This document shows positions 1 to 60,705 of a DNA stretch of 60,705 nt, one piece after another (within the stretch, counting starts at the first letter, position 1; each line of letters opens with the position of its first letter). Source of the DNA: Syntrophomonadaceae bacterium (GTDB taxonomy: Bacteria; Bacillota; Syntrophomonadia; Syntrophomonadales; Syntrophothermaceae); the NCBI GenBank assembly GCA_012719535.1, contig JAAYAC010000084.1, forward strand, positions 1 through 60,705. Direction: 5' to 3'. Made by a program: the position numbers and the translations under genes. The notes under the pieces were generated by a model. It was not told where the DNA came from, made no database searches, and was given only the letters and a program-made list of their open reading frames with translations.

Positions 1-29
1 CATGATAACCTTCCCTTGTAAATAAATAA

Positions 30-43
30 CCACGCAAACGTGG
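30..43. repeat. Short perfect inverted repeat
   Basis: A 5-bp stem (CCACG/CGTGG) around a CAAA loop lies in the AT-rich sequence that opens the window. No T-run follows it on either strand, so I do not call it a terminator. Nothing else in positions 1-286 looks like a gene: the short open frames there have no ribosome binding site and no recognisable product. The TTGACA-like stretch near 61 has no convincing -10 partner. Confidence 0.3.
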
Positions 44-286
44 CATTACGTTTTTGAATTTTGACAAATCTCGATGCTGATATTTCGGGCTTGTTTTTCT
101 CTTGAGCCACTACTCTTCATGCGTAACTGTCAAACGCGAGTTTAAGAGAGGAAGCGGATTCCTTTCGTCTCGGCTCCAAGCAAGCTGTGGCCAAAACCAT
201 TGTGACGTCTCCGGCAATGTTGTATATTCAATACGGGGAATTGAATCTCCTTTTTTCAGCCTGCTTTGCAAAGCGAGGATGGAAAC

Positions 287-583
287 GTGATCGTAATTTA
301 CGGCAGGATAGATCTGCATCTTCCCTACTCCCAGTCTCTGAAACACAAGCGCCAGGTCATCAAAAGTATTAGCGACCGCATCCGGAAACGGTTCAATATT
401 TCCATCGCAGAGGTGGCAGGGCAGGATCTGTGGCAGTCAAGTACCCTGGGGTTTTCGGCAGTTGTAAGCAGCTATGCTGAAACACAGCGGGTCGTGCAAG
501 CTCTCCAGGAAACCCTGGATATACACGAGGAAGAAGCTCTGGTTGTCTCGTTTGAATTCGAGTACGCTTTACCTGGGCTTTGA
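287..583 (+). CDS. DUF503 family protein (YlxP-like)
   Basis: A 98-residue cytosolic protein of the DUF503 family, whose members are about 90-100 residues and include Bacillus YlxP, encoded in the nusA-infB-rbfA operon there. The diagnostic features are the SLKHKRQ segment at residues 17-23 and the RFNISIAEV..QDLWQ block at about 34-49. I chose the GTG at 287 because GAGGATGG lies about 5-12 bases upstream and the family normally begins just before an I/V-rich strand and RIDLHLP. An ATG 21 bases earlier has no ribosome binding site. Here the gene is separated from any nusA/infB operon and converges on the DUF35 gene. A ribosome-linked role is inference from the family's usual neighbourhood. 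Confidence 0.85.
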   Translation: MIVIYGRIDLHLPYSQSLKHKRQVIKSISDRIRKRFNISIAEVAGQDLWQSSTLGFSAVVSSYAETQRVVQALQETLDIHEEEALVVSFEFEYALPGL

Positions 584-590
584 GCTGCTG

Positions 591-1001
591 TCAGTGACGA
601 TGCGGCTGAAACTGGGGCAGTCGCAAACCGGGTGCGATTTCCTCGAAGACAACTTCAACCGGCAAGTCAATACGTACTTTATCCAACGGACAGTTTATAA
701 TATTGGCCGACATTCGCGGGCCTTCCTCAAGCTCGACTATGGCATATATATAAGGTAGTTTATCAGTAAAAGCGTCCAAGTCAGTACGGTAAACCACCGT
801 ATATGTGTAGATCTTCCCCTTGCCAGAGGTCGGAGTCCATTCCAGCTTGTCACTAAAGCAGTGGGGACACACCACCCGGGGGTAGAATATGAACTGCGAA
901 CAATTTTGACATTTCTGCAACCAGAGCTCGCCCCTGGCTGCTTTTTCCCAGAAAAACTCAGATACTGGACTTGTTTTCGGTACCGGTCTTTTCTCCATCA
1001 T
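591..1001 (-). CDS. Zn-ribbon/OB-fold DUF35 protein, acyl-CoA-associated
   Basis: A 136-residue protein with the two-part DUF35 layout: a zinc ribbon with Cys31, Cys34, Cys45 and Cys48 (CQNC and CPHC), then an OB-fold from about residue 58. Such proteins (ChsH2-like) bind beside SCP2-type thiolases and channel acyl-CoA substrates. The upstream gene at 1137-2315 is exactly such a thiolase, so the two probably form one complex and one operon, although 135 bases separate them. Two consecutive ATGs start the frame; AAGGTAGG lies about 6 bases before the first. The acyl-CoA substrate cannot be told from sequence. Confidence 0.85.
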   Translation of the reverse strand: MMEKRPVPKTSPVSEFFWEKAARGELWLQKCQNCSQFIFYPRVVCPHCFSDKLEWTPTSGKGKIYTYTVVYRTDLDAFTDKLPYIYAIVELEEGPRMSANIINCPLDKVRIDLPVEVVFEEIAPGLRLPQFQPHRH

Positions 1002-1136
1002 TCTCGCCTACCTTAACGAACCGGTTATCATCGACTACGCTTGTACAGTCTGCGGTTACACCGTGGGAACACCAGTGTTCATCTGTGCTCATTCTTAAGC
1101 CTTTTTAATCGGTGTTTCCGTGTTCACAGGTCACGC

Positions 1137-2315
1137 CTAATGGGTACTTTTTCCCAGGATGAGGCTACACTGCTGGCTTAAGGCACCGCCGTTACCATTG
1201 ACGAAACACAGCTCATTCCGTTTAACCTGTCTTAGGCCGGCTGTTCCCCTTATCTGTCTTACCGCCTCGGTAACATGTGACATTCCCCCGGCATAGGATG
1301 GTTGTCCCCAGGATAGCTGTCCCCCATGAGTGTTACACGGGAGATCCCCCTGGTAAGTCAAATCGGTACTGGCCACAAAGGGGCCTCCCTCTCCCTTGGG
1401 ACAGAACCCGGCATCCTCCAGGGTCAACAGCACGGTTATGGTATAGCAGTCATATACGGAAAGAAAATCGATATCACCCGCCCGTACCCCGGCCATTTGA
1501 TAGGCCTGCCGGGCTGAGACGGTGATAGGAGTGGTAGTGATGTCAGGCATCCGGGCAATTGAATTATGGGAACAGCCTTCCCCCACCCCCAGCACATACA
1601 CCGGGGGCCGGGGCATGTCTACCGCCCTTTCCGCGGCGGAGACTACCACCGCACTCCCTCCGGTGCAGGGCATTACAATCTCCAGAAGATGCAGGGGAGA
1701 GACAATCACTGGTGAGTCGAGTACATCCGCAACGGTAATAGGCTTACCGTAAAACAGAGCCTGGGGGCACGCGCATGCATTGTACCGCTGGTCAACCGCA
1801 ATCTTGGCCAGTTGCTCTGGCGTGGTTCCGTACAGATGCATGTGCCTCTGGGCGGCCATGGCATAAGCCGAGTTGAACCCCATCGGGCCATAGGGGAGGT
1901 CAAACTCCGCCTCCAGGGTGGACATTACCGCCGTCCGGGCTTCGAGGGTATTAAAGATACCGGTACCCCAAACCCCTCCAGTAAGGCAAAGCACATGCCT
2001 GCACCGGCCGGTCGCAATAGCCATTAAAGCCCGGCTTATGCACCCGGTGCCACTGGCCCCTCCCATCTCCACCATATCCAGGAACAGGGGAAAGAGTTGC
2101 AGGTACTCCGCCACCTGCTGGGGCCACATGAAAGCGGAATCCTCCGTAGGGGGACCGACCACCAGGCCGTCTACCTCCTGCTTGGTTAACCCGGCGTCGG
2201 CAAGGGCCAACCTGGCGACTTCGGCCAGGATGCCCAGCGTGGTCTTTCCTTCAGGATTCCGGGTGGGCTTTAGTTCCCCTATACCCGTAATAGCCGCAAT
2301 ACCTCTCAGGTTCAC
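1137..2315 (-). CDS. Thiolase-fold (SCP2/lipid-transfer type) acyl-CoA enzyme
   Basis: About 392 residues of the thiolase superfamily, SCP2/non-specific lipid-transfer branch. The nucleophilic Cys sits in GGASGTGC near residue 85 and a catalytic-type His in NTHGGQLSWG. The C-terminal block reads NGNGG where biosynthetic thiolases have a second Cys (C-x-G), so a plain Claisen thiolase reaction is doubtful. Relatives paired with DUF35 proteins include archaeal acetoacetyl-CoA thiolase and Ltp2-type retro-aldolases acting on steroid side-chain CoA esters. I chose the GTG at 2315 because GGGGTGAG precedes it and families start near LRGIAAITGIGE. A GTG 30 bases further upstream (2345) has no ribosome binding site. 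The partner DUF35 gene lies downstream. Confidence 0.8.
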   Translation of the reverse strand: MNLRGIAAITGIGELKPTRNPEGKTTLGILAEVARLALADAGLTKQEVDGLVVGPPTEDSAFMWPQQVAEYLQLFPLFLDMVEMGGASGTGCISRALMAIATGRCRHVLCLTGGVWGTGIFNTLEARTAVMSTLEAEFDLPYGPMGFNSAYAMAAQRHMHLYGTTPEQLAKIAVDQRYNACACPQALFYGKPITVADVLDSPVIVSPLHLLEIVMPCTGGSAVVVSAAERAVDMPRPPVYVLGVGEGCSHNSIARMPDITTTPITVSARQAYQMAGVRAGDIDFLSVYDCYTITVLLTLEDAGFCPKGEGGPFVASTDLTYQGDLPCNTHGGQLSWGQPSYAGGMSHVTEAVRQIRGTAGLRQVKRNELCFVNGNGGALSQQCSLILGKSTH

Positions 2316-2392
2316 TTTCTCACCCCGCCAATTGTCAAACCGCACAGTGTCTATACAGGCAGGACATTAACCTGCAATTTCACTGGGCAGTG

Positions 2393-4657
2393 TCATGCAC
2401 TTTGTTCCAGACTTACCAAATGAGTCCCGGGAGGCAACAGGTTCAGGACTTCTTCACGGCACGTAAAAACAATAACTTGCTTCTCACGCGCTACAATCGC
2501 CAGGAAATCGATCAGCCTTTGCAAACGGGGCATATCCAGATTTGCAAACGGTTCGTCAAGCACGAGAAATATTCCACCCGGTCCGCGAGATAGCATCTCA
2601 CTCAGTGCCAGTCGCAGAGCGAGGTAAAACAGCTCCATGGTGCCCTGGCTGGTGCGTTCCACAGAAATCATTTTCATCACCCCGGGTGCCACCGTCATTA
2701 TTTCCAGGTTCTCATTCAGATTTACCGTATGGTACCGCCCGGCGAACAGTTTATCCACTATTTCCCTTGCCCGGTGATTAAGCTTGCTGAGGTAGTCCCG
2801 CTGGTAGCCTCTGACCGCTGCTTCAATCCCCTGCCTGGCCAGCGCGAGGGCTTCCAGGTTAGCCGTCAATTTATCCCGGCGGGCTTGCCAGAACAAGGCC
2901 TCCGCCTGCAGGTCCGTATAGTTGCCCAGGAGCACTGGCTGGTCGTTCAGTTGCTGTTCAAGTCTTCCAATGGCAGTCAAGGTCTCCTCGTACTGCTGGC
3001 TGAGCTTCTTGATTTCCGCCCCGATGTCCCGGTTGACGGAGACATCACCCGCTTCCCGGGTCAACCGACGGCGGATCTCAAAAAACTCGTTAACACACTT
3101 ATCGACATCTTTAAAACCAAGGCTCTGCAATATGGCTTGTTCCCTTTGTCGTTCGGTCTTGATGTCCTGCACCTGTACCATGCGTTCCTCCAGGAGAGCC
3201 ATTTTGCTTTCCAGAGTCATCAGGTCTTTTTGAATTATTTCTATTTCCGTTTGAATTTCCCTTTTTCTATTCTTCAAGCGAACCGCTTGCTGCAGGTATT
3301 TCTTCCCCTGGTCGATATCCGTTGCTCCCAACTGCCCCAGGATGTCATTAAGGAGATTTTGCTTTTCCGCGAGCAGCAGTCTATTTACGTTTCTCCGGAC
3401 ATCGGTCTCGTTCCCGGAGTGGGTGAATACCTGATAAGCCCCGTGGTTTTTCCAGGCCAGCGACGCCAGCCCAGCAGACAGCAGTATAGCCAGCGCAGCC
3501 AGCCACAAACCGGCATTAAGATAGAGAAGCACGAAGAATACCGCCAGGGCGCTTAGGGAGCCGGTCAGAAAAACCGTTGCGCGCTTCCTCTTCCCTTCAG
3601 CTGCCTGGATTTTCTCTTCCCCACGGCTTTCGAGAGCCGAAGACTCCCGGACAATGTTCTGGATAGTCTCGCGCAAGTTATCGATTTTCTCCATCCAGAA
3701 TTCCGGATTGTCGACCTTTATTTGCTTATCCAGTTCCTCGATATTTCCGCGCAACTCCTGTGTGTGTGCCCGGCAGTGTTCAAAGGCCTCCCGGGTCTTC
3801 CGCAGTTCACGGGCCAGTTCGTCGGGTTTAAGTAAATCAAGCTTACGCTCGCTTTCTACGTATGCCTCAAAATGCTCACTGGCTTCCAGGTAGAGGTGTG
3901 ACCTTTTGAGCAAATCGATCTCATCCCTGATGATGGCCAGTTGTTCCCGCAAAGCTGCCAGCTCGGCCTCTTTGGCCCGCAGGTTCTTGAGCTGCTTCTC
4001 TATTCCGGACAACTCTTGCTGCAGCGAATCTAACCTGGCCGTCGCTTCTCCCAGCGGTTTCTTCTGGGAGCGTGCAGTACCGATTTCCTCGCAGGACTGC
4101 TCAATCGCCTGCAGCGCTCTTTTGAGCGATATTTCTTCGTCGCCAGTCATCATTAGATTTATGAGTTTCTCCCGGATAAATGGGGCTGCCTCCGCGGAAT
4201 CCACAGCAAACGCTCCCTGTTCCAAAAAGACGCTGTTGGAGAAAACCTTTTCATGCAAGCCCAGGTGTTGCCCGGCGAACACATATTCACGCTTGTTTGC
4301 ATCGTAGGGAAAACTACGGGTTATGTCTTCCCCGGTATCCAGCCGGTACACCTTGAGTTCTTCCCGTTTGCGGTCGAAAACCCTTTCCACCCGGAAGATG
4401 TTGCCAGCCACCTCGTATTCGATAGCACCACAGAAATCATGACCTGACCACGGCACGTACTTATCGTACTCGGGCTGGTAGCTGCGGTTGCGGGTATGTG
4501 ACTTCTTAAAACCAAAGAAAACGGCCTTTATAAAGGCTGCCAGGGTCGATTTCCCGCTCTCATTATATCCATATATAACATTGAGGCCATCTCGCAGTTC
4601 CAGCCGGTATCCCTGAAACCGGCCGAAGGCGGTAACGTCCAGTTTTCCCAGCTTCAC
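2393..4657 (-). CDS. yhaN: YhaN-like SMC/Rad50-type ATPase
   Basis: 754 residues. The N-terminal ABC half carries Walker A GYNESGKS at 30-37 and a Rad50-like Q-loop (LEQGAF) at 145-150. Long coiled-coil segments span about 200-345 and 405-640. The C-terminal half has the signature/Walker B region VLDEPFANLD near 700. Unusually for a Rad50/SbcC relative, residues about 359-402 form two hydrophobic membrane-like helices interrupting the coiled coil, a layout I associate with the YhaN branch. It overlaps the upstream yhaO gene by 4 bases (ATGA), so the two are co-translated as an SbcCD-like pair. It is much shorter than SbcC (about 1000 residues). Substrate and cellular role are inferred from SbcCD/Mre11-Rad50. 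Confidence 0.85.
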   Translation of the reverse strand: MKLGKLDVTAFGRFQGYRLELRDGLNVIYGYNESGKSTLAAFIKAVFFGFKKSHTRNRSYQPEYDKYVPWSGHDFCGAIEYEVAGNIFRVERVFDRKREELKVYRLDTGEDITRSFPYDANKREYVFAGQHLGLHEKVFSNSVFLEQGAFAVDSAEAAPFIREKLINLMMTGDEEISLKRALQAIEQSCEEIGTARSQKKPLGEATARLDSLQQELSGIEKQLKNLRAKEAELAALREQLAIIRDEIDLLKRSHLYLEASEHFEAYVESERKLDLLKPDELARELRKTREAFEHCRAHTQELRGNIEELDKQIKVDNPEFWMEKIDNLRETIQNIVRESSALESRGEEKIQAAEGKRKRATVFLTGSLSALAVFFVLLYLNAGLWLAALAILLSAGLASLAWKNHGAYQVFTHSGNETDVRRNVNRLLLAEKQNLLNDILGQLGATDIDQGKKYLQQAVRLKNRKREIQTEIEIIQKDLMTLESKMALLEERMVQVQDIKTERQREQAILQSLGFKDVDKCVNEFFEIRRRLTREAGDVSVNRDIGAEIKKLSQQYEETLTAIGRLEQQLNDQPVLLGNYTDLQAEALFWQARRDKLTANLEALALARQGIEAAVRGYQRDYLSKLNHRAREIVDKLFAGRYHTVNLNENLEIMTVAPGVMKMISVERTSQGTMELFYLALRLALSEMLSRGPGGIFLVLDEPFANLDMPRLQRLIDFLAIVAREKQVIVFTCREEVLNLLPPGTHLVSLEQSA

Positions 4658-5793
4658 CGCATACGCACCTCCCCCTTTAACAGGGCGTCCAACCCGATGA
4701 ACAGAGCTTTGGTGATTGTGGCCTTCTCCTTTTCCGTCTCGGCCTCATCCAGGAGTCCTTCCATATAACTGATGAAATACGAAACTACCCCCGGCTGTGA
4801 TTTCAGTTCCGCCAGGTCGTAGGCGGGGCTCAGGTTTGAGGATAGTTTTATAAAAAAGGCTCTTTCCTTCAACTCTTCCTGCAACCAGTCGTGGTCCAGG
4901 TCAAGGTCCCGTACCTTGCCGACCAGTTCCAGCCACCAAAGGGTGTCAGCGCTTTCCCCGCCCATTACCGCCTGCATCAGGTCCCGGATCTCCTGCATGG
5001 TTTCGCTGCCGGAAACGTCAACCTTGACCCGGGTATAGGCGCGCCGGGCCAGGGGAACCAGGCGTACCGTAGTTTCACCCTCTGGAGTGATTTCCCCGAT
5101 AACGTATCCGTGTAATCCGGTTTCACTGAAATCAAGCGGCTCGGGGCTTCCCGGGTAACATCCCCTCAGCCTTCCCCTTCCATCGTGAATGCACTGAAAA
5201 TTATGGTAGTGGCCCAGGGCCAGGTAATCAACCGGCAACTCTTCTATTTCGTGCCTGGTTATGGGCAGGTAGGGCGACTTGAACTGCGGGAATTCAGAAA
5301 AGGAGCCGTGTACCAGGGCGATCTTGTAGGTGTCATCCTTAATGGTTGGTATTGAACTGAGGCGGGGAGCATTTTCCTCCGGCAGGTGGTAGGTAAGTCC
5401 CAGGACCGTGGTGTTAAGGTGTTCCAGGCGGGTAACTTCCCAATCGCTGCCTTTAAAGAGTAGAACATGGTCAGGCCAGCTATGGGTCAGGTAGGGAGAA
5501 TTAGGTAAGAGTGGGTCGGGGTTGCCGGTGACCATGAGTACGGGGCAACGAACCATGGCCAGCCCGTCGTCTATAACTCTCATGAGGGTCTTGTCGGTCA
5601 TGTTGTTCTCCAATAAATCCCCCGCAACCAGAACCAGGTCTACCTTCTCCCCTGCCACGTGCTCCATCACCCGCAGAAACGTCTCTGTCAATTCTCGCTG
5701 CCGCGCGAGTCGCTTTTCCCGTGGAAGGTAAAGAAACCCGTAACCCAGGTGAATGTCACCAAGGTGGGCAAATCTTAAACCCTTGGCCGTCAT
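4654..5793 (-). CDS. yhaO: YhaO-like DNA repair metallophosphoesterase (SbcD/Mre11 family)
   Basis: About 379 residues with the calcineurin-type phosphoesterase fold of Mre11/SbcD. Motif I is GDIH (D13, H15), motif II GDLLEN (about 58-63), motif IV VHGS (H162), and motif V GHYH (H195, H197). Motif III, normally GNHD, reads GNPD (residues 90-93), so the catalytic histidine is replaced by proline. That is unusual and might impair nuclease chemistry. The start was set at the ATG at 5793, preceded by AGGTGATG; two earlier in-frame starts (5802 GTG, 5799 ATG) lie within that site. It is translationally coupled to yhaN. The ychF gene lies upstream. Confidence 0.85.
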   Translation of the reverse strand: MTAKGLRFAHLGDIHLGYGFLYLPREKRLARQRELTETFLRVMEHVAGEKVDLVLVAGDLLENNMTDKTLMRVIDDGLAMVRCPVLMVTGNPDPLLPNSPYLTHSWPDHVLLFKGSDWEVTRLEHLNTTVLGLTYHLPEENAPRLSSIPTIKDDTYKIALVHGSFSEFPQFKSPYLPITRHEIEELPVDYLALGHYHNFQCIHDGRGRLRGCYPGSPEPLDFSETGLHGYVIGEITPEGETTVRLVPLARRAYTRVKVDVSGSETMQEIRDLMQAVMGGESADTLWWLELVGKVRDLDLDHDWLQEELKERAFFIKLSSNLSPAYDLAELKSQPGVVSYFISYMEGLLDEAETEKEKATITKALFIGLDALLKGEVRMR

Positions 5794-5842
5794 ACACATC
5801 ACCTATTCTCAAATATATCAGCCGGTGTTCAATTCTACGCAC

Positions 5843-6907
5843 CTAGACATTAAACCTGAAGTGGATGATCTCGCCATCCTTGACAACGTACTCCTTTCCT
5901 TCTAATCGGAACAGGCCCTTCTCTTTGATGCGGGTCATGCTACCCCATTTAACCATGTCTTCAAAATTTACTACTTCCGCCCGGATAAAACCTCTCTCAA
6001 TGTCTGAATGAATCTTGCCGGCAGCCTTCCGCGCTGTAAGGCCCTCCTGAATCGTCCAGGCCTTTACCTCGTCCTTGCCGACCGTAAAAAACGATATCAA
6101 CCCCAGCAGTTGATAGACCGTGCGTGCCAGCCGGACCGCGCCCGGCTCCTCGATGCCCAAATCTTGCATGAACAGGGCCTTTTCATCACCTTCCAGTTCG
6201 GCTATCTCTGCCTCAATCCGGGCAGACATAACCAGCAGCGGAATCCCCCGCTCGGCCGCATACTGAAGAACTTCCTCCCGGCGCGGGAACTCCCCGTCGC
6301 GCAGGTGCTCCTCACCGATGTTGACCACGATGAGCATAGGTTTGATGGTCAGGAGCTGGTAGTTACGCAGCAGGTTCTTCTCTTCATCCCCCAGCTCCAG
6401 CGAAGCTATGGGACGCCCTTCGCCCAGCACCCCGCATAGCCGTTCCAAAAGAATTAATTCCTCCTGATTCTGGTGCTTTTTCTTTCCTTCCTTGATACGG
6501 GCAACTCTCTTTTCGACCAGTTCAAGATCCGCCAGCAGCAGTTCATAGTTGACCAGCTCGATATCCCTTATCGGGTCAATATCGCCCTCCACATGCGGTA
6601 CATTATCACCTACAAAGGCCCGTACCACGTGTACCAGTGCGTCCGCCTCCCGCACCGCGTTCAAAAAGGAGCTGGCCCCCTTGTCGGAACCCGGCACCAG
6701 GCCGGGGATATCGACTATTTCCAGCTGGGCATAGGTCGTTTTCTTGGGCTGAAACAGGTTGGATAACAGATCCACCCGCCGGTCGGGTATCTTGACCGTG
6801 GCCACGCTGGCCTTACTCTGCACGGTCTCCCGGTGCCGGCCCTCCGTTAACAGGTCAAACAAAGTCGTTTTTCCCACCAGTGGCAAACCGATGAGTCCCA
6901 GTTGCAT
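5843..6907 (-). CDS. ychF: Redox-/ribosome-associated ATPase YchF (Obg family)
   Basis: 354 residues, the normal size for YchF/OLA1. The P-loop GLPLVGKTT is at about 7-15, the G3 region VDIPGLVPG follows, and the G4 position reads NIGE instead of NKxD, matching the family's known preference for ATP over GTP. A C-terminal TGS domain is visible from about 270 (ISFFTVGKDEVKAW). The ATG at 6907 is preferred over an adjacent TTG because AGAGGAAG precedes it. A good promoter sits upstream (TTGCTA, 18-base spacer, TATAAT). YchF binds ribosomes and is linked to stress responses; nothing here narrows that further. Confidence 0.95.
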   Translation of the reverse strand: MQLGLIGLPLVGKTTLFDLLTEGRHRETVQSKASVATVKIPDRRVDLLSNLFQPKKTTYAQLEIVDIPGLVPGSDKGASSFLNAVREADALVHVVRAFVGDNVPHVEGDIDPIRDIELVNYELLLADLELVEKRVARIKEGKKKHQNQEELILLERLCGVLGEGRPIASLELGDEEKNLLRNYQLLTIKPMLIVVNIGEEHLRDGEFPRREEVLQYAAERGIPLLVMSARIEAEIAELEGDEKALFMQDLGIEEPGAVRLARTVYQLLGLISFFTVGKDEVKAWTIQEGLTARKAAGKIHSDIERGFIRAEVVNFEDMVKWGSMTRIKEKGLFRLEGKEYVVKDGEIIHFRFNV

Positions 6908-6937
6908 CAATATCTTCCTCTCTTGTCATCTAGGACT

Positions 6938-6967
6938 ATTATAGCTTCACCTATTCCCCTTTAGCAA
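6938..6967 (-). promoter_or_regulatory. Putative sigma-A promoter of ychF
   Basis: Read on the minus strand: TTGCTA (-35), an 18-base spacer and TATAAT (-10), ending about 31 bases before the ychF start codon. The -10 matches the consensus fully and the -35 at four of six positions. Confidence 0.6.
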
Positions 6968-7021
6968 TGGAGCAGCCGACCATCGGTTAACATAAGGCTT
7001 GTTAACGTTAACCATCTCAAG

Positions 7022-7063
7022 GCCCAACTTAAAGCCAGCGGGATCGGCTTTCCTCGCTGGCTT
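7022..7063 (-). terminator. Putative intrinsic terminator after the PH-domain gene
   Basis: On the minus strand a 9-bp stem (AAGCCAGCG/CGCTGGCTT, 14-base loop) is followed by TTTAAGTT. It lies about 33 bases beyond the stop codon of the gene at 7096-7929. The T-run is weak, so strength is uncertain. Confidence 0.5.
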
Positions 7064-7095
7064 CACCTGAAACGAATGCCAACAGTTCGGTCCTA

Positions 7096-7929
7096 TTAGA
7101 ATGAAATGGTTACCACTGACAACGTTAGGAATGTCAGCATTATGACCAGGCTTAAGGCCCAGATAAGATACGCTCCGGAAGGGACGAATTGGTAGATGCG
7201 GCTCGCATTTCCTATGTTAAAGGCCAGCACACCGATTCCCAGGGCCGGCAGGAGGACTACTGTCCGCGATGCCCCCGAGCCCGGGAAAAAGACGGCCTGG
7301 TAAGCAATGAGCCCGGCCAGCAGAACCAGGTTAAGGGCGTAAAGCCCCATGTAAACCATGTCCTCGGAAGCGATGTTACCCATCACCTCTTCACTCAGGT
7401 CACTCGTATCCAATACCTCCGACTCCTTCCCGGACCTGCGCTGCACCTCCGCGATAAAACCCGATGCATCGGCTGGCGTAAGACCGAGATACCCCCTGGT
7501 TGTCTCCAGAACCACTACTTCATCCCTGGTCTGGGTGGCAAACATCTTGACCGGCGCCAGTCCCTTGAGGTGATATGTTCCCACCATGTATCCCGGCCAG
7601 CTGATACCGATAAGATTGCCCAGGTTTTTTCGCCCCGTGACCCTTACAACCCGGGTCAGGTCCGGCCAGGGCACGTGAATCGACCGTAATCCCCACGTGA
7701 CAGTGATACCACCCTCATCCACCTTGTAGTTCATCAATACGGCTCCCAGGAGCAGGTAGAAAAACACCGCGGCGAGCAGGTATGAAGGAGTAAGAAGTAA
7801 CCATTTAAGCAGCCGTTCGTCAGGCTGCACCAAAGAGAAATGAACCGCCCATATAACCGTGCCAAAACCACCGCTGCCCAGCAGTAATCCCCAGAGCGCT
7901 CCGCCACCTTTCTTGGGCTTGAAATTCAT
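7096..7929 (-). CDS. Membrane protein with bacterial PH-like domain
   Basis: 277 residues. Two N-terminal membrane helices (about 11-29 and 43-65), a soluble domain (68-165) that resembles bacterial PH-like domains (beta-rich, with the VPWPDL segment near 86-91), then three C-terminal helices (about 192-214, 222-242 and 251-274). An acidic linker around 168-190 connects them. The start ATG at 7929 has GAAAGGGG upstream. It stands alone between pfkA and ychF and has its own terminator. The function is unknown; PH-like membrane proteins of this kind are often envelope-stress or sporulation-linked, but nothing here shows it. Confidence 0.65.
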   Translation of the reverse strand: MNFKPKKGGGALWGLLLGSGGFGTVIWAVHFSLVQPDERLLKWLLLTPSYLLAAVFFYLLLGAVLMNYKVDEGGITVTWGLRSIHVPWPDLTRVVRVTGRKNLGNLIGISWPGYMVGTYHLKGLAPVKMFATQTRDEVVVLETTRGYLGLTPADASGFIAEVQRRSGKESEVLDTSDLSEEVMGNIASEDMVYMGLYALNLVLLAGLIAYQAVFFPGSGASRTVVLLPALGIGVLAFNIGNASRIYQFVPSGAYLIWALSLVIMLTFLTLSVVTISF

Positions 7930-8023
7930 CTTTTTTCCCCTTTCACTGCAAACTGAGGTCTTTATATATATTTATGGCTTAACCCGAGTCCTGCTGCCGG
8001 GCTACGTGCACCCGGTATGGACC

Positions 8024-9106
8024 TCAGTCCCCGAAACTTATGCCCACTGCCTTGGCTGCCTGCACCAGGTCATGGTCTACCGGTACCTTCTTAAGTTCGC
8101 CAATGGCCTCCTGTAAGGTGATGGTAGTTACGAACGGCGTGCGGAGGCTGACCATACTGCCAAAATTCCCGGCCGCAATGGTATCAACTGCTGCAACCCC
8201 ATACCGGGTGGAAAGAATCCGGTCGAAAGCGGTAGGACTACCGCCCCGCTGCAAATGCCCCAGCACGGTCACCCGGGTTTCCCTGCCCGTCAGTCGTTCA
8301 ATGTCCTCGGCCAGTTTGTTGCCAATCCCACCCAGGCGAATGGGATCGTGGCTTTCCGGCACCAGCCTTTGGACTACGAGGTCTCCCCCTTCCTCCCTGG
8401 CCCCTTCGGCCACCACAATAATACTGAATTTCTTGCCCGTGGCTTCCCGCTTGGCAATGGTCTGGGCCACATTTTCGATATGGTAAGGAATCTCGGGAAT
8501 CAAGATTACATCCGCTCCACCGGCGACCCCGGCCTCCAGAGCTATCCATCCGGCATACCTGCCCATCACCTCAAGGATCATCACCCGGTGATGGGACTCG
8601 GCCGTGGTGTGAAGTTTGTCAAGGGCTCCAGTAGCTGTTGCCACGGCCGTATCAAAACCAAAGGTGACATCCGTCCCGGAAATGTCATTGTCTATAGTCT
8701 TAGGTACCCCTACCACTTTAACCCCCTGCTTGAACAGGTTGTAGGCGATGTGTAGACTACCGTCGCCACCAATGACCACCAGAGCCTCAATTCCCAAGTT
8801 CTCCAGGTTCTTGATGGCCTGAGCAGACATATCCCGGAAAACCTTTTGCCCATTCTCCTCCACCAGGTAGTTGAAAGGGTTATCTCGGTTGGTGGTTCCT
8901 AGAATAGTACCCCCGCGGTGTATTATACCAGAGACTGCCGCCAGATCCAGCACGCGATAAGTGTTTTCCACCAGGCCCTTGAAACCGTCCTCGAAGCCGA
9001 TCACCTCCCACCCGTAGAGGTTAATGGCCGACTTGGTCACGGCCCGGATTACAGCGTTCAGCCCGGGGCAATCACCACCCCCGGTCAGGACTCCTATCCT
9101 TTTCAA
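8024..9106 (-). CDS. pfkA: 6-phosphofructokinase, group III type
   Basis: 360 residues. The nucleotide/PPi-binding GGGDCPGLN (9-17), GGDGS (113-117) and the fructose-6-phosphate/catalytic PKTIDND (135-141) are intact. In the PFK family ATP enzymes carry Gly at the position of G116 (E. coli 104) and Gly before TIDND (E. coli 124), while PPi enzymes carry Asp and Lys. This protein has Gly at the first and Lys (K136) at the second, the mixed signature of group III PFKs. It is therefore probably ATP-dependent, but PPi use cannot be excluded. It starts at TTG 9106 with AAAGGAGG upstream and follows the small Cys-rich gene by 4 bases. It catalyses the committed step of glycolysis in the cytosol. 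Confidence 0.92.
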   Translation of the reverse strand: MKRIGVLTGGGDCPGLNAVIRAVTKSAINLYGWEVIGFEDGFKGLVENTYRVLDLAAVSGIIHRGGTILGTTNRDNPFNYLVEENGQKVFRDMSAQAIKNLENLGIEALVVIGGDGSLHIAYNLFKQGVKVVGVPKTIDNDISGTDVTFGFDTAVATATGALDKLHTTAESHHRVMILEVMGRYAGWIALEAGVAGGADVILIPEIPYHIENVAQTIAKREATGKKFSIIVVAEGAREEGGDLVVQRLVPESHDPIRLGGIGNKLAEDIERLTGRETRVTVLGHLQRGGSPTAFDRILSTRYGVAAVDTIAAGNFGSMVSLRTPFVTTITLQEAIGELKKVPVDHDLVQAAKAVGISFGD

Positions 9107-9110
9107 GAAT

Positions 9111-9311
9111 TCACTCTCCTCCTTTCTGGCACGCTACAAACCGCCGGTAAGACCGATCGTACGTCCGCTCTATCTCCGGCGGAAAAAAGCAGCCAGGTAG
9201 CTGGTTTTTCCGCCTGTGATAGGCCACGCACTCACAGCACTTTCCCTTGCGGATGCACCCCGGGTAGGTGCATGTGCATTTCTTCAAGAGTTTTTCCTGG
9301 TTACACTCCAT
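9111..9311 (-). CDS. Small Cys-rich DUF6485-like protein
   Basis: 66 residues with nine cysteines, most in pairs and triplets (C12, C14, C19, C25, C26, C28, C41), ending in a basic/aromatic tail. The pattern suggests metal or Fe-S binding and resembles small cytosolic proteins now grouped as DUF6485. I chose the ATG at 9311 because GGGGTGA lies 5 bases upstream; the open frame extends to 9416 without another ribosome binding site. It ends 4 bases before pfkA, so the two are surely co-transcribed. The function is unknown. Confidence 0.65.
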   Translation of the reverse strand: MECNQEKLLKKCTCTYPGCIRKGKCCECVAYHRRKNQLPGCFFPPEIERTYDRSYRRFVACQKGGE

Positions 9312-9507
9312 TATTTCACCCCATTGTGAACTACCCCTCACTTCGCAAGCTCGGGGAGGAGCTTCTGGCTTTACCACCCCGTACCACCGCGGCGGTTCCA
9401 CCTGGGTCCCTTCCAAGCCTCATACTACCGCCTTTCATCCCCTCCCTTCGCCCTCGCTGCCGTGCTACCGCAAGGAAGGCTTAGAAGGGTCTTCTTGGTG
9501 GCTAAGA

Positions 9508-9535
9508 TAAAAGGGTGGTTTACGCCACCCCTTTC
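9508..9535 (-). terminator. Intrinsic terminator after htrA
   Basis: On the minus strand, GGGTGG and CCACCC form a GC-rich stem (extended by flanking AAAGG/CCTTTT) around CGTAAA, followed by TTTTATCTT. It lies about 50 bases past the htrA stop codon. Confidence 0.8.
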
Positions 9536-9583
9536 ATTATTCTGCAAAACAGCTTCATCTTCCTGCCGTTCTCCACAATCTTT

Positions 9584-10744
9584 CTACGGCTTTTCATCCA
9601 GGGTCAGGGTTACGGTAAGACGTTGTTGCCCGCGGATTACTTCCAGCTTCAAAGTATCTCCAACTTTCTTTTGGTCCAAGACTTCCTTGAGTTCCTGGTA
9701 GTTTCTTATCTCTTTCCCGTCCATCTTAACTATGATGTCTTGAACTCTTAGGCCTGCCCGGGCAGCAGGCGTGTTGGGCATTACCTGCGCCACCATAACT
9801 CCCTGGGATACGGGGATTCCTAACTGGCTGGCGATTTGCCGGTCTACATCCCGCAGCCCTACACCTATATACGGGCGCAGCACCTTACCCTCCTTGATAA
9901 GCTGGTCCAGTACCTCTTTGGCTGTGTTAATTGGTATGGCGAAACCAATTCCCTGCGCCTGCGCATTGACGGCGGTGTTTATACCGATAAGCTCGCCGGT
10001 GATGGAGAGAAGAGGTCCACCACTATTACCCGGGTTTATGGCGGCGTCCGTCTGAATCAGGTTCTTATACTCCCGGTCCCCAATGGTCATCGGCCGACCC
10101 TTGGCGCTGACCACCCCGACGGTAACCGTGTGGTCCAGACCGTACGGGTTCCCGATGGCAATTACCCAATCACCCACACGCATGCGGTCTGAGTTGCCCA
10201 TCTGTAATGTAGCAAACTTGCGGTTCGATTCAAGCTTGAGGACCGCCAGGTCAAGCTGGTGATCCTGCCCCACAATGCGAGCCGGAATGGCTTCGCTGAC
10301 CCCCCTTACCTTGACCTCTATCTTTACCGCGTTTTCCACCACGTGCTGATTGGTAAGCACGTACCCGTCCGCTGATATGATGCATCCCGTACCAATTCCC
10401 TTTTCGTAGCTCGATCTCGGAATAATCCTGAAGCGATCCCCAAAGAAGTCCCGGAAGAACGGGTCATTAAAAAATGGATCTATGCTGCCGTCACTAACCT
10501 TAACCGTGGCCTCAATATTGACGACGGCCGGGCTAACGCGGTCCACCATATCCGCTATCCCGGTCGGCCCGATAACCACAGTCCGCGCCGGTGTGCTTTC
10601 CGGGGTTGTGGCAGCCTGGCCAACACCATTATCCACCCAGCCATCAAAAAGGGAGGCATGACCGTTACTGACAACCAGAACCCCTCCTATGACGATACCG
10701 ATAAGCAGGATAAGAACGGTTCGCAATACCCCATTCTTTCGCAT
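9584..10744 (-). CDS. htrA: HtrA/DegP-type membrane-anchored serine protease
   Basis: 386 residues. A signal-anchor helix at about 7-26 places the rest outside the membrane. The trypsin-like domain has the catalytic triad His134 (TNQHVV), Asp165 (QLDLAV) and Ser241 (GNSGGP), and one PDZ domain follows from about 290. A flexible F/D-rich loop (about 89-102) follows the first strand, as in other HtrA proteins. The start at 10744 is fixed by AAGGAGGGAGAAC directly upstream; an in-frame start 30 bases earlier overlaps that site. It probably acts in cell-surface protein quality control. The gene is monocistronic, with its own terminator and a plausible promoter. Confidence 0.93.
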   Translation of the reverse strand: MRKNGVLRTVLILLIGIVIGGVLVVSNGHASLFDGWVDNGVGQAATTPESTPARTVVIGPTGIADMVDRVSPAVVNIEATVKVSDGSIDPFFNDPFFRDFFGDRFRIIPRSSYEKGIGTGCIISADGYVLTNQHVVENAVKIEVKVRGVSEAIPARIVGQDHQLDLAVLKLESNRKFATLQMGNSDRMRVGDWVIAIGNPYGLDHTVTVGVVSAKGRPMTIGDREYKNLIQTDAAINPGNSGGPLLSITGELIGINTAVNAQAQGIGFAIPINTAKEVLDQLIKEGKVLRPYIGVGLRDVDRQIASQLGIPVSQGVMVAQVMPNTPAARAGLRVQDIIVKMDGKEIRNYQELKEVLDQKKVGDTLKLEVIRGQQRLTVTLTLDEKP

Positions 10745-10794
10745 GTTCTCCCTCCTTAATAATAACAATACCAAACGTCTGTACAGTCAGGCTT

Positions 10795-10823
10795 CGTATA
10801 TATTTTACCACCAGTCATGCCAA
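10795..10823 (-). promoter_or_regulatory. Possible htrA promoter
   Basis: On the minus strand TTGGCA, a 17-base spacer and TATACG lie about 50 bases before the htrA start. The -35 is good and the -10 is moderate. Confidence 0.45.
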
Positions 10824-10857
10824 CTGACCAAACAAAAGCTCGCCATCCTTGACTGCA

Positions 10858-10896
10858 TAGTTATACATGCATATTCACGCACTGGATGCATAACTA
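10858..10896. repeat. Imperfect inverted repeat upstream of htrA
   Basis: TAGTTAT..ATGCAT on the left and ATGCATAACTA on the right form an interrupted dyad about 39 bases long. It lies roughly 35 bases upstream of the putative htrA -35 element, where an activator could bind. No known operator was recognised. Confidence 0.35.
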
Positions 10897-11013
10897 TTCA
10901 GGGCACCGGCCGGCAGCAGGTGCTTTCTGGCGGGGGCTGTCCTTGAACGGCGGACATTTTCCTCTGCCAACATTTGTTTAGGTGTGCTTCGGGGTGGTTT
11001 TGGTCGGCTAGGC

Positions 11014-11041
11014 AAAGAAAAACCCCGGGGGATCCCGGGGT
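11014..11041 (-). terminator. Strong intrinsic terminator
   Basis: On the minus strand ACCCCGGG and CCCGGGGT form an 8-bp GC-rich stem with a four-base loop, followed at once by TTTTTCTTTG. It would end transcripts coming from the AAA ATPase gene at 11585-12793 and the decayed stretch after it. Confidence 0.85.
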
Positions 11042-11131
11042 GCCGGTGGTGCCTGGCTGGGTTTACCGGGTCAGAGCACTCGCTCTTTTCGTACTTCACG
11101 ATATCAATTAGAGAATTCCGATTGAGGTCGT

Positions 11132-11583
11132 CTACAACATACAACGTCCCCCTGCCTTACCCGCCAGTTCTCTGAGAAATACCTTGTTTGATTCAAGCCC
11201 TATGGGTACGTATGCCCTCTTATCGTAAACCCGCAGGTCTTCCTTGCGGATGGTCAGGCCTCTTTCACCCCGGAGGAGGCTGGCTTTTTTAGCCTGGATA
11301 ATGGTTTCCGGGACTGCCAGGTCCCCTGTCCAGTAGCGAACGCTCACCGGCACCGTCTTGTTGCGGTTGATATATTCGGCCTGTGACGGGATGCAACCGG
11401 CTTGGCCGCTTTTCTGGTAGTGCCTGGATTTGCCCGGGGAGCGCCGGATGCTCCTCCTGATTAGGCCTCGATGTCGCATTTGTGCTGTAGCAAATACTGG
11501 GTAAGCTCTTTCCCTGGCGAACTTTTCGGCTGGTTGCGAAGCTGGAAGCAGGAGGATGAAATGAAATTCGGGTAAAAGCAGGG
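11132..11583 (-). pseudogene. Unassigned open stretch after the AAA ATPase, probably decayed
   Basis: After the amber stop of the ATPase (TAG) the same phase stays open for about 150 codons. The central part, about 11140-11370, reads like protein, with an alternating pattern around YWTGDLAVPETIIQAKK. The first 60 codons look non-coding, and there is no ribosome binding site before any start codon (the only ATG is at about 11479). The gene that normally follows this kind of ATPase may have been deleted or scrambled. I do not recognise a family. A short plus-strand frame at 11471-11575 is equally unconvincing. The rest of 10824-11131 holds only the dyad and the terminator listed separately. Confidence 0.3.
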
Positions 11584-11584
11584 G

Positions 11585-12793
11585 CTAATAATCCTGGGGT
11601 GTGAGCGTCTTCTCGGTCGCGATCAACTCACTACGGCCTATATCCTTAATCCGGCGGGCCCCGCCCACAAAGGTGTCTTCCGTCTCTTCCTTTTCCGCGG
11701 CAGGCTTACCCCTGCTTGCCTTGTCCCAGAGGCCGAGGATGCTTTCCTTAGTTGACCTGGCCTCCAGGCTATTCATTATCTTAACCAGCATATCGCCGTC
11801 AACCCGGTGTTTCAGGGCCAGGGGTACCATTTCAATTACATCGGCCACCGTAGGCTGTTTTCTTGTTTTTAGCAGGCTGTACAGCAGCGCTCCTTGCTGA
11901 ATTGCCTCTATGGCTCGTAGGCTTTCCAGGTTATGTTTAATATAAATCCTGGCAATGAAATTGCGCAGAAAGTCAGGCATTTCCACCATACCATACCCCC
12001 GGCCGATCTCTATGAGCCGCTGGCGGTTTTCATTATGGCGGTCGGCCACCTCGGCTTCCTTGCCGGGGTCATTTCTCTCCCTGGACTTTGAAAGCATCTG
12101 GGCAACCACTTCTACCGAAGCCGGCCTTCCCATATAATAAACCATATCAAAACGGTCGGAAAGTTGTCTGCGAACCTCTTCCAGGGGGCCGGGCTCTTCG
12201 TCGGGGTTGGAAGCAGCCCATATAGTAACCGCGATAGGAATTTCGACCACCGGCAGGCCAGCTTCCTCGATCTGTAACCTACCAGGCTTTTGCCCCATCA
12301 CATCTAGCAGGATGTCGGTGATCTCCGGTGACGTGTCGGCCAGGCGGTTGATCTCGTCGATGAATATGATGCCCCGATGAGCCTGGGGAATTATACCAGG
12401 TAGCAGCGCTGCCTCCGGGTTGTTAGGGTCCGTGATCTTGGCCAGATCGATGCTGCCCGCCACCGTGCCTACCTTGGCCGAGTGGGATATCTCCAGATAA
12501 GGCATGGTGATTTCCTCGGTGCCAAGGGCCTCAATTTCACTGGCATTGAGGTTCCGGTGTAGCGGGCAGTGCGGGTTTCGAGGGTCGCAGTTGTATATAC
12601 ATCCTTTAATCCTGACGATGGTGGGTAGGATATCCCTGGCAGCCCGCATGATGGTGGTTTTGCCTGTACCCCGCAGCCCTTCGGCGTGAATATGAAAGGG
12701 CTCGCCGTAGTGTGTCGAGGCTATGGACATTTCCACCAGCTCAAACAGGGTCTGGTTACCATCATGCCTGGACAGATCAGCGTATCGCTTCAT
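11585..12793 (-). CDS. Magnesium-chelatase-I-like AAA+ ATPase
   Basis: 402 residues of the BchI/ChlI-related AAA+ group. Walker A GLRGTGKTT is at 39-47 and Walker B IFIDEINR at about 143-150, followed by a sensor-type ASNPDEEPG segment. A Cys trio at 65, 69 and 76 sits between them. ATPases of this branch usually work with a von Willebrand-A (MIDAS) partner, as MoxR or chelatase D-subunit systems do. None is present here, and the downstream DNA looks decayed. ATG 12793 has GGAGTGGAG upstream. It is divergent from the PAS-protein gene. It probably acts as a cytosolic remodelling ATPase; tetrapyrrole chelation is not supported by context. Confidence 0.75.
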   Translation of the reverse strand: MKRYADLSRHDGNQTLFELVEMSIASTHYGEPFHIHAEGLRGTGKTTIMRAARDILPTIVRIKGCIYNCDPRNPHCPLHRNLNASEIEALGTEEITMPYLEISHSAKVGTVAGSIDLAKITDPNNPEAALLPGIIPQAHRGIIFIDEINRLADTSPEITDILLDVMGQKPGRLQIEEAGLPVVEIPIAVTIWAASNPDEEPGPLEEVRRQLSDRFDMVYYMGRPASVEVVAQMLSKSRERNDPGKEAEVADRHNENRQRLIEIGRGYGMVEMPDFLRNFIARIYIKHNLESLRAIEAIQQGALLYSLLKTRKQPTVADVIEMVPLALKHRVDGDMLVKIMNSLEARSTKESILGLWDKASRGKPAAEKEETEDTFVGGARRIKDIGRSELIATEKTLTPQDY

Positions 12794-12897
12794 ATCTCCA
12801 CTCCCATTCGATAGCCTTGTTACCGGTCACCGAGATATTCTTCTAATTATATCTTAGCTTAGAAGGTGCACTTTTTCACCACCCAATGCTAACCGTC

Positions 12898-12926
12898 TTG
12901 CAGGTCACGTCAAGAGAATAAATAAT
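12898..12926 (+). promoter_or_regulatory. Putative promoter of the PAS protein gene
   Basis: TTGCAG, a 17-base spacer and AATAAT end about 35 bases before the ATG at 12962. The intergenic region is shared with the divergent ATPase gene, whose side shows a TATAAT at about 12846 without a good -35. Confidence 0.5.
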
Positions 12927-12961
12927 TAGATCAGAAGCGTCAAGCAAAGGAGGAGGCGTAC

Positions 12962-14857
12962 ATGAGTACTGGCAAGCTGGGTTTCAGAACCCTGCTGGAC
13001 AGTGTGGGGAACCCGGTACTGGCTCTCAGGAAAAACTTCCAGGTAATGTACTGCAACCCCTCTTATGCCGAGTTTGTTGGTCTGATACCTGGCGAATTGG
13101 AAGGAAAGAACCTGTTAGAACTGTTTCCCGAGGTGGTAGGGTCTCCTTCGCACCTGGCATATCTCCACGTCCTGGAGACGGGGGAAACCAGGGAGGTGAA
13201 CCAGAAACTGGGGAACCGTTACCTCCGGGAAAACGTCTATAGAACCCCCTGGGGCATTATATCTATAGGCGAAGAAACCACGGAATACCACCGGCTGGCT
13301 GAGTTTGCCAATGCCTCTCAAGCCGAAGGCCAGGCAATACTGGAATCCGTACATGATGCGGTTATAATTTATGATGCGCATACCGGCGACATTATGAACG
13401 CCAACAACCAGGCTCTCAAAATGTTCGGCTACAACCTGGAACAGATGCTGCGCCTGAATATACGTAATCTCAGCAGCGGACAACCTCCTTATACCAGGGA
13501 GGACTTCTGGCAGGTTTTAAAGAAAGCCGTGTACTCGCAAGTACAGCCTCTGGAGTGGGAAGCGCGGGATAGAACCGGTCGCCTGTTCTGGATTGAGATT
13601 GGGGCAAAACGTGCCCTGATCGGGGGCGAGGAGTGTCTGGTAAGTCCTGTGCGGGATATCACCGGCATAAAACAACTCCAGGCCGCTTTGCGGAAAAGTG
13701 AGGAACGGTACCGGGAACTGGTGGACAACACCAGCGACATGATATACGTCCACGACCTCGACGGCAGGTTTATCTTTGTCAACAAGGCTGCCGAGAGAAT
13801 AACCGGTTACTGGCGCGAGGAACTGCTTAAAATGAATATCGAGCAGCTGGTGGCTCATGATTACCTGCAACTCTTACAGTCCATGGCCTACCGGAGAAAG
13901 TCCAAACTGAAAGGAAACACTTATGAACTGGAGATTGAAAACCGGCATGGGGAGCGCGTCTTTTTGGACATAAGTACCTGGCCGGTTTACCGGGCGGGCA
14001 AACCGGTTGCCGTTCAAGGAATCGCCAGGGATGTTACGGAACGCAAGCTTGCCGAACTGGCAAGTATGCAAACCCAGGAGGACGCCCAGGATATCATTAA
14101 CCACCTGCCGGACGCAACTCTGGTGGTTAACACCGAGGGCAAGGTGGTGGTTTGGAACAAGGCGATGGAAGAGTTGACCGGGGTAAAGGCTGAAGATATG
14201 CTAGGTAAGGGCGATTACCAGTATGCTGTACCTTTTTACGGAACTACCCGGCCCCTCCTGGTAGGCCTTCTCCTTAGACCCTACGAGGTGCAAAAATACT
14301 ATTGCGTGTACCATCACGAGAATTTCGTCCTCATCGGCGAAACCGATGCTACCCATCTGCGGGGGAAGGGACAATATTTGTGGGGTACCGCCTCACCCAT
14401 ATATGACAGTACGGGCAGGCTGCTGGGGGCGGTGGAATGCCTTCGGGATTTCACCGAACAGCGTAGGATCAGAGAAGCCCTGTACATTTCTGAAAGGCAG
14501 TTGCGGCAGCAGATCGGACTTCTCAAAGGAGTGCTCGACAACCTCGGCTATATGGTTTGGACGTGTGACACCGCCGGAAAGTTGACCTTCATTAACAAAA
14601 AGTCTGAATACGAACTTGGATGCAGGCGTGAAGACCTGTTAGATAAAAACTTGTTAGAACTGGTGAGCGCAGAACAGCGGCCTATACTGCAAAGAGAGCT
14701 GTTGGACAGGCTGCCGCAGGGAGCTGCAGGAAGCTGGAGGTTTACCATCCACTTGGCCAGCGGGACGGCATACCCGGCACAACTTAATGCTACTCCGCTA
14801 CTCGAGGAAGAACAGGTACTGGGTGCCATGTTGCAACTGGAACCGGTCACCGGTTGA
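12962..14857 (+). CDS. Protein of five PAS domains without an output domain
   Basis: 631 residues that can be divided into five consecutive PAS sensor modules at roughly 8-110, 122-237, 245-362, 372-500 and 515-630. The repeated hallmarks are an asparagine-rich FVN/FIN strand (for example IFVNKAAERITGY) and PAC-like ends (VRDITGIKQL, ARDVTERKL, LRDFTEQRRI). There are no membrane helices. No histidine kinase, GGDEF, EAL, sigma-54 or HTH domain follows: the frame stops right after the fifth PAS and a terminator hairpin comes 40 bases later. It begins with AGGAGGAGG and ATG 12962. Either it is a stand-alone cytosolic sensor acting through a partner, or a kinase that lost its catalytic half. Confidence 0.85.
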   Translation: MSTGKLGFRTLLDSVGNPVLALRKNFQVMYCNPSYAEFVGLIPGELEGKNLLELFPEVVGSPSHLAYLHVLETGETREVNQKLGNRYLRENVYRTPWGIISIGEETTEYHRLAEFANASQAEGQAILESVHDAVIIYDAHTGDIMNANNQALKMFGYNLEQMLRLNIRNLSSGQPPYTREDFWQVLKKAVYSQVQPLEWEARDRTGRLFWIEIGAKRALIGGEECLVSPVRDITGIKQLQAALRKSEERYRELVDNTSDMIYVHDLDGRFIFVNKAAERITGYWREELLKMNIEQLVAHDYLQLLQSMAYRRKSKLKGNTYELEIENRHGERVFLDISTWPVYRAGKPVAVQGIARDVTERKLAELASMQTQEDAQDIINHLPDATLVVNTEGKVVVWNKAMEELTGVKAEDMLGKGDYQYAVPFYGTTRPLLVGLLLRPYEVQKYYCVYHHENFVLIGETDATHLRGKGQYLWGTASPIYDSTGRLLGAVECLRDFTEQRRIREALYISERQLRQQIGLLKGVLDNLGYMVWTCDTAGKLTFINKKSEYELGCRREDLLDKNLLELVSAEQRPILQRELLDRLPQGAAGSWRFTIHLASGTAYPAQLNATPLLEEEQVLGAMLQLEPVTG

Positions 14858-15338
14858 CACAAAACCACTCAGTCGAGCAGTGTGCCTTACGATTAAATGG
14901 CCGGACACGTTATCGAACGTGACCGGCCATTCATTTAAATGGAGACTCCTCCTATGGCCATCCTTTCTAGTACTGGTACGCTTCCTGGAATATCTCTTTA
15001 TCGGCCAGGGACCGTACCTTTCCGGTACTCTCCGTAGTAACCCGGTTGTCGCAATTTCTGGTGTCTCTTCAGGTTGTGGCGGTACAACTGCCGCTTTTTC
15101 TTGGGCGAGTCTCTTTTCATACCACTGGTACGCTTCCTTGTACTTTATCTTATCTTCGGCGCGTACCTTTTCAAAATAAGCCCGCCGTTTGGCTTGCCGC
15201 GCCAGGGCCGCCGCCTCAATCTGCAAGGTTACCAGGTAGATTATATAGATATCCGGCTCTGGAAAACTTGTTTTCTTCCCCGGTAAAACTTAGAATATAA
15301 CAATATGGAGGATTAATTCAACTGTCCTGGAGGAGTGT
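14858..15338. other. 480-base region between the PAS gene and the DUF523 gene
   Basis: It contains the terminator at 14894-14936. On the minus strand a lysine/glutamate-rich open stretch from about 15290 down to 14798 includes RQAKRRAYFEKVR and KYKEAYQWYEKR, and has a proline-rich middle. Its only start is a TTG at 15226 with no ribosome binding site, and its frame runs through the terminator hairpin. It is best read as a gene remnant or chance frame rather than an intact gene. Confidence 0.4.
14894..14936 (+). terminator. Terminator-like hairpin after the PAS gene
   Basis: A long, nearly perfect stem (AATGGCCGG and ACGTT paired with AACGT and CCGGCCATT, loop ATCG) is followed by TCATTT. Flanking AAAT/ATTT makes it look usable from either side. 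Confidence 0.75.
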
Positions 15339-15821
15339 ATGATACTGGTCAGCGCGTGCTTGTGCGGTCATAACTGTACCTACCGCGGGGACAACCATCA
15401 CCACCCTCTTTTTGCTCGCCTCTGCCGGGAAGGCCGGGCGATTCCGGTATGCCCGGAGCAACTGGGGGGATTGCCTACTCCACGCCCGCCCAGTGAGATC
15501 CTGAACGGGGACGGGTATGATGTATTGAAAGACGTGGCGCGGGTCGTTAATAGTGAAGGCTCAGACGTCAGCCGGTTTTTCGTAAAGGGAGCCGTCGCCA
15601 CTCTGGACGTGGCCCGTCGCGTCGGGGCTTGCCGGGCCGTGTTGAAAGCGCGTAGTCCCTCTTGCGGGTCGGGAAAAATATATGACGGTACCTTTTCCGG
15701 TCGCTTACGCCCGGGAGACGGAGTTACTACCGCCCTCCTGCGCCAGCATGGCATTGAGGTTTGCTCGGATGAAGAGTACCTGGCAGGACAAGGAGCTGAT
15801 GACGACAGTGAAAGCTGTTAG
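15339..15821 (+). CDS. DUF523 family protein
   Basis: 160 residues of the DUF523 family. Diagnostic cysteines are the CLCGHNCTYRG start (C7, C9, C13), the PVCPEQLGGLPTPRPPSE block and ARSPSCGSG. These Cys-rich proteins are predicted to bind a metal cluster and recur next to sulfur-transfer genes. GGAGGAG precedes ATG 15339. The last 23 bases overlap the following PP-loop gene, so the two are translationally coupled. Homologues in other bacteria were proposed to act in tRNA 2-thiouridine chemistry (TudS-like desulfurase domain). That assignment is from family knowledge, not from this sequence alone. Confidence 0.85.
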   Translation: MILVSACLCGHNCTYRGDNHHHPLFARLCREGRAIPVCPEQLGGLPTPRPPSEILNGDGYDVLKDVARVVNSEGSDVSRFFVKGAVATLDVARRVGACRAVLKARSPSCGSGKIYDGTFSGRLRPGDGVTTALLRQHGIEVCSDEEYLAGQGADDDSESC

Positions 15822-16788
15822 CCTGTTTTCGGGGGGATTGGACTCCCAGCTTGCGGTTTGCCTGATTAGGGAACAGGGTATAGAGGTGGTGGCCGTAAAT
15901 TTCCAGACTCCCTTTTTTGGCGGTGGGGTTTACATATTCGAAGCTGCCCGGACGTTGGGTATACACCTGGAGGTAATTGACATATCGGAGGAATACATGG
16001 AGGTCCTGAAGAATCCCCGGTACGGATATGGCAAGAACATGAACCCCTGCATTGACTGCCACGGTTTCATGCTCCGTCAGGCGGGACAGTTTATGGAAAA
16101 GATAGGGGCCGGTTTCATTATCACCGGCGAAGTGCTGGGACAGCGGCCCAAGAGCCAGACGAAATCAGCTCTTGGCGCGGTAGACAAGCTTTCCGGTTAT
16201 CGAGGATATATCGTCAGGCCTCTTTCCGCCCGTCTGCTTCCCCCGACCATTCCGGAAGAAAAAGGGTGGCTCGATCGGAACCGGCTCCTGGATATTAGCG
16301 GGCGTTCGCGTACGCGCCAGATGGAGCTGGCGCAAAGATACGGGCTGAAAGATTATCCTTCCCCGGCCGGGGGATGCCTTTTAACCACCGAAAGTATCTC
16401 CCGTCGCCTGCGCAAGCTTTTTGAACTCAGGCCGGAGGCAGGGGCCGAGGATATGCACATACTGAAGTATGGCCGCCATTTCTACATCGGGCAAGACAAC
16501 CTGCTGGTTATCGGGAGAAAACATGAAGAAAACGAAGCGCTAACCGCCCTGGCCCGGCGGGACGACTACCTGCTAAAAGTTGCAACTCATCCCGGTCCCC
16601 TGGCCGTTTTACGCTCAATGGGGCAATTAACCGGGGACGATATTCAGGCAGCAGCAGCGCTGGTGGCTCGCTACAGTGATGCCCGGGATGAAAAGAACGC
16701 CCTGGTCAGAATATGGCAGCCGAACCGTCCTGGGCAGAAAATTACCGTTACCCCCACCCCGGTCGCGCAAACCCCGTCACCGGTGTAG
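15799..16788 (+). CDS. PP-loop ATPase, tRNA-thiolation-like, with NFACT-R-like C-terminus
   Basis: About 329 residues. An N-terminal PP-loop ATP pyrophosphatase domain has SGGLDS at 11-16, a CIDC pair (C84, C87) and a third Cys in PAGGC (C193), the arrangement found in tRNA sulfur-transfer enzymes such as MnmA/TtcA relatives. The C-terminal third (about 210-300, with ILKYGRHFYIGQ and LLVIGRKHEEN) resembles the RNA-binding NFACT-R domain. The start was set at ATG 15799 with AGGAG just upstream; a GTG nine bases later is possible. It overlaps the DUF523 gene by 23 bases. It is annotated in many genomes, loosely, as a thiouridylate methyltransferase. The product modification is unknown. Confidence 0.8.
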   Translation: MTTVKAVSLFSGGLDSQLAVCLIREQGIEVVAVNFQTPFFGGGVYIFEAARTLGIHLEVIDISEEYMEVLKNPRYGYGKNMNPCIDCHGFMLRQAGQFMEKIGAGFIITGEVLGQRPKSQTKSALGAVDKLSGYRGYIVRPLSARLLPPTIPEEKGWLDRNRLLDISGRSRTRQMELAQRYGLKDYPSPAGGCLLTTESISRRLRKLFELRPEAGAEDMHILKYGRHFYIGQDNLLVIGRKHEENEALTALARRDDYLLKVATHPGPLAVLRSMGQLTGDDIQAAAALVARYSDARDEKNALVRIWQPNRPGQKITVTPTPVAQTPSPV

Positions 16789-16841
16789 CCGGAGAGACTC
16801 TAGGGAGTCACCAACCTCGGCCAGGCCGGCATGCGGGTCTG

Positions 16842-17732
16842 CTATGAAAGGGCGGCGTAGTATTCGCCGTCTTTGACTACCTTGCCGTCTCTGACCAGAC
16901 GGTCAAGGTGCTGCTCGTCCATGCACATTTCCATCATGATAAACAGGCGTTCATGGTCAAATGAGTTTCTCCTCCGGTAAATGACCTTCCGGCTGGCCAG
17001 TTCGCGCAGGGTAACCTTGCCCAGCTGCCGGATGGTAGCCAACAGTTCTTCCTCCCTGCGAAAGATAATGTCGCGGAAGTCGCGCAACCGCTGCCGAATG
17101 TTGCGTTTCACCACCCCTTCACCATGGCCGGTCACAATCATATCAGGCTGCATTTCGATGAGACGGTCCAGGCTGGTTATAAAATCATTCACATTGGAAA
17201 CGGCATTCCCATAGAAAGGTCCAAAGCTGGTCAGATCTATGTCCGCCGCAAACAGTATTCCCTCATCGGCAATAAAAAAGCCACAGTGACCGGGGGTATG
17301 CCCGGGAAGGTGTATCACTTCCACCTTGGTCCTACCCAGGTCGATAACCTCGCCCGGCATAAAATGAGCGTCGGGCAGCCGCGGCTGCCATCCTCCCGCC
17401 TCCATGAAAAACCGGCCGAACTCTTCTTCACCGTACTTGGTAAACCCGAAAGCGGCCATAAATGTCTCGGCCGACTGTACCCAGACGTCTTCAGCCGGGT
17501 GAAAGTATACTGGCTCCTTAAACTGAACATTTTGATATACATGGTCCACGTGACCGTGCGAATCAAGGATGAGGTCAACATGAAACCTATTCTTCACTTC
17601 CCGCAAATCTTCAGGGGTTATGGCCGAGTCCATCAGGCAGGTACGGTCGTCCTTCACCACCAGACAGTTGCAGTACGGGAATTGAAAGCGGGGGGCTTCA
17701 ATAAGGTAAATGCGATCGGTAATCTGCCTCAT
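16842..17732 (-). CDS. MBL-fold metallo-hydrolase with C-terminal winged-helix-like extension
   Basis: 296 residues. The metallo-beta-lactamase metal site HGHVDH is at 59-64, with further ligands His145 or His149 (GHTPGH), Asp in AADIDL and His in TGHGEG. After about 215 comes a helical extension resembling the winged-helix tail of LACTB2-like hydrolases. ATG 17732 has GAGGATG upstream. It is the third gene of an MBL-SGNH-MBL run and is clearly related to the MBL protein at 18315-19232 in layout and in its C-terminal tail. It hydrolyses an unknown ester, lactone or thioester. Confidence 0.85.
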   Translation of the reverse strand: MRQITDRIYLIEAPRFQFPYCNCLVVKDDRTCLMDSAITPEDLREVKNRFHVDLILDSHGHVDHVYQNVQFKEPVYFHPAEDVWVQSAETFMAAFGFTKYGEEEFGRFFMEAGGWQPRLPDAHFMPGEVIDLGRTKVEVIHLPGHTPGHCGFFIADEGILFAADIDLTSFGPFYGNAVSNVNDFITSLDRLIEMQPDMIVTGHGEGVVKRNIRQRLRDFRDIIFRREEELLATIRQLGKVTLRELASRKVIYRRRNSFDHERLFIMMEMCMDEQHLDRLVRDGKVVKDGEYYAALS

Positions 17733-17747
17733 GACATCCTCACTCCG

Positions 17748-18284
17748 TCAGTCAAAGATGGTCAGATCAATAGCACCGGCCATGGCCTGGTAACCCTCGA
17801 TAGTGGGGTGGGCTCCATCCAACAAGTAGCTCTCCTTCAGGTTGCCGGAATGATCGAAAAACACTTGGTAGAAGTCGATAACCGCTACGTAGTTTTCCCG
17901 GGCATACGAACGCATCCATTCCCTCACCCGGGCCATCCTTGTTTCCATTTCCGGTTCGTCAAATGGAGGTGGTAGTCCCAGAACCGGCTTAATACCGTTT
18001 TTAATGGACATTTCCACCAGACACTGCAGGTTCCACACGATCCGGTCGTAAGACTCACGCCAGACAATATCGTTAGCCCCGCCCATTATCACCACGTGGG
18101 TGGGGTGATGGGCCAGCACATCACGTTCGAACCTTCTAATCATGTCGGTGGTGGTATTGCCGTTGATTCCTTCGTTAAATACTTGGTGGTCAGTGTTTTC
18201 GACCAGGTAGTTCGTCCAGGATATCCTGGGGCCGTAAGGGTATCCATAGGTAATGCTGTCTCCCAGGCACACGATCCTGCTCAA
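17748..18284 (-). CDS. SGNH/GDSL-type hydrolase
   Basis: 178 residues with all four SGNH blocks: GDSIT (Ser10), the Gly of NEGING (Gly39), GGAND (Asn71) and DGAHP (Asp156, His159). There is no signal peptide, so it is probably a cytosolic esterase or lipase-like enzyme. It starts at TTG 18284 with AAGGAGG about 9 bases upstream. It lies 15 bases upstream of one MBL gene and 30 bases downstream of another, so the three hydrolases are likely one transcription unit. Confidence 0.85.
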   Translation of the reverse strand: MSRIVCLGDSITYGYPYGPRISWTNYLVENTDHQVFNEGINGNTTTDMIRRFERDVLAHHPTHVVIMGGANDIVWRESYDRIVWNLQCLVEMSIKNGIKPVLGLPPPFDEPEMETRMARVREWMRSYARENYVAVIDFYQVFFDHSGNLKESYLLDGAHPTIEGYQAMAGAIDLTIFD

Positions 18285-18314
18285 CGCTACAAACCTCCTT
18301 GTAGAACGGGAACT

Positions 18315-19232
18315 TCAGCGGCCGGTTAAGCGCCACTTCTCGCCTTCCAGGACCACTCTGCCCTGCCTTTCCAGCCTCTCCAGGTGGTGCACGAGCATAA
18401 TCTTCTCCCAGAAAAGGTAAAAGGCATGAGGGTGTCGGGAATAGATAATGCCTTTTGCCGCCAGCTCGTCAAGACTGGCTGGAACCCGCAGGGCCTCGAG
18501 AACCTGCCTTTCTTGTTCGAGAAGTCTGCCCAGATAGGCGTCGAGCTCGTTTTCTATGTTTTCGGTCAGTGGTCGGCGGTGACAGCTGACCAGCACGCGC
18601 GCTTTAAGCTGTTTAATCTTTTTTATGGAATCGATAAAGTCGTCTATGTTGGAAAGGTAGGCTCCGTACCATGGACCTGTTTTGATTAAGTCTATGTCCC
18701 CCGTGAATACCACTCCCTCTTGCTCGAAGAAAAAAGCGGTATGACCGGGAGTGTGGCCCGGAGTATGAAGGGCTACGGCCCGGGTCTGCCCGAAGTCAAA
18801 GACCTCTCCATCCTTAAAGGTCCGGTCGATGTTTTTCTCCCTGAACCCCACATCGGGAAAGTCAGGATCAGGGTGCCGCTCACGCATCAGTTTCCCATAA
18901 TCAAGAACCGGCTCACCCACCAGTTCCCTCCACAGGTGGGTTCCGGTGTAATACATGTACTTTTCGCGTGACACCATCGGTGGGTAATCAAGCAGGTGTA
19001 TGTGATAGAAAGCGTTGTTGAACATTCCGTGACCGTTAGTATGGTCAGTATGAAAATGAGTATAAAAGACCATGTCCACCTTTTCCGGGGGCAACTCTGC
19101 CAAGGACCTTTTGCCGGCTCCGGTGTCGAAGAGCGCTTTAACCTCCCCGTCCACGTAAAGGCAGTGACAGTAAGGATAGGCGGCCTTGCCCTGAGCCTTA
19201 ACCAGTTTCAACGGGCCAATAATATCTAGCAA
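18315..19232 (-). CDS. MBL-fold metallo-hydrolase, paralogue of the 16842 gene
   Basis: 305 residues. The metal motif HFHTDH is at 59-64, with HTPGHTPGH and FTGDIDL further on. The C-terminal extension (from about 245) again resembles a winged helix. It starts at TTG 19232, with GAGGGGGAG upstream. It is the first gene of the MBL-SGNH-MBL set. The shared architecture with the downstream MBL protein suggests an old duplication. The substrate is unknown; glyoxalase-, lactonase- and thioesterase-type reactions are all possible for this fold. Confidence 0.85.
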   Translation of the reverse strand: MLDIIGPLKLVKAQGKAAYPYCHCLYVDGEVKALFDTGAGKRSLAELPPEKVDMVFYTHFHTDHTNGHGMFNNAFYHIHLLDYPPMVSREKYMYYTGTHLWRELVGEPVLDYGKLMRERHPDPDFPDVGFREKNIDRTFKDGEVFDFGQTRAVALHTPGHTPGHTAFFFEQEGVVFTGDIDLIKTGPWYGAYLSNIDDFIDSIKKIKQLKARVLVSCHRRPLTENIENELDAYLGRLLEQERQVLEALRVPASLDELAAKGIIYSRHPHAFYLFWEKIMLVHHLERLERQGRVVLEGEKWRLTGR

Positions 19233-19260
19233 GTATACTCCCCCTCAATCTGGATCAACA

Positions 19261-19288
19261 GGGGCCTGCCAATCCATGGGCAAGCCCC
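19261..19288 (-). terminator. Hairpin after the UPF0182 gene
   Basis: A 10-bp stem (GGGGCTTGCC with GGCAGGCCCC on the minus strand) lies about 20 bases past the stop codon. The following TGTTGATCC is only weakly T-rich, so termination is likely but not certain. Confidence 0.5.
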
Positions 19289-19305
19289 GTAAAGTCCGGT
19301 ATGGT

Positions 19306-22035
19306 TTACAGCATTTCGCTGAGACTGTTTAGCATTTCTTGTACCTTGCCAATGTTTTCTCCGTACCCGGCCCAGTTTCCTGCCCGGAGCATTTCCTGGG
19401 CTCTATTATAGTACTCCTGGGCCTGTTTGACCAGTTCAGCAGCCGTGGTGCCTGCCGGTGGTTCGCTTTCGGAAACGGGAGCACCGGTACGGTCCGCAAA
19501 CAATTCCTGCAGCGCTTTTTCCAGAGTTTCCTCCATCACCACCCGGTCCCCATATACCGCTATAACCCGGCGCAACTCGGGTATCTGGCTTTGCACCGCC
19601 TGCAGGTACAGAGGTTCAACATAGAGTATTGACTGGTTGATGGGTATTACGATGAGGTTTCCACGGAAAACGCTGGAACCCCGCTGATCCCACAGGGTCA
19701 TTTGTTGGGATATCTTGGAATCCTGGTTTATGCGCGACTCAACCTGCATCGGCCCGAAGATGAGCTCCTGCTTGGGAAATTCATAAACCAGAAGTTTACC
19801 ATAGTTTTCCCCGTCAGAGCGGGCGCACAGCCAGGCAACCATGTTCTGTTTAGCTGCCGGGGTGAAGGGCAGCATCTGCACATATTCCGGTCTGGGCTGG
19901 CCGGGAAGCCTTATTATAATATAATAAGGTTCCATTTGCGTCTTTTTGTCTTCCAGCAGTTCACTGGGAATATTCCACTTGTCTTCTTTATTATAAAATA
20001 CCCGGGGATCCTCCATGTGGTAGACCGTGAACATCTCCGCCTGGATGGCAAACAGGTCTTCCGGGTAACGCACATGCTGGCGTAAACCGGCCGGCATTCT
20101 ATCGATGGGGGTAAAAAGCCCCGGGAAGATACGAGCATAGGACTGGACCACCGGGTCCTGGTTATCCGCCAGGTAGAAGGTGGTATTCCCGTCGTACGCG
20201 TCGACAACGATTTTAACCGAGTTGCGGATATAGTTATGACCCTCCCGGTCAAAAGGAGCCGAATACGGGTACATATCGGTACAAGTGTAAGCATCCTGTA
20301 TCCAGTACAGTTTCCCATCACTGATAACAATGTAGGGGTCCCCGTCGAACATCAGGAAAGGCGCGATCTTTTGCGTGCGGTCCTGGATATTGCGCTCGAA
20401 CAAGATATAACTTTCATTAGTGATATACCTTGATAGCAGAATCTTGTAGTCTTTAAAGACCCAGGCCAGGGCCAGGCGCCGGGCTAACGAGTTTATCTTA
20501 ACCCCACTCTCCCCCTGGTAAGTGGTCCAGACGTTCTCGTCACCTGATGGGTAGTCAAACTCTTGTGTTTTGGTCTTGACGAAGACGTACTGGTTCGTAT
20601 CCTCACCGTAGTAGATCTCCGGCCGGGTTATCTTCAGATCTGTACCGAAGCGTGGGGGGATGTCCCGAATAAACAAGCGGGGCAAACCTTCCTGGGCAAC
20701 TTCATTGACCGGGCTCATGGCCACCCCGTACCCATGCGTATACTTGAGGTGCTGGTTAATCCAGGTACGGGCCTGGTTCGGGAGCTTATCCTGCGACAAC
20801 TCCCGGGCTGCTAGCATTACCTGACGGTATTTTCCATCGATTATATAGCGGTCGATGTCTATGTCTTTGAAGGCATAGTACAGCCTGATCTCCTGAATCT
20901 CCCGGTAGGTTTTGCTCAAGGGTTGCCAGTCCCACAGGCGGATGTTCCTGATGGTATCTTCGTTATTCCTGATATCTTCAGCCGTGAGGTCATACTTGAT
21001 GTCAAAGGTCTTGCTCTCTACCTTATCAAACCCGTAGGCATCCCTGGTCATACTGATATTGTGCTTGATATACCTTGTTTCTCGAGCAAGCTCGTTTGGC
21101 TCCACCACAAATTTCTGCATAAGCACCGGATAAATGCCCGTAAAGAACACGGATACGGCCAACCACACCCCGAGTCCCGCCACTATCCAGCTCAGCCGGT
21201 TGATAAATATATTGAGAATGGTAGCCAGGCCTACCAGCAGGGCTACTACCATCAGCACCTTATAACCTAGAAGCCGGGCATGGATATCCGTATAACCCGC
21301 ACCAAAAACCACACCACTTGGTGAATACAAAAGCTTGTAAGCGGCCAGCTTGTATCCCCAGGCTTTGAGGATGAGTATCGCGGCCAGCAGTACGGCCAGG
21401 TGTTTCTTAGGCCAGGAGAATTCTCGCCAATCGGTTAAAAACAGCTCCAAAGTAGTAGTCATCAGGTAAACAATAGCTGCGGCCACGGCGGCCAGTACCA
21501 GGCTCGTCATCAATATCCCGTAGGCAAACTGGTAAAACTTGAGATTGAACACATAGAACGAGAGTTCCTTCCCAAACACCGGGTCAACTTTACCGAAAGG
21601 TACCGCATGGAGGTATTGTTGTACGATAACCCATTTATCCCCCCCCACGGCCCCGACCACAAAGGCGATAAACACACTGGCAGCCAACAACATCCACCAG
21701 GAGGCCCGGGTACGGAGAAGCCTCTGCCACGGGTAGTCTGTTTCAAGGTAAATGATTTTACGTCCTTCATCATTGACTTCGGCCGGCCTGTTGCCGATGA
21801 CATAGCGCCGGGCGATAATCAAGTTGATAAATATAATAAGAAAGGTAACTGCTAAAACCAGCGACTGCACACCAAGCTTGCTCAGCAAGGTGGTAGTGAA
21901 CACCGAGCCGAAGTCAAGTGAGCGGAACCAGAGCCAATCGACATAGACACGGGCACAGACCGAAACCAGGATCAACAATAGCAAGGCTGCGCCGGCCAGG
22001 GCGTATTTCCGCGTAGTACCTCTGTCCACAAACAT
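19306..22035 (-). CDS. UPF0182 family large membrane protein
   Basis: About 909 residues of UPF0182 (COG1615). Roughly seven membrane helices occupy the first 330 residues, beginning with ALAGAALLLLILVSV at about 13-27, followed by a large extracytoplasmic domain rich in Tyr/Asp with the conserved KYTHGYG segment. The C-terminal tail is a glutamine/alanine-rich helix. I chose ATG 22035 with AAGGAGGG directly upstream; the frame stays open to 22149 but has no ribosome binding site there. It lies 41 bases after the MTAP-like gene. The function of the family is unknown. Confidence 0.9.
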   Translation of the reverse strand: MFVDRGTTRKYALAGAALLLLILVSVCARVYVDWLWFRSLDFGSVFTTTLLSKLGVQSLVLAVTFLIIFINLIIARRYVIGNRPAEVNDEGRKIIYLETDYPWQRLLRTRASWWMLLAASVFIAFVVGAVGGDKWVIVQQYLHAVPFGKVDPVFGKELSFYVFNLKFYQFAYGILMTSLVLAAVAAAIVYLMTTTLELFLTDWREFSWPKKHLAVLLAAILILKAWGYKLAAYKLLYSPSGVVFGAGYTDIHARLLGYKVLMVVALLVGLATILNIFINRLSWIVAGLGVWLAVSVFFTGIYPVLMQKFVVEPNELARETRYIKHNISMTRDAYGFDKVESKTFDIKYDLTAEDIRNNEDTIRNIRLWDWQPLSKTYREIQEIRLYYAFKDIDIDRYIIDGKYRQVMLAARELSQDKLPNQARTWINQHLKYTHGYGVAMSPVNEVAQEGLPRLFIRDIPPRFGTDLKITRPEIYYGEDTNQYVFVKTKTQEFDYPSGDENVWTTYQGESGVKINSLARRLALAWVFKDYKILLSRYITNESYILFERNIQDRTQKIAPFLMFDGDPYIVISDGKLYWIQDAYTCTDMYPYSAPFDREGHNYIRNSVKIVVDAYDGNTTFYLADNQDPVVQSYARIFPGLFTPIDRMPAGLRQHVRYPEDLFAIQAEMFTVYHMEDPRVFYNKEDKWNIPSELLEDKKTQMEPYYIIIRLPGQPRPEYVQMLPFTPAAKQNMVAWLCARSDGENYGKLLVYEFPKQELIFGPMQVESRINQDSKISQQMTLWDQRGSSVFRGNLIVIPINQSILYVEPLYLQAVQSQIPELRRVIAVYGDRVVMEETLEKALQELFADRTGAPVSESEPPAGTTAAELVKQAQEYYNRAQEMLRAGNWAGYGENIGKVQEMLNSLSEML

Positions 22036-22076
22036 ACCCTCCTTAAGGCCTGAATCAGTCTCCTGTATTTCCCCGG

Positions 22077-22910
22077 TCAATAAATACCTTTCAACAACGT
22101 CTCTTTGCGAAGTTCCCGGCACTGGCAAGTCGAGGAATTGGGCAAACATCTCAGTGTCTCGATTATGATTTTGCCCAGGGAATAACCTTCAGTGTAGAAA
22201 ATTTCTTCCAGTTCTTGGTGGTCCCAGGGTTTTACCACCCCTTCGGCATAGTTGACCACCACATAGATGCCAGCATAACAGGCTCCGATTTCCCGTGCCA
22301 GGTAAACCTCGGGGCACAGGCTCTGCCCCACTATATCCCCTCCCGCCGTCCGGAAGAGACTTACCTCGGCCGGGCTTTCAAAGTGCCTTCCGTCCGTCAC
22401 CACATAAGTCCCGCGATCGAATACCCGGAAACCTGAATTCTTTTCTGCTACCTCTACGAGCCGGTGCCGGAGGTCGGGACAGAGTGCCTGCCTCATGACG
22501 AGAAGATAGTGGTCTTCCAACCCGGTATCCTTACGCATGGAAAAGTCCATGTAGTCGTCGGGAACCACCAGGTCCCGCGGCTTGAGCAGGTGGTTGATAC
22601 CCCCCACCCCACCTTCAGATATCACCTTTTCAACTCCGGCTTCCCGCAACACCCAGAATACTTGCTGTGAAGCGTTGGCTCGCGATACCCCCTGTCTCCA
22701 GCCATGCATCTTGCAGGTGAGTATGTGGCGGGGGCCCTCCTCGCCCATCATCTGAAATAGTTTGAACACGGGACTCTGGCCATAAGGCGTGGCAAAAACC
22801 AGGTCGTCCTGTAGCACACTTACATAATTAAGATTCAACTCTTCGGGAAAGCAGATATGGAACGTCCCCGACCCACCGATAATGGCATAGTCAGCCTTCG
22901 GAATCCGCAT
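22077..22910 (-). CDS. MTAP/PNP-family nucleoside phosphorylase, predicted 6-oxopurine-specific
   Basis: 277 residues of the MTAP/trimeric PNP family: GGSG phosphate loop at 12-15, KMHG (67-70), the RANAS segment (77-81) and a PE.YLAREIGACY block (200-212). The usual EGPRFST motif reads DGRHFES (about 173-179). The purine-selectivity pair TDYD (Asp220/Asp222 in human MTAP) reads VNYA (Asn220, Ala222), the pattern of enzymes that bind hypoxanthine or guanine nucleosides. It lies 226 bases downstream of mqnC and no mqnB is visible, so cleavage of futalosine (an inosine derivative) is an attractive inference. The start at 22910 has AAGGGGTGG upstream. Alternatives: methylthioinosine phosphorylase or general PNP. 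Confidence 0.8.
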   Translation of the reverse strand: MRIPKADYAIIGGSGTFHICFPEELNLNYVSVLQDDLVFATPYGQSPVFKLFQMMGEEGPRHILTCKMHGWRQGVSRANASQQVFWVLREAGVEKVISEGGVGGINHLLKPRDLVVPDDYMDFSMRKDTGLEDHYLLVMRQALCPDLRHRLVEVAEKNSGFRVFDRGTYVVTDGRHFESPAEVSLFRTAGGDIVGQSLCPEVYLAREIGACYAGIYVVVNYAEGVVKPWDHQELEEIFYTEGYSLGKIIIETLRCLPNSSTCQCRELRKETLLKGIY

Positions 22911-23062
22911 AATTAGAACCACCCCTTCTGGTGTTGCGCCGACAAGTACAGGTACTGCAGGCATTAAGGATTATCTTGTTCCGGAAACCGCCCATCGATT
23001 GTGATAAGTCCAAGCTGCGTGCCAGAAACAAAAGGGCACCTGCATTTCCGACAACAACTGGG

Positions 23063-23097
23063 AATTCTTAATTCTTCATTCTGAACTCTCAATTCAT
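23063..23097. repeat. Five degenerate 7-base tandem repeats
   Basis: Five successive heptads (AATTCTT, AATTCTT, CATTCTG, AACTCTC, AATTCAT) lie between the MTAP-like gene and mqnC. The first two are identical. No gene is visible in 22911-23136. Confidence 0.5.
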
Positions 23098-23136
23098 CAG
23101 CGTGCATCACTAGTTTCATTATTCATAGCAGTCGGC

Positions 23137-24207
23137 TCAGAATATTTTCAAGATGTTATAAGCTGTGTCGCGCTGAGCCGGTGTTTTACCGGCCTTTCTG
23201 ATGAGGTCGATTATTTCCTCTTTACTCGCTTTGTAAGCCAGGCCAGCGGCCCGGACCACATTTTCCTCGAGCATAACGCTGCCGAGGTCATCAGCCCCAA
23301 AGAATATTGACAACTGTCCGATCTGTTTGCCCTGGGTGACCCAGGAACCTTGAACATGAGCGAAATTATCCAGGTACAGCCGGCTCAAAGCCAGCATCCG
23401 CAGGTACTCCAGGCTGGTAACCTTGCTACCCATCAGCTCATTGTTCCCCGGTTGGTAAGTCCACATTATAAAAGCACGGAACCCGCCGGTTTTGTCCTGC
23501 AACTCGCGAATGGCCTCCAGGTGAGCCAGGCGGTGTTCGACCGTATCCAGGCTACCCATCATCATGGTGGCCGTGGTTTTCAGGCCAATCTCATGGGCTT
23601 CCTGCATAACCCGTAGCCATTCGGCGGTGCGGATTTTGTTGGGGCTGATCCTGGTCCTGACTTCATCGTGTAGTACCTCGGCCCCACCCCCGGGAAGGGA
23701 GTCCAAGCCGGCCGCCGCCAGTCTTTGCAGGGTTTCCCGGGTGGTAAGTCCGGACACCCCGGCAATGTGTACAATCTCCGGTGCAGTAAGGGAATGAATG
23801 GTTATGTCGTACTTGCGCTTGATGGAGCTAAACATGTCGGTAAAATAATCGATACCTAGCTCCGGATGCAGCCCCCCTTGAATCATTACCTGGGTAGCGC
23901 CCGCGTTAACGGCTTCCTCAATCTTGCGAAAGAGCTCCTCTTTCCCCATTACATAAGCATCAGGGGAAGTAGCCTCGCGATAGAAAGCACAGAACTTGCA
24001 CCGGCAGCTACAGACGTTGGTGTAGTTAATATTCCGGTCGATGATGAAGGTTATCAGGTCATTGGGAAACCGCCGGTCTCTTATGGTGACTGCTGCTCGG
24101 GCCAGGGCAAGCAGGTCCGCTTCCTGGTAAAGGAAAAGGAACTCCTCCCCGCTTATCCGCCGGCCTTCCAGTATTTCTGCCAGTATAACGCCAGGTTTCA
24201 ATATCAT
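23137..24207 (-). CDS. mqnC: Cyclic dehypoxanthinyl futalosine synthase
   Basis: 356 residues. A radical SAM enzyme of the futalosine menaquinone pathway that cyclises dehypoxanthine futalosine. The Fe-S motif CSCRCKFC is at 66-73 (C66, C70, C73), preceded by NINYTNV as in MqnC/MqnE/CofH relatives; the SLPGGGAE segment is near 190. It overlaps mqnA by 4 bases (ATGA). The ATG at 24207 sits right against GGAGGT, so a TTG at 24201, seven bases beyond that site, may be the true start. It is the last gene of mqnE-mqnA-mqnC. Acts in the cytosol. Confidence 0.93.
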   Translation of the reverse strand: MILKPGVILAEILEGRRISGEEFLFLYQEADLLALARAAVTIRDRRFPNDLITFIIDRNINYTNVCSCRCKFCAFYREATSPDAYVMGKEELFRKIEEAVNAGATQVMIQGGLHPELGIDYFTDMFSSIKRKYDITIHSLTAPEIVHIAGVSGLTTRETLQRLAAAGLDSLPGGGAEVLHDEVRTRISPNKIRTAEWLRVMQEAHEIGLKTTATMMMGSLDTVEHRLAHLEAIRELQDKTGGFRAFIMWTYQPGNNELMGSKVTSLEYLRMLALSRLYLDNFAHVQGSWVTQGKQIGQLSIFFGADDLGSVMLEENVVRAAGLAYKASKEEIIDLIRKAGKTPAQRDTAYNILKIF

Positions 24208-25031
24208 ACCTCCAGAAACTCGAGGGGTGGGACTTCCGGAAGAACCCCGATGTTAACGGCTTCCCGGTAGTAGGCCAGCAGTCCTTCCTGTTGCCGCTCG
24301 TTAAGGCTAAACCGCAGGCTATCAAAATATTCCTCCAAAAACTCCGGGGAGAATTCTCCCCCTTCAGCAGCCTTACGGGCCACATCCTTCAGGTTTTGCA
24401 GGCTGAACTGCGTAGACTGGATAAGGGCACGTTTAATGGCAGAGACTTGGACAGGATTTTGGCGGGCAAACTCCTGGCGTACCGCCCATACCGCAAACAC
24501 CATAGCCAATCCAGTAAAATCCTTCCATTCGCGTCCCAGGTCATAAACCAGTAACTGGTCCTTTAGCAAATAATACGAACGTAAGGCATCGTCGCCGATC
24601 AAAAGGGCCGCATCGGCTTCAGCAAGCATTGAACCCAACCCGGGCGACGAAATGAAGTAATCCGGGTTTACCCGGTATTTCCTCGCCAGCAGTATGCGTA
24701 ACAGGTTTTGGGAGGTTGCCGAAGTATTGGTCAGGGCAACGCGGCGACCGTCCAGTTTCTCGATGGGAACCTTGGAGAATAGCAGAACACTCATCACGTC
24801 CCCGTCACAGCTGATCGATATGTCAGGAATAAGAATCAGGTTGCGGAAATCGCGTGCGTATTCAATGGACGAGATGGGCGCCAGGTCCAGTAGGTTTTCA
24901 TTGAGCATGCGATTTAGTTCCGTAGGAGTACTTTTGAACAGGTCGACGTCACGTAACGCTTTGCTTTCGCTCAGGCCGTAATATATCGGAAAGCAATTCA
25001 GGAATCGAATATGACCGACCCGGGGCCTCAT
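24204..25031 (-). CDS. mqnA: Chorismate dehydratase
   Basis: 275 residues, the usual length. MqnA has a periplasmic-binding-protein-like fold and dehydrates chorismate to 3-[(1-carboxyvinyl)oxy]benzoate, the first committed step of the futalosine route. Recognisable segments are GHIRFLNCFPIYYGL at 5-19, LDLAPISSIEYA at about 48-59 and LLIGDDAL near 142. I set the start at ATG 25031, preceded by GGGAGAGGATAG; an open extension to 25133 lacks a ribosome binding site. It sits between mqnE (43 bases upstream) and mqnC (overlapping). Confidence 0.93.
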   Translation of the reverse strand: MRPRVGHIRFLNCFPIYYGLSESKALRDVDLFKSTPTELNRMLNENLLDLAPISSIEYARDFRNLILIPDISISCDGDVMSVLLFSKVPIEKLDGRRVALTNTSATSQNLLRILLARKYRVNPDYFISSPGLGSMLAEADAALLIGDDALRSYYLLKDQLLVYDLGREWKDFTGLAMVFAVWAVRQEFARQNPVQVSAIKRALIQSTQFSLQNLKDVARKAAEGGEFSPEFLEEYFDSLRFSLNERQQEGLLAYYREAVNIGVLPEVPPLEFLEV

Positions 25032-25074
25032 GCTATCCTCTCCCTTTAGTAACAGATTCTGAAGCTGTCCAAAT

Positions 25075-26154
25075 CTAGTACCGGGCAATAATATTGTAAA
25101 CGGTGTCTCTTTCCACGGGATTATACCCGGCATTGCGAATTATCCTTATTAACTCGGATTTGCCTATGCCCGGTTCGGTACTGGCGCCGGCAGCATGGGT
25201 TATTTTTTCCTCCACCACCGTGCCATCCAGGTCATCCACCCCGAATTCCAGGGATACCTGGGCCACCTGCACGCCGAGCATTATCCAGAAGGCTTTTACA
25301 TGGTCCACGTTGTCCAGCATGAGCCGGGAAATGGACAGCATCTTAAGGTCCTCTACCGCCGTGGTTCGTACAATATGACTCATCGCCGTGTTCTGCGGAT
25401 GAAAAGGCAAGGGAATGAAAGACTGAATACCACCGGTCTCATCCTGCAGTTCCCGTAGCTTGATAAGGTGGTTAACCCGGTCCTCGATAGTTTCGATATG
25501 CCCGTATAGCATGGTGGTGTTGGTCCTCATTCCCAACTGGTGAGCAGTGCGGTGCACGTTAAGCCACTGCTGCGAAGTAGCCTTCCGGGGACAGGTAAGC
25601 CTGCGCAAATCGTCATTCAGTATTTCAGCCCCTCCCCCGGGTAGAGAACCCAACCCGGCATCTTTAAGTGCCTGCAAAACCTCACGCACACTCAGGCCGG
25701 ATATATCGCTGAAATACTGGATCTCAACTGCAGTGAACCCTTGGATGTGAATATCAGGGAAAGCCTCGTGCAGTGCCCGGGTAACATCTACATAATACTG
25801 AAACGGAAGTTCCGGATGGAGCGCACTGACCACATGCAGCTCGGTGATATTCAAAGGCAGGGCTTCCCGGCCCAATCTTACTGCCTCTTCGACATCCATC
25901 ACATAAGCTTCGGGGTCGTCCAATCCCTTGCCAAAGGCACAGAATTTGCAGCGTGAAGCACAAACATTGGTCAAATTAATGTGCCGGTTAACATTAAAAT
26001 ATACATCCCGCCCGGTCTTCTTAAGCTTAACCTGCCGGGCCAACTCACCCAGGCTCAGAATATCTTTAACGGAAAAAAGATAAATGCCGTCATCTTTGTT
26101 TAGTCGTTCCCCGTTCTCCACCTTTTCTTTAATCGATAACCATCTCTTATCCAT
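25075..26154 (-). CDS. mqnE: Aminofutalosine synthase
   Basis: 359 residues. A radical SAM enzyme that joins the MqnA product to the adenosyl group of SAM to give aminodeoxyfutalosine. The Fe-S motif CASRCKFC is at 65-72 (C65, C69, C72), preceded by HINLTNV; SLPGGGAEIL is near 177. It is paralogous to mqnC two genes away but with the MqnE-type N-terminus. ATG 26154 follows AAGGGGATAAAG. First gene of the mqnE-mqnA-mqnC operon. No deaminase (mqnX) or mqnD is present in the window. Confidence 0.93.
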   Translation of the reverse strand: MDKRWLSIKEKVENGERLNKDDGIYLFSVKDILSLGELARQVKLKKTGRDVYFNVNRHINLTNVCASRCKFCAFGKGLDDPEAYVMDVEEAVRLGREALPLNITELHVVSALHPELPFQYYVDVTRALHEAFPDIHIQGFTAVEIQYFSDISGLSVREVLQALKDAGLGSLPGGGAEILNDDLRRLTCPRKATSQQWLNVHRTAHQLGMRTNTTMLYGHIETIEDRVNHLIKLRELQDETGGIQSFIPLPFHPQNTAMSHIVRTTAVEDLKMLSISRLMLDNVDHVKAFWIMLGVQVAQVSLEFGVDDLDGTVVEEKITHAAGASTEPGIGKSELIRIIRNAGYNPVERDTVYNIIARY

Positions 26155-26246
26155 CTTTATCCCCTTGCTTGATGAAATCCCTATTCGTCAACACTATTAT
26201 TATAGCAGATTACTGCAAGCGGGCCGTGGTTAAAACCCCCTCGTCC

Positions 26247-27959
26247 TCATTTGACGCGCAGTGTTCTCAGTCGGTTGATAGCTGCCGCGGCTTCCAGCAA
26301 GCGGGGATACGCCAGGTCGCCAGGGTGCTGGCCCTGGAAAGGGGAAATAACCTCCAGTCCTCCGGCAGCAATATCACGGTAGACCAGTTCCAGAATCTCA
26401 CGCAGGGAGCGTTTACCGTCCACATAGCGTACGGCATAGTGAATCAACTCTGCGATAGCTCTTGTCTGGCTTGGATCCACCAACTGCTCCACCAGTCCGA
26501 GGTCAATAGTACTGTTGCCAAACACTACCGTATCCAGCCCGCGGGCTTCAGTCTTCAACTTATGTCCCCGAAAAGGATTGAAGCTTTCCGTTAAAGGAAC
26601 TCGCCCAGGACCGGTCTCCAGCCTGGAGGTTGCCTCTTCTTGCCTGAAGCTGGGGAATTGCCGGGCGATGAGTTTTGCCTCATGAGTAACCTCCCGGGGA
26701 CGATAGTTTTCCATCATTATAACCGTATCACACACGTCAAAGTAGTCACCGGCTCCCCCCATTACTATCACGGTGGAAACTCCTTTCTCCGTGTATAGCT
26801 GGCCTACCCGGTCAATAAAGGGGGTGATAGGTTCCTTCTCCTTGGCCACCAGCTTTTGCATGCGCGCATCCCTGAGCATGAAATTGGTGGCGCTAGTATC
26901 CTCGTCTAGAAGCAGAAGTTCAGCCCCAGCTTCCACAGCTTCCATAATATTGGCGGCCTGGGAGGTACTCCCGCTGGCGTTTTCGGATGAAAAGGCTCCT
27001 GTGTCCTGCCCGAAGGGTAAGTTGTCAATAAAAGGTCTTATGTTAACTCGTTCCACATAGCGGCCGTCTTCAGCGCGGATCTTTGCTGCTGTCGCTACGG
27101 TGATCACCCACTCCCGTCCGTCACCTTTTATGTGATTGTATACTCCCCTTTCCACCGCTTTCAGTAGGGTGGTCTTGCCGTGGTATCCGCCCCCTACAAT
27201 TAAAGTTACTCCCAGCGGAACTCCCATTCCTCTCAGCGTGCCGTGATGCCACGTCTCCATTTCCACCTCCAATTCGGGCGGCGCTACCAAAGGAATAGCT
27301 CTTCCCCTTTCCAGGGGCAGGTCGCTAACCCCGCTACGGCGGGGCAGTATGGAACCATTGCCGATGAAAGCCACTATGCCGTTCGGTGCCAGCCGCCCTC
27401 GTAAGTAGTTCTGGTCTTCATACAACAAAACATGTTCCCGTACTTCCCTTTCGTTGGTACGCACCCTGTACAGGGTGTTTTCTAACAGAGTCGGCAGTTC
27501 ATCCAGGAGCATAGCCCTGGCCTCCCGCCCCAGTATAGTCCTGCCGGCGGCGGGAAGGCCGATGGATACGCGAAGTTCCAGGAATTCGTTGTCCACTTTG
27601 ACAGCAGTACGGGGCAACACCTCCTGACCACCGGAATCAATATAGACCATTCCGCTCTTACCAGTGCCGCGGTTTCCTTTTGCCAGGCTCCTGATAGCCT
27701 GGTTAAACTGGCGGGCAATTATATCGGCCAAGGCTACCCTCCGGTCGGGGTTTTCAAACAGGTATGAGGGCATTCCAGTACTGGTCAACGGCAGGCGAAG
27801 TCGGGCCCGGGATGGAGAGGCGAATGGGTCACCCTGTACGTGGTCAATGGCTAAGATAAACTTGTCCATATCATACTTACCTTTGACGGACTGGTACGCC
27901 TTATACCCTTTACCGTCAAGCTGGTTCAATCGGGCACTCAAGTCAGATTTACTTAACAT
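26247..27959 (-). CDS. Predicted ATPase of the ABC class (COG3044)
   Basis: 570 residues, the size typical of this family of soluble ABC-class ATPases without membrane partners. Walker A GGGYHGKT is at 256-263, the signature-like SENASGSTSQAANI at 325-338 and Walker B LLLDEDTSATN at about 349-359. An N-terminal domain of 250 residues has no known function. The start at 27959 has TAGGAGG nine bases upstream; the longer frame to 28019 lacks one. The biological role is unknown; fission yeast and plant members of COG3044 have been linked to RNA, which is only suggestive here. Confidence 0.85.
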   Translation of the reverse strand: MLSKSDLSARLNQLDGKGYKAYQSVKGKYDMDKFILAIDHVQGDPFASPSRARLRLPLTSTGMPSYLFENPDRRVALADIIARQFNQAIRSLAKGNRGTGKSGMVYIDSGGQEVLPRTAVKVDNEFLELRVSIGLPAAGRTILGREARAMLLDELPTLLENTLYRVRTNEREVREHVLLYEDQNYLRGRLAPNGIVAFIGNGSILPRRSGVSDLPLERGRAIPLVAPPELEVEMETWHHGTLRGMGVPLGVTLIVGGGYHGKTTLLKAVERGVYNHIKGDGREWVITVATAAKIRAEDGRYVERVNIRPFIDNLPFGQDTGAFSSENASGSTSQAANIMEAVEAGAELLLLDEDTSATNFMLRDARMQKLVAKEKEPITPFIDRVGQLYTEKGVSTVIVMGGAGDYFDVCDTVIMMENYRPREVTHEAKLIARQFPSFRQEEATSRLETGPGRVPLTESFNPFRGHKLKTEARGLDTVVFGNSTIDLGLVEQLVDPSQTRAIAELIHYAVRYVDGKRSLREILELVYRDIAAGGLEVISPFQGQHPGDLAYPRLLEAAAAINRLRTLRVK

Positions 27960-28012
27960 TGTTTGGCCTCCTAAGCATATGTTTGGCAACTGCGGTACTA
28001 CTAACAAAGCTA

Positions 28013-28049
28013 GTAACAAAGCTAGCCTTAAGTTGTTCTTAAGGCTAGC
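28013..28049 (-). terminator. Intrinsic terminator, possibly bidirectional
   Basis: A perfect 12-bp stem (GCTAGCCTTAAG/CTTAAGGCTAGC, five-base loop) spans 28021-28049. On the minus strand TTTGTT follows; on the plus strand TTTTCC follows. It separates the hypothetical gene at 28088-28414 from the ABC-class ATPase gene. The adjoining ACAAAGCTAG is repeated in tandem at 28004-28025. Confidence 0.8.
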
Positions 28050-28087
28050 TTTTCCGTTCCCTTGGCGGGGATTCGTTTCCGACGTTC

Positions 28088-28414
28088 TCAGTATCCTGAC
28101 GCCACTTTTCTCCGGCGGCGTTTTTTGCGGTTGCCAAGGGGAAGTTGTTCTTGATCCAATTCGCTAAAAGCAAGCAGCCACTCCAGACGTGTTATTACTT
28201 CTTCGGTTGTTCCCTTGCCCGTGTAAATCAACGGTTGGCACGAGAATGACTGGATCAAGTCCAGAACCTCTTGCGCGGCATCCTGCAGCTGGCCCAGGTA
28301 TTCCGCAACTTCGGAATCCTTACCGGGGGCCAACAATTCCTGCAATTCCCCGGCCAGCCGGCAGATATCATTCAGCCGGTCATTAATAATTCCAGCAGGT
28401 AAGAAATTCGTCAT
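28088..28414 (-). CDS. Hypothetical helical protein with basic tail
   Basis: 108 residues, predicted mostly alpha-helical, acidic in the first two thirds (ELQELLAPGKDSEVAEYLGQ) and ending in a strongly basic tail (KKRRRRK). There is no signal peptide or membrane helix. I chose ATG 28414 because AAGGGCTG precedes it; a TTG 18 bases upstream shares that region. It follows ddl by about 70 bases on the same strand and is closed by a strong terminator. I do not recognise the family. The basic tail might bind nucleic acid. Confidence 0.6.
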   Translation of the reverse strand: MTNFLPAGIINDRLNDICRLAGELQELLAPGKDSEVAEYLGQLQDAAQEVLDLIQSFSCQPLIYTGKGTTEEVITRLEWLLAFSELDQEQLPLGNRKKRRRRKVASGY

Positions 28415-28484
28415 ACACTTCAGCCCTTGCAAGTTTATTCCTTAATAATTCTACATTTTTTGCCATATTCCTCTTTTGTCGAGA

Positions 28485-29429
28485 TTATTTTGGTTTGGCA
28501 ATGGCCAGTTCCACCAGCCTCGCACACAGGTCCTCAAAACTCATCCCGGCGGCCCGGGCGGCGTCCGGGAACAGGCTAAGGGCAGTCATTCCCGGTATGG
28601 TGTTGACCTCTAAAATATAGGGATTGTCATCGGCGTCAACTATAAAATCGACACGTGAGAAACCCTGGCAGTTGAAAAGCTTGTAGGTTTGCACCGCCAG
28701 GTCCATCACTTTCTCGCGGGCTCGTTCGCTGATGCGGGCCGGTATAAGGTGATGGCTCATACCCGGGGTATATTTGGCTTCGTAGTCGTAAAACTCGTTT
28801 TCAGCCACGCTCTCAATAAGAGGCAAAGCTACCGGGTTTTCATTCCCCAGGACCGAAGCTGTGACCTCCGTACCTTCAACAAACTTTTCCACTACCAGCT
28901 CGTGATCAAATTGCAGGGCGCTTCTAATTCCTTCATGCAGGGCCTCGTGGTTTTTCACTATGGTGGTACCGATGCTGGAGCCCTGGGTCGAGGGTTTTAC
29001 CACTACCGGGATACCCAGTTTGGCCTCAACGGCCGCGGCTATACTTTCCACGGTCAACCCGGGCGAATGAACCAGATCAAATATGAGAAACGGTGCGGTC
29101 GGCAGGTTTTCATAGTCAAGGATCCGCTTGGTCATAGCCTTGTTAATGCAAATGGCGCTGGTGAGCACCCCGGAGCCGGTATACGGTATCTTCAGGATAT
29201 CCAGTAGACCCTGGATGGTCCCGTCTTCGCCGTACTTGCCATGCAATGCCAGAAACACTACATCAGGTGCGAGCTTTTGTATGGAAGTAATCACTTCTTC
29301 GTTTACATCCAGCATAGAAACGATAAAACCCTTAGCTGCCAGCGCATCAGCAACTGCTTGCCCGCTGCGCAGGGACACTTCCCGCTCTTTTGATTTACCC
29401 CCACAAAGTACCAACACCTTTTTACCCAT
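28485..29429 (-). CDS. ddl: D-alanine--D-alanine ligase
   Basis: 314 residues, an ATP-grasp enzyme making D-Ala-D-Ala for peptidoglycan. Visible are the N-terminal CGGKSKEREVSLRSG at 9-23, HGKYGEDGTIQGLL (63-76), VVKPSTQGSSIGT near 148 and the C-terminal NPYILEVNTIPGMT that binds Mg and substrate. ATG 29429 follows the upstream PHP gene's stop codon by one base, with AAGGAG inside the end of that gene. It acts in the cytosol. The gene is coupled to a PHP phosphoesterase rather than to murF, its frequent partner. Confidence 0.95.
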   Translation of the reverse strand: MGKKVLVLCGGKSKEREVSLRSGQAVADALAAKGFIVSMLDVNEEVITSIQKLAPDVVFLALHGKYGEDGTIQGLLDILKIPYTGSGVLTSAICINKAMTKRILDYENLPTAPFLIFDLVHSPGLTVESIAAAVEAKLGIPVVVKPSTQGSSIGTTIVKNHEALHEGIRSALQFDHELVVEKFVEGTEVTASVLGNENPVALPLIESVAENEFYDYEAKYTPGMSHHLIPARISERAREKVMDLAVQTYKLFNCQGFSRVDFIVDADDNPYILEVNTIPGMTALSLFPDAARAAGMSFEDLCARLVELAIAKPK

Positions 29430-29430
29430 G

Positions 29431-30294
29431 TCACAAAACTCCTTTCTTACCCGCGCAGACTTGTGCCATGAGGTTTTCCACTACACTCTCCGGCACCGCC
29501 ACGCGCCCCAGTTTAACATCAGGAGAAAACCGGCCGTGGTAATCACTTCCCCCCGTCATGAACAAGTTTCTTTCCCGGGCCAGTTCATAGTACTTCCGGG
29601 TTAACTCTCCGGTCTCGTCACCCAGGTAGTAATAGTAGACCTCCAATCCCAGGCGCGGGTGTTTCAGCAGGTCCAATACCAGTTGGTCATCCCGGATGAG
29701 GCCGGGATGGGCCAGGACCGGAACTCCCCCACACTCCACAATCATCTCCACTGCTTCATAATAGGGATTCTTGGTGAAATCCACATACGCCAGGCCGTGT
29801 TGGGTTAGGTAGGTACGCAAAACATGAATGATCTCATCCCTGGTACTGATATACCCCGCCTCGATCAGGGCGAAAAGGAGGTGATTCTTACCTATGGCCA
29901 CATTATCATGGGCAATTTCCTTTACCCTTTCAAAGGTGATGTCAAAGCCGTGTTTGTTGAACTTGGCTACCACTTGCTCCGCGATCTCGTTTCTCTCTTT
30001 ACGGAGCTCCTCTAGCCAGGCACGCAGTACCGGCGACTCAGGATCACAAAGGTACCCCAGGAGGTGAATCTCTCTCCCCTTATAGATGGTCAGCAACTCC
30101 ATCCCGGGGATAACCTCCACGCCCATCTCCCGCGCCTTATCAACAGTCTCCAGGTATCCTTCAATGCTTTCGTGATCACAGAAGCTGATAGTCTTCAGGC
30201 CCGCGGCTGCAGCCTCCCGCAGAACCTCAAGCGGGGGAGAAGCCCCGTCAGAAGCTGTGCTATGCAGGTGCAGGTCAACAGTAGGCTTCCCCAT
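29431..30294 (-). CDS. PHP-domain phosphoesterase
   Basis: 287 residues with the PHP metal sites: DLHLHSTASDG (7-17), the DHESIEG segment near 40, HLLGY near 80, LAHPGLI near 195 and GGSDYHG towards the end. It belongs to the YciV/TrpH-like group, some of which are 3',5'-nucleoside bisphosphate phosphatases or 5'-3' exoribonucleases. I set the start at ATG 30294, preceded by GAGGGAGTG. It is directly followed by ddl. The exact substrate cannot be told. Confidence 0.85.
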   Translation of the reverse strand: MGKPTVDLHLHSTASDGASPPLEVLREAAAAGLKTISFCDHESIEGYLETVDKAREMGVEVIPGMELLTIYKGREIHLLGYLCDPESPVLRAWLEELRKERNEIAEQVVAKFNKHGFDITFERVKEIAHDNVAIGKNHLLFALIEAGYISTRDEIIHVLRTYLTQHGLAYVDFTKNPYYEAVEMIVECGGVPVLAHPGLIRDDQLVLDLLKHPRLGLEVYYYYLGDETGELTRKYYELARERNLFMTGGSDYHGRFSPDVKLGRVAVPESVVENLMAQVCAGKKGVL

Positions 30295-30416
30295 ATGCCC
30301 AACACTCCCTCTTGCTCGCCTGTTAAATATAATAGCAAACATCGGTGAGCCTATTCCACAATTTTGGAAGGCGCCCCGCAAAAGCAAGGCCTGCACAAAA
30401 ATGACGGTGAACCGGC

Positions 30417-30445
30417 TTGAATCAGGCCGTTCTCTATGCTAAAAT
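30417..30445 (+). promoter_or_regulatory. Promoter of tRNA-Trp
   Basis: TTGAAT, a 17-base spacer and TAAAAT end 14 bases before the first base of the tRNA, a normal arrangement for a tRNA transcript. Confidence 0.65.
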
Positions 30446-30459
30446 GGACATGGCGATGC

Positions 30460-30535
30460 AGGGGAGTAGCTCAATTGGCAGAGCATCGGTCTCCAAAACC
30501 GAGGGTTTCGTGTTCGAGTAGCGTCTCCCCTGCCA
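30460..30535 (+). tRNA. tRNA-Trp (anticodon CCA) with an abnormal T-stem
   Basis: The cloverleaf has a 7-bp acceptor (AGGGGAG with CTCCCCT), D-stem GCTC/GAGC, anticodon stem TCGGT/ACCGA with loop CTCCAAA (anticodon CCA at 30493-30495), T-loop TTCGAGT, discriminator G and encoded CCA (30533-30535). The T-stem TCGTG/AGCGT pairs at only three of five positions: the first (T-T) and last (G53-A61) are mismatched, and G53-C61 is nearly invariant in tRNAs. The promoter and terminator are intact. It may be a functional variant, a decaying copy or a sequencing error. Confidence 0.9.
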
Positions 30536-30549
30536 CTAAGAAAACCTTC

Positions 30550-30579
30550 AAGCCGGAGTTTTTAGACCCCGGCTTTTTT
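30550..30579 (+). terminator. Intrinsic terminator after tRNA-Trp
   Basis: AAGCCGG and CCGGCTT form a 7-bp stem around a 12-base loop, extended by a TTTTTT run. It ends the tRNA transcript 15 bases after the CCA. Confidence 0.85.
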
Positions 30580-30664
30580 GTATGAAAACAAGTCGCAGGG
30601 CATAGAATTCCATCGCATCTTGATATGCCCAGGTGGGTAGTTCACAGGCAAACAGGAGATGGTT

Positions 30665-31369
30665 ATGACAAACTCATCCAAACTATTTCATAAGGTGAAA
30701 CAAGCAAACTTGAAATATGGTTTGATAACCAATGGGGACCGGGTGGCGGTTGGCCTGTCCGGGGGGAAAGACAGCCTGGTGCTGTTGTACGCATTACGCC
30801 TGTTGCAGAATTTCACCCCCCTGGAGTTTAACTTCGTGGCGTGTACCATTGACCTCGGTCATGGGGCAGATTACCGCCCCCTGGTGGAATACTGTGCCCG
30901 TGAGGATATTCCTCTGGTGCTGGAACCAACCAATATTGGACGGGTTGTTTTCGTCGAGCGCCGGGAAAAGAGCCCCTGCTCCCTCTGTGCCAACCTGCGC
31001 CGGGGGGCCTTGAACCGTGTAGCCATGAAACACGGCTGTAACAAGGTTGCTCTGGCTCACCACCTTGATGACGCGGTAGTCACCTTTTTGATGTCCATGG
31101 CATTCGAAGGCCAGTGCCGGTGCTTTCATCCCAAGACCTACCTGGATCGAACCGGGCTGACAGTCATCCGTCCGCTCGTATACGTGCCGGAAAAAAACAT
31201 TATCTCATTGTGCCGGCAGTTGAGCCTTCCGGTCGTTGTCAATCCCTGCCCTGCCTCGGGAAAAACCAAACGGCAGGTCATACAAGATTGGCTCGCATCG
31301 CTGGAAAAAGAACATCCCCGTGTAAAACAACATTTCCTCACTGCCATCGAGAAATCACTCTGGACCTAG
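30665..31369 (+). CDS. TtcA-like PP-loop tRNA thiolase
   Basis: 234 residues. PP-loop SGGKDS is at 32-37, a CxxC pair at Cys105/Cys108 (CSLC) and a third Cys in NPCPASGKTKR near 195, the three cysteines that bind the Fe-S cluster in TtcA, which makes 2-thiocytidine at tRNA position 32. It is shorter than E. coli TtcA (311 residues) and lacks its C-terminal extension, as is common for Gram-positive relatives. I chose ATG 30665, with AGGAG about six bases upstream; an ATG at 30659 sits too close to that site. It lies between the tRNA-Trp gene and lexA. The target base is inferred. Confidence 0.85.
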   Translation: MTNSSKLFHKVKQANLKYGLITNGDRVAVGLSGGKDSLVLLYALRLLQNFTPLEFNFVACTIDLGHGADYRPLVEYCAREDIPLVLEPTNIGRVVFVERREKSPCSLCANLRRGALNRVAMKHGCNKVALAHHLDDAVVTFLMSMAFEGQCRCFHPKTYLDRTGLTVIRPLVYVPEKNIISLCRQLSLPVVVNPCPASGKTKRQVIQDWLASLEKEHPRVKQHFLTAIEKSLWT

Positions 31370-31464
31370 TGCTCCCGGCGGGCAAGTCTTGCCATCAAAA
31401 TAGCCGCTGATAACAGTTCCAATACTTATTGGGGGCAGAAGTCGCGACATACCCATGTCTCTAT

Positions 31465-31478
31465 CGAACACTTGTTTT
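31465..31478 (+). promoter_or_regulatory. LexA (SOS) box upstream of lexA
   Basis: CGAACACTTGTTTT matches the Gram-positive SOS consensus CGAAC-N4-GTTCG with a strong left half and a weaker right half. It overlaps the -35 hexamer of the lexA promoter, the expected arrangement for autorepression. Confidence 0.7.
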
Positions 31479-31500
31479 ACCAGCATTGGTATGCTATAAT
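31472..31500 (+). promoter_or_regulatory. lexA promoter
   Basis: TTGTTT, a 17-base spacer and a perfect TATAAT end 29 bases before the lexA start codon. Confidence 0.75.
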
Positions 31501-31529
31501 TTCCCAAAAGAGTTGAAAGGTGATGGCGT

Positions 31530-32147
31530 ATGAGAACCAAGGCGGAGTTGTCGGAAAGGCAAACACGGATTCTCGATTACATAAAGCAAGAGATCCGCAC
31601 CAGGGGATACCCACCTTCGGTGCGTGAGATTGGCGCAGCGGTGGGTCTGAAATCAAGTTCCACGGTTCATGCCCACCTGCAGCAGTTGGAGGAAAAGGGG
31701 TTTCTGCGCCGGGATCCGGCCAAGCCGCGGGCCATGGAAGTTCTAGAGGGCAAACCGGACGAGGAAACCCACGAAATGATAGAACTTCCCGTCATTGGCA
31801 AGGTGGCTGCCGGTGTTCCCATATTGGCTCTCGAAAATCGGGAGGGCTCGCTGCTGCTTCCCGCTAGTTTTCTCGGACAGGGAGAACACTTTATCCTGAC
31901 AGTTCAGGGGGACAGCATGATTGAGGCAGGGATTCTGGAAGGGGATTTCCTTGTCGTCAGATCCCAGCCCACCGCTGAGAACGGGGAAATCGTGGTGGCG
32001 CTGCTGGAAGACGAGGCCACTGTCAAGCGGGTTTACCGTCGCAACGGGCACATCGAGCTGCGCCCGGAGAATAGCCGCCTGGAGCCAATCATAACCGACC
32101 GGGCCGAAATCGTTGGCAAGGTTGTCGGCCTCATCCGCAAGATGTAA
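31530..32147 (+). CDS. lexA: LexA repressor
   Basis: 205 residues. The N-terminal winged helix ([20 protein letters not shown] at 31-50) binds SOS boxes. The S24-type autocleavage domain shows the Ala94-Gly95 cleavage site (KVAAGVP), the nucleophile Ser129 (GDSM) and Lys166 (TVKR). It represses the SOS regulon and is self-cleaved on contact with RecA filaments. ATG 31530 has AAAGGTGATGG upstream. The promoter carries an SOS box, so it is autoregulated. It is one of the few plus-strand genes here and converges on glnA. Confidence 0.97.
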
Positions 32148-32195
32148 CACTGCTGCAACCACATAACAACTCAGTTTATGGCATAGGCCGTTTTT

Positions 32196-32207
32196 GGGGG
32201 ACACACC
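32196..32207. repeat. Fragment of the dispersed repeat found at 47337 and 60348
   Basis: GGGGGACACACC here equals the core of the 38-base repeat described at 47337-47374. At only 12 bases it may be a chance match. The remainder of 32148-32379 holds no gene; a GTTC..GAAC dyad lies near 32280-32296. Confidence 0.3.
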
Positions 32208-32355
32208 CTTATCCAACCTGGCACTCAGCCCCATTTGCCCATCCCTAATGATGGCAACGTTAGTCCTCAATGCACACTAGTTCTTTTGCTAGAACAGAAC
32301 CAGCTAAGTGCCGGACACCAACAGGAGAATGAAAACGGCATATTCATAATTTCAC

Positions 32356-32376
32356 AAATTTCAAGCCTGACCCCCT
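32356..32376. repeat. Dispersed short repeat, copy 1
   Basis: AAATTTCAAGCCTGACCCCC, directly beyond the glnA stop codon, recurs with a four-base insertion at 53050-53073. The GGGGTCAGGC core resembles sequences I have seen near IS200-like/RAYT transposase genes, but no transposase is present here. Confidence 0.45.
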
Positions 32377-32379
32377 TGA

Positions 32380-33705
32380 TTAAAACTTGGTGAGGTACTC
32401 GTCGATCTCCCACTGGTGAACCCGCGAGCGGTAGCTTTCCCATTCCACGCGTTTGGCGTGCATAAACCGGTCGTAGACGTGCGGCCCCAGGGCCTCCCTG
32501 ATCACCGGATCATTCCGCAACTCCCGCAGGGCCTCCCGCAAGGTGGAGGGCAGGCTCTCGATACCCTCCCTTTCCCGGGCTTCGAGGTCCATTTCGTAGA
32601 TATTCTGGTTGACCGGTTCCGGAGGTTGTATGCGATTTTCGATGCCGTCCAGCCCGGCCTGGAGGATTGCCGCCAGGGCCAGGTAGGGGTTGCAGGACGG
32701 GTCGGGATTACGCAATTCCATTCTGGTTCCGATGCCCCGCCGTGCCGGAATTCTTATCAGAGGACTGCGGTTCCGGTAGGACCAGGCTATATACACCGGG
32801 GCTTCATATCCCGGTACCAGCCTCTTGAACGAGTTCACCGTGGGGTTCACCACGGCACTGAGCGCCTTGGCGTGACGCAATACCCCCCCGATGAAGTATA
32901 ATGCCGTCTGGCTCAGCTGGTCTTTGCTGTCAGGCGCATAGAAGGCATTTTGCCCATCCTTGAACAGCGAGATATGCAGGTGCATACCCGAGCCAGCCAC
33001 CCCGTAAATTGGTTTGGGCATAAATGTGGCATGCAGCCCGTGCTTTTGCGCGATCATCCTCACTACGGAGCGGAAAGTTACTATCTTGTCCGCGGTATTC
33101 AGCGCGTCCTCGTATTTGAAGTCGATCTCGTGCTGACCGGGTGCCACTTCGTGATGCGAGGCTTCCACTTCAAATCCCATTTTTTGCAGGGTTAGAACCA
33201 TTTCCCGGCGAGCATTCTCCCCAAGATCCACCGGTGCCAGGTCGAAGTAACCGGCTTTGTCATGGGTCTCCAGGGTAGGCCGGCCGTCTTTGTCTTTGAG
33301 GAACATGAAGAACTCGGCTTCCGGCCCCACGTTCATGGTATAGCCCATGCCGGCCGCTTTCCTCAAAACTCTTTTCAAAACACAACGCGGACAACCTTCG
33401 AATGGTGTGTTGTCGGAGTTGTAAACGTCACATATCATCCTGGCAACGGTTCCTTCCTCCCCCAGAGTCCAGGGAAAGATAACAAAGGTATTGGGGTCCG
33501 GCTTCAGGTACATATCGGACTCCTCGATCCGTACAAATCCTTCAATGGATGACCCGTCAAACATCAGGTCCCCGTCCAGGGCCTTCTCCAGCTGGTCATA
33601 GGTTATGGAAACATTCTTAGGGACACCCAGTATGTCCGTAAACTGCAAACGGATGAATCCCACACTGTTTTCTGCGGCTAGCTTCAGAACATCTTCCTTA
33701 TTCAC
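32380..33705 (-). CDS. glnA: Glutamine synthetase, type I-alpha
   Basis: 441 residues. GSI motifs include FDGSSIEGF (49-57), GPEAEFFMF near 127, the metal/ATP segment with [12 protein letters not shown] near 183, [14 protein letters not shown] near 287 and NRSPLIRIP near 309. The E. coli-type adenylylation loop (NLYDLPPEE) is replaced by [10 protein letters not shown], the form seen in Firmicutes GSI-alpha enzymes, which are feedback-inhibited rather than adenylylated. It starts at GTG 33705, with AAAGGGTGG upstream. It makes glutamine from glutamate, ammonia and ATP. No glnR is adjacent. Confidence 0.97.
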
Positions 33706-33767
33706 CGTACCACCCTTTATCGGATTATTTACTCCAATAGCCTACCACACTCACCTGCAGGCCGCAA

Positions 33768-34247
33768 TTAGAAAACCACAATCAAAAATGATACCACCAT
33801 AGCTGCTCCGATAATAACCTTGGCCACCACTCCGGCGAAAATGCCGACCACCGTTCCCGTTCCGACTTGCAGCGCCTTTTCTATATCCTTCAGCTGCAGG
33901 TATTCCCCCACAACGGCTCCCAGCCACGGTCCAATGACAATTCCTAGGGGACCACCCCAAAAGATGCCCAGTATTCCACCGATGAACGCTCCCCATATTC
34001 CCGCCCGGCTAGAACCATAATACTTGGCCCCCAGTACCCCGGCCAGGTAATCTACCAGCACGGAAAGAATCGCCAGCCCGCCCATCACCGCAAGATACCC
34101 GGGACTCACGTGATGAAATCCTTCATACCACCCATACCCGGCGATGGCTAGAAAGATAAGTGGAATTCCCGGGACAATAGGCAGGAAGGTACCTGCCAGG
34201 CCAATCAACATTATCAGTATCACCGCCACCAGAACAGCAGTCTGCAC
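33768..34247 (-). CDS. DUF456 membrane protein
   Basis: About 159 residues with four to five hydrophobic helices and many glycines (GGILGIFWGGPLGIVIGPWLG), typical of DUF456, whose function is unknown. I chose GTG 34247 because GAGGGGG lies eight bases upstream. A TTG at 34280, overlapping the stop of the PLP-enzyme gene, is the alternative. It is the last gene before glnA in this minus-strand run. Confidence 0.8.
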   Translation of the reverse strand: MQTAVLVAVILIMLIGLAGTFLPIVPGIPLIFLAIAGYGWYEGFHHVSPGYLAVMGGLAILSVLVDYLAGVLGAKYYGSSRAGIWGAFIGGILGIFWGGPLGIVIGPWLGAVVGEYLQLKDIEKALQVGTGTVVGIFAGVVAKVIIGAAMVVSFLIVVF

Positions 34248-34276
34248 CAGACCAACCCCCTCTGCACCACTCCAAA

Positions 34277-35500
34277 TCAAGGCAAAACTTCCAGCATCTT
34301 TGCCAGGGCATAGCGCACGTGCTGGTAAGTAAGGCCCCCTTGCAGGTAGGCTGCAAACGGCTCCCGCCTGGGAGCATCACATGACAGTTCGATGGAAGAC
34401 CCCTGCACAAAAGTACCGGCCGCCATAATGATCGGTTCACGGTACCCCGGCATGGGAGCAAACTCCAGGGAAAGATCACTGTCAACCGGGGAACAAGACT
34501 GGATTACCTGACAAAATGCTTGCACCCGCTCAGCACTGCCCAGTCTTACCTCCTGAACGATGTCGCCCCGGGGCTCATCCCATCTAGGTGAAACCTCGTA
34601 ACCCAGCCTCTCCATCAGGCTAGCCGTAAGCACAGCTCCTTTCAAAGCCTCCCCCACTACATGAGGGGCTAGAAACAACCCCTGGTAGACAAGACGGTTG
34701 TCCCAAAGACTGGCCCCTACCTCCCTGCCCAGACCGGGGGCCGTCAACTGTTCAGCCACCTGCTCCACCAGTTCCCTTCTCCCGACCACATACCCCCCAG
34801 AAGGCGCCAGTCCTCCTCCAGGATTCTTAATAAGCGAACCTGCTATCAGGTCGGCTCCTACCCAGGTCGGCTCCCGGCGGGCGGTAAACTCTCCGTAACA
34901 GTTGTCGACCAGGCATACTGCGTGCGGGTTGGCGTTCTTGACCGTGCGGACCACTTCTGCGATATCATCCACCAGCAGGGCCGGCCGGGAGCTGTAACCG
35001 CGCGAGCGCTGAACAAGTACCACCCGCGTACTCTCTCCCACAGTTTTGCCCAGCTGTTCGATGTCCACTCTCCCGCCCGGCGTGAGAGGAAGTTCCCGGT
35101 ATACAACTCCCCTGCCGGTGAGAGTCCCCCTCCGTACACCGTCGCCGCCAATTACCCTGACCAGCGTGTCATAAGGCCGACCGGTCGCTGCCAGCAATTC
35201 ATCACCCGGTCCGAGTAACGCAAAAAGGCACAGAGATATGGCGTGAGTTCCGGAAACAATTTGCGAACGTACCACGGCTGCCTCGCCTTTAAATACTCCG
35301 GCGTATATTTCCTCCAACAGGTCGCGGCCCGCGTCATTATACCCGTAGCCGGTTGAAGAATTGAAGTGAAAATCTCTGACCCGGGCCTGGCGAAACACGT
35401 CCAGAACCCGGGCCTGGTTGACAAAAACCAGATCGTCAATCTGTTCAAACAGTTTTTTGGCGTCCCGTTCGGCTTTCAGCAGCAAACCAGGTAGGTTCAT
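34277..35500 (-). CDS. PLP-dependent methionine gamma-lyase family protein (aluminium-resistance type)
   Basis: 407 residues, fold-type I PLP enzyme of the family annotated as aluminium resistance/methionine gamma-lyase (YnbB in Bacillus). The PLP lysine is Lys225 in AGSLIKNPGGG, the cofactor-binding Asp is in VDNCYGEF (Asp199), and SGTHAISL (83-90) binds the phosphate. It overlaps hflX by 4 bases (ATGA). The hflX-ynbB-glnA order resembles the Bacillus region around glnR/glnA. The true substrate is uncertain; the aluminium-resistance name has weak support. Confidence 0.88.
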   Translation of the reverse strand: MNLPGLLLKAERDAKKLFEQIDDLVFVNQARVLDVFRQARVRDFHFNSSTGYGYNDAGRDLLEEIYAGVFKGEAAVVRSQIVSGTHAISLCLFALLGPGDELLAATGRPYDTLVRVIGGDGVRRGTLTGRGVVYRELPLTPGGRVDIEQLGKTVGESTRVVLVQRSRGYSSRPALLVDDIAEVVRTVKNANPHAVCLVDNCYGEFTARREPTWVGADLIAGSLIKNPGGGLAPSGGYVVGRRELVEQVAEQLTAPGLGREVGASLWDNRLVYQGLFLAPHVVGEALKGAVLTASLMERLGYEVSPRWDEPRGDIVQEVRLGSAERVQAFCQVIQSCSPVDSDLSLEFAPMPGYREPIIMAAGTFVQGSSIELSCDAPRREPFAAYLQGGLTYQHVRYALAKMLEVLP

Positions 35501-36789
35501 TGGCTGGTCTCGCCCTCCATGTAAGGTTTCAAATGATTTATCGTCTCCTGGTCACACCAGACCTCTACCCCGATACCATCTGGCCGGTTCTCCCTGACCA
35601 GCACCAGCGCCCGCTCGTGCAGGTAACCGAGCAGGTCTCCGCGGTGATATGGAATTAAGAAGCGTACTGCTTCTCGGGGACGGCCAACCATGTCGTCAAT
35701 GGCGTCCTTTAGTTCCGCGAGCCCCAGATATTGGCGGGCAGAAATAAACAAGATCCCGTCGTACTCCACGCGCAGCCTGTCCACTTCACCGACGGGCAGC
35801 AGGTCGACTTTATTGAAAACCATCAGGGTGGGATGGTTAGCGGCCCCGATCTCTCGCAAAACCTCCTCAACCGCCTCGATGCGTCTCTCAATACCAGGGC
35901 GGGAAACATCCACCACATGAACCAGCAGGTCAGCAAATAGAACTTCCTCGAGGGTGGCACGAAAAGCGGCAACCAGCTGGTGGGGCAGCTTGCGAATAAA
36001 GCCAACCGTGTCGGTGAGCACCACCTCGGTACCACACGGAGTGCGGAAGCCCCGCGCCTGCGGGTCCAGCGTGGCAAACAGCCGGTTGTCAATATAAGCC
36101 TCTTCACCGGTCAAGGCCTTGAGGAGTGTAGACTTTCCGGCATTGGTATACCCTACCAGGGCCACTACCGGCACCCGGTTCCTGGCGCGTTGCTTCCGCA
36201 CCAGCCCGCGGTGCTGCTTAATAGCTTCGATCCTAACCTCCAGCTCGCGGATACGGGCTTTCAAGCGCCGGCGCTCAAACTCCAGTTCTTTCTCCCCGGG
36301 GCCCCTGGTGCCAATGCCGCCTCCCAGGCGCGACAGGGATGTTCCCTTCCCGGTCAACCGGGGCAACAGGTACTTGAGCCGGGCCAGTTCCACCTGGAGT
36401 TTCCCTTCCCGGCTGTGCGCGCGCCCGGCGAAGATCTCCAGAATGACTGCCGCACGATCCAGAACCGGTCTGTCCAACGCTTCCTCCAGGTTACGGACCT
36501 GAACGGGCGACAGCTCGTGGTCAAACACCACTACCTCGGCTCCTGTTTCCTCCACCAGAACCGCCAGCTCGCGCAGCTTACCACTGCCAATGAAATAGCG
36601 GCCATCCGGCTGTTCCCGCGCCTGTATCGTTTGGCCGATCACCTCATCACCCCGGCTTCTTACCAGCTCGGCCAGTTCCTCCAGGCTTTCTTCCGCGGGG
36701 CTCGGCCGGCTATCTGTTCTCAAGTATATCCCCGGGGTTTTGTGTGTTGCCTTGAACTCCACCGCTACCAACCAGGCCTTCCTGGGCAT
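35497..36789 (-). CDS. hflX: Ribosome-splitting GTPase HflX
   Basis: 430 residues. An N-terminal ribosome-binding domain and coiled helix (to about 200), then the G domain with GYTNAGKST (213-221), DTVGFI (260-265) and NKVDLL near 337, and a C-terminal domain with HERALVL. The glycine-rich GGGIGTRGPGEKELE (156-170) is the HflX signature. It rescues stalled or heat-damaged 70S ribosomes in the cytosol. It starts four bases after the spoVK stop, with GGTGG inside the end of spoVK, and is coupled to the PLP gene. Confidence 0.96.
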   Translation of the reverse strand: MPRKAWLVAVEFKATHKTPGIYLRTDSRPSPAEESLEELAELVRSRGDEVIGQTIQAREQPDGRYFIGSGKLRELAVLVEETGAEVVVFDHELSPVQVRNLEEALDRPVLDRAAVILEIFAGRAHSREGKLQVELARLKYLLPRLTGKGTSLSRLGGGIGTRGPGEKELEFERRRLKARIRELEVRIEAIKQHRGLVRKQRARNRVPVVALVGYTNAGKSTLLKALTGEEAYIDNRLFATLDPQARGFRTPCGTEVVLTDTVGFIRKLPHQLVAAFRATLEEVLFADLLVHVVDVSRPGIERRIEAVEEVLREIGAANHPTLMVFNKVDLLPVGEVDRLRVEYDGILFISARQYLGLAELKDAIDDMVGRPREAVRFLIPYHRGDLLGYLHERALVLVRENRPDGIGVEVWCDQETINHLKPYMEGETSQ

Positions 36790-36792
36790 TTA

Positions 36793-37704
36793 TCAAACCA
36801 CCTTGCCGATGTCGGGTACATCGACATCTTCTATAGTGAGCAGTTCTTGTCTGGTCACCGCCGGTCGCTCGACCAAGCGCATTGCCTGCAACCGGACGGT
36901 CTTTTCCACCAGGTTTCTTACGTAGCGGGCATTGCCGCTATGGGCTTGACGGTTGCGATAAAACTGGGCCAACAGGTTCTTGAGCTTCCAGCGCGCCCGG
37001 CCGGACAAGAGGTATTCCCTTTCACTGAACATGTGGATGGCGATGTCAAACAGTTCCTCGCTGTTGTAGTCAGGAAATTCTATCTGAATGGGGAATCGCG
37101 AACGCAGACCGGGGTTGGATCTGAGGAAAAAGTCCATTTCATCCTGGTAGCCGGCCAGGATAACGACCAGGTTATCCCGGTAATCCTCCATGGCCTTGAC
37201 CAGCGTAGCTATGCTTTCCCGCCCGAAATCCTTGGAACCACCCTGGGCCAGGGTGTAGGCCTCGTCCACGAAGAGGATGCCTCCCTGGGCCTTTTTTATT
37301 TGTTCCCTGGTTTTCTGGGCGGTATGCCCGATATACTCTCCTACCAGGTCGGCACGCTCCACTTCCACCAGGTGTCCCTTGGGCAGGACTCCCAGCACTT
37401 GTAGTATATGTCCCAGTATTCTGGCCACGGTGGTCTTACCCGTTCCGGGGTTTCCTTTCATAATCATGTGCATGACGACCGGCTGCGTTTTCAGACTTGC
37501 TTCGCCCCGCTTTTTTTGTACCACGGCAAAGGCAGCCAGTTCCCAGACTGTCTTTTTTACCTCTTCCAGCCCGACGAGCCTTTCCAGTTCTGCAAACGAC
37601 CTGCGACAAGCAGCGTCGAGGGCGGGGTGAGGTAGGCCCTGCTCCGCCTTGAGGACAGACGCCGGGCTTCTGGGCTCTTCCGTAAACCTTAACGAGATTT
37701 CCAC
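36793..37704 (-). CDS. spoVK: Stage V sporulation protein K, CbbX-like AAA+ ATPase
   Basis: 303 residues. Walker A GNPGTGKTT is at 84-92, Walker B ILFVDEAYTL near 143-152, and an arginine-containing SRFPIQIEFPDY segment near 228. In Bacillus SpoVK is needed for spore maturation and lies beside hfq/hflX, as here. It starts at GTG 37704 with GGGAGAGTGG upstream. It acts in the mother cell. No promoter for a sporulation sigma factor was identified with confidence in the 114 bases between hfq and this gene. Confidence 0.93.
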   Translation of the reverse strand: MEISLRFTEEPRSPASVLKAEQGLPHPALDAACRRSFAELERLVGLEEVKKTVWELAAFAVVQKKRGEASLKTQPVVMHMIMKGNPGTGKTTVARILGHILQVLGVLPKGHLVEVERADLVGEYIGHTAQKTREQIKKAQGGILFVDEAYTLAQGGSKDFGRESIATLVKAMEDYRDNLVVILAGYQDEMDFFLRSNPGLRSRFPIQIEFPDYNSEELFDIAIHMFSEREYLLSGRARWKLKNLLAQFYRNRQAHSGNARYVRNLVEKTVRLQAMRLVERPAVTRQELLTIEDVDVPDIGKVV

Positions 37705-37791
37705 GGTCTCTTCACCACTCTCCCGGCCATTATGGGTTATTATATGAAAAACGGCCAGGAGTGGTGACGATCCTACTTGCCCCTTGTAACT

Positions 37792-37821
37792 ATAAATAGA
37801 ACCCGGGGGTTTCCCGGGTTA
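37792..37821 (-). terminator. Hairpin at the end of hfq
   Basis: AACCCGGG/CCCGGGTT form an 8-bp stem with a GGTTT-type loop. The hfq stop codon lies inside it. A weak T-rich tail (TTCTATTTAT) follows on the minus strand. Confidence 0.6.
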
Positions 37822-38067
37822 CTCTTCCTCGGCTTTCAGTTCTACGTTGAGGATGTTGACCGGCCTTACTGGTGCTATGGTGGAAATCGCATGCTTGTAA
37901 ACCATCTGTTGTCGCTGTTCCAGCTCTATTATGACGGTAAAGTTGTCGAACCCCTTTACCATACCCTTTATTTGAAAACCGTTAACCAGATACATGGTTA
38001 CCGGAATTCTTTCCTTTCTCAGTTGGTTTAAAAAAGCGTCTTGCAAGTTCAACTGGTTTTTACTCAT
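37819..38067 (-). CDS. hfq: RNA chaperone Hfq
   Basis: 82 residues. Proximal-face Gln is in LNLQD (Gln9), Sm1 covers about 18-50, and Sm2 contains the YKHA motif (57-60), whose K-H pair binds U-rich 3' ends. The acidic C-terminal tail (KAEEE) is short, as in other Firmicutes. It forms a hexamer that promotes small RNA-mRNA pairing. AAGGATGGGGG precedes ATG 38067. Directly downstream of miaA, the widely conserved order. Confidence 0.97.
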
Positions 38068-38127
38068 TAAGAACGACCCCCATCCTTGTAATATATACTG
38101 TTGACGTAACCAAACCGTTTTGTTTCA

Positions 38128-39060
38128 TTATTCTACATGATTTTCCAGAGTCCTGCTAATGTAATCACAAATTTTTTCAACCAGGTATCCCGTTTCCTTA
38201 TATTCTGCCACATTAAACCACTTTATGCGGTCATCCTTGCGAAACCAGGTCATTTGTCGCTTCGCATAGCGGCGCGTCTCCTTCTTTATCGCCGCCACGG
38301 TTTCAGGCAGGGTCGTGTAGCCTTTCAGGTAGTGGAGAACCTGCCGGTAACCCAGGGCCTGCATGGAATTCAAAGGCAGATCATACCCACGGCGGTATAA
38401 TCCGGCTACCTCCTCCACCAATCCATCTTCGATCATCTTGTCCACCCTTTCCTCAATCCGCCGGTAAAGTTCCCGGCGTTCGGTAAACAGCCCTACCGCT
38501 GCCAGCCGGTAGGCATTGCGGTCTCTTACCTGAAATGAAGAGAAAGGAAGGCCGGTCACCTCGTAAACCTCGAGGGCCCTGATTATTCTCTTGCGGTCAC
38601 CTGGCTTGATCACCCGAGCTGCAGCAGGATCAACCCGTCTCAGCCTCTCGAATAGGGCTGCCAGGGACAGGTCGGCCTCTTCTTCCAGACGGCGCCGCAC
38701 CTCCCTCCGGCCCGGCATAGGCAGAAAATGGTAGTTGTCCACCACCGCCTGGTAGTACAGCCCCGTACCCCCTACCATGATGGGTAGAACCCCGCGCTGG
38801 TTGAGCTGCTGGATTAGCTCCCGGGCGGCTTGCTGGTAATCGGCCACCGTGTAGTTTACCCCGGGATCCACCAAGTCAAGCAGGTGGTGAGGCACCCTGG
38901 CCCTGTCCTGCGGTGAGGCCTTGGCCGTGCCAATATCCATTCCACGGTAAACCTGCATCGAGTCGCACGAAAGTATTTCCCCTCCCAACCTCTCCGCAAC
39001 CTCGAGGGCAATTTGCGTCTTTCCCACCGCGGTAGGACCTACTATGGCTGCCAGTTTCAA
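38128..39060 (-). CDS. miaA: tRNA dimethylallyltransferase
   Basis: 310 residues. P-loop GPTAVGKT lies about ten residues in, then the DSMQVYRGMDIGTAK substrate motif, VGGTGLYY and the R..YAKRQMTWFRKD tRNA-binding region near the end. It adds dimethylallyl to A37 of UNN-decoding tRNAs, the substrate for MiaB, whose gene is also in this window. I chose TTG 39060, with GAGGTG seven bases upstream, over a GTG at 39069 that overlaps that site. Confidence 0.96.
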   Translation of the reverse strand: MKLAAIVGPTAVGKTQIALEVAERLGGEILSCDSMQVYRGMDIGTAKASPQDRARVPHHLLDLVDPGVNYTVADYQQAARELIQQLNQRGVLPIMVGGTGLYYQAVVDNYHFLPMPGRREVRRRLEEEADLSLAALFERLRRVDPAAARVIKPGDRKRIIRALEVYEVTGLPFSSFQVRDRNAYRLAAVGLFTERRELYRRIEERVDKMIEDGLVEEVAGLYRRGYDLPLNSMQALGYRQVLHYLKGYTTLPETVAAIKKETRRYAKRQMTWFRKDDRIKWFNVAEYKETGYLVEKICDYISRTLENHVE

Positions 39061-39096
39061 AAACCACACCTCACAACACTTGTTTACGAATATAAG

Positions 39097-39888
39097 CTAT
39101 GGCTGATTCAAGGTGATTATGCCATAAGCCACCCGGCTGGACTCGCCCCCCCGAACATCATTTATCCCCAGGCGGGCAAACACCGGGCTTTCCCGCCGTT
39201 CCTTTACCACTACCCGTCGCCTGGCTACCCTGGTACCTTCCTCTACCGCTTCCCGGCTCAGGGGACTATGATCGGCAACTGAGCGCAGGGGAGATATGGC
39301 CTGGCTTTTCATCACCGGCACCTCAAACATGGGGTCGAAGTAGACAATGTCATAGGACTCCGAGGGTTGGGCTCGCAGGTAAGACAGGTGAGCGGCTTGA
39401 ACCACCTCAATGCGCCGGATGGCTTCCCCCAGCCAGGCCATGGGGGTCGTGTAGACCTTCATACCCCATTTCACAATGGGTGCGATAACCGGCGATGATT
39501 CCAGCCCCACAACCCGGCCAACGGCACCAGTGAGATAACTGGCTACGATAGCATCTGCCCCTAAACCCAGGGTGCAGTCCAAAAAGCTGTCCCCGGGGCG
39601 GAGCCCCACCAGCCGTTCCATTACGTCAACCGTTAGACCCTTCCGGTGCTGAGAGAGACGGTTCTTGGCCATGCTGGGATGAAAAAAGAATCTGCCGTTG
39701 GCCAGGTGCAGCACCGGTCCTTCCTCCTGCCATACCACCACTCCCTCCGCTCCGGTCGCCTTTCTAATGGTTTCCAGGCTGCGCCGCTGGCGCGGTACGT
39801 ACTCCCAACCGGTTTCTTCCAGGAAAGCGGCCAGGTCGGCCCCAACCCGACCCGCCTGGGTAGTAGTTACCACAATTTTTCCCTGCAT
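39097..39888 (-). CDS. RsmJ-like class I SAM methyltransferase
   Basis: About 263 residues. The SAM-binding motif FLDCTLGLGADAI lies near 106-118 and the catalytic-type DIVYFDPMFE near 183-192. The DPMF tetrad is shared with RsmJ, which methylates G1516 of 16S rRNA, and with Bacillus YpiP. The N-terminal 90 residues form a separate domain. The start is uncertain (ATG 39888 or TTG 39900); neither has an ideal site. It lies between mutL and miaA. Methylation of rRNA is inference. Confidence 0.8.
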   Translation of the reverse strand: MQGKIVVTTTQAGRVGADLAAFLEETGWEYVPRQRRSLETIRKATGAEGVVVWQEEGPVLHLANGRFFFHPSMAKNRLSQHRKGLTVDVMERLVGLRPGDSFLDCTLGLGADAIVASYLTGAVGRVVGLESSPVIAPIVKWGMKVYTTPMAWLGEAIRRIEVVQAAHLSYLRAQPSESYDIVYFDPMFEVPVMKSQAISPLRSVADHSPLSREAVEEGTRVARRRVVVKERRESPVFARLGINDVRGGESSRVAYGIITLNQP

Positions 39889-39913
39889 GCCTTGATACAA
39901 GTCCTTTCTTCCC

Positions 39914-41632
39914 CTATAATTTTCTTTTTAGCCTCCGTTCCATTTCGGCCGCGGTAAGGATTATCATGGCAGGCCGTCCGTGAGGGCAGTGGTGGTAGTT
40001 ATCAGTGGCCAGCCAGTTTTCCACCAAGGCTATCATTTCTGCCTGCTGCAGGGGGGTTCCCGCTTTTATAGCGCTCTTGCAAGCCATTAGAGCCAGCACC
40101 CGTTCTCCGGTGAGTAGGTCTTCCGGCCTGCCTTCCGCAAGCATTTCCAGCAGTTCTTCGACCACTTCCATTTCGCGGCCCTGAATAGATGGCGGGGCGC
40201 TCCGCACCACTACCGTGTTCTGGCCCAGGAGCTCAATCTTCAGGCCGAACTCGCGGCACGCTTCATGGTAGTCTTCCAGTACCTGTATTTTGCTCGCCGG
40301 CAGGTCAAAACTGAGTGGTACAGCCAGAGTTTGTGCAACCGGCACACCCCCTCCGGCCTTCAGTTTTTCGTACATCACCCGCTCATGGGCAGCATGCTGG
40401 TCAATCAACCACAGCTCTTCGCCTACTCCCACTAGTATATAGCTATTCAGCCACTGACCCAGCAGGCAAAATTCGTTACCCTTCTCAAGCGGCAGGCGCG
40501 CCAACGGCACCGCCGCCTCTCCCATCCACGGTAAAACCGTGGGCCCGGCGGGTCGGCGCCAGAGTTCGCGGCCCGGCCGGTATACCGGGTCCGGTTCGGC
40601 CACCACCGGCTCCGGCCCGGTTTCCATGCTCGACTGGTTAAGTGATACGCCCTGATTCACCAGTGTCGACCTGATGGCCTGCCGGATGACGTTAAAGACG
40701 GAACTTTCGTCCCTGAACCTGACTTCGGTTTTCTGCGGGTGAACATTGACATCCACCTGGGCGGGACTTAATTTCAGGAAGAGAACCGCCGCCGGAAATT
40801 CACGGCTCACCAGCAATCCCCGGTATGCCTCGTCCAGTGCCCTGAACAGGAGTGGGCTGCGCACCACCCTCCCATTAACCACAAATACCTGGTCCTTGCG
40901 GTTGCCCCGGGTAAATTGGGGTCGGGACACCATGCCCCATACCTCGACTTCATCATGGCGGTATGCAACGGTTATCATCCGTTCAACAAAATCACGACCC
41001 AAAATGCAGTGGATAACATCCTCCAGCCGCCCGCTACCCGGTGTTTTAAAAACGGTCCTTCTCTCATTGAGCAGGGTAAAGCTGATTGAGGGATGGGAGA
41101 AAGCTAAACGGGAAACCAGCTCGTAGATGCGGTTGGCCTCTGTCGTCTCAGATTTAAGGAATTTGCGGCGGGCAGGGGTGTTGAAAAACAGGTCCCGCAC
41201 CGTAACCTGCGTACCGCGTGGAAATCCCCGGGGGCCACTGGCGATAACCTTCCCACCCTCGATACGAACAAAACTCCCCTCGCCATCCCGGCAGGCCGTT
41301 ACCATCTCCACCCGAGCCACCGAGGCAATACTGGGCAAGGCCTCACCTCGAAAACCCAGGGTATGGATGTTGAAAAGATCCTCCTCCGAGCTGATCTTGC
41401 TGGTGGCATGGCGGGCAAAAGCCAGGTGGAGTTCTTCCGGCTCCATGCCCTGGCCGTTGTCGGTCACCTGTATCTGTTCGGTCCCCCCCTTAATGATGCT
41501 TATTTCTATTCGGGTACCGCCCGCGTCAATAGCATTCTCCACCAGTTCCTTAACCACCGAGGCGGGCCGTTCCACGACCTCCCCTGCAGCAATCTGGTTG
41601 ATGAGATTGTTCTCCAGCACGCGAATGGGCAT
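39914..41632 (-). CDS. mutL: DNA mismatch repair protein MutL (endonuclease type)
   Basis: 572 residues. The GHKL ATPase part has VENAIDAGG (31-39), TDNGQGM (57-63) and TLGFRGEALPSI (91-102). The C-terminal part carries the metal-dependent nicking motif DQHAAHERVMYE (411-422, form DQHA-x2-E-x4-E) and CPHGRP near the end, so this MutL nicks DNA itself, as in bacteria without MutH. The linker is short. Its ATG shares bases with the stop of the upstream HDAC-like gene (TGATG), so translation is coupled. Confidence 0.97.
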   Translation of the reverse strand: MPIRVLENNLINQIAAGEVVERPASVVKELVENAIDAGGTRIEISIIKGGTEQIQVTDNGQGMEPEELHLAFARHATSKISSEEDLFNIHTLGFRGEALPSIASVARVEMVTACRDGEGSFVRIEGGKVIASGPRGFPRGTQVTVRDLFFNTPARRKFLKSETTEANRIYELVSRLAFSHPSISFTLLNERRTVFKTPGSGRLEDVIHCILGRDFVERMITVAYRHDEVEVWGMVSRPQFTRGNRKDQVFVVNGRVVRSPLLFRALDEAYRGLLVSREFPAAVLFLKLSPAQVDVNVHPQKTEVRFRDESSVFNVIRQAIRSTLVNQGVSLNQSSMETGPEPVVAEPDPVYRPGRELWRRPAGPTVLPWMGEAAVPLARLPLEKGNEFCLLGQWLNSYILVGVGEELWLIDQHAAHERVMYEKLKAGGGVPVAQTLAVPLSFDLPASKIQVLEDYHEACREFGLKIELLGQNTVVVRSAPPSIQGREMEVVEELLEMLAEGRPEDLLTGERVLALMACKSAIKAGTPLQQAEMIALVENWLATDNYHHCPHGRPAMIILTAAEMERRLKRKL

Positions 41633-43005
41633 CAGAAAACCCTCTCTCGCTTAAGGCGGCAGTCATACTGGCGGTAGACATCGTCGACCCGGTCCTGAAG
41701 GTAGATGAAATCGAAACGACGGTCAGGGTTTGCTGTCATTTTTTCGTACAACTCCGTAGCATCCCGCTGGCAGTCGGGACAGCCCCGGAGCGGAACGCTG
41801 ATACAATACACCCGGCTGTTATCCCCCATCTGGTGAACAGCCTGCGAGTCTATGGTCCAGTATCCCGGGCAATCGGGACACATTCTCAAGGTCTCCTGCT
41901 GGTCCTCGTGGATGTAATCGGTATCATAGAAGATGCTGCGGTGGCGGGAGTAGAACTTCTCATACTTCTGCCGGGCCGCTGCTACCAGTGCATCCCGGTT
42001 ATCGAACACCGTGGTAAGTTCCTTGACAATCTGCTCCAATCTTTGCATTCTTTCCGGGCTTTCTTTGAACTTGCTCGCCTGGTAATCCGGTTCATACAGG
42101 TTGGAGTAGTCAATACCGGCCATGGCCATAATGATCCCCATATTTACATAGGGAAGTGCCGTTTCTACTGAGTACCCTCCCTCCAAAACGGCGATATCGG
42201 GGGCCAGTTTCTCATTGAGCGTGGCATATCCACGGGCGGAAAACCGCATATTGGCCAGGGGGTCGGTGTAGTGGTTGTCCTGACCCGCGGAGTTTACCAC
42301 CAGCTCGGGTTCAAACTTCTCCAAAACCGGTATGACCAGATTATCCAGCACGTAGTGGATACCGGCATCAGTCGTACCGGGGGGCAACGGTACGTTCAGG
42401 GTGGTTCCCAACGCCAGGGGACCCCCGATCTCGTTGGTGAACCCGCTGCCGGGGTAGAGAGTGCGCCCATCCTGGTGGAACGATATAAACAGAATGTCCG
42501 GGTCATGCCAGAATATGTCCTGCGTACCATCCCCGTGGTGGACGTCGGTATCCACGATAGCAATCTTCTTTAACCCGTATTTTTTGCGCAGGTATTCAAT
42601 CATTATCGGCTCGTTATTGATATTGCAGAACCCCCGGTTGCCATGGGATACCCGCATGGAATGGTGTCCAGGCGGCCTTACCAGAGCGAACCCGTTCCTC
42701 ACTTCCTTGTTCATCACTGCATCGGCGATAACCAGGGCACCACCCGCCGAAATCCGGTGCGCTTCAGTAATCTGCGCTTCGATGCTGGGCACGCAGAAAT
42801 GTACCCGGGCGATGTCCTTCAATTCCACCAACCGGGGTTGGTACTCGCGGATCTGAGGCAGGTCCATGACCCCTTCCTCAAACAGCTGGTCCCGGGTATA
42901 CAGGAGCCTTTCCTCCCTTTCGGGGTGAGTCGGGGATATCGCCCAGTCAAAAGCGGGGAAAAAGACTATTCCCGTTTGAGTTGGCCGCAATTCCGTCCCC
43001 CTCAT
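41632..43005 (-). CDS. HDAC-superfamily deacetylase with C-terminal Cys motifs
   Basis: 457 residues. The class II-like HDAC/acetylpolyamine amidohydrolase fold shows the His pair in PPGHHS (114-115), zinc ligands in DTDVHHGDGTQ (D154, H156), Asp243 in SAGQDNH and Tyr278 in EGGYS. From about 370 an extra 85-residue tail has two CPDC motifs (C376/C379 and C409/C412) that look like a zinc ribbon. Coupling at both ends is tight: TAATG with the hydantoinase-like gene and TGATG with mutL. AcuC-type, acetylpolyamine or other deacylase activity is possible; the substrate is unknown. Confidence 0.85.
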   Translation of the reverse strand: MRGTELRPTQTGIVFFPAFDWAISPTHPEREERLLYTRDQLFEEGVMDLPQIREYQPRLVELKDIARVHFCVPSIEAQITEAHRISAGGALVIADAVMNKEVRNGFALVRPPGHHSMRVSHGNRGFCNINNEPIMIEYLRKKYGLKKIAIVDTDVHHGDGTQDIFWHDPDILFISFHQDGRTLYPGSGFTNEIGGPLALGTTLNVPLPPGTTDAGIHYVLDNLVIPVLEKFEPELVVNSAGQDNHYTDPLANMRFSARGYATLNEKLAPDIAVLEGGYSVETALPYVNMGIIMAMAGIDYSNLYEPDYQASKFKESPERMQRLEQIVKELTTVFDNRDALVAAARQKYEKFYSRHRSIFYDTDYIHEDQQETLRMCPDCPGYWTIDSQAVHQMGDNSRVYCISVPLRGCPDCQRDATELYEKMTANPDRRFDFIYLQDRVDDVYRQYDCRLKRERVF

Positions 43006-44678
43006 TATTTCACCCCCTTGAACTCTTCGATAACGCCAGGAGCAATCTGGATCCCTACGTCAAACAGCCTGCCTACGGTACTCCAGCTTCTTATGACATT
43101 GAACTGTTCCTCCAGGAAATACTCGCACTGGTCGGCATACTTGCCCATGCCCCGTTCGTGAGCCATCCTGACCAGGTGCTCCCGGGCCAGCTTTTTCACG
43201 TCCTCCATCTGCAGCCGGTTGCTGATGCTTCCCGTTATCCCATCCTGATTCAAGGCATACGTGCCCTGCTGCGTGTCGGCGTGCAGGACCAGGGAGAGCG
43301 TGGGCCGGGCCACACATGCCCCTAGCGCGTTGGCTACCGGCGAGTACTTGTGAACCAGGGAACCACAGTTCAACCGGGAAGCCAGGGCGGGAATAAACGC
43401 CCCGGCGGCAGCCCCGATGCCAATGACCCGGTCCAGCGTTACCTTTCTCTTATTGACTATCTCCCATACCTTGTAAGCCGGCTCCTGCTCCCAGGACTTG
43501 AACATGTCCTTAATGTTCCATGTCAGTTGGTCTACCACCTGTTCCACCACGGCACCGGCCAGAGCTTCCGGTGATAACCCCGCTTCCCCGGCAACACGGG
43601 CCAGGGCGGCCCGGGAATACTCCACGCCACCCAACGGGCCGTTACCAAGCAGGTTGAAGGCGTCGGTGGGAGTCGGTCCGGGTCCCCCGAAACATGCGGC
43701 TACCCCTTGACGGTCCGGCCCTACGGTCACTTTCTCCCCGTTCCACCTTACCGTGCTGTCCCCCCCCAGGGCTATGGAGCGAACGGCAAAAGACCGAACA
43801 TGGGTATACTTCCCTCCGATTACCGCCCCCTTGGAGGCGTAAAGCGGCTTACCCTCCAGGATAAATGCCAGGTCGGAGGTGGTTCCCCCGATATCGACAA
43901 TCACCGAGGTCTGCTGATCCATAGTCAGGGCAAAGGCACCCATGGCGCTGGCCGCCGGCCCGGAAAACACAGTTTCACACGGGTAACGCTCCGACACCGG
44001 TAGCAACATGGTTCCCCCGTCGGCCTTCAGGATCTCCACCGGGGCATCAACCCCGCGCTCGGTAATGGCTTTTTCAACCTCCCTCGCAAAACGTTGCCAA
44101 CGGTCTTGGGTCATAGCCGTGTAATAGGTTGTCACTGCCCGCCGCAAGAAATTGAGCTGCCCGGACACCTGGTGCCCCAGTACGATGTCGAAACCCGGAT
44201 GCTTCTTTTTCAGTATCTCCCCGGCCTGCAATTCGTGGCGGTTATTACGTTGCGAGAACTTGCCGACAACCGCCACCTTCCTGATTCCCTGGGCGGCAAT
44301 CTTTTCCCCAGCTTCTTCAACTTCCGCGTTGTTGAGTGGTTTGGTCATCCTCCCCCGGAAGTCAATAGCCCCGTCGACGATGTAGGTGTTGGGCACCAGC
44401 TCCATCCTATGCAGGTTGAGGCCGGGACCGGGTATCAGCAACAGTGCGGTCTCCTCCCCCCGCCCGGTAGCGAGAAGATTAGTAACCAGGGTTGTACTGA
44501 GCACAACCCTTTCAATGCTGGCCGCCTCTACGCCCTTGATGAGCTCATCCAGAACGGCCAGGATGGTTTCCTGCAGCCTTGCTTCGTCGGTGGGGTGCTT
44601 AGCTGAGCTGACTATTTCCCCCCCGGCGAGAAGCACACCGTCGGTAAAAGTACCTCCCACATCGATCCCTACCAGCAT
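43005..44678 (-). CDS. Hydantoinase/oxoprolinase A-like ATPase
   Basis: 557 residues. The actin-like ATPase core starts with GIDVGGTFTDGV and continues with STTLVTNLL near 62, VFSGPAASAMGA near 240 and DIGGTTSDLAF near 262, the HyuA/oxoprolinase pattern. It is shorter than full HyuA (about 690) and has no HyuB partner nearby. AAGGAGGTGG precedes ATG 44678, 12 bases after the mutS stop codon. It is coupled (TAATG) to the HDAC-like gene, suggesting joint action on one amide-containing compound. That pairing is inference. Confidence 0.85.
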   Translation of the reverse strand: MLVGIDVGGTFTDGVLLAGGEIVSSAKHPTDEARLQETILAVLDELIKGVEAASIERVVLSTTLVTNLLATGRGEETALLLIPGPGLNLHRMELVPNTYIVDGAIDFRGRMTKPLNNAEVEEAGEKIAAQGIRKVAVVGKFSQRNNRHELQAGEILKKKHPGFDIVLGHQVSGQLNFLRRAVTTYYTAMTQDRWQRFAREVEKAITERGVDAPVEILKADGGTMLLPVSERYPCETVFSGPAASAMGAFALTMDQQTSVIVDIGGTTSDLAFILEGKPLYASKGAVIGGKYTHVRSFAVRSIALGGDSTVRWNGEKVTVGPDRQGVAACFGGPGPTPTDAFNLLGNGPLGGVEYSRAALARVAGEAGLSPEALAGAVVEQVVDQLTWNIKDMFKSWEQEPAYKVWEIVNKRKVTLDRVIGIGAAAGAFIPALASRLNCGSLVHKYSPVANALGACVARPTLSLVLHADTQQGTYALNQDGITGSISNRLQMEDVKKLAREHLVRMAHERGMGKYADQCEYFLEEQFNVIRSWSTVGRLFDVGIQIAPGVIEEFKGVK

Positions 44679-44690
44679 CGAGCCACCTCC

Positions 44691-47300
44691 TTACTTGGCT
44701 TTGGCATTCCTTTCCTTACGAGGTGCCAGGTTTTCCTGCCAGCGGTATAAGATCTGCAACGCTTCCACTGGTTTCAATTCATCCAGGTCCAGCGCCCTCA
44801 GTTCGTCCAAGAACGCCCCTTCTTCCGGGAAAAGGTTCAACTGGGTGACTTTGCGCTGCAGGCGGGGAGCCATACCCCGTTCACTTTCCAACTGGCGCAG
44901 CACATCTTCGGCTCTCCTGATGACCTGGGGCGGGATTCCCGCCAGGCTGGCCACATGAAGGCCGTAACTCTTGTCCGCCCGGCCGGGCAGGACTTTCTTC
45001 AAAAAGACTACTTCATTCCCACTCTCCTTTACGGAGACCGACAGGTTGACGATACCCGGCATCTCACCGGCCAGGCTGGTCAGCTCATGGTAATGGGTGG
45101 CAAAGAGGGTTTTGGCTCCGATATGGCGACAGATATGCTCCATTACCGCCCGGGCAATACTCATTCCGTCAAAAGTGCTCGTACCCCGCCCGATCTCGTC
45201 CAGGACAATCAGACTGCGCGCGGTGGCGTGGCGGAGTATGCGGGCCACCTCCACCATTTCCACCATGAAGGTGCTCTGCCCGCCGGCCAGGTCATCAGCA
45301 GCCCCTACCCGGGTAAAGATCTGATCGAGGACCCCGATACTGGCCTCACTGGCGGGGACAAAGCTGCCCATTTGTGCCAGTATGGCTATCAGGGCCACCT
45401 GGCGCATGTACGTGCTCTTCCCCCCCATGTTAGGCCCCGTGATTATGGCATAGCGCTGGCCTGCGTTGTCCAGGTGGGTGTCGTTGGGGACAAACCTTTC
45501 TTCAGTAAGAAATTTCTCAACCACCGGGTGACGGCCGCCCCTGATATGTATGCGGTCCGCCTCATCGACTACCGGCCGCACATAGTCGAAGCGAAAAGCA
45601 GTCTCGGCCAGGCAAGCCAGGACATCCAGCCGGGCCAGGGCCGCAGCTATCGCCTGTAGCCGGGGAATGTGCCGGGCCAGTTCCTCCCGTATGCCCTGAA
45701 AGACCTCATACTCGAGGGCATACAACTTCTCCCGCGCTCCCAGTATTTTATCCTCGTAGTTCTTTAGCTCATCGGTAATAAACCTTTCCGCATTGACCAG
45801 CGTCTGTTTGCGCACGTAGTGGGGAGGAACCAGATCCAGGTTGGCCCTGGTTACCTCGATATAGTAGCCAAAGACCTTGTTGAAACCGACTTTCAGGGAT
45901 TTAATGCCCGTTTGCTCCTTCTCCCGCTTCTCAAATTCGAGAAGCCATTCCTTGCCGGCAAACGCCAGTTTCCTCAGCTCGTCCACCTCCGGGTGGTACC
46001 CGGTCTTGATGATGCCCCCTTCCCGGGCGGTAGCCGGCGCCTCGTCATGGATAGCACTGTCCAGCAGGCGGTAAACATCCTGCATATCATCAACGTCCAA
46101 TGCTTCACCCAGATACCGGCTATTTACTTCAGCAGCTAGCGCACAGAGCGCCGGTAAAACCCCAAGAGATACCTTCAGGGCGAGTAGTTCCCGGGGTTGG
46201 ATGGTACCGCTCCCCAGCCTGGCTACCAGCCTCTCCAAATCGTAGACTCCTTTCAGTTCCTGGCGCAGCCTGTCTCTCAGCACCAGGGCTTCCACCAGCT
46301 CTCCTACCGCGTCCAGGCGCTCGTTGATGGCCGCGACGTCCACTAGAGGTTGCTCCAGCCAGGCTTTTAGCAAGCGTTTCCCCATTGAAGTGACGCAGCA
46401 GTCGATAACCGCCAGCAGCGACCCTTCGCGCTTACCGTCCCTGGCATTCCTGGTCAGTTCCAGGTTGCGCCGGGTAGTCACATCCAGAACCAGGTAGTCC
46501 CGGGTGGAGTAGGGTTTCACCTGTTTGATGTGCTGGAGGGGAACCCTTTGAGTGGACTCGAGAAAGGCTAAAATAACCCCGGCGGCGATAACCGCCGCTC
46601 GGTAAGAATCGAGCCCGAGGTCGGCCAGGCAGTCAACTCCGAAGTAATCCTTAAGTTTTTGTTCGGCCCGGACATAATCATAGTAAGCTGGATCAACTTC
46701 GGTGATAACAACCCTCTGATACCGTGAACTGAACTCGTGTATGGCCGACTCTTCACTCTTCCAGGCGGGAACCAGGCATTCGGCAGGACCCAGGCGGTAC
46801 AATTCGCTGAACAGCCAGCCGCGGGCCTCCGCTCCGGTAACCTCCGTCACCCGAAAGTCACCGGTGGATACGTCAATTACCGCCAGCCCAACGGTTTCCG
46901 GGTTCTCCACCAGGGCTACCAGGTAGTTGTTCCGGCCTTCTTCCAACATTATCTCGTCCAGGACCGTTCCCGGAGTAATGACCTTTACCACCTCACGCTT
47001 TACCAGCCCCCTGGCATCGCGCGGGTCCTCCACCTGCTCGCAAATGGCCACCCGGTATCCTTTCTCGATCAGTTTGGCTATGTAGGTGTCGGCCGAGTGG
47101 AAAGGCACCCCGCACATGGGCACCCTCGTATCCCCTCCACCATCGCGGGCGGTTAGTACGATCTCCAACTCCCGGGAAGCCACCTCGGCATCTTCAAAAA
47201 ACATCTCGTAGAAGTCACCCAGGCGAAAGAACAAGATGGCATCACGATACTGCTCCTTGATCGCCCGGTACTGTTCCATCATCGGCGTATACCTTGACAC
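44691..47300 (-). CDS. mutS: DNA mismatch recognition protein MutS
   Basis: 869 residues. The mismatch-contacting FYE motif is in LGDFYEMF (about 26-33), and the ATPase has GPNMGGKST and VLDEIGRGTSTFDG in the last third, followed by the ATHYHEL segment. I chose GTG 47300, which has GGGAGGG six bases upstream and gives the standard length. The frame runs on to 47390 through a repeat element without another ribosome binding site. It is followed by the hydantoinase-like gene, the HDAC-like gene and mutL on the same strand. Confidence 0.97.
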   Translation of the reverse strand: MSRYTPMMEQYRAIKEQYRDAILFFRLGDFYEMFFEDAEVASRELEIVLTARDGGGDTRVPMCGVPFHSADTYIAKLIEKGYRVAICEQVEDPRDARGLVKREVVKVITPGTVLDEIMLEEGRNNYLVALVENPETVGLAVIDVSTGDFRVTEVTGAEARGWLFSELYRLGPAECLVPAWKSEESAIHEFSSRYQRVVITEVDPAYYDYVRAEQKLKDYFGVDCLADLGLDSYRAAVIAAGVILAFLESTQRVPLQHIKQVKPYSTRDYLVLDVTTRRNLELTRNARDGKREGSLLAVIDCCVTSMGKRLLKAWLEQPLVDVAAINERLDAVGELVEALVLRDRLRQELKGVYDLERLVARLGSGTIQPRELLALKVSLGVLPALCALAAEVNSRYLGEALDVDDMQDVYRLLDSAIHDEAPATAREGGIIKTGYHPEVDELRKLAFAGKEWLLEFEKREKEQTGIKSLKVGFNKVFGYYIEVTRANLDLVPPHYVRKQTLVNAERFITDELKNYEDKILGAREKLYALEYEVFQGIREELARHIPRLQAIAAALARLDVLACLAETAFRFDYVRPVVDEADRIHIRGGRHPVVEKFLTEERFVPNDTHLDNAGQRYAIITGPNMGGKSTYMRQVALIAILAQMGSFVPASEASIGVLDQIFTRVGAADDLAGGQSTFMVEMVEVARILRHATARSLIVLDEIGRGTSTFDGMSIARAVMEHICRHIGAKTLFATHYHELTSLAGEMPGIVNLSVSVKESGNEVVFLKKVLPGRADKSYGLHVASLAGIPPQVIRRAEDVLRQLESERGMAPRLQRKVTQLNLFPEEGAFLDELRALDLDELKPVEALQILYRWQENLAPRKERNAKAK

Positions 47301-47336
47301 ACATGGCCCTCCCTGAATAAAGGCTCGACACAAGTG

Positions 47337-47374
47337 CAGGTGTGTCCCCCTACCTCTATACGGGGACATTCCTG
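47337..47374. repeat. 38-base dispersed repeat, REP-like, copy at mutS/miaB
   Basis: This element contains TGTCCCC and GGGGACA as inverted halves. It recurs in reverse orientation at 60348-60385 with a single mismatch. Its first 19 bases recur directly at 47411-47429. The size, internal dyad and intergenic position fit a REP-like element. It falls just upstream of the mutS start, partly replacing normal leader sequence. Confidence 0.75.
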
Positions 47375-47377
47375 CCG

Positions 47378-47402
47378 CCGCCACCGGCAACGCCGGTGGC
47401 GG
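47378..47402. repeat. Perfect GC-rich hairpin inside the repeat cluster
   Basis: An 11-bp perfect stem (CCGCCACCGGC/GCCGGTGGCGG) with an AAC loop sits between the two repeat halves. There is no T-run on either side. Confidence 0.6.
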
Positions 47403-47410
47403 ATCTAAGG

Positions 47411-47429
47411 CAGGTGTGTCCCCCTACCT
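47411..47429. repeat. Partial second copy of the 47337 repeat
   Basis: Identical to bases 47337-47355 in direct orientation. It is flanked by GGATCTAAGG and CCTTAGATCTCC, so the miaB stop region forms a further inverted repeat around it and could act as a weak terminator. Confidence 0.65.
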
Positions 47430-48763
47430 TAGATCTCCCCAAACATCGTGAAAGTCTTAGCGGCAAGGATTCTTACCTCGACCAGTTTTCCCACCAGTTG
47501 TTCGTCACCATTGAACACCACTATTCGGTTGGTACGGGTTCTACCGGTCATTTTCTCCGGGTTGGTCTTGCTCTGTCCTTCCACAAGCACCTCTACCCTT
47601 TGCCCCTCCAGCCGGCGGTTGGCTTCCAGAGCAATGCCGTACTGGACTTCGTTCAGCTTCAACAACCGTTCTTTTTTTACCTCCAACGGCAGTTGGCCTT
47701 TCATTTCTGCCGCTTTGGTCCCGCTGCGCGGGGAAAACATAAAGGTGAAGGCCGCATCAAATCTTACCTTTTCCACCATATCCAGGGTATCCTGAAAGTC
47801 TTCGTCGGTTTCACCCGGGAAACCCACGATGAGGTCGGAAGTAATCGCTACTCCCGGTATGGTGGCTCGCATTTTTGCCACCAGTTCCAGGTAATCCTCC
47901 CGCGTATAGCCGCGGTTCATCGCCCTGAGGATACGGTTGCTGCCCGCTTGGAGGGGGGCATGGATGTGCTCGCATACCCTCGCCGAGGCGGCGATGGTGT
48001 GAATCAACTTGTCCGACATATCCCGAGGATGGGAGGTAGTGAACCTTATTCGGCTCAGGCCCGGCACTTCGTTGACCATCCGGAGCAGGTCGGCAAAATC
48101 CACCTTCTGCTCCAGACCGCGGCCGTAGGAATTCACGTTCTGCCCCAGCAAGGTAACCTCCTTGATTCCCTGTTCCACCAGCTGCTGTACTTCGACCAGG
48201 ATATCCTGCGGCTGCCGGCTCCTTTCTCGCCCCCTGGTGTATGGGACAATGCAGTAGGCACAGAAATTGTTGCACCCGAACATGATGTTGACGAAAGCGC
48301 TTATCCCTCCCCGGCGCCGGGCTGGTAGGTGCTCGACTACTTTGCCGGGCTCGGACCAGACATCGACCACCGGTTTCTCCAGGCCGGCCGCGGCCTTCTC
48401 CAGAAGGTACGGCAATTCGTGCAGGCTGTGGGTGCCAAACACAACATCCACCACGCCGATATTTTGCAGCTTGTTTCTAACTTCCTCCAGCTGGGCCATA
48501 CACCCCCCGAATGCCACCAGGAGCCCCGGCTTTTCGTGCTTGAGCCTCTTAAGTTGGCCCAGCTTCCCGTATACCTTGTTTTCGGCTGAATGCCTTACGC
48601 TGCAGGTATTGAAGATAACCAGGTCGGCATCCTCCAGCGAAGAGGCCTCCTGGTAGCCGCTTCTTTCCACCAGGCCGGCAATGGTTTCGCTGTCGCGCTC
48701 GTTCATCTGACAGCCGTAGGTCAAAGTAATGTATTTCTTGGGACGTTCAACTACTTCCCTCAA
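47429..48763 (-). CDS. miaB: tRNA-2-methylthio-N6-dimethylallyladenosine synthase
   Basis: 445 residues. The N-terminal UPF0004 domain has its three auxiliary-cluster cysteines in YGCQMN, FNTCSVR and FGGCMAQ. The radical SAM motif is GCNNFCAYC near 155, and a TRAM domain forms the C-terminus. It methylthiolates i6A37 made by MiaA. I chose TTG 48763 because AAAGGAGGG lies six bases before it; the frame extends to 48829 with no better site. It is transcribed towards mutS, with the repeat cluster in between. Confidence 0.95.
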   Translation of the reverse strand: MREVVERPKKYITLTYGCQMNERDSETIAGLVERSGYQEASSLEDADLVIFNTCSVRHSAENKVYGKLGQLKRLKHEKPGLLVAFGGCMAQLEEVRNKLQNIGVVDVVFGTHSLHELPYLLEKAAAGLEKPVVDVWSEPGKVVEHLPARRRGGISAFVNIMFGCNNFCAYCIVPYTRGRERSRQPQDILVEVQQLVEQGIKEVTLLGQNVNSYGRGLEQKVDFADLLRMVNEVPGLSRIRFTTSHPRDMSDKLIHTIAASARVCEHIHAPLQAGSNRILRAMNRGYTREDYLELVAKMRATIPGVAITSDLIVGFPGETDEDFQDTLDMVEKVRFDAAFTFMFSPRSGTKAAEMKGQLPLEVKKERLLKLNEVQYGIALEANRRLEGQRVEVLVEGQSKTNPEKMTGRTRTNRIVVFNGDEQLVGKLVEVRILAAKTFTMFGEI

Positions 48764-48849
48764 CCAATTCCCTCCTTTAATGGCTTTTATAATTATACCG
48801 CTTGCGTGCCAAAAAAATAAGCCCGACACCGCAGGCTCGATTCCTGTTT

Positions 48850-49464
48850 CTACCGCCGCTTGAGGCCGAATAAGTGAAACATCTTGTGCCGGCGGGTTTT
48901 GGCTTCCTGAGGACGGCGGCGGGCGTGCTGGGCGGACACCTGTTTTTCTGGTGGGACTTCCGTCGCCTGTTCGTCTCCGGATGGCGGGACCTCTTTTCCG
49001 GGCTGAGACGAGGCCTTTTCAGTTATCTGGGTCATCAATTGCGCTATTTTCCTCGCCCAGTTGGGATCGGTGGCATAGTTTTTGTTCATGGCGGGGAGGG
49101 TGGGCCCGTTATAATACTTCCCATTCGGGTTCAAGTAGTGCCTGGCTATATACTCGGCCACCACGTCAATGCATTGTTCAAATGAATCGAACGACCTGGC
49201 GTACTTGTAAGGGTTCTTGTCATAAGCCCCAAACCCGAACAGGTTGTATTTATCCCGGGCTATCCTGCTGGTGCCCCAGCCCGACTCCAGGACGGCATGG
49301 GCACACAGGTAACGCGCATTCACCCCGTAGCGTCGCTCTGCCTGAATGAAAGCGCTGCCCAGCCCGGACAATGGCGCACCTTGTAGAAACGCATCCAGGT
49401 CCTGGGGCCGCAGCCCCGACGAGGTTCTCAAGTCAAGGTTCAGGTATTCCTCGAGACTTCCCAT
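48850..49464 (-). CDS. Glucosaminidase-domain peptidoglycan hydrolase
   Basis: 204 residues. A glycoside hydrolase family 73-type domain covers about 30-145, with the catalytic Glu in HAVLESGWGTS (about 56-66) and NLFGFGAYD further on. A charged, proline-rich tail (PPEK, RRRPQEAKTRRH) follows. There is no signal peptide or membrane helix in the chosen frame, which is unusual for a wall hydrolase and may mean export by another route or action during lysis of the mother cell. GGGAGG precedes ATG 49464. Confidence 0.8.
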   Translation of the reverse strand: MGSLEEYLNLDLRTSSGLRPQDLDAFLQGAPLSGLGSAFIQAERRYGVNARYLCAHAVLESGWGTSRIARDKYNLFGFGAYDKNPYKYARSFDSFEQCIDVVAEYIARHYLNPNGKYYNGPTLPAMNKNYATDPNWARKIAQLMTQITEKASSQPGKEVPPSGDEQATEVPPEKQVSAQHARRRPQEAKTRRHKMFHLFGLKRR

Positions 49465-49658
49465 GGCATCATTCCTCCCATCGCGGCGGGGGGCCCTGAC
49501 CGCCTCCCGGGGTTGCAGGTCAAGCCAGCTTCTTTTTGGCCCTAAGCTACTCGTCTACTGCCAGTTTATTCATTCGTGGGCGGTGAGGGTTCCACTTTCT
49601 TGCCCTGTATACCCCTGTGGTTTTCCGGCAATAATAACCGCGAAAGGAGGATAATTCC

Positions 49659-49784
49659 GTGTACTTTTTTAACAGGGTCAAACCGATTTGGTTCGGGGTG
49701 TCCATGGTGGTTTCTCTTCTGCTATGGACCATCTTCCTATGGAGTCTTTCCATTTCATTCTTGTTACTGTGCCGCCCAAACTGA
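49659..49784 (+). CDS. Small membrane protein of 41 residues
   Basis: A short frame starting at GTG 49659 with a near-perfect AAAGGAGG eight bases upstream and ending at TGA 49784. The product has a basic N-terminus (FFNRVKP), then one long hydrophobic helix (about residues 10-37, including MVVSLLLWTIFLW) and ends CRPN. Such a strong ribosome binding site before a typical single-TM peptide makes translation likely. No family is recognised. It lies on the strand opposite to its neighbours. A different plus frame (49738-49951) overlaps it but lacks a ribosome binding site. The rest of 49785-49984 shows nothing else. Confidence 0.6.
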   Translation: MYFFNRVKPIWFGVSMVVSLLLWTIFLWSLSISFLLLCRPN

Positions 49785-49984
49785 TCACGCCAAAGCCCCG
49801 CTTGCCGGAGCGAGGCTCAGAAATCCGGGCTATTCACGAACCGATTCCGCTGCTGAAACCTCCATTCGTTATCAGATATCCTGGGTCTGGTGGCCATGCT
49901 GAGCCCTTTACCAATACAGCAACAGGCCGAACAATGAGTCTTTTACAGTAGAGTCACGCGCTGTAAATCCCGCCAAACTCCCTG

Positions 49985-50614
49985 TCAAGAGGAGTATTTT
50001 ATGCAGATATTGCTAATGAGTTCACTGACGTCCTCACAATAGTCCATGGCGGTCTCAATATGCTCGTACACTTCTTTATACTTGATTATCTTTATGGCAT
50101 CCTGTTCACTCTCGAAAAGATAGGCCACGGCATTGCGGTACATGGTATCCTCTTTACGTTCTAGATTCTTAATAGTCTCGCAGGACTTGAGAATATCCAT
50201 CTTCTTACGATTGATATCATTCAACATGGCAAAAGCCTTTTCCTGTTCGTCCAGGGCTTCACAGAGCAGGCTTACCATCTCCTGCACTGTCTGATTGGGC
50301 TGGGCGGCCTTGTACAAGATCATACGGTCGATGATGCCGGTTATATAGTCGAGGGTGGCACCAAGTTTCTGGGCCAGTTGAAACGCGTCTTCCCGGTCAA
50401 AAGGCAGCACAAAGCTGGTATTGAGCTTCTCGACCAACTCCTGAATTATGGCGTCGCCTTCGTGTTCCATAGCGGTCAACTGGGCCATCTTGGCATCCAG
50501 GTTGGTGTAATCCTGGACAACACCTTGCAGGATCTCTCCCCCCCGTACCACTACCCGGGCACTCTCGGCAAACAGTTTGAAGATATGGTCGTCCTTCTTG
50601 CCAAATAGCCTCAA
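49985..50614 (-). CDS. DUF47 (PhoU-like) phosphate regulator
   Basis: 209 residues, all helical, of the DUF47/PhoU-like family that usually accompanies PitA-type phosphate transporters. The ExxxD motifs fit MEHEGDAIIQEL near 49-60 and ETAMDYCEDVSE near 187-198. It starts at TTG 50614, overlapping the DegV stop by 4 bases, with AAGGAGG inside the end of that gene. No pit gene is adjacent, so its transporter, if any, is elsewhere. Confidence 0.88.
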   Translation of the reverse strand: MRLFGKKDDHIFKLFAESARVVVRGGEILQGVVQDYTNLDAKMAQLTAMEHEGDAIIQELVEKLNTSFVLPFDREDAFQLAQKLGATLDYITGIIDRMILYKAAQPNQTVQEMVSLLCEALDEQEKAFAMLNDINRKKMDILKSCETIKNLERKEDTMYRNAVAYLFESEQDAIKIIKYKEVYEHIETAMDYCEDVSELISNICIKYSS

Positions 50615-51468
50615 ATCGCCGCCTCCTTAGCTTCGAAAAATATGGCCAGCGTGCCCGGCCCCACGTGGGACCCGATTACCGGCCCGATGTCGTTTAATAT
50701 GACTTCCCCGGCCTTGAATTCCTTGACAAAAACATCCCGAAAGGCAAGCGCATCATCCAGGCAGGCCGCATGGCTTACCCCCACGGTTTTCCCTTCCAGA
50801 TTGTCACCCATCTCCTCGACTATCTTCACCAATCGGCGAATGGCGCTCTTGCGCCCCCTGACTTTGTCGAACGGCTCGATATAGCCCTCCGGGTTGACCC
50901 ACAAAATCGGTTTAATGTCCAGAACGCTCCCCACAAACCCCTTGGTCCGGGAAATGCGCCCCCCCTTGACCAGGTACTCCAGCGTATTGATGGTGAAGAC
51001 GCACCTCATTCTCTCCCGCAGGGCCAGAATCTCCCGGACAATTTCCGGTGCGCTCCTGCCTTCCTGCGCCAGGCGAGCTGCCCGCAGGACCAGCAAACCC
51101 TGTCCCACGGAGGCCTTAAGGGAGTCAATGATGGTCAACCGCTCCTTCCCCTGGAGCATGTCCCGGGCCATCTCAGCGCTCTGTATCGTCCCGGTCATCC
51201 CGGAAGACAGGTGGATGGCAATAACTTCGGAACCGTCCGCCAGGCATTCCCCGTAGATGGCCAGAAGTTCCTCCATGGTAGGCTGCGAAGTCGTAGGCAA
51301 ATCGGGAGATTCCACCATCATCCGGTAAAACTGGGTGGTGGACAGTTCTTCCGGCTGGTATTCCTTTACCCCGAAACTGACCAGCATGTGAATCATCTTA
51401 ATATCGTACCGGGCAATCAGTGACTGCGGAAGATCACAACAGTTGTCCGTGACAATCTTAACGCCCAC
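50611..51468 (-). CDS. DegV family fatty-acid-binding protein
   Basis: About 285 residues. DegV proteins bind a fatty acid for the FakA kinase. Visible are IVTDNCCDLP at the start, where the family has TDST/S-DLP, SSGMTGTIQSA near 88 and IGSHVGPGTLAIFF near the end. I chose GTG 51468, with AAGGAGG six bases upstream; an ATG at 51474 abuts that site. It is coupled to the DUF47 gene. No fakA is present here. Confidence 0.88.
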   Translation of the reverse strand: MGVKIVTDNCCDLPQSLIARYDIKMIHMLVSFGVKEYQPEELSTTQFYRMMVESPDLPTTSQPTMEELLAIYGECLADGSEVIAIHLSSGMTGTIQSAEMARDMLQGKERLTIIDSLKASVGQGLLVLRAARLAQEGRSAPEIVREILALRERMRCVFTINTLEYLVKGGRISRTKGFVGSVLDIKPILWVNPEGYIEPFDKVRGRKSAIRRLVKIVEEMGDNLEGKTVGVSHAACLDDALAFRDVFVKEFKAGEVILNDIGPVIGSHVGPGTLAIFFEAKEAAI

Positions 51469-51487
51469 CGGCATCCTCCTTGCAGAA

Positions 51488-52366
51488 TTATAGTCCTCGC
51501 AGGTAATCGGGCCGTAGGAAACGGTTGTCCTGACTGCGCAGGACCCCGTCGAGCAATGCCACTATCTTTTCCCGGTCCCGGCGCAAGGTACCCTTTATGG
51601 GCAGGTAGTTGGACGCATGGTTGCTCCTGAACTCACAGTTATCCACTTCCAGGTTTTCAATCAATACCTTCAGTTCCTGCAGTATCTCGAAGGGTTCAGG
51701 AAGTTCAAACTCCCCCCGCATCATACGACGGTGCAACACAGTTCCGGGCACCAGCATGAGGGTGAGAGCCGCCACGAAATCCGGGTTGATTTCGCTACAG
51801 ATCCTGGCCGTCTCCCGGGCATGTTCCTGAGACCTTTCCCCTTTCCCGGCCAAACCCAACAGGACGGTTACTGACAGCTTTATACCTGACCTCATTACCT
51901 TGCGCCCGGCTTCCACCATTTCCTGGCCCGTAACCCCTTTGTTGATCTCCTTCAGGAGACGCTCATCACCCGTCTCCACCCCCAGGTAAGCAATGGTGAG
52001 CCCTGCCGCGCGTAAAGCCCGCAGCTCCTCATCGGTCTTTTTCAGAATACTCCCGGGGCCGGCGTATATGCCAACATGGCTAAGGCTGGGGAACTGGCGG
52101 CACAGCTCCTTTAGTATCTGTAGCAGGTCACCACTATCCATGGCCAGGGCATCACCGTCAGCCAGGAAAACCTTGTACAAATCACCGTAATACAATTTGG
52201 CCATGCGGATATCAGCCTTGATCTCGTCCAGGGACCTTACCCGGTATTTCTTATCCTTGTACATCCCGCAGAACGTACACTTGTTATGTGAGCATCCGAT
52301 AGTACACTGCAATATATAACTCCGGGCCTCACTGGGAGGCCGATAAACATTCCCCTCGTACCTCAT
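51488..52366 (-). CDS. Radical SAM protein with CX4CX2C spacing
   Basis: 292 residues. The N-terminal cluster reads QCTIGCSHNKCTFCGMY; C25, C30 and C33 give C-x4-C-x2-C instead of the usual C-x3-C-x2-C, with an extra C21 before. The rest follows an Elp3-like radical SAM barrel (GVETGDERLL near 124, LLGLAGKGE near 165). No B12-binding or TRAM domain is present. It lies 20 bases upstream of degV. The substrate is unknown. Confidence 0.85.
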   Translation of the reverse strand: MRYEGNVYRPPSEARSYILQCTIGCSHNKCTFCGMYKDKKYRVRSLDEIKADIRMAKLYYGDLYKVFLADGDALAMDSGDLLQILKELCRQFPSLSHVGIYAGPGSILKKTDEELRALRAAGLTIAYLGVETGDERLLKEINKGVTGQEMVEAGRKVMRSGIKLSVTVLLGLAGKGERSQEHARETARICSEINPDFVAALTLMLVPGTVLHRRMMRGEFELPEPFEILQELKVLIENLEVDNCEFRSNHASNYLPIKGTLRRDREKIVALLDGVLRSQDNRFLRPDYLRGL

Positions 52367-52526
52367 AAAAACACCTCGGGTCCTGGTATTTTGCCTTCTA
52401 TTATCTTACACAAATTTTTTAATTTTGGGAAATAGATTAGCTGGCGTGAAGATTATCCTTGTTTAAGCTGACCAGATTTTTTAAAGACTAATAACGGGGC
52501 GAAGGGGCAAAAAAGGGGGGTTCCAA

Positions 52527-52718
52527 ATGGCAAGAAACCGCGGAATCATGTCTGAACAGTTAAAGTACGAGTTGGCCAGGGAACTGGGAGTTGATCAAAT
52601 CGTGGCCTCCCAGGGTTGGGGCGAGGTAACTGCCCGGAACTGCGGTAACCTCGTCAAGCTGGCCATCGAACGCGCTGAAAGGACCGTGGCCCCGCAGTTT
52701 ACTCCCAACAGGTACTAA
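52527..52718 (+). CDS. Alpha/beta-type small acid-soluble spore protein
   Basis: 63 residues. The germination protease site region LKYELARELGV (13-23) and the DNA-binding segment GEVTARNCGNLVKLAIERAE (32-51) are clear. SASPs saturate spore DNA and protect it, then feed amino acids to the germinating cell. AAGGGGGG precedes ATG 52527 and a terminator follows. It carries a Cys in the conserved region where others have E/Q. A forespore sigma-G promoter is expected; I could not identify one with confidence in 52367-52526. Confidence 0.95.
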   Translation: MARNRGIMSEQLKYELARELGVDQIVASQGWGEVTARNCGNLVKLAIERAERTVAPQFTPNRY

Positions 52719-52728
52719 CCCTCGCCCT

Positions 52729-52760
52729 TGCCAGGGGATTTTCCCCTGGCACTTGTTATT
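52729..52760 (+). terminator. Intrinsic terminator after the SASP gene
   Basis: TGCCAGGGGA/TCCCCTGGCA form a perfect 10-bp stem with a three-T loop, followed by CTTGTTATT. Confidence 0.85.
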
Positions 52761-52775
52761 ACTTACTGTTATAAT
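52746..52775 (+). promoter_or_regulatory. Possible promoter of the DUF1858 selenoprotein gene
   Basis: CTGGCA, an 18-base spacer and a perfect TATAAT end 33 bases before the TTG start. The -35 overlaps the SASP terminator. Confidence 0.45.
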
Positions 52776-52808
52776 TAGCTTGTGATTAAGACTGGGAGGT
52801 GAACTCGC

Positions 52809-53006
52809 TTGATTAATCGGAATACCATCATTAAAGATGTGCTGAAAGAGGTTCCCGGTGCGGATAAGATCTTCCTTAAGCACGGAGTCCATTGTCTGGG
52901 TTGAATGGGCGCTCTCTTTGAGACGGTTGAGCAGGGTGCTCAAATGCATGGCGTGGATGTCGATAAACTCCTCAAAGAACTTAATGAACAAGCTGAAAAG
53001 AAATAA
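52809..53006 (+). CDS. DUF1858 protein, predicted selenoprotein (in-frame TGA = Sec)
   Basis: The frame opens at TTG 52809 with GGGAGGTGA about seven bases upstream and runs 65 codons to TAA 53006, interrupted once by TGA at 52902-52904 (codon 32). DUF1858/hybrid-cluster-associated redox domains carry HCxGC in the middle; here the frame reads HCLG-TGA, so the stop replaces exactly the second Cys of the CxxC pair, giving CLGU. After it the family pattern continues without loss (ETVEQGAQMHGVDVDKLLKEL). A 7-bp hairpin with GGG loop sits 29 bases after the TGA. All points to selenocysteine insertion. A nonsense mutation in a dying gene is the alternative. The likely role is thiol/disulfide-type redox chemistry in the cytosol. 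Confidence 0.8.
52927..52943 (+). promoter_or_regulatory. Putative bacterial SECIS element
   Basis: TTGAGCA and TGCTCAA form a perfect 7-bp stem with loop GGG. The loop begins 29 bases after the TGA at 52902-52904. Bacterial SECIS hairpins have the apical loop about 16-37 bases downstream with a G among its first bases, so distance and loop both fit. Confidence 0.7.
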
Positions 53007-53029
53007 GGGGGCGTGAGCCTCCTTGTTTT
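53005..53029 (+). terminator. Intrinsic terminator after the DUF1858 gene
   Basis: AAGGGGGC/GCCTCCTT form an 8-bp stem (one G-T pair) with a GTGA loop, followed by GTTTTG. It starts within the TAA stop codon. Confidence 0.75.
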
Positions 53030-53049
53030 GTGAAGCAAAATTTCAATTA

Positions 53050-53073
53050 AATTTCAATCAGGCCTGACCCCCT
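53050..53073. repeat. Dispersed short repeat, copy 2
   Basis: AAATTTCAATCAGGCCTGACCCCC (in two parts, 53050-53059 and 53060-53073) matches the copy at 32356-32376 apart from a TCAG insertion. It supplies the last codons and the stop codon of the small ger gene at 53058-53297. Confidence 0.45.
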
Positions 53074-53297
53074 AAGAGCGTTTTTACTGCATTAAAGTAG
53101 GGGCGGAAGATATTATCAATAATAGTGGTAAAGCGGAAAGGTCCGTAACTAACCATGTCCATGATAATAATCACCATACCTGCCAGTAAGAGGACAGAAT
53201 AGGCCAGCAATTCCTTCCATTTTTTGTCACGCCATAGGTGCCAACCGTCTACACAGGCCAAGCCCAGTATCACGATAGCAACCAGAACAACAACCAT
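53058..53297 (-). CDS. Two-TM membrane protein, probable germinant-receptor D protein
   Basis: 79 residues with two hydrophobic helices (about 2-17 and 30-48) separated by a short charged loop (HLWRDKKWKE). Its ATG overlaps the gerC-type stop (TAATG), making it the fourth cistron of the ger operon. Some Bacillus receptor operons carry a D gene coding for a two-TM protein of about 70-85 residues that modulates germination; size, topology and position all match. The final residues (GGQA) come from a dispersed repeat at 53050-53073, so the natural C-terminus may have been altered. Confidence 0.7.
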   Translation of the reverse strand: MVVVLVAIVILGLACVDGWHLWRDKKWKELLAYSVLLLAGMVIIIMDMVSYGPFRFTTIIDNIFRPYFNAVKTLLGGQA

Positions 53298-54532
53298 TAC
53301 CTGTGCTCCTTTCGGGCTGTGACGGGCTCTACTGACAACCCACGGTGGCGGAACCCGGTTTCAGCTTTTACCGTCACCTTGACTACAGGAAAAATCTCCG
53401 GCCAGTCCTGGGCCATCCTTTTCCATTCCGGGTAGTGCTGCCTTTTAACCTCCTCGCCGAACCCAAACACGTCCGCGTGCAAGGACTGGGCCTTGCGTAC
53501 GGTGTGCATTATTTCTCTTTCGATACTGGTGTTAACCCGGCGTTCCAGGCTCTCATAATACTGCGGGGTAAGCAAACCCGGGTGCGTACCGAAATGCTCC
53601 CACAGGTCACAGGTGGTCCTGACCTTGACCTCGAAGCTGGGCAGCCCGTTCTTCTCCAGGTGAACAATTATCCGACTTTTGCTGCGCACCAGCCCCATGA
53701 CCACAGGTTCCACAGGACCTTCAACCGGGCAGGGTACAATTATTTCCCGGGTCTTAATCTTGTTTAATACCCACATTAACCCCAACGTTTCTTTTTCATC
53801 AAAGAAATCCACCAATTTCCCCCCCGGGCTGAAGACCGCCACTCTAGACACCTTGATAGCCTGGGGGACGGCGCCCAGGCTTTTCCGGTCTTCGGCGCTG
53901 ATGCTGGTCTGCGGGACCACTTCCACTACGGGGGCTGCGGGACTGGTCGTTCCCGTGCTTAAGTTGTAGGCAAACTCGCCGAAATCTACGGGCATGATGG
54001 CCTGGCGGCCGCCTTCCAGGTCAAACAGGTTGCTGATGGCCAACCCGGTAGCCCGGAAAGTAGGCATCTCTACCTCCAGCACTCTTTTGGCTTCCCCCCT
54101 GGCTATAGCCAGGTACATGCTGCGCCGGGTCTCTCGGTTACGCAGGGGCCGGTCCAGAAGTGGTGTTATGCCCAAGCGTGCTGCCCTTTCTCCTACGAGT
54201 GTCAGTCGGTCTTGCCCGAAGAAGATCGGCTTGGGAATTCTCTCGACTATGGACAGCGACGCCGCCCTGACGGTTCGCCCGGTTCCCGCCACTGTCCAGA
54301 AAGCCTTCGGTGCTCCCGGGCCGCCCCCACCACCTCCACCTCCCTGGCCCGGAACCAAGGCTATCGGGTTGGCTATCTGCAGGGTGAGCCTGACCTGTTC
54401 GTTTCCCGCCTCATGGACAACATCCGCGGCAGTTGCCACCACCATGGCCAGATCATTGATCTCTCTCTGGTCCCAACAACCTCCCGTCACCAGGAGGAGC
54501 GGCAGCAGCAGCGTCACCACGACCTTTCTCAT
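53297..54532 (-). CDS. Ger(x)C family spore germination lipoprotein
   Basis: 411 residues. A lipoprotein signal (LLLVTGGC, lipobox Cys at 19) is followed by the WDQREINDLA motif typical of GerC proteins. A run of eight glycines flanked by GQ and PG (about residues 62-72) is a slippage-prone insertion. The C-terminal domain contains NTSIEREI near 335. It is anchored to the outer face of the spore inner membrane as the C subunit of a nutrient receptor. ATG 54532 overlaps the gerB-type stop (ATGA). Confidence 0.93.
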   Translation of the reverse strand: MRKVVVTLLLPLLLVTGGCWDQREINDLAMVVATAADVVHEAGNEQVRLTLQIANPIALVPGQGGGGGGGGPGAPKAFWTVAGTGRTVRAASLSIVERIPKPIFFGQDRLTLVGERAARLGITPLLDRPLRNRETRRSMYLAIARGEAKRVLEVEMPTFRATGLAISNLFDLEGGRQAIMPVDFGEFAYNLSTGTTSPAAPVVEVVPQTSISAEDRKSLGAVPQAIKVSRVAVFSPGGKLVDFFDEKETLGLMWVLNKIKTREIIVPCPVEGPVEPVVMGLVRSKSRIIVHLEKNGLPSFEVKVRTTCDLWEHFGTHPGLLTPQYYESLERRVNTSIEREIMHTVRKAQSLHADVFGFGEEVKRQHYPEWKRMAQDWPEIFPVVKVTVKAETGFRHRGLSVEPVTARKEHR

Positions 54533-55629
54533 GCCGCACCTCTTTTCTCTGCCGGCCTGACCAGTACGAGCAGGTAAAGCAAGAGCGGAACTATCATTTC
54601 GAAAGACAATAAGCTATAACCGGCCCAGACATTGGACAGAAAGTCGGTGAACTCAGCCACGTCTTCCAGGACGTTATCGGCCAGGGCAATAACGAGCACC
54701 GTCACCGGCAGGAGCAGGAACTGAAACTCGCGAAAACCCAGCACCTGGGCGGTGGCCACCACGGAACAGTACAGGAAAGCGCATACCTTGATAAAGTTGC
54801 CCAGCACCCACATGATGACAATTATGGCCTCCAGGCGGTCGATTATTCTGGCCAGGCTTATCATCCGGGCCAGGGAAAAGACAGGCAGCTCCAGCTGGCC
54901 GGCGTCCACCCCCCCGAAAACCGCCACCACTGCCATCTCCACCGCCGCCAGGATAACGCCGATTATTATCACCACCAGCGCCAGGTTGCGGGAGGTATGG
55001 CAGGTGGAAACCAGGGCCGGTATAAACATGCCCGCCAGCAGTACCTCCCCCCGCCAGGAAGCCGAGGTAAAGGAAGACACCAGCATGGTACCCAGGGGAT
55101 GAACTCCCACCGGCAGCAATCTCCTCAGGTCCATGTGTTCAAAAGGAAGAAAGATGACCATCAGCACCCCCAGGAGAATAAGGGGAAGCAGTATTTCGTT
55201 TACCCGGGCCCAGGTTTCCAGACCGCTGCGGACCGCATAAAAGGCCAGTGCGGTAATGGTAACCACAAATACCATTACCGGTGTCTGCGGCATGATGGTT
55301 ATATTGAGAAACATGCCAAACTCCCTGATTATGAACGCCCCCACGCTGAGAAACCAGAAGGCATACAGGAGCCCCACCAGTTTACCCAGCGGCCGTCCCA
55401 GTATCGAGGGCAGGTATTCAATGAAGGTCTGACCGGGAAACCGCCGGGCCAGGGCTACGATAACCACGGCCACGATGAGCCCCCAGACGGTAGCGATAAC
55501 GGAGGTGAGCCACGCGTCCTGCTCCACGGCACGGGCCGCTATCTGGGGCATAAAGAAAATTACCGTGGATATGGTCACGGTGAGCATCAAGAAAGCCAGC
55601 TGGCGTTCTGATATCTTGCCCGGTTCCAA
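54529..55629 (-). CDS. GerB family spore germination permease
   Basis: 366 residues with about ten membrane helices, in the APC amino-acid permease fold used by GerAB subunits, which bind the nutrient germinant. The opening KISERQLAFLMLTVTIS and the GxxxLLP loop near 170 fit the family. It starts at TTG 55629 with AAGGAGG about nine bases upstream, one base past the gerA-type stop. The germinant (amino acid, sugar or other) cannot be predicted. Confidence 0.93.
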   Translation of the reverse strand: MEPGKISERQLAFLMLTVTISTVIFFMPQIAARAVEQDAWLTSVIATVWGLIVAVVIVALARRFPGQTFIEYLPSILGRPLGKLVGLLYAFWFLSVGAFIIREFGMFLNITIMPQTPVMVFVVTITALAFYAVRSGLETWARVNEILLPLILLGVLMVIFLPFEHMDLRRLLPVGVHPLGTMLVSSFTSASWRGEVLLAGMFIPALVSTCHTSRNLALVVIIIGVILAAVEMAVVAVFGGVDAGQLELPVFSLARMISLARIIDRLEAIIVIMWVLGNFIKVCAFLYCSVVATAQVLGFREFQFLLLPVTVLVIALADNVLEDVAEFTDFLSNVWAGYSLLSFEMIVPLLLYLLVLVRPAEKRGAA

Positions 55630-55630
55630 G

Positions 55631-57253
55631 CTATTTCCTCCTTGACTGGCTGGGTGGTCTTTCCGGCGGCGGTGCGGGCGGTGGCGTTTTGGAGCGGGTC
55701 AAGTCTTCTCCCGCAATCAGTGCCGGCCGCCGGGTCATGTCCCACCAGGGAGCCCGGTAAATGACGTCCTTCATTTCCCGCAGCCGCAAGGGAGCCAGGG
55801 GGGCCATATACGGTACCCCGAACGACCTTAACGCCGTCAGGTGGACCATAAAGGCCAGGAAACCCAGGGCTATTCCGTACAACCCCAACACTGAACCGGC
55901 CACAAGATTAATGAGCCGCACCAGCCTTATGCCCGAGGCCAATTCATAACCGGAACCCAGGGCAAAGTTGGATATCGCGGTCGCGGCAATGACTATCACC
56001 ATGGCCTGTGACACCAAGCCCGCCTGTACCGCGGCCTGCCCCAGTATCAAAGCCCCGACAATGTTGACCGCCCCGCCAACTATCCGCGGCAGCCTGATAC
56101 CGGCTTCCCACAGCAGCTCGAAAGTTATCAGAATACTGAGAGCTTCGATGAAGGCAGGAAACGGAACTGTCTCCCGGGCCCCGGCAACGGTAAAAACCAG
56201 GGGAATGGGCAACATCTCCTGGTGAAAGGTGGTTACAGCTACATAAAGGCCGGGCAGGTTGGTAGCCACGAACAGAGCCAGGTATCTAAATAAACGTACC
56301 AGCCAAACCACGATGGGGTTCATGTAGTAATCCTCGGCGGTTTGCAGGAATTCCACAAAAAGCGTAGGAGCGGTAAGAACCTGGGGACTTCCGTCCACAA
56401 CTATAGCAAATCGCCCCTCCAGCAGATCAGCCACCACTTTGTCGGGCCTTTCGCTAACCTTTATCAACGGGAAGAGACTGTACCTCCGATCCTGGATCAG
56501 CTCTTTAAGTATTGAACTGTCAATCAGGCCGTCAATATCCACCCGGCTCAGGCGCTGCCTGGCCTCCTCCACTATCTCGGGATTGGCCAGATCTTCTACG
56601 TACATCAAGGTTACCAGGGTATTAGAGCGGCGGCCCACAATGAAGTTCTCCGACTTCAGGCGGATATCCCCAAGCCGGGAACGGATAAGGGCGGTGTTAA
56701 TCCGTAATGGTTCCAGAAAACTGTCCCGAGGGCCGGTTACCACCGACTCCAGTACCGGCTCGGTCATGCCCCGGGTGGGCGGGGTTTCAGCGTCGAGCAC
56801 CAGTCCGACCGGCGACCCGTCCACCAACAGGATCATCTTGTGCATCAGTACCCAGCGTTTCAGTTCCACCATGTCCTCCACCCGGATAGTGGAGTAGAAG
56901 GGCAGGAAGTGCCGGTTGAGGTAGTCGGCCAGGTCGCGGGATGGTATCTTCCTGCTCACCTCGGGCGGCACATCCAGCATTAGGGAACGAAATAGATCGT
57001 GACTGACCCGGCTGTTTATAAGACCGTCCACCCACACCGCCAGGCACCTGGTTTCTCCCATGTAGAACTCGCGAAATACGATATCGGTGGTATTGGCGAA
57101 CTCCTGCCTCAGGTAGGCTTCATTCTCCTTAAGGCTGGTACTTATCTCTTTGTAGTCATGGGGCAGGGGAACCTGCTTTGGTCCGGTGCTCGCCCTTTGA
57201 TTTAACGACTTCTTGCGGAAAAAGATAGGTAATACCCCTTTCCTGGAACGCAT
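55631..57253 (-). CDS. GerA family spore germination protein
   Basis: 540 residues. A soluble N-terminal half (to about 305) is followed by five to six membrane helices and a proline-rich tail (KTPPPAPPPERPPSQ). The GerAA hallmarks EDLANPEIVEEARQRL near 235 and VVDGSPQVLTAPTLFVEF near 285 are present. First gene of gerA-gerB-gerC-D. ATG 57253 has only a weak TGGTGA site. A perfect GTCAAATTTGAC palindrome lies 19-30 bases upstream. Confidence 0.94.
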   Translation of the reverse strand: MRSRKGVLPIFFRKKSLNQRASTGPKQVPLPHDYKEISTSLKENEAYLRQEFANTTDIVFREFYMGETRCLAVWVDGLINSRVSHDLFRSLMLDVPPEVSRKIPSRDLADYLNRHFLPFYSTIRVEDMVELKRWVLMHKMILLVDGSPVGLVLDAETPPTRGMTEPVLESVVTGPRDSFLEPLRINTALIRSRLGDIRLKSENFIVGRRSNTLVTLMYVEDLANPEIVEEARQRLSRVDIDGLIDSSILKELIQDRRYSLFPLIKVSERPDKVVADLLEGRFAIVVDGSPQVLTAPTLFVEFLQTAEDYYMNPIVVWLVRLFRYLALFVATNLPGLYVAVTTFHQEMLPIPLVFTVAGARETVPFPAFIEALSILITFELLWEAGIRLPRIVGGAVNIVGALILGQAAVQAGLVSQAMVIVIAATAISNFALGSGYELASGIRLVRLINLVAGSVLGLYGIALGFLAFMVHLTALRSFGVPYMAPLAPLRLREMKDVIYRAPWWDMTRRPALIAGEDLTRSKTPPPAPPPERPPSQSRRK

Positions 57254-57568
57254 TCACCATTGTAGAAACTCGTCAAATTTGACAGACTTGCCGTGTGTTA
57301 TTAGAGTGTTCCACTAACAGCCTTCTTTATCGTATTCTGTCCAGGCCAACCGCACATCTTCCCTGGGAATTTGGGGATGAGATAGTATGAAATGACAGGT
57401 AAACAGAAAGGTGGAAGCGAAGGTATTTGTGAAACCACGGACACAGACAAACACTCATGACTCCTAGCAGGGTAACCACTAGAGGATGAAATGCCGGCGG
57501 TATCACCAAGGGCCATAATCATTAACATCAATGACCTTAACGTTTTGTCTGCGTCCATCAGTGTGTTA
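57254..57568. other. 315-base gap between the ger operon and the MgtC gene
   Basis: It holds the ger operon leader with the GTCAAATTTGAC palindrome at 57272-57283. No sporulation-type promoter could be fixed. A minus-strand open frame (57301-57600) has no ribosome binding site and a composition unlike a protein, so I leave it out. No terminator for the MgtC gene was found. Confidence 0.5.
57272..57283. promoter_or_regulatory. Perfect 12-base palindrome upstream of gerA
   Basis: GTCAAATTTGAC is a perfect dyad without spacer, 19 bases before the gerA start codon. It could be an operator for a dimeric regulator. No known regulator's consensus is assigned. Confidence 0.35.
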
Positions 57569-58006
57569 TCAGCGGTTCCTTCGGGACAGGTAGTGTTCAA
57601 TTCCCAACAAGGCCACCACTGTGAACACCAGCCCTATGGTCGAGGTACCGAGCCATCCCGAACCGATGCTCATCCCCAGGATGGCACTCACCCATAAAGC
57701 AGCGGCAGTCCAAAGCCCCCTCCGATTGGGGTCGTCTGCCAGCCAGATAACCCCCGTGCTAATAAAACCGAAGGCCGACACGATCTGGGCAGCTATTCTA
57801 CCCGGGTCAGCGAGCCACGGGTTGCTCAGTTGCTTGGCAAAATTTACTGATACGATGGTAACCAGAGCGGAACCCACTGTGACTAGAATAAAGGTTCGCG
57901 CCCCGGTTACCTTGGTCTTTTCTTTGGCTATTATGCCTATAGTTCCACCTACCACCACGCACATCAACATCTGCACCAGGACCTGTGTAATGAAATTGAG
58001 ACCCAT
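57569..58006 (-). CDS. MgtC/SapB family membrane protein
   Basis: 145 residues with four to five membrane helices. The N-terminal segment (VGGTIGIIAKEKTKVTGART) holds the family's conserved charged stretch, and the IWLADDPNRRGLWTAAALW block follows near 90. It lacks the C-terminal soluble domain of Salmonella MgtC, as SapB-type members do. AGGGGTAG precedes ATG 58006. It comes three bases after the thioesterase gene. The role in Mg or virulence-type stress is not shown here. Confidence 0.88.
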   Translation of the reverse strand: MGLNFITQVLVQMLMCVVVGGTIGIIAKEKTKVTGARTFILVTVGSALVTIVSVNFAKQLSNPWLADPGRIAAQIVSAFGFISTGVIWLADDPNRRGLWTAAALWVSAILGMSIGSGWLGTSTIGLVFTVVALLGIEHYLSRRNR

Positions 58007-58009
58007 TTA

Positions 58010-58450
58010 CTACCCCTGGCTTTCCATGAAATACGCCTTACCCCCGGATAAAAGAGTTTGCCAGACACTCGCATGCGACTTGTTTAACCGCGTCGGTTTG
58101 CCGGTAACCATATCCGTAAAGGCGTGGAGGCTTTCGCCGGTCGCAACTACAGTTCCGGTGCGCGGGTTGATGATCTCATAGGCGAACCTTATCTTGACGG
58201 GACTCACCTCCATAATGGTAGTTCTCACCACCAGTTCGTCCTCAAAATGCGCTGGGTGCCGGTAACGGCAGTGGATCTCGATGACAGGACACGCTACCCC
58301 CCGGGCCTCCAGTTCACTGTAGGGCAAACCTATGTCCCTGAGCAATGCGGTTCGAGCCATCTCCCACCAGATAATGTGGTTGGAATGGTGGACTATTCCC
58401 ATTTTGTCTGTTTCGGCGTACCTTACCCGTAACGAGGTTTCATGAAACAT
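58010..58450 (-). CDS. Hotdog-fold acyl-CoA thioesterase (YbgC-like)
   Basis: 146 residues of the 4-hydroxybenzoyl-CoA thioesterase family. The RVRYAETDKMGIVHHSNHI segment at about 8-26 contains the catalytic-type Asp and the conserved Y-E-T-D. There is no signal peptide. ATG 58450 has AAGGTGG upstream; two GTGs at 58462/58459 are alternatives. It lies between guaB and the MgtC gene, all close enough to be one operon. The acyl-CoA substrate is unknown. Confidence 0.88.
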   Translation of the reverse strand: MFHETSLRVRYAETDKMGIVHHSNHIIWWEMARTALLRDIGLPYSELEARGVACPVIEIHCRYRHPAHFEDELVVRTTIMEVSPVKIRFAYEIINPRTGTVVATGESLHAFTDMVTGKPTRLNKSHASVWQTLLSGGKAYFMESQG

Positions 58451-58477
58451 CTCCCGCACCACCTTGCCCTCAAAGCA

Positions 58478-59962
<1,485 letters not shown>

Positions 59963-59966
59963 TTAT

Positions 59967-59972
59967 ATTATA
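59967..59972 (-). promoter_or_regulatory. Probable -10 of the guaB promoter
   Basis: A perfect TATAAT on the minus strand lies 32 bases before the guaB ATG. The best -35 candidate (TTGGTC) has a 19-base spacer, so the promoter is weak or extended. Confidence 0.4.
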
Positions 59973-59994
59973 ACACACGCGGACCTGACACGAC

Positions 59995-60023
59995 CAAAAA
60001 AAGAGCGGAGAACTAGTCTCCGC
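59995..60023 (-). terminator. Intrinsic terminator after the small HTH-like gene
   Basis: On the minus strand GCGGAGA and TCTCCGC form a 7-bp stem, followed by TCTTTTTTTGG. It begins inside the last codons of the gene at 60013-60252 and ends that transcript before guaB. Confidence 0.85.
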
Positions 60024-60252
60024 CCATGACCGATCCGATACCGTATTTCAAAAAATGCTCCCTCAGGCTATTCGCCACCTGCGAGCTTATGTTAAACCGT
60101 GCCGCGATTTCTTCGTCACTATACTGTTGCGCAAAACAGTCTACCAGCGCATCGTGGTCAATTTCCATCTCCTCGGCCATTTCCTTCAACGAAGGTATCC
60201 TGCTCCAGGGGGGGAACCGGCCTTTGCCTTCAAATTCATTTTCATGTTTCAC
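60013..60252 (-). CDS. Small HTH-like protein
   Basis: 79 residues. An N-terminal charged segment is followed by two helices (PSLKEMAEEMEIDHDALVDC) and a C-terminal helix-turn-helix-like region (YSDEEIAARFNISSQVANSL). There is no membrane helix. I chose GTG 60252, 10 bases after AGGAGG; a GTG at 60261 abuts that site. It may be a small DNA-binding regulator. I do not recognise a named family. Own terminator; no operon partner visible. Confidence 0.6.
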   Translation of the reverse strand: MKHENEFEGKGRFPPWSRIPSLKEMAEEMEIDHDALVDCFAQQYSDEEIAARFNISSQVANSLREHFLKYGIGSVMGGD

Positions 60253-60347
60253 TCTTAGCACGCCTCCTTTCTACTCTAGCTTTTTCCCGGAGGCGCATTT
60301 TAATTCCCAGGTCGGGGCTTGAAATTGCGAAACTCGAGTTTCTCTAC

Positions 60348-60385
60348 CAGGAATGTCCCCGTATAAAGGTAGGGGGACACACCTG
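60348..60385. repeat. 38-base dispersed repeat, inverted copy of 47337-47374
   Basis: It matches the reverse complement of 47337-47374 at 37 of 38 positions. It lies downstream of the NlpC/P60 gene and upstream of the HTH-like gene, again intergenic. Confidence 0.75.
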
Positions 60386-60392
60386 CCTCCGG

Positions 60393-60412
60393 CAGGAATG
60401 TCCCCGTATAGA
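60393..60412. repeat. Partial copy of the same repeat
   Basis: Twenty bases identical to the start of the 60348 element and of the reverse complement of 47337-47374, separated from the full copy by CCTCCGG. Full copy plus half copy mirrors the arrangement at 47337-47429. Confidence 0.65.
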
Positions 60413-60447
60413 TCGTAACCCGACGGGGTTTAACAGGGGCCGGTCGC

Positions 60448-60705
60448 TTACTGGAGAATCCTGCGGGCGCAGATGTAACAGCTGGAGTAATAGGACTCAC
60501 CGAGGCCGGTGACGGTTATGCCCCGGTTGGTGCTGGCGTGGATAAAATTACCCTCCCCGGTGTAAATGCCAACGTGGTTAATATGGCCGGCCTCCCCCGT
60601 GGCAAAAAACACCAGGTCGCCAGGCTGCAACTCAGACTTCTCCACTTGTACGCCCAAACCTGCCTGGGCGCGTGAACTGTGCGGCAAACTGATGCCATGC
60701 TGGGA
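60448..60705 (-). CDS. NlpC/P60 cell-wall hydrolase, C-terminal part
   Basis: The frame is open to the end of the window, so the 5' part is missing; 85 residues are present. They show the NlpC/P60 pattern: GISLPHSSRAQA, then GDLVFF (about 31-36), the catalytic His in INHVGIYTGEG and the third polar residue in FIHAS. The catalytic Cys (DCSGF) must lie just beyond the window edge. Proteins of this class cleave D-Glu-DAP type links in peptidoglycan and are usually exported. Confidence 0.9.
   Translation of the reverse strand, partial: SQHGISLPHSSRAQAGLGVQVEKSELQPGDLVFFATGEAGHINHVGIYTGEGNFIHASTNRGITVTGLGESYYSSCYICARRILQ

Follow-up and report, generated by a model that had tools for sequence, protein, structure and literature searches.

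A small gene in the window (the complete stretch of 60,705 nucleotides analysed here) codes, with a probability that we put at roughly 95%, for a selenoprotein of the DUF1858 family; its UGA is read as selenocysteine (Sec) via a SECIS hairpin, and the protein most likely works with a Cys-Sec redox couple. The evidence is sequence-based. It comprises the reading frame, the column in which the TGA falls, the Sec machinery, the conservation of the hairpin, purifying selection after the TGA and a shared fold; actual insertion of Sec is what these data predict. With a ribosome at the UGA, the hairpin would hold SelB carrying Sec-tRNA-Sec, and Sec would be inserted. The product would then have a Cys-Leu-Gly-Sec pair in a loop of a small helical domain. 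This pair would most likely be a fast thiol/selenol redox couple forming a reversible Cys-Sec bond, passing electrons to or accepting them from a partner protein or an iron or iron-sulfur site in these anaerobes.

The family as such is not new. DUF1858 (PF08984) with a CxxU motif was listed among the predicted selenoprotein families in 2022 (PMC9312934) and again in 2026 (PMC13188914), with WP_012065717.1 as the example. Judged by the table entries, the domain and the position of Sec (second residue of CxxC) are the same, whereas organism and locus differ. A sequence-only reading had proposed a likely new selenoprotein gene. The selenoprotein is supported by the machinery, the shared TGA column and the TGA-specific hairpin; the novelty shrinks to the locus, for the gene is a well-supported member of the already listed DUF1858 CxxU family. 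The review entry comes without a SECIS comparison; the present work adds the shared GAGCA-GGS-TGCTC hairpin, the clades and the gene neighbourhood. What is gained is a firm selenoprotein call that can be put to the test, for a gene which ordinary annotation would cut short and whose orthologues occur in several of the order's genomes.

Reading frame and product

Direct reading of the sequence reveals a TTG start, a TAA stop (53004-53006) and a single in-frame TGA, which is residue 32 and is preceded by 31 amino acids (Table 1). With TGA written as U, the translation is LINRNTIIKDVLKEVPGADKIFLKHGVHCLGUMGALFETVEQGAQMHGVDVDKLLKELNEQAEKK. The TGA had been placed on the second Cys of the CxxC of DUF1858, and there it indeed is. 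Counting it as a residue, the PF08984 profile yields 64.3 bits (cut-off 32.2); TIGR03980 reaches 77 bits over the whole model (cut-off 44.95). Both CxxC columns are invariant in alignment A1, with U written as C, and the TGA represents the second of them. The source genome, a draft of 2.49 Mb in 203 contigs, contains this one DUF1858 match only.

Compared with seven orthologues, the gene has a pN/pS of 0.31 before the TGA and of 0.35 after it, and the substitutions 3' of the TGA are predominantly synonymous. The part beyond the TGA is therefore under selection as a protein.

Of the expression signals that the sequence-only reading had listed, the good ribosome-binding site is present. The plausible promoter and the gene's own terminator fared less well. 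A single promoter-like match (TATAAT ending at 52775) compares with 1.8 expected from shuffles, and two terminator-like matches, the hairpin just 3' of the gene included, compare with 1.2; neither count is in excess of the shuffles.

Table 1. Features of the selenoprotein gene and its surroundings (window coordinates)
Feature	Position	Strand	Basis
Context: gene of an alpha/beta-type small acid-soluble spore protein (SASP)	52527..52718	+	Conserved synteny in many relatives
Ribosome-binding site GGGAGG, 9 nt 5' of the TTG start	52794..52799	+	Sequence reading
CDS of the predicted DUF1858/TIGR03980 selenoprotein, 65 aa including one Sec	52809..53006	+	Profiles, same-frame orthologues, pN/pS
TGT codon, partner Cys of the CxxU pair	52893..52895	+	Sequence reading; invariant in alignment A1
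UGA codon, predicted to be read as Sec, second position of the pair in HCLGU (CxxU)	52902..52904	+	Same column in 28 genes of the order
Bacterial SECIS-type hairpin TTGAGCA-GGG-TGCTCAA, 7 bp	52927..52943	+	Comparison of TGA genes with Cys genes, synonymous recoding, covariation
Possible weak terminator hairpin 3' of the gene	53006..53024	+	Count not above shuffle expectation

The SECIS-type hairpin

The hairpin sits inside the codons for a conserved EQGAQ. As had been described from the letters, it has 7 bp and a GGG loop (52934-52936), begins 22 nt after the TGA and presents its loop 29 nt after it. The assignment to the bacterial SECIS range likewise stands. The published model (PMC13188914, Fig. 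2) specifies a loop of 3-9 nt with a G in its first two positions, a stem of 4-16 bp, a distance of 16-37 nt from UGA to loop and a minimum free energy of -7.5 kcal/mol or below. The 3-nt loop GGG, the 7 bp and the 29 nt are within these limits; the energy of -7.9 kcal/mol (52922-52948) is so marginally.

On its own, the 59-nt stretch from the TGA onwards shows no unusual folding stability (z -0.69). The significance of the hairpin arises from comparison with relatives, not from single-sequence folding. Across these, GAGCA-GG[G/C]-TGCTC is written in the codons for EQGA or EQAA. A stem of at least 5 bp is found in 28 of 32 TGA genes and in none of 37 Cys (CxxC) relatives, all of which are kin and thus not independent samples; in the remaining four TGA genes the stem is shorter or broken. 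The mean centred stem of the 32 distinct TGA genes is 6.4 bp versus 0.67 under synonymous recoding, and the highest mean among 2000 synonymously redrawn data sets was 1.56 bp. For the window gene by itself, the same recoding gives P=0.007. An outer stem pair covaries (CG, UA, UG and GU; nine two-sided cells), and the structure exceeds all 500 shuffles in paired cells and in covariation score. The inner pairs are nearly invariant, with a two-sided change seen at one pair only. In free RNA a longer alternative fold is possible. A ribosome positioned at the UGA would enclose the 5' arm of this fold and so presumably prevent it from forming.

The location of the hairpin in the EQGA/EQAA codons provides a DNA signature that is nearly free of false matches genome-wide. 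In 399 genomes of the phylum, the pattern TGA-N24-GAGCAGGSTGCTC matched 16 times in 14 genomes, each time in a DUF1858 or ScdA_N-like frame; the reversed control matched once.

Relatives and Sec machinery

The order, i.e., the relatives of Syntrophomonas and Syntrophothermus, is the only one of its class, which means that a class-level search equals the order search. DUF1858-type matches occur in 39 of its 63 genomes. Thirty-two matches have exactly one in-frame stop, and this is always TGA: 28 are CxxU genes with the TGA in the window's column, three are UxxC genes and one (L063) is ScdA_N-like. In-frame TAA or TAG is absent from the DUF1858-family matches listed for the order. The comparison with relatives that the earlier reading had suggested thus came out in its favour: the frame is kept and the TGA stays in the same column. 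In the phylum, the DUF1858 matches listed are mostly without an in-frame stop.

A scan of named genomes with the CxxU alignment found TGA forms in Syntrophomonadaceae, Syntrophothermus, other Bacillota and one Sumerlaeota record, and Cys forms in archaea, Eremiobacterota, Spirochaetes and others. A tblastn search of plasmids yielded distant relatives only (<60% identity), mostly annotated as DUF1858. In a tree of 66 proteins, built without the published example WP_012065717.1, the CxxU genes make up one side of a branch with support 99/92, apart from the Cys forms.

A second CxxU lineage (L038, L042, L043, L045, L053 and others) has one residue fewer between Sec and hairpin; its loop follows after 26 nt, not 29, and it has EQAA/GGC in place of EQGA/GGG. 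Some genomes contain both lineages.

The machinery that the sequence-only reading had proposed to look for (selA, selB, selD and tRNA-Sec) is complete in the source genome. The tRNA-Sec scores 73.2 bits and has the anticodon TCA, selB scores 370 bits, and selD, which has an in-frame TGA of its own, 369 bits. The selA frame adjoins selB; it was recognised from its entry in the ORF list and not with a profile. All four are clustered on contig C113 (locus L046). Within the order, 58 of the 63 genomes have a selB match above cut-off.

Neighbourhood

A radical SAM gene, the SASP gene and the selenogene (together 51488-53006 in the window) stay together in many relatives from three families of the order. 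A terminator-like hairpin of 10 pairs (52729-52751) separates the SASP gene from the selenogene, for which reason we read the arrangement as probably an inherited gene order and not as proof of a role in spores. The immediate neighbours code for the spore protein, the radical SAM protein and germination functions. A hybrid cluster protein was not among the five neighbouring genes scanned.

Fold and function

The AlphaFold model, computed from 29 sequences, is a small helical domain with a pLDDT of 93.5. It resembles the solved DUF1858 proteins 2k53 and 2k5e with TM scores of 0.85 and 0.88, respectively, and the N-terminal domain of YtfE with 0.76-0.78; a sequence profile reaches the ScdA chain 9r7j. 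The Cys form described by TIGR03980, the hybrid cluster protein-associated redox disulfide domain, has its Cys pair in the same columns, whereas the window gene has Sec at the second one. The ScdA_N/DUF542 domain of the RIC proteins (YtfE, ScdA) has the same fold, with a pair of Cys in the equivalent loop. In the RIC proteins, however, the two Cys are adjacent, and a C-terminal di-iron hemerythrin-like domain follows that is absent from the window protein.

The literature on these proteins offers some guidance. In RIC proteins the equivalent loop reads DfCCgG; Cys 31 governs oligomerisation and is dispensable for the di-iron site (PMC9268430). The cysteines of ScdA, this pair included, give rise to disulfide-linked oligomers of lower activity, and the authors suggested redox tuning (PMC12412097). 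A Cys-Sec redox pair is therefore taken as most likely. The product would most likely use thiol/selenol redox chemistry on a fold shared with the N-terminal domain of the iron-centre repair proteins YtfE and ScdA; we infer this role with less certainty than Sec insertion.

The main rival is a role in handling metals. Sec would still be inserted, yet the Cys-Sec pair would mainly bind a metal, an iron-sulfur or an iron-nitrosyl species for the maintenance of iron centres. The similarity to the YtfE domain and to ScdA 9r7j fits this idea, as does the name of TIGR03980 with its hybrid cluster protein; moreover, RIC proteins serve as iron donors in Fe-S assembly (PMC9268430). On the other hand, the di-iron centre persists in RIC proteins without this domain (PMC9268430), and the immediate neighbours named above do not include genes for Fe-S assembly. 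We consider metal binding unlikely, if worth keeping in mind, and prefer the redox couple.

Two CxxU relatives are devoid of the partner Cys: L062 (=L116) reads YTGU and L065 (=L090) FGU. Both keep TGA and hairpin, that of L062 being reduced to 3 bp. The Cys-Sec couple is therefore not universal, and the mechanism is not fixed.

Alternative readings of the UGA

Any Sec UGA can cause termination when selenium is scarce. The gene might thus be a selenium sensor: without selenium, translation would end after 31 amino acids, and the truncated product or the decay of the mRNA would be what is regulated. Such behaviour is open to every Sec UGA, but the residues beyond the present one are under protein selection and complete the domain, which renders a sensor very improbable.

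The frame alone does not tell which residue is inserted, and UGA might be read as another amino acid, be it by code reassignment or by a suppressor. This would hardly agree with a tRNA-Sec of anticodon TCA, with TGAs that fall on Cys columns in the DUF1858 genes read, or with a hairpin tied to TGA. Long genes of the window, e.g., the 899-aa ORF at 44691-47390, are also free of TGA under table 11. Code reassignment is rejected on these grounds, and the chance that another residue is inserted is slight indeed.

The shortness of the gene, a draft in 203 contigs and the mostly uninterrupted matches listed for the phylum might suggest that a normal DUF1858 gene of Cys type has just acquired the TGA by nonsense mutation or sequencing error. 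Independent genomes refute this: 28 genes of the order have TGA in this column, with no other stop type among those listed. The selection after the TGA, the TGA-specific hairpin and the conserved neighbourhood likewise leave a pseudogene practically no chance.

Other probable Sec forms of the fold

The comparison and the signature that it yielded pointed to two further Sec forms of this fold that seem to be unlisted. One consists of stand-alone small proteins similar to ScdA_N/DUF542 with a Cys-Sec pair: L063, L120 (=L139) and L133 (=L140) from genomes G028, G173 and G096, with the motifs VSCUGG, VGCUGG and PSCUHG, respectively. Their genes carry a TGA-N24-GAGCAGGCTGCTC hairpin, the same as that of the window. 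With U written as C, all three score 38.9-39.6 bits against PF04405; reading the genomes as they stand yields 32.3 bits in G173, counted over the cut-off together with neighbours, and 30.7 bits in G096, which is below it.

The other form is UxxC. In L032, L033 and L034 (genomes G014, G018 and G011) the TGA is at the first Cys of DUF1858, in GMGULGCSG. Setting these genes beside the CxxU ones, which have Sec at the opposite end of the pair, would help to show which residue attacks.

Both forms are absent from the 2026 table, and the terms ScdA and DUF542 do not occur in that review (PMC13188914); they may be known elsewhere. Sec has probably been recruited more than once in one superfamily of small domains, as CxxU, as UxxC and as the C-U of ScdA_N-like proteins. 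If this is true, the UxxC DUF1858 and the C-U ScdA_N-like forms would be two new selenoprotein subfamilies.

In the tree of 66 proteins, the UxxC genes nest inside a separate clade of Cys type. A short UxxC pattern gave one true match in the phylum (G011) and four in frames showing no DUF1858. The 7-bp hairpin of the UxxC genes L032 and L034 has a loop without an early G, and a Cys relative, L029, folds partly alike.
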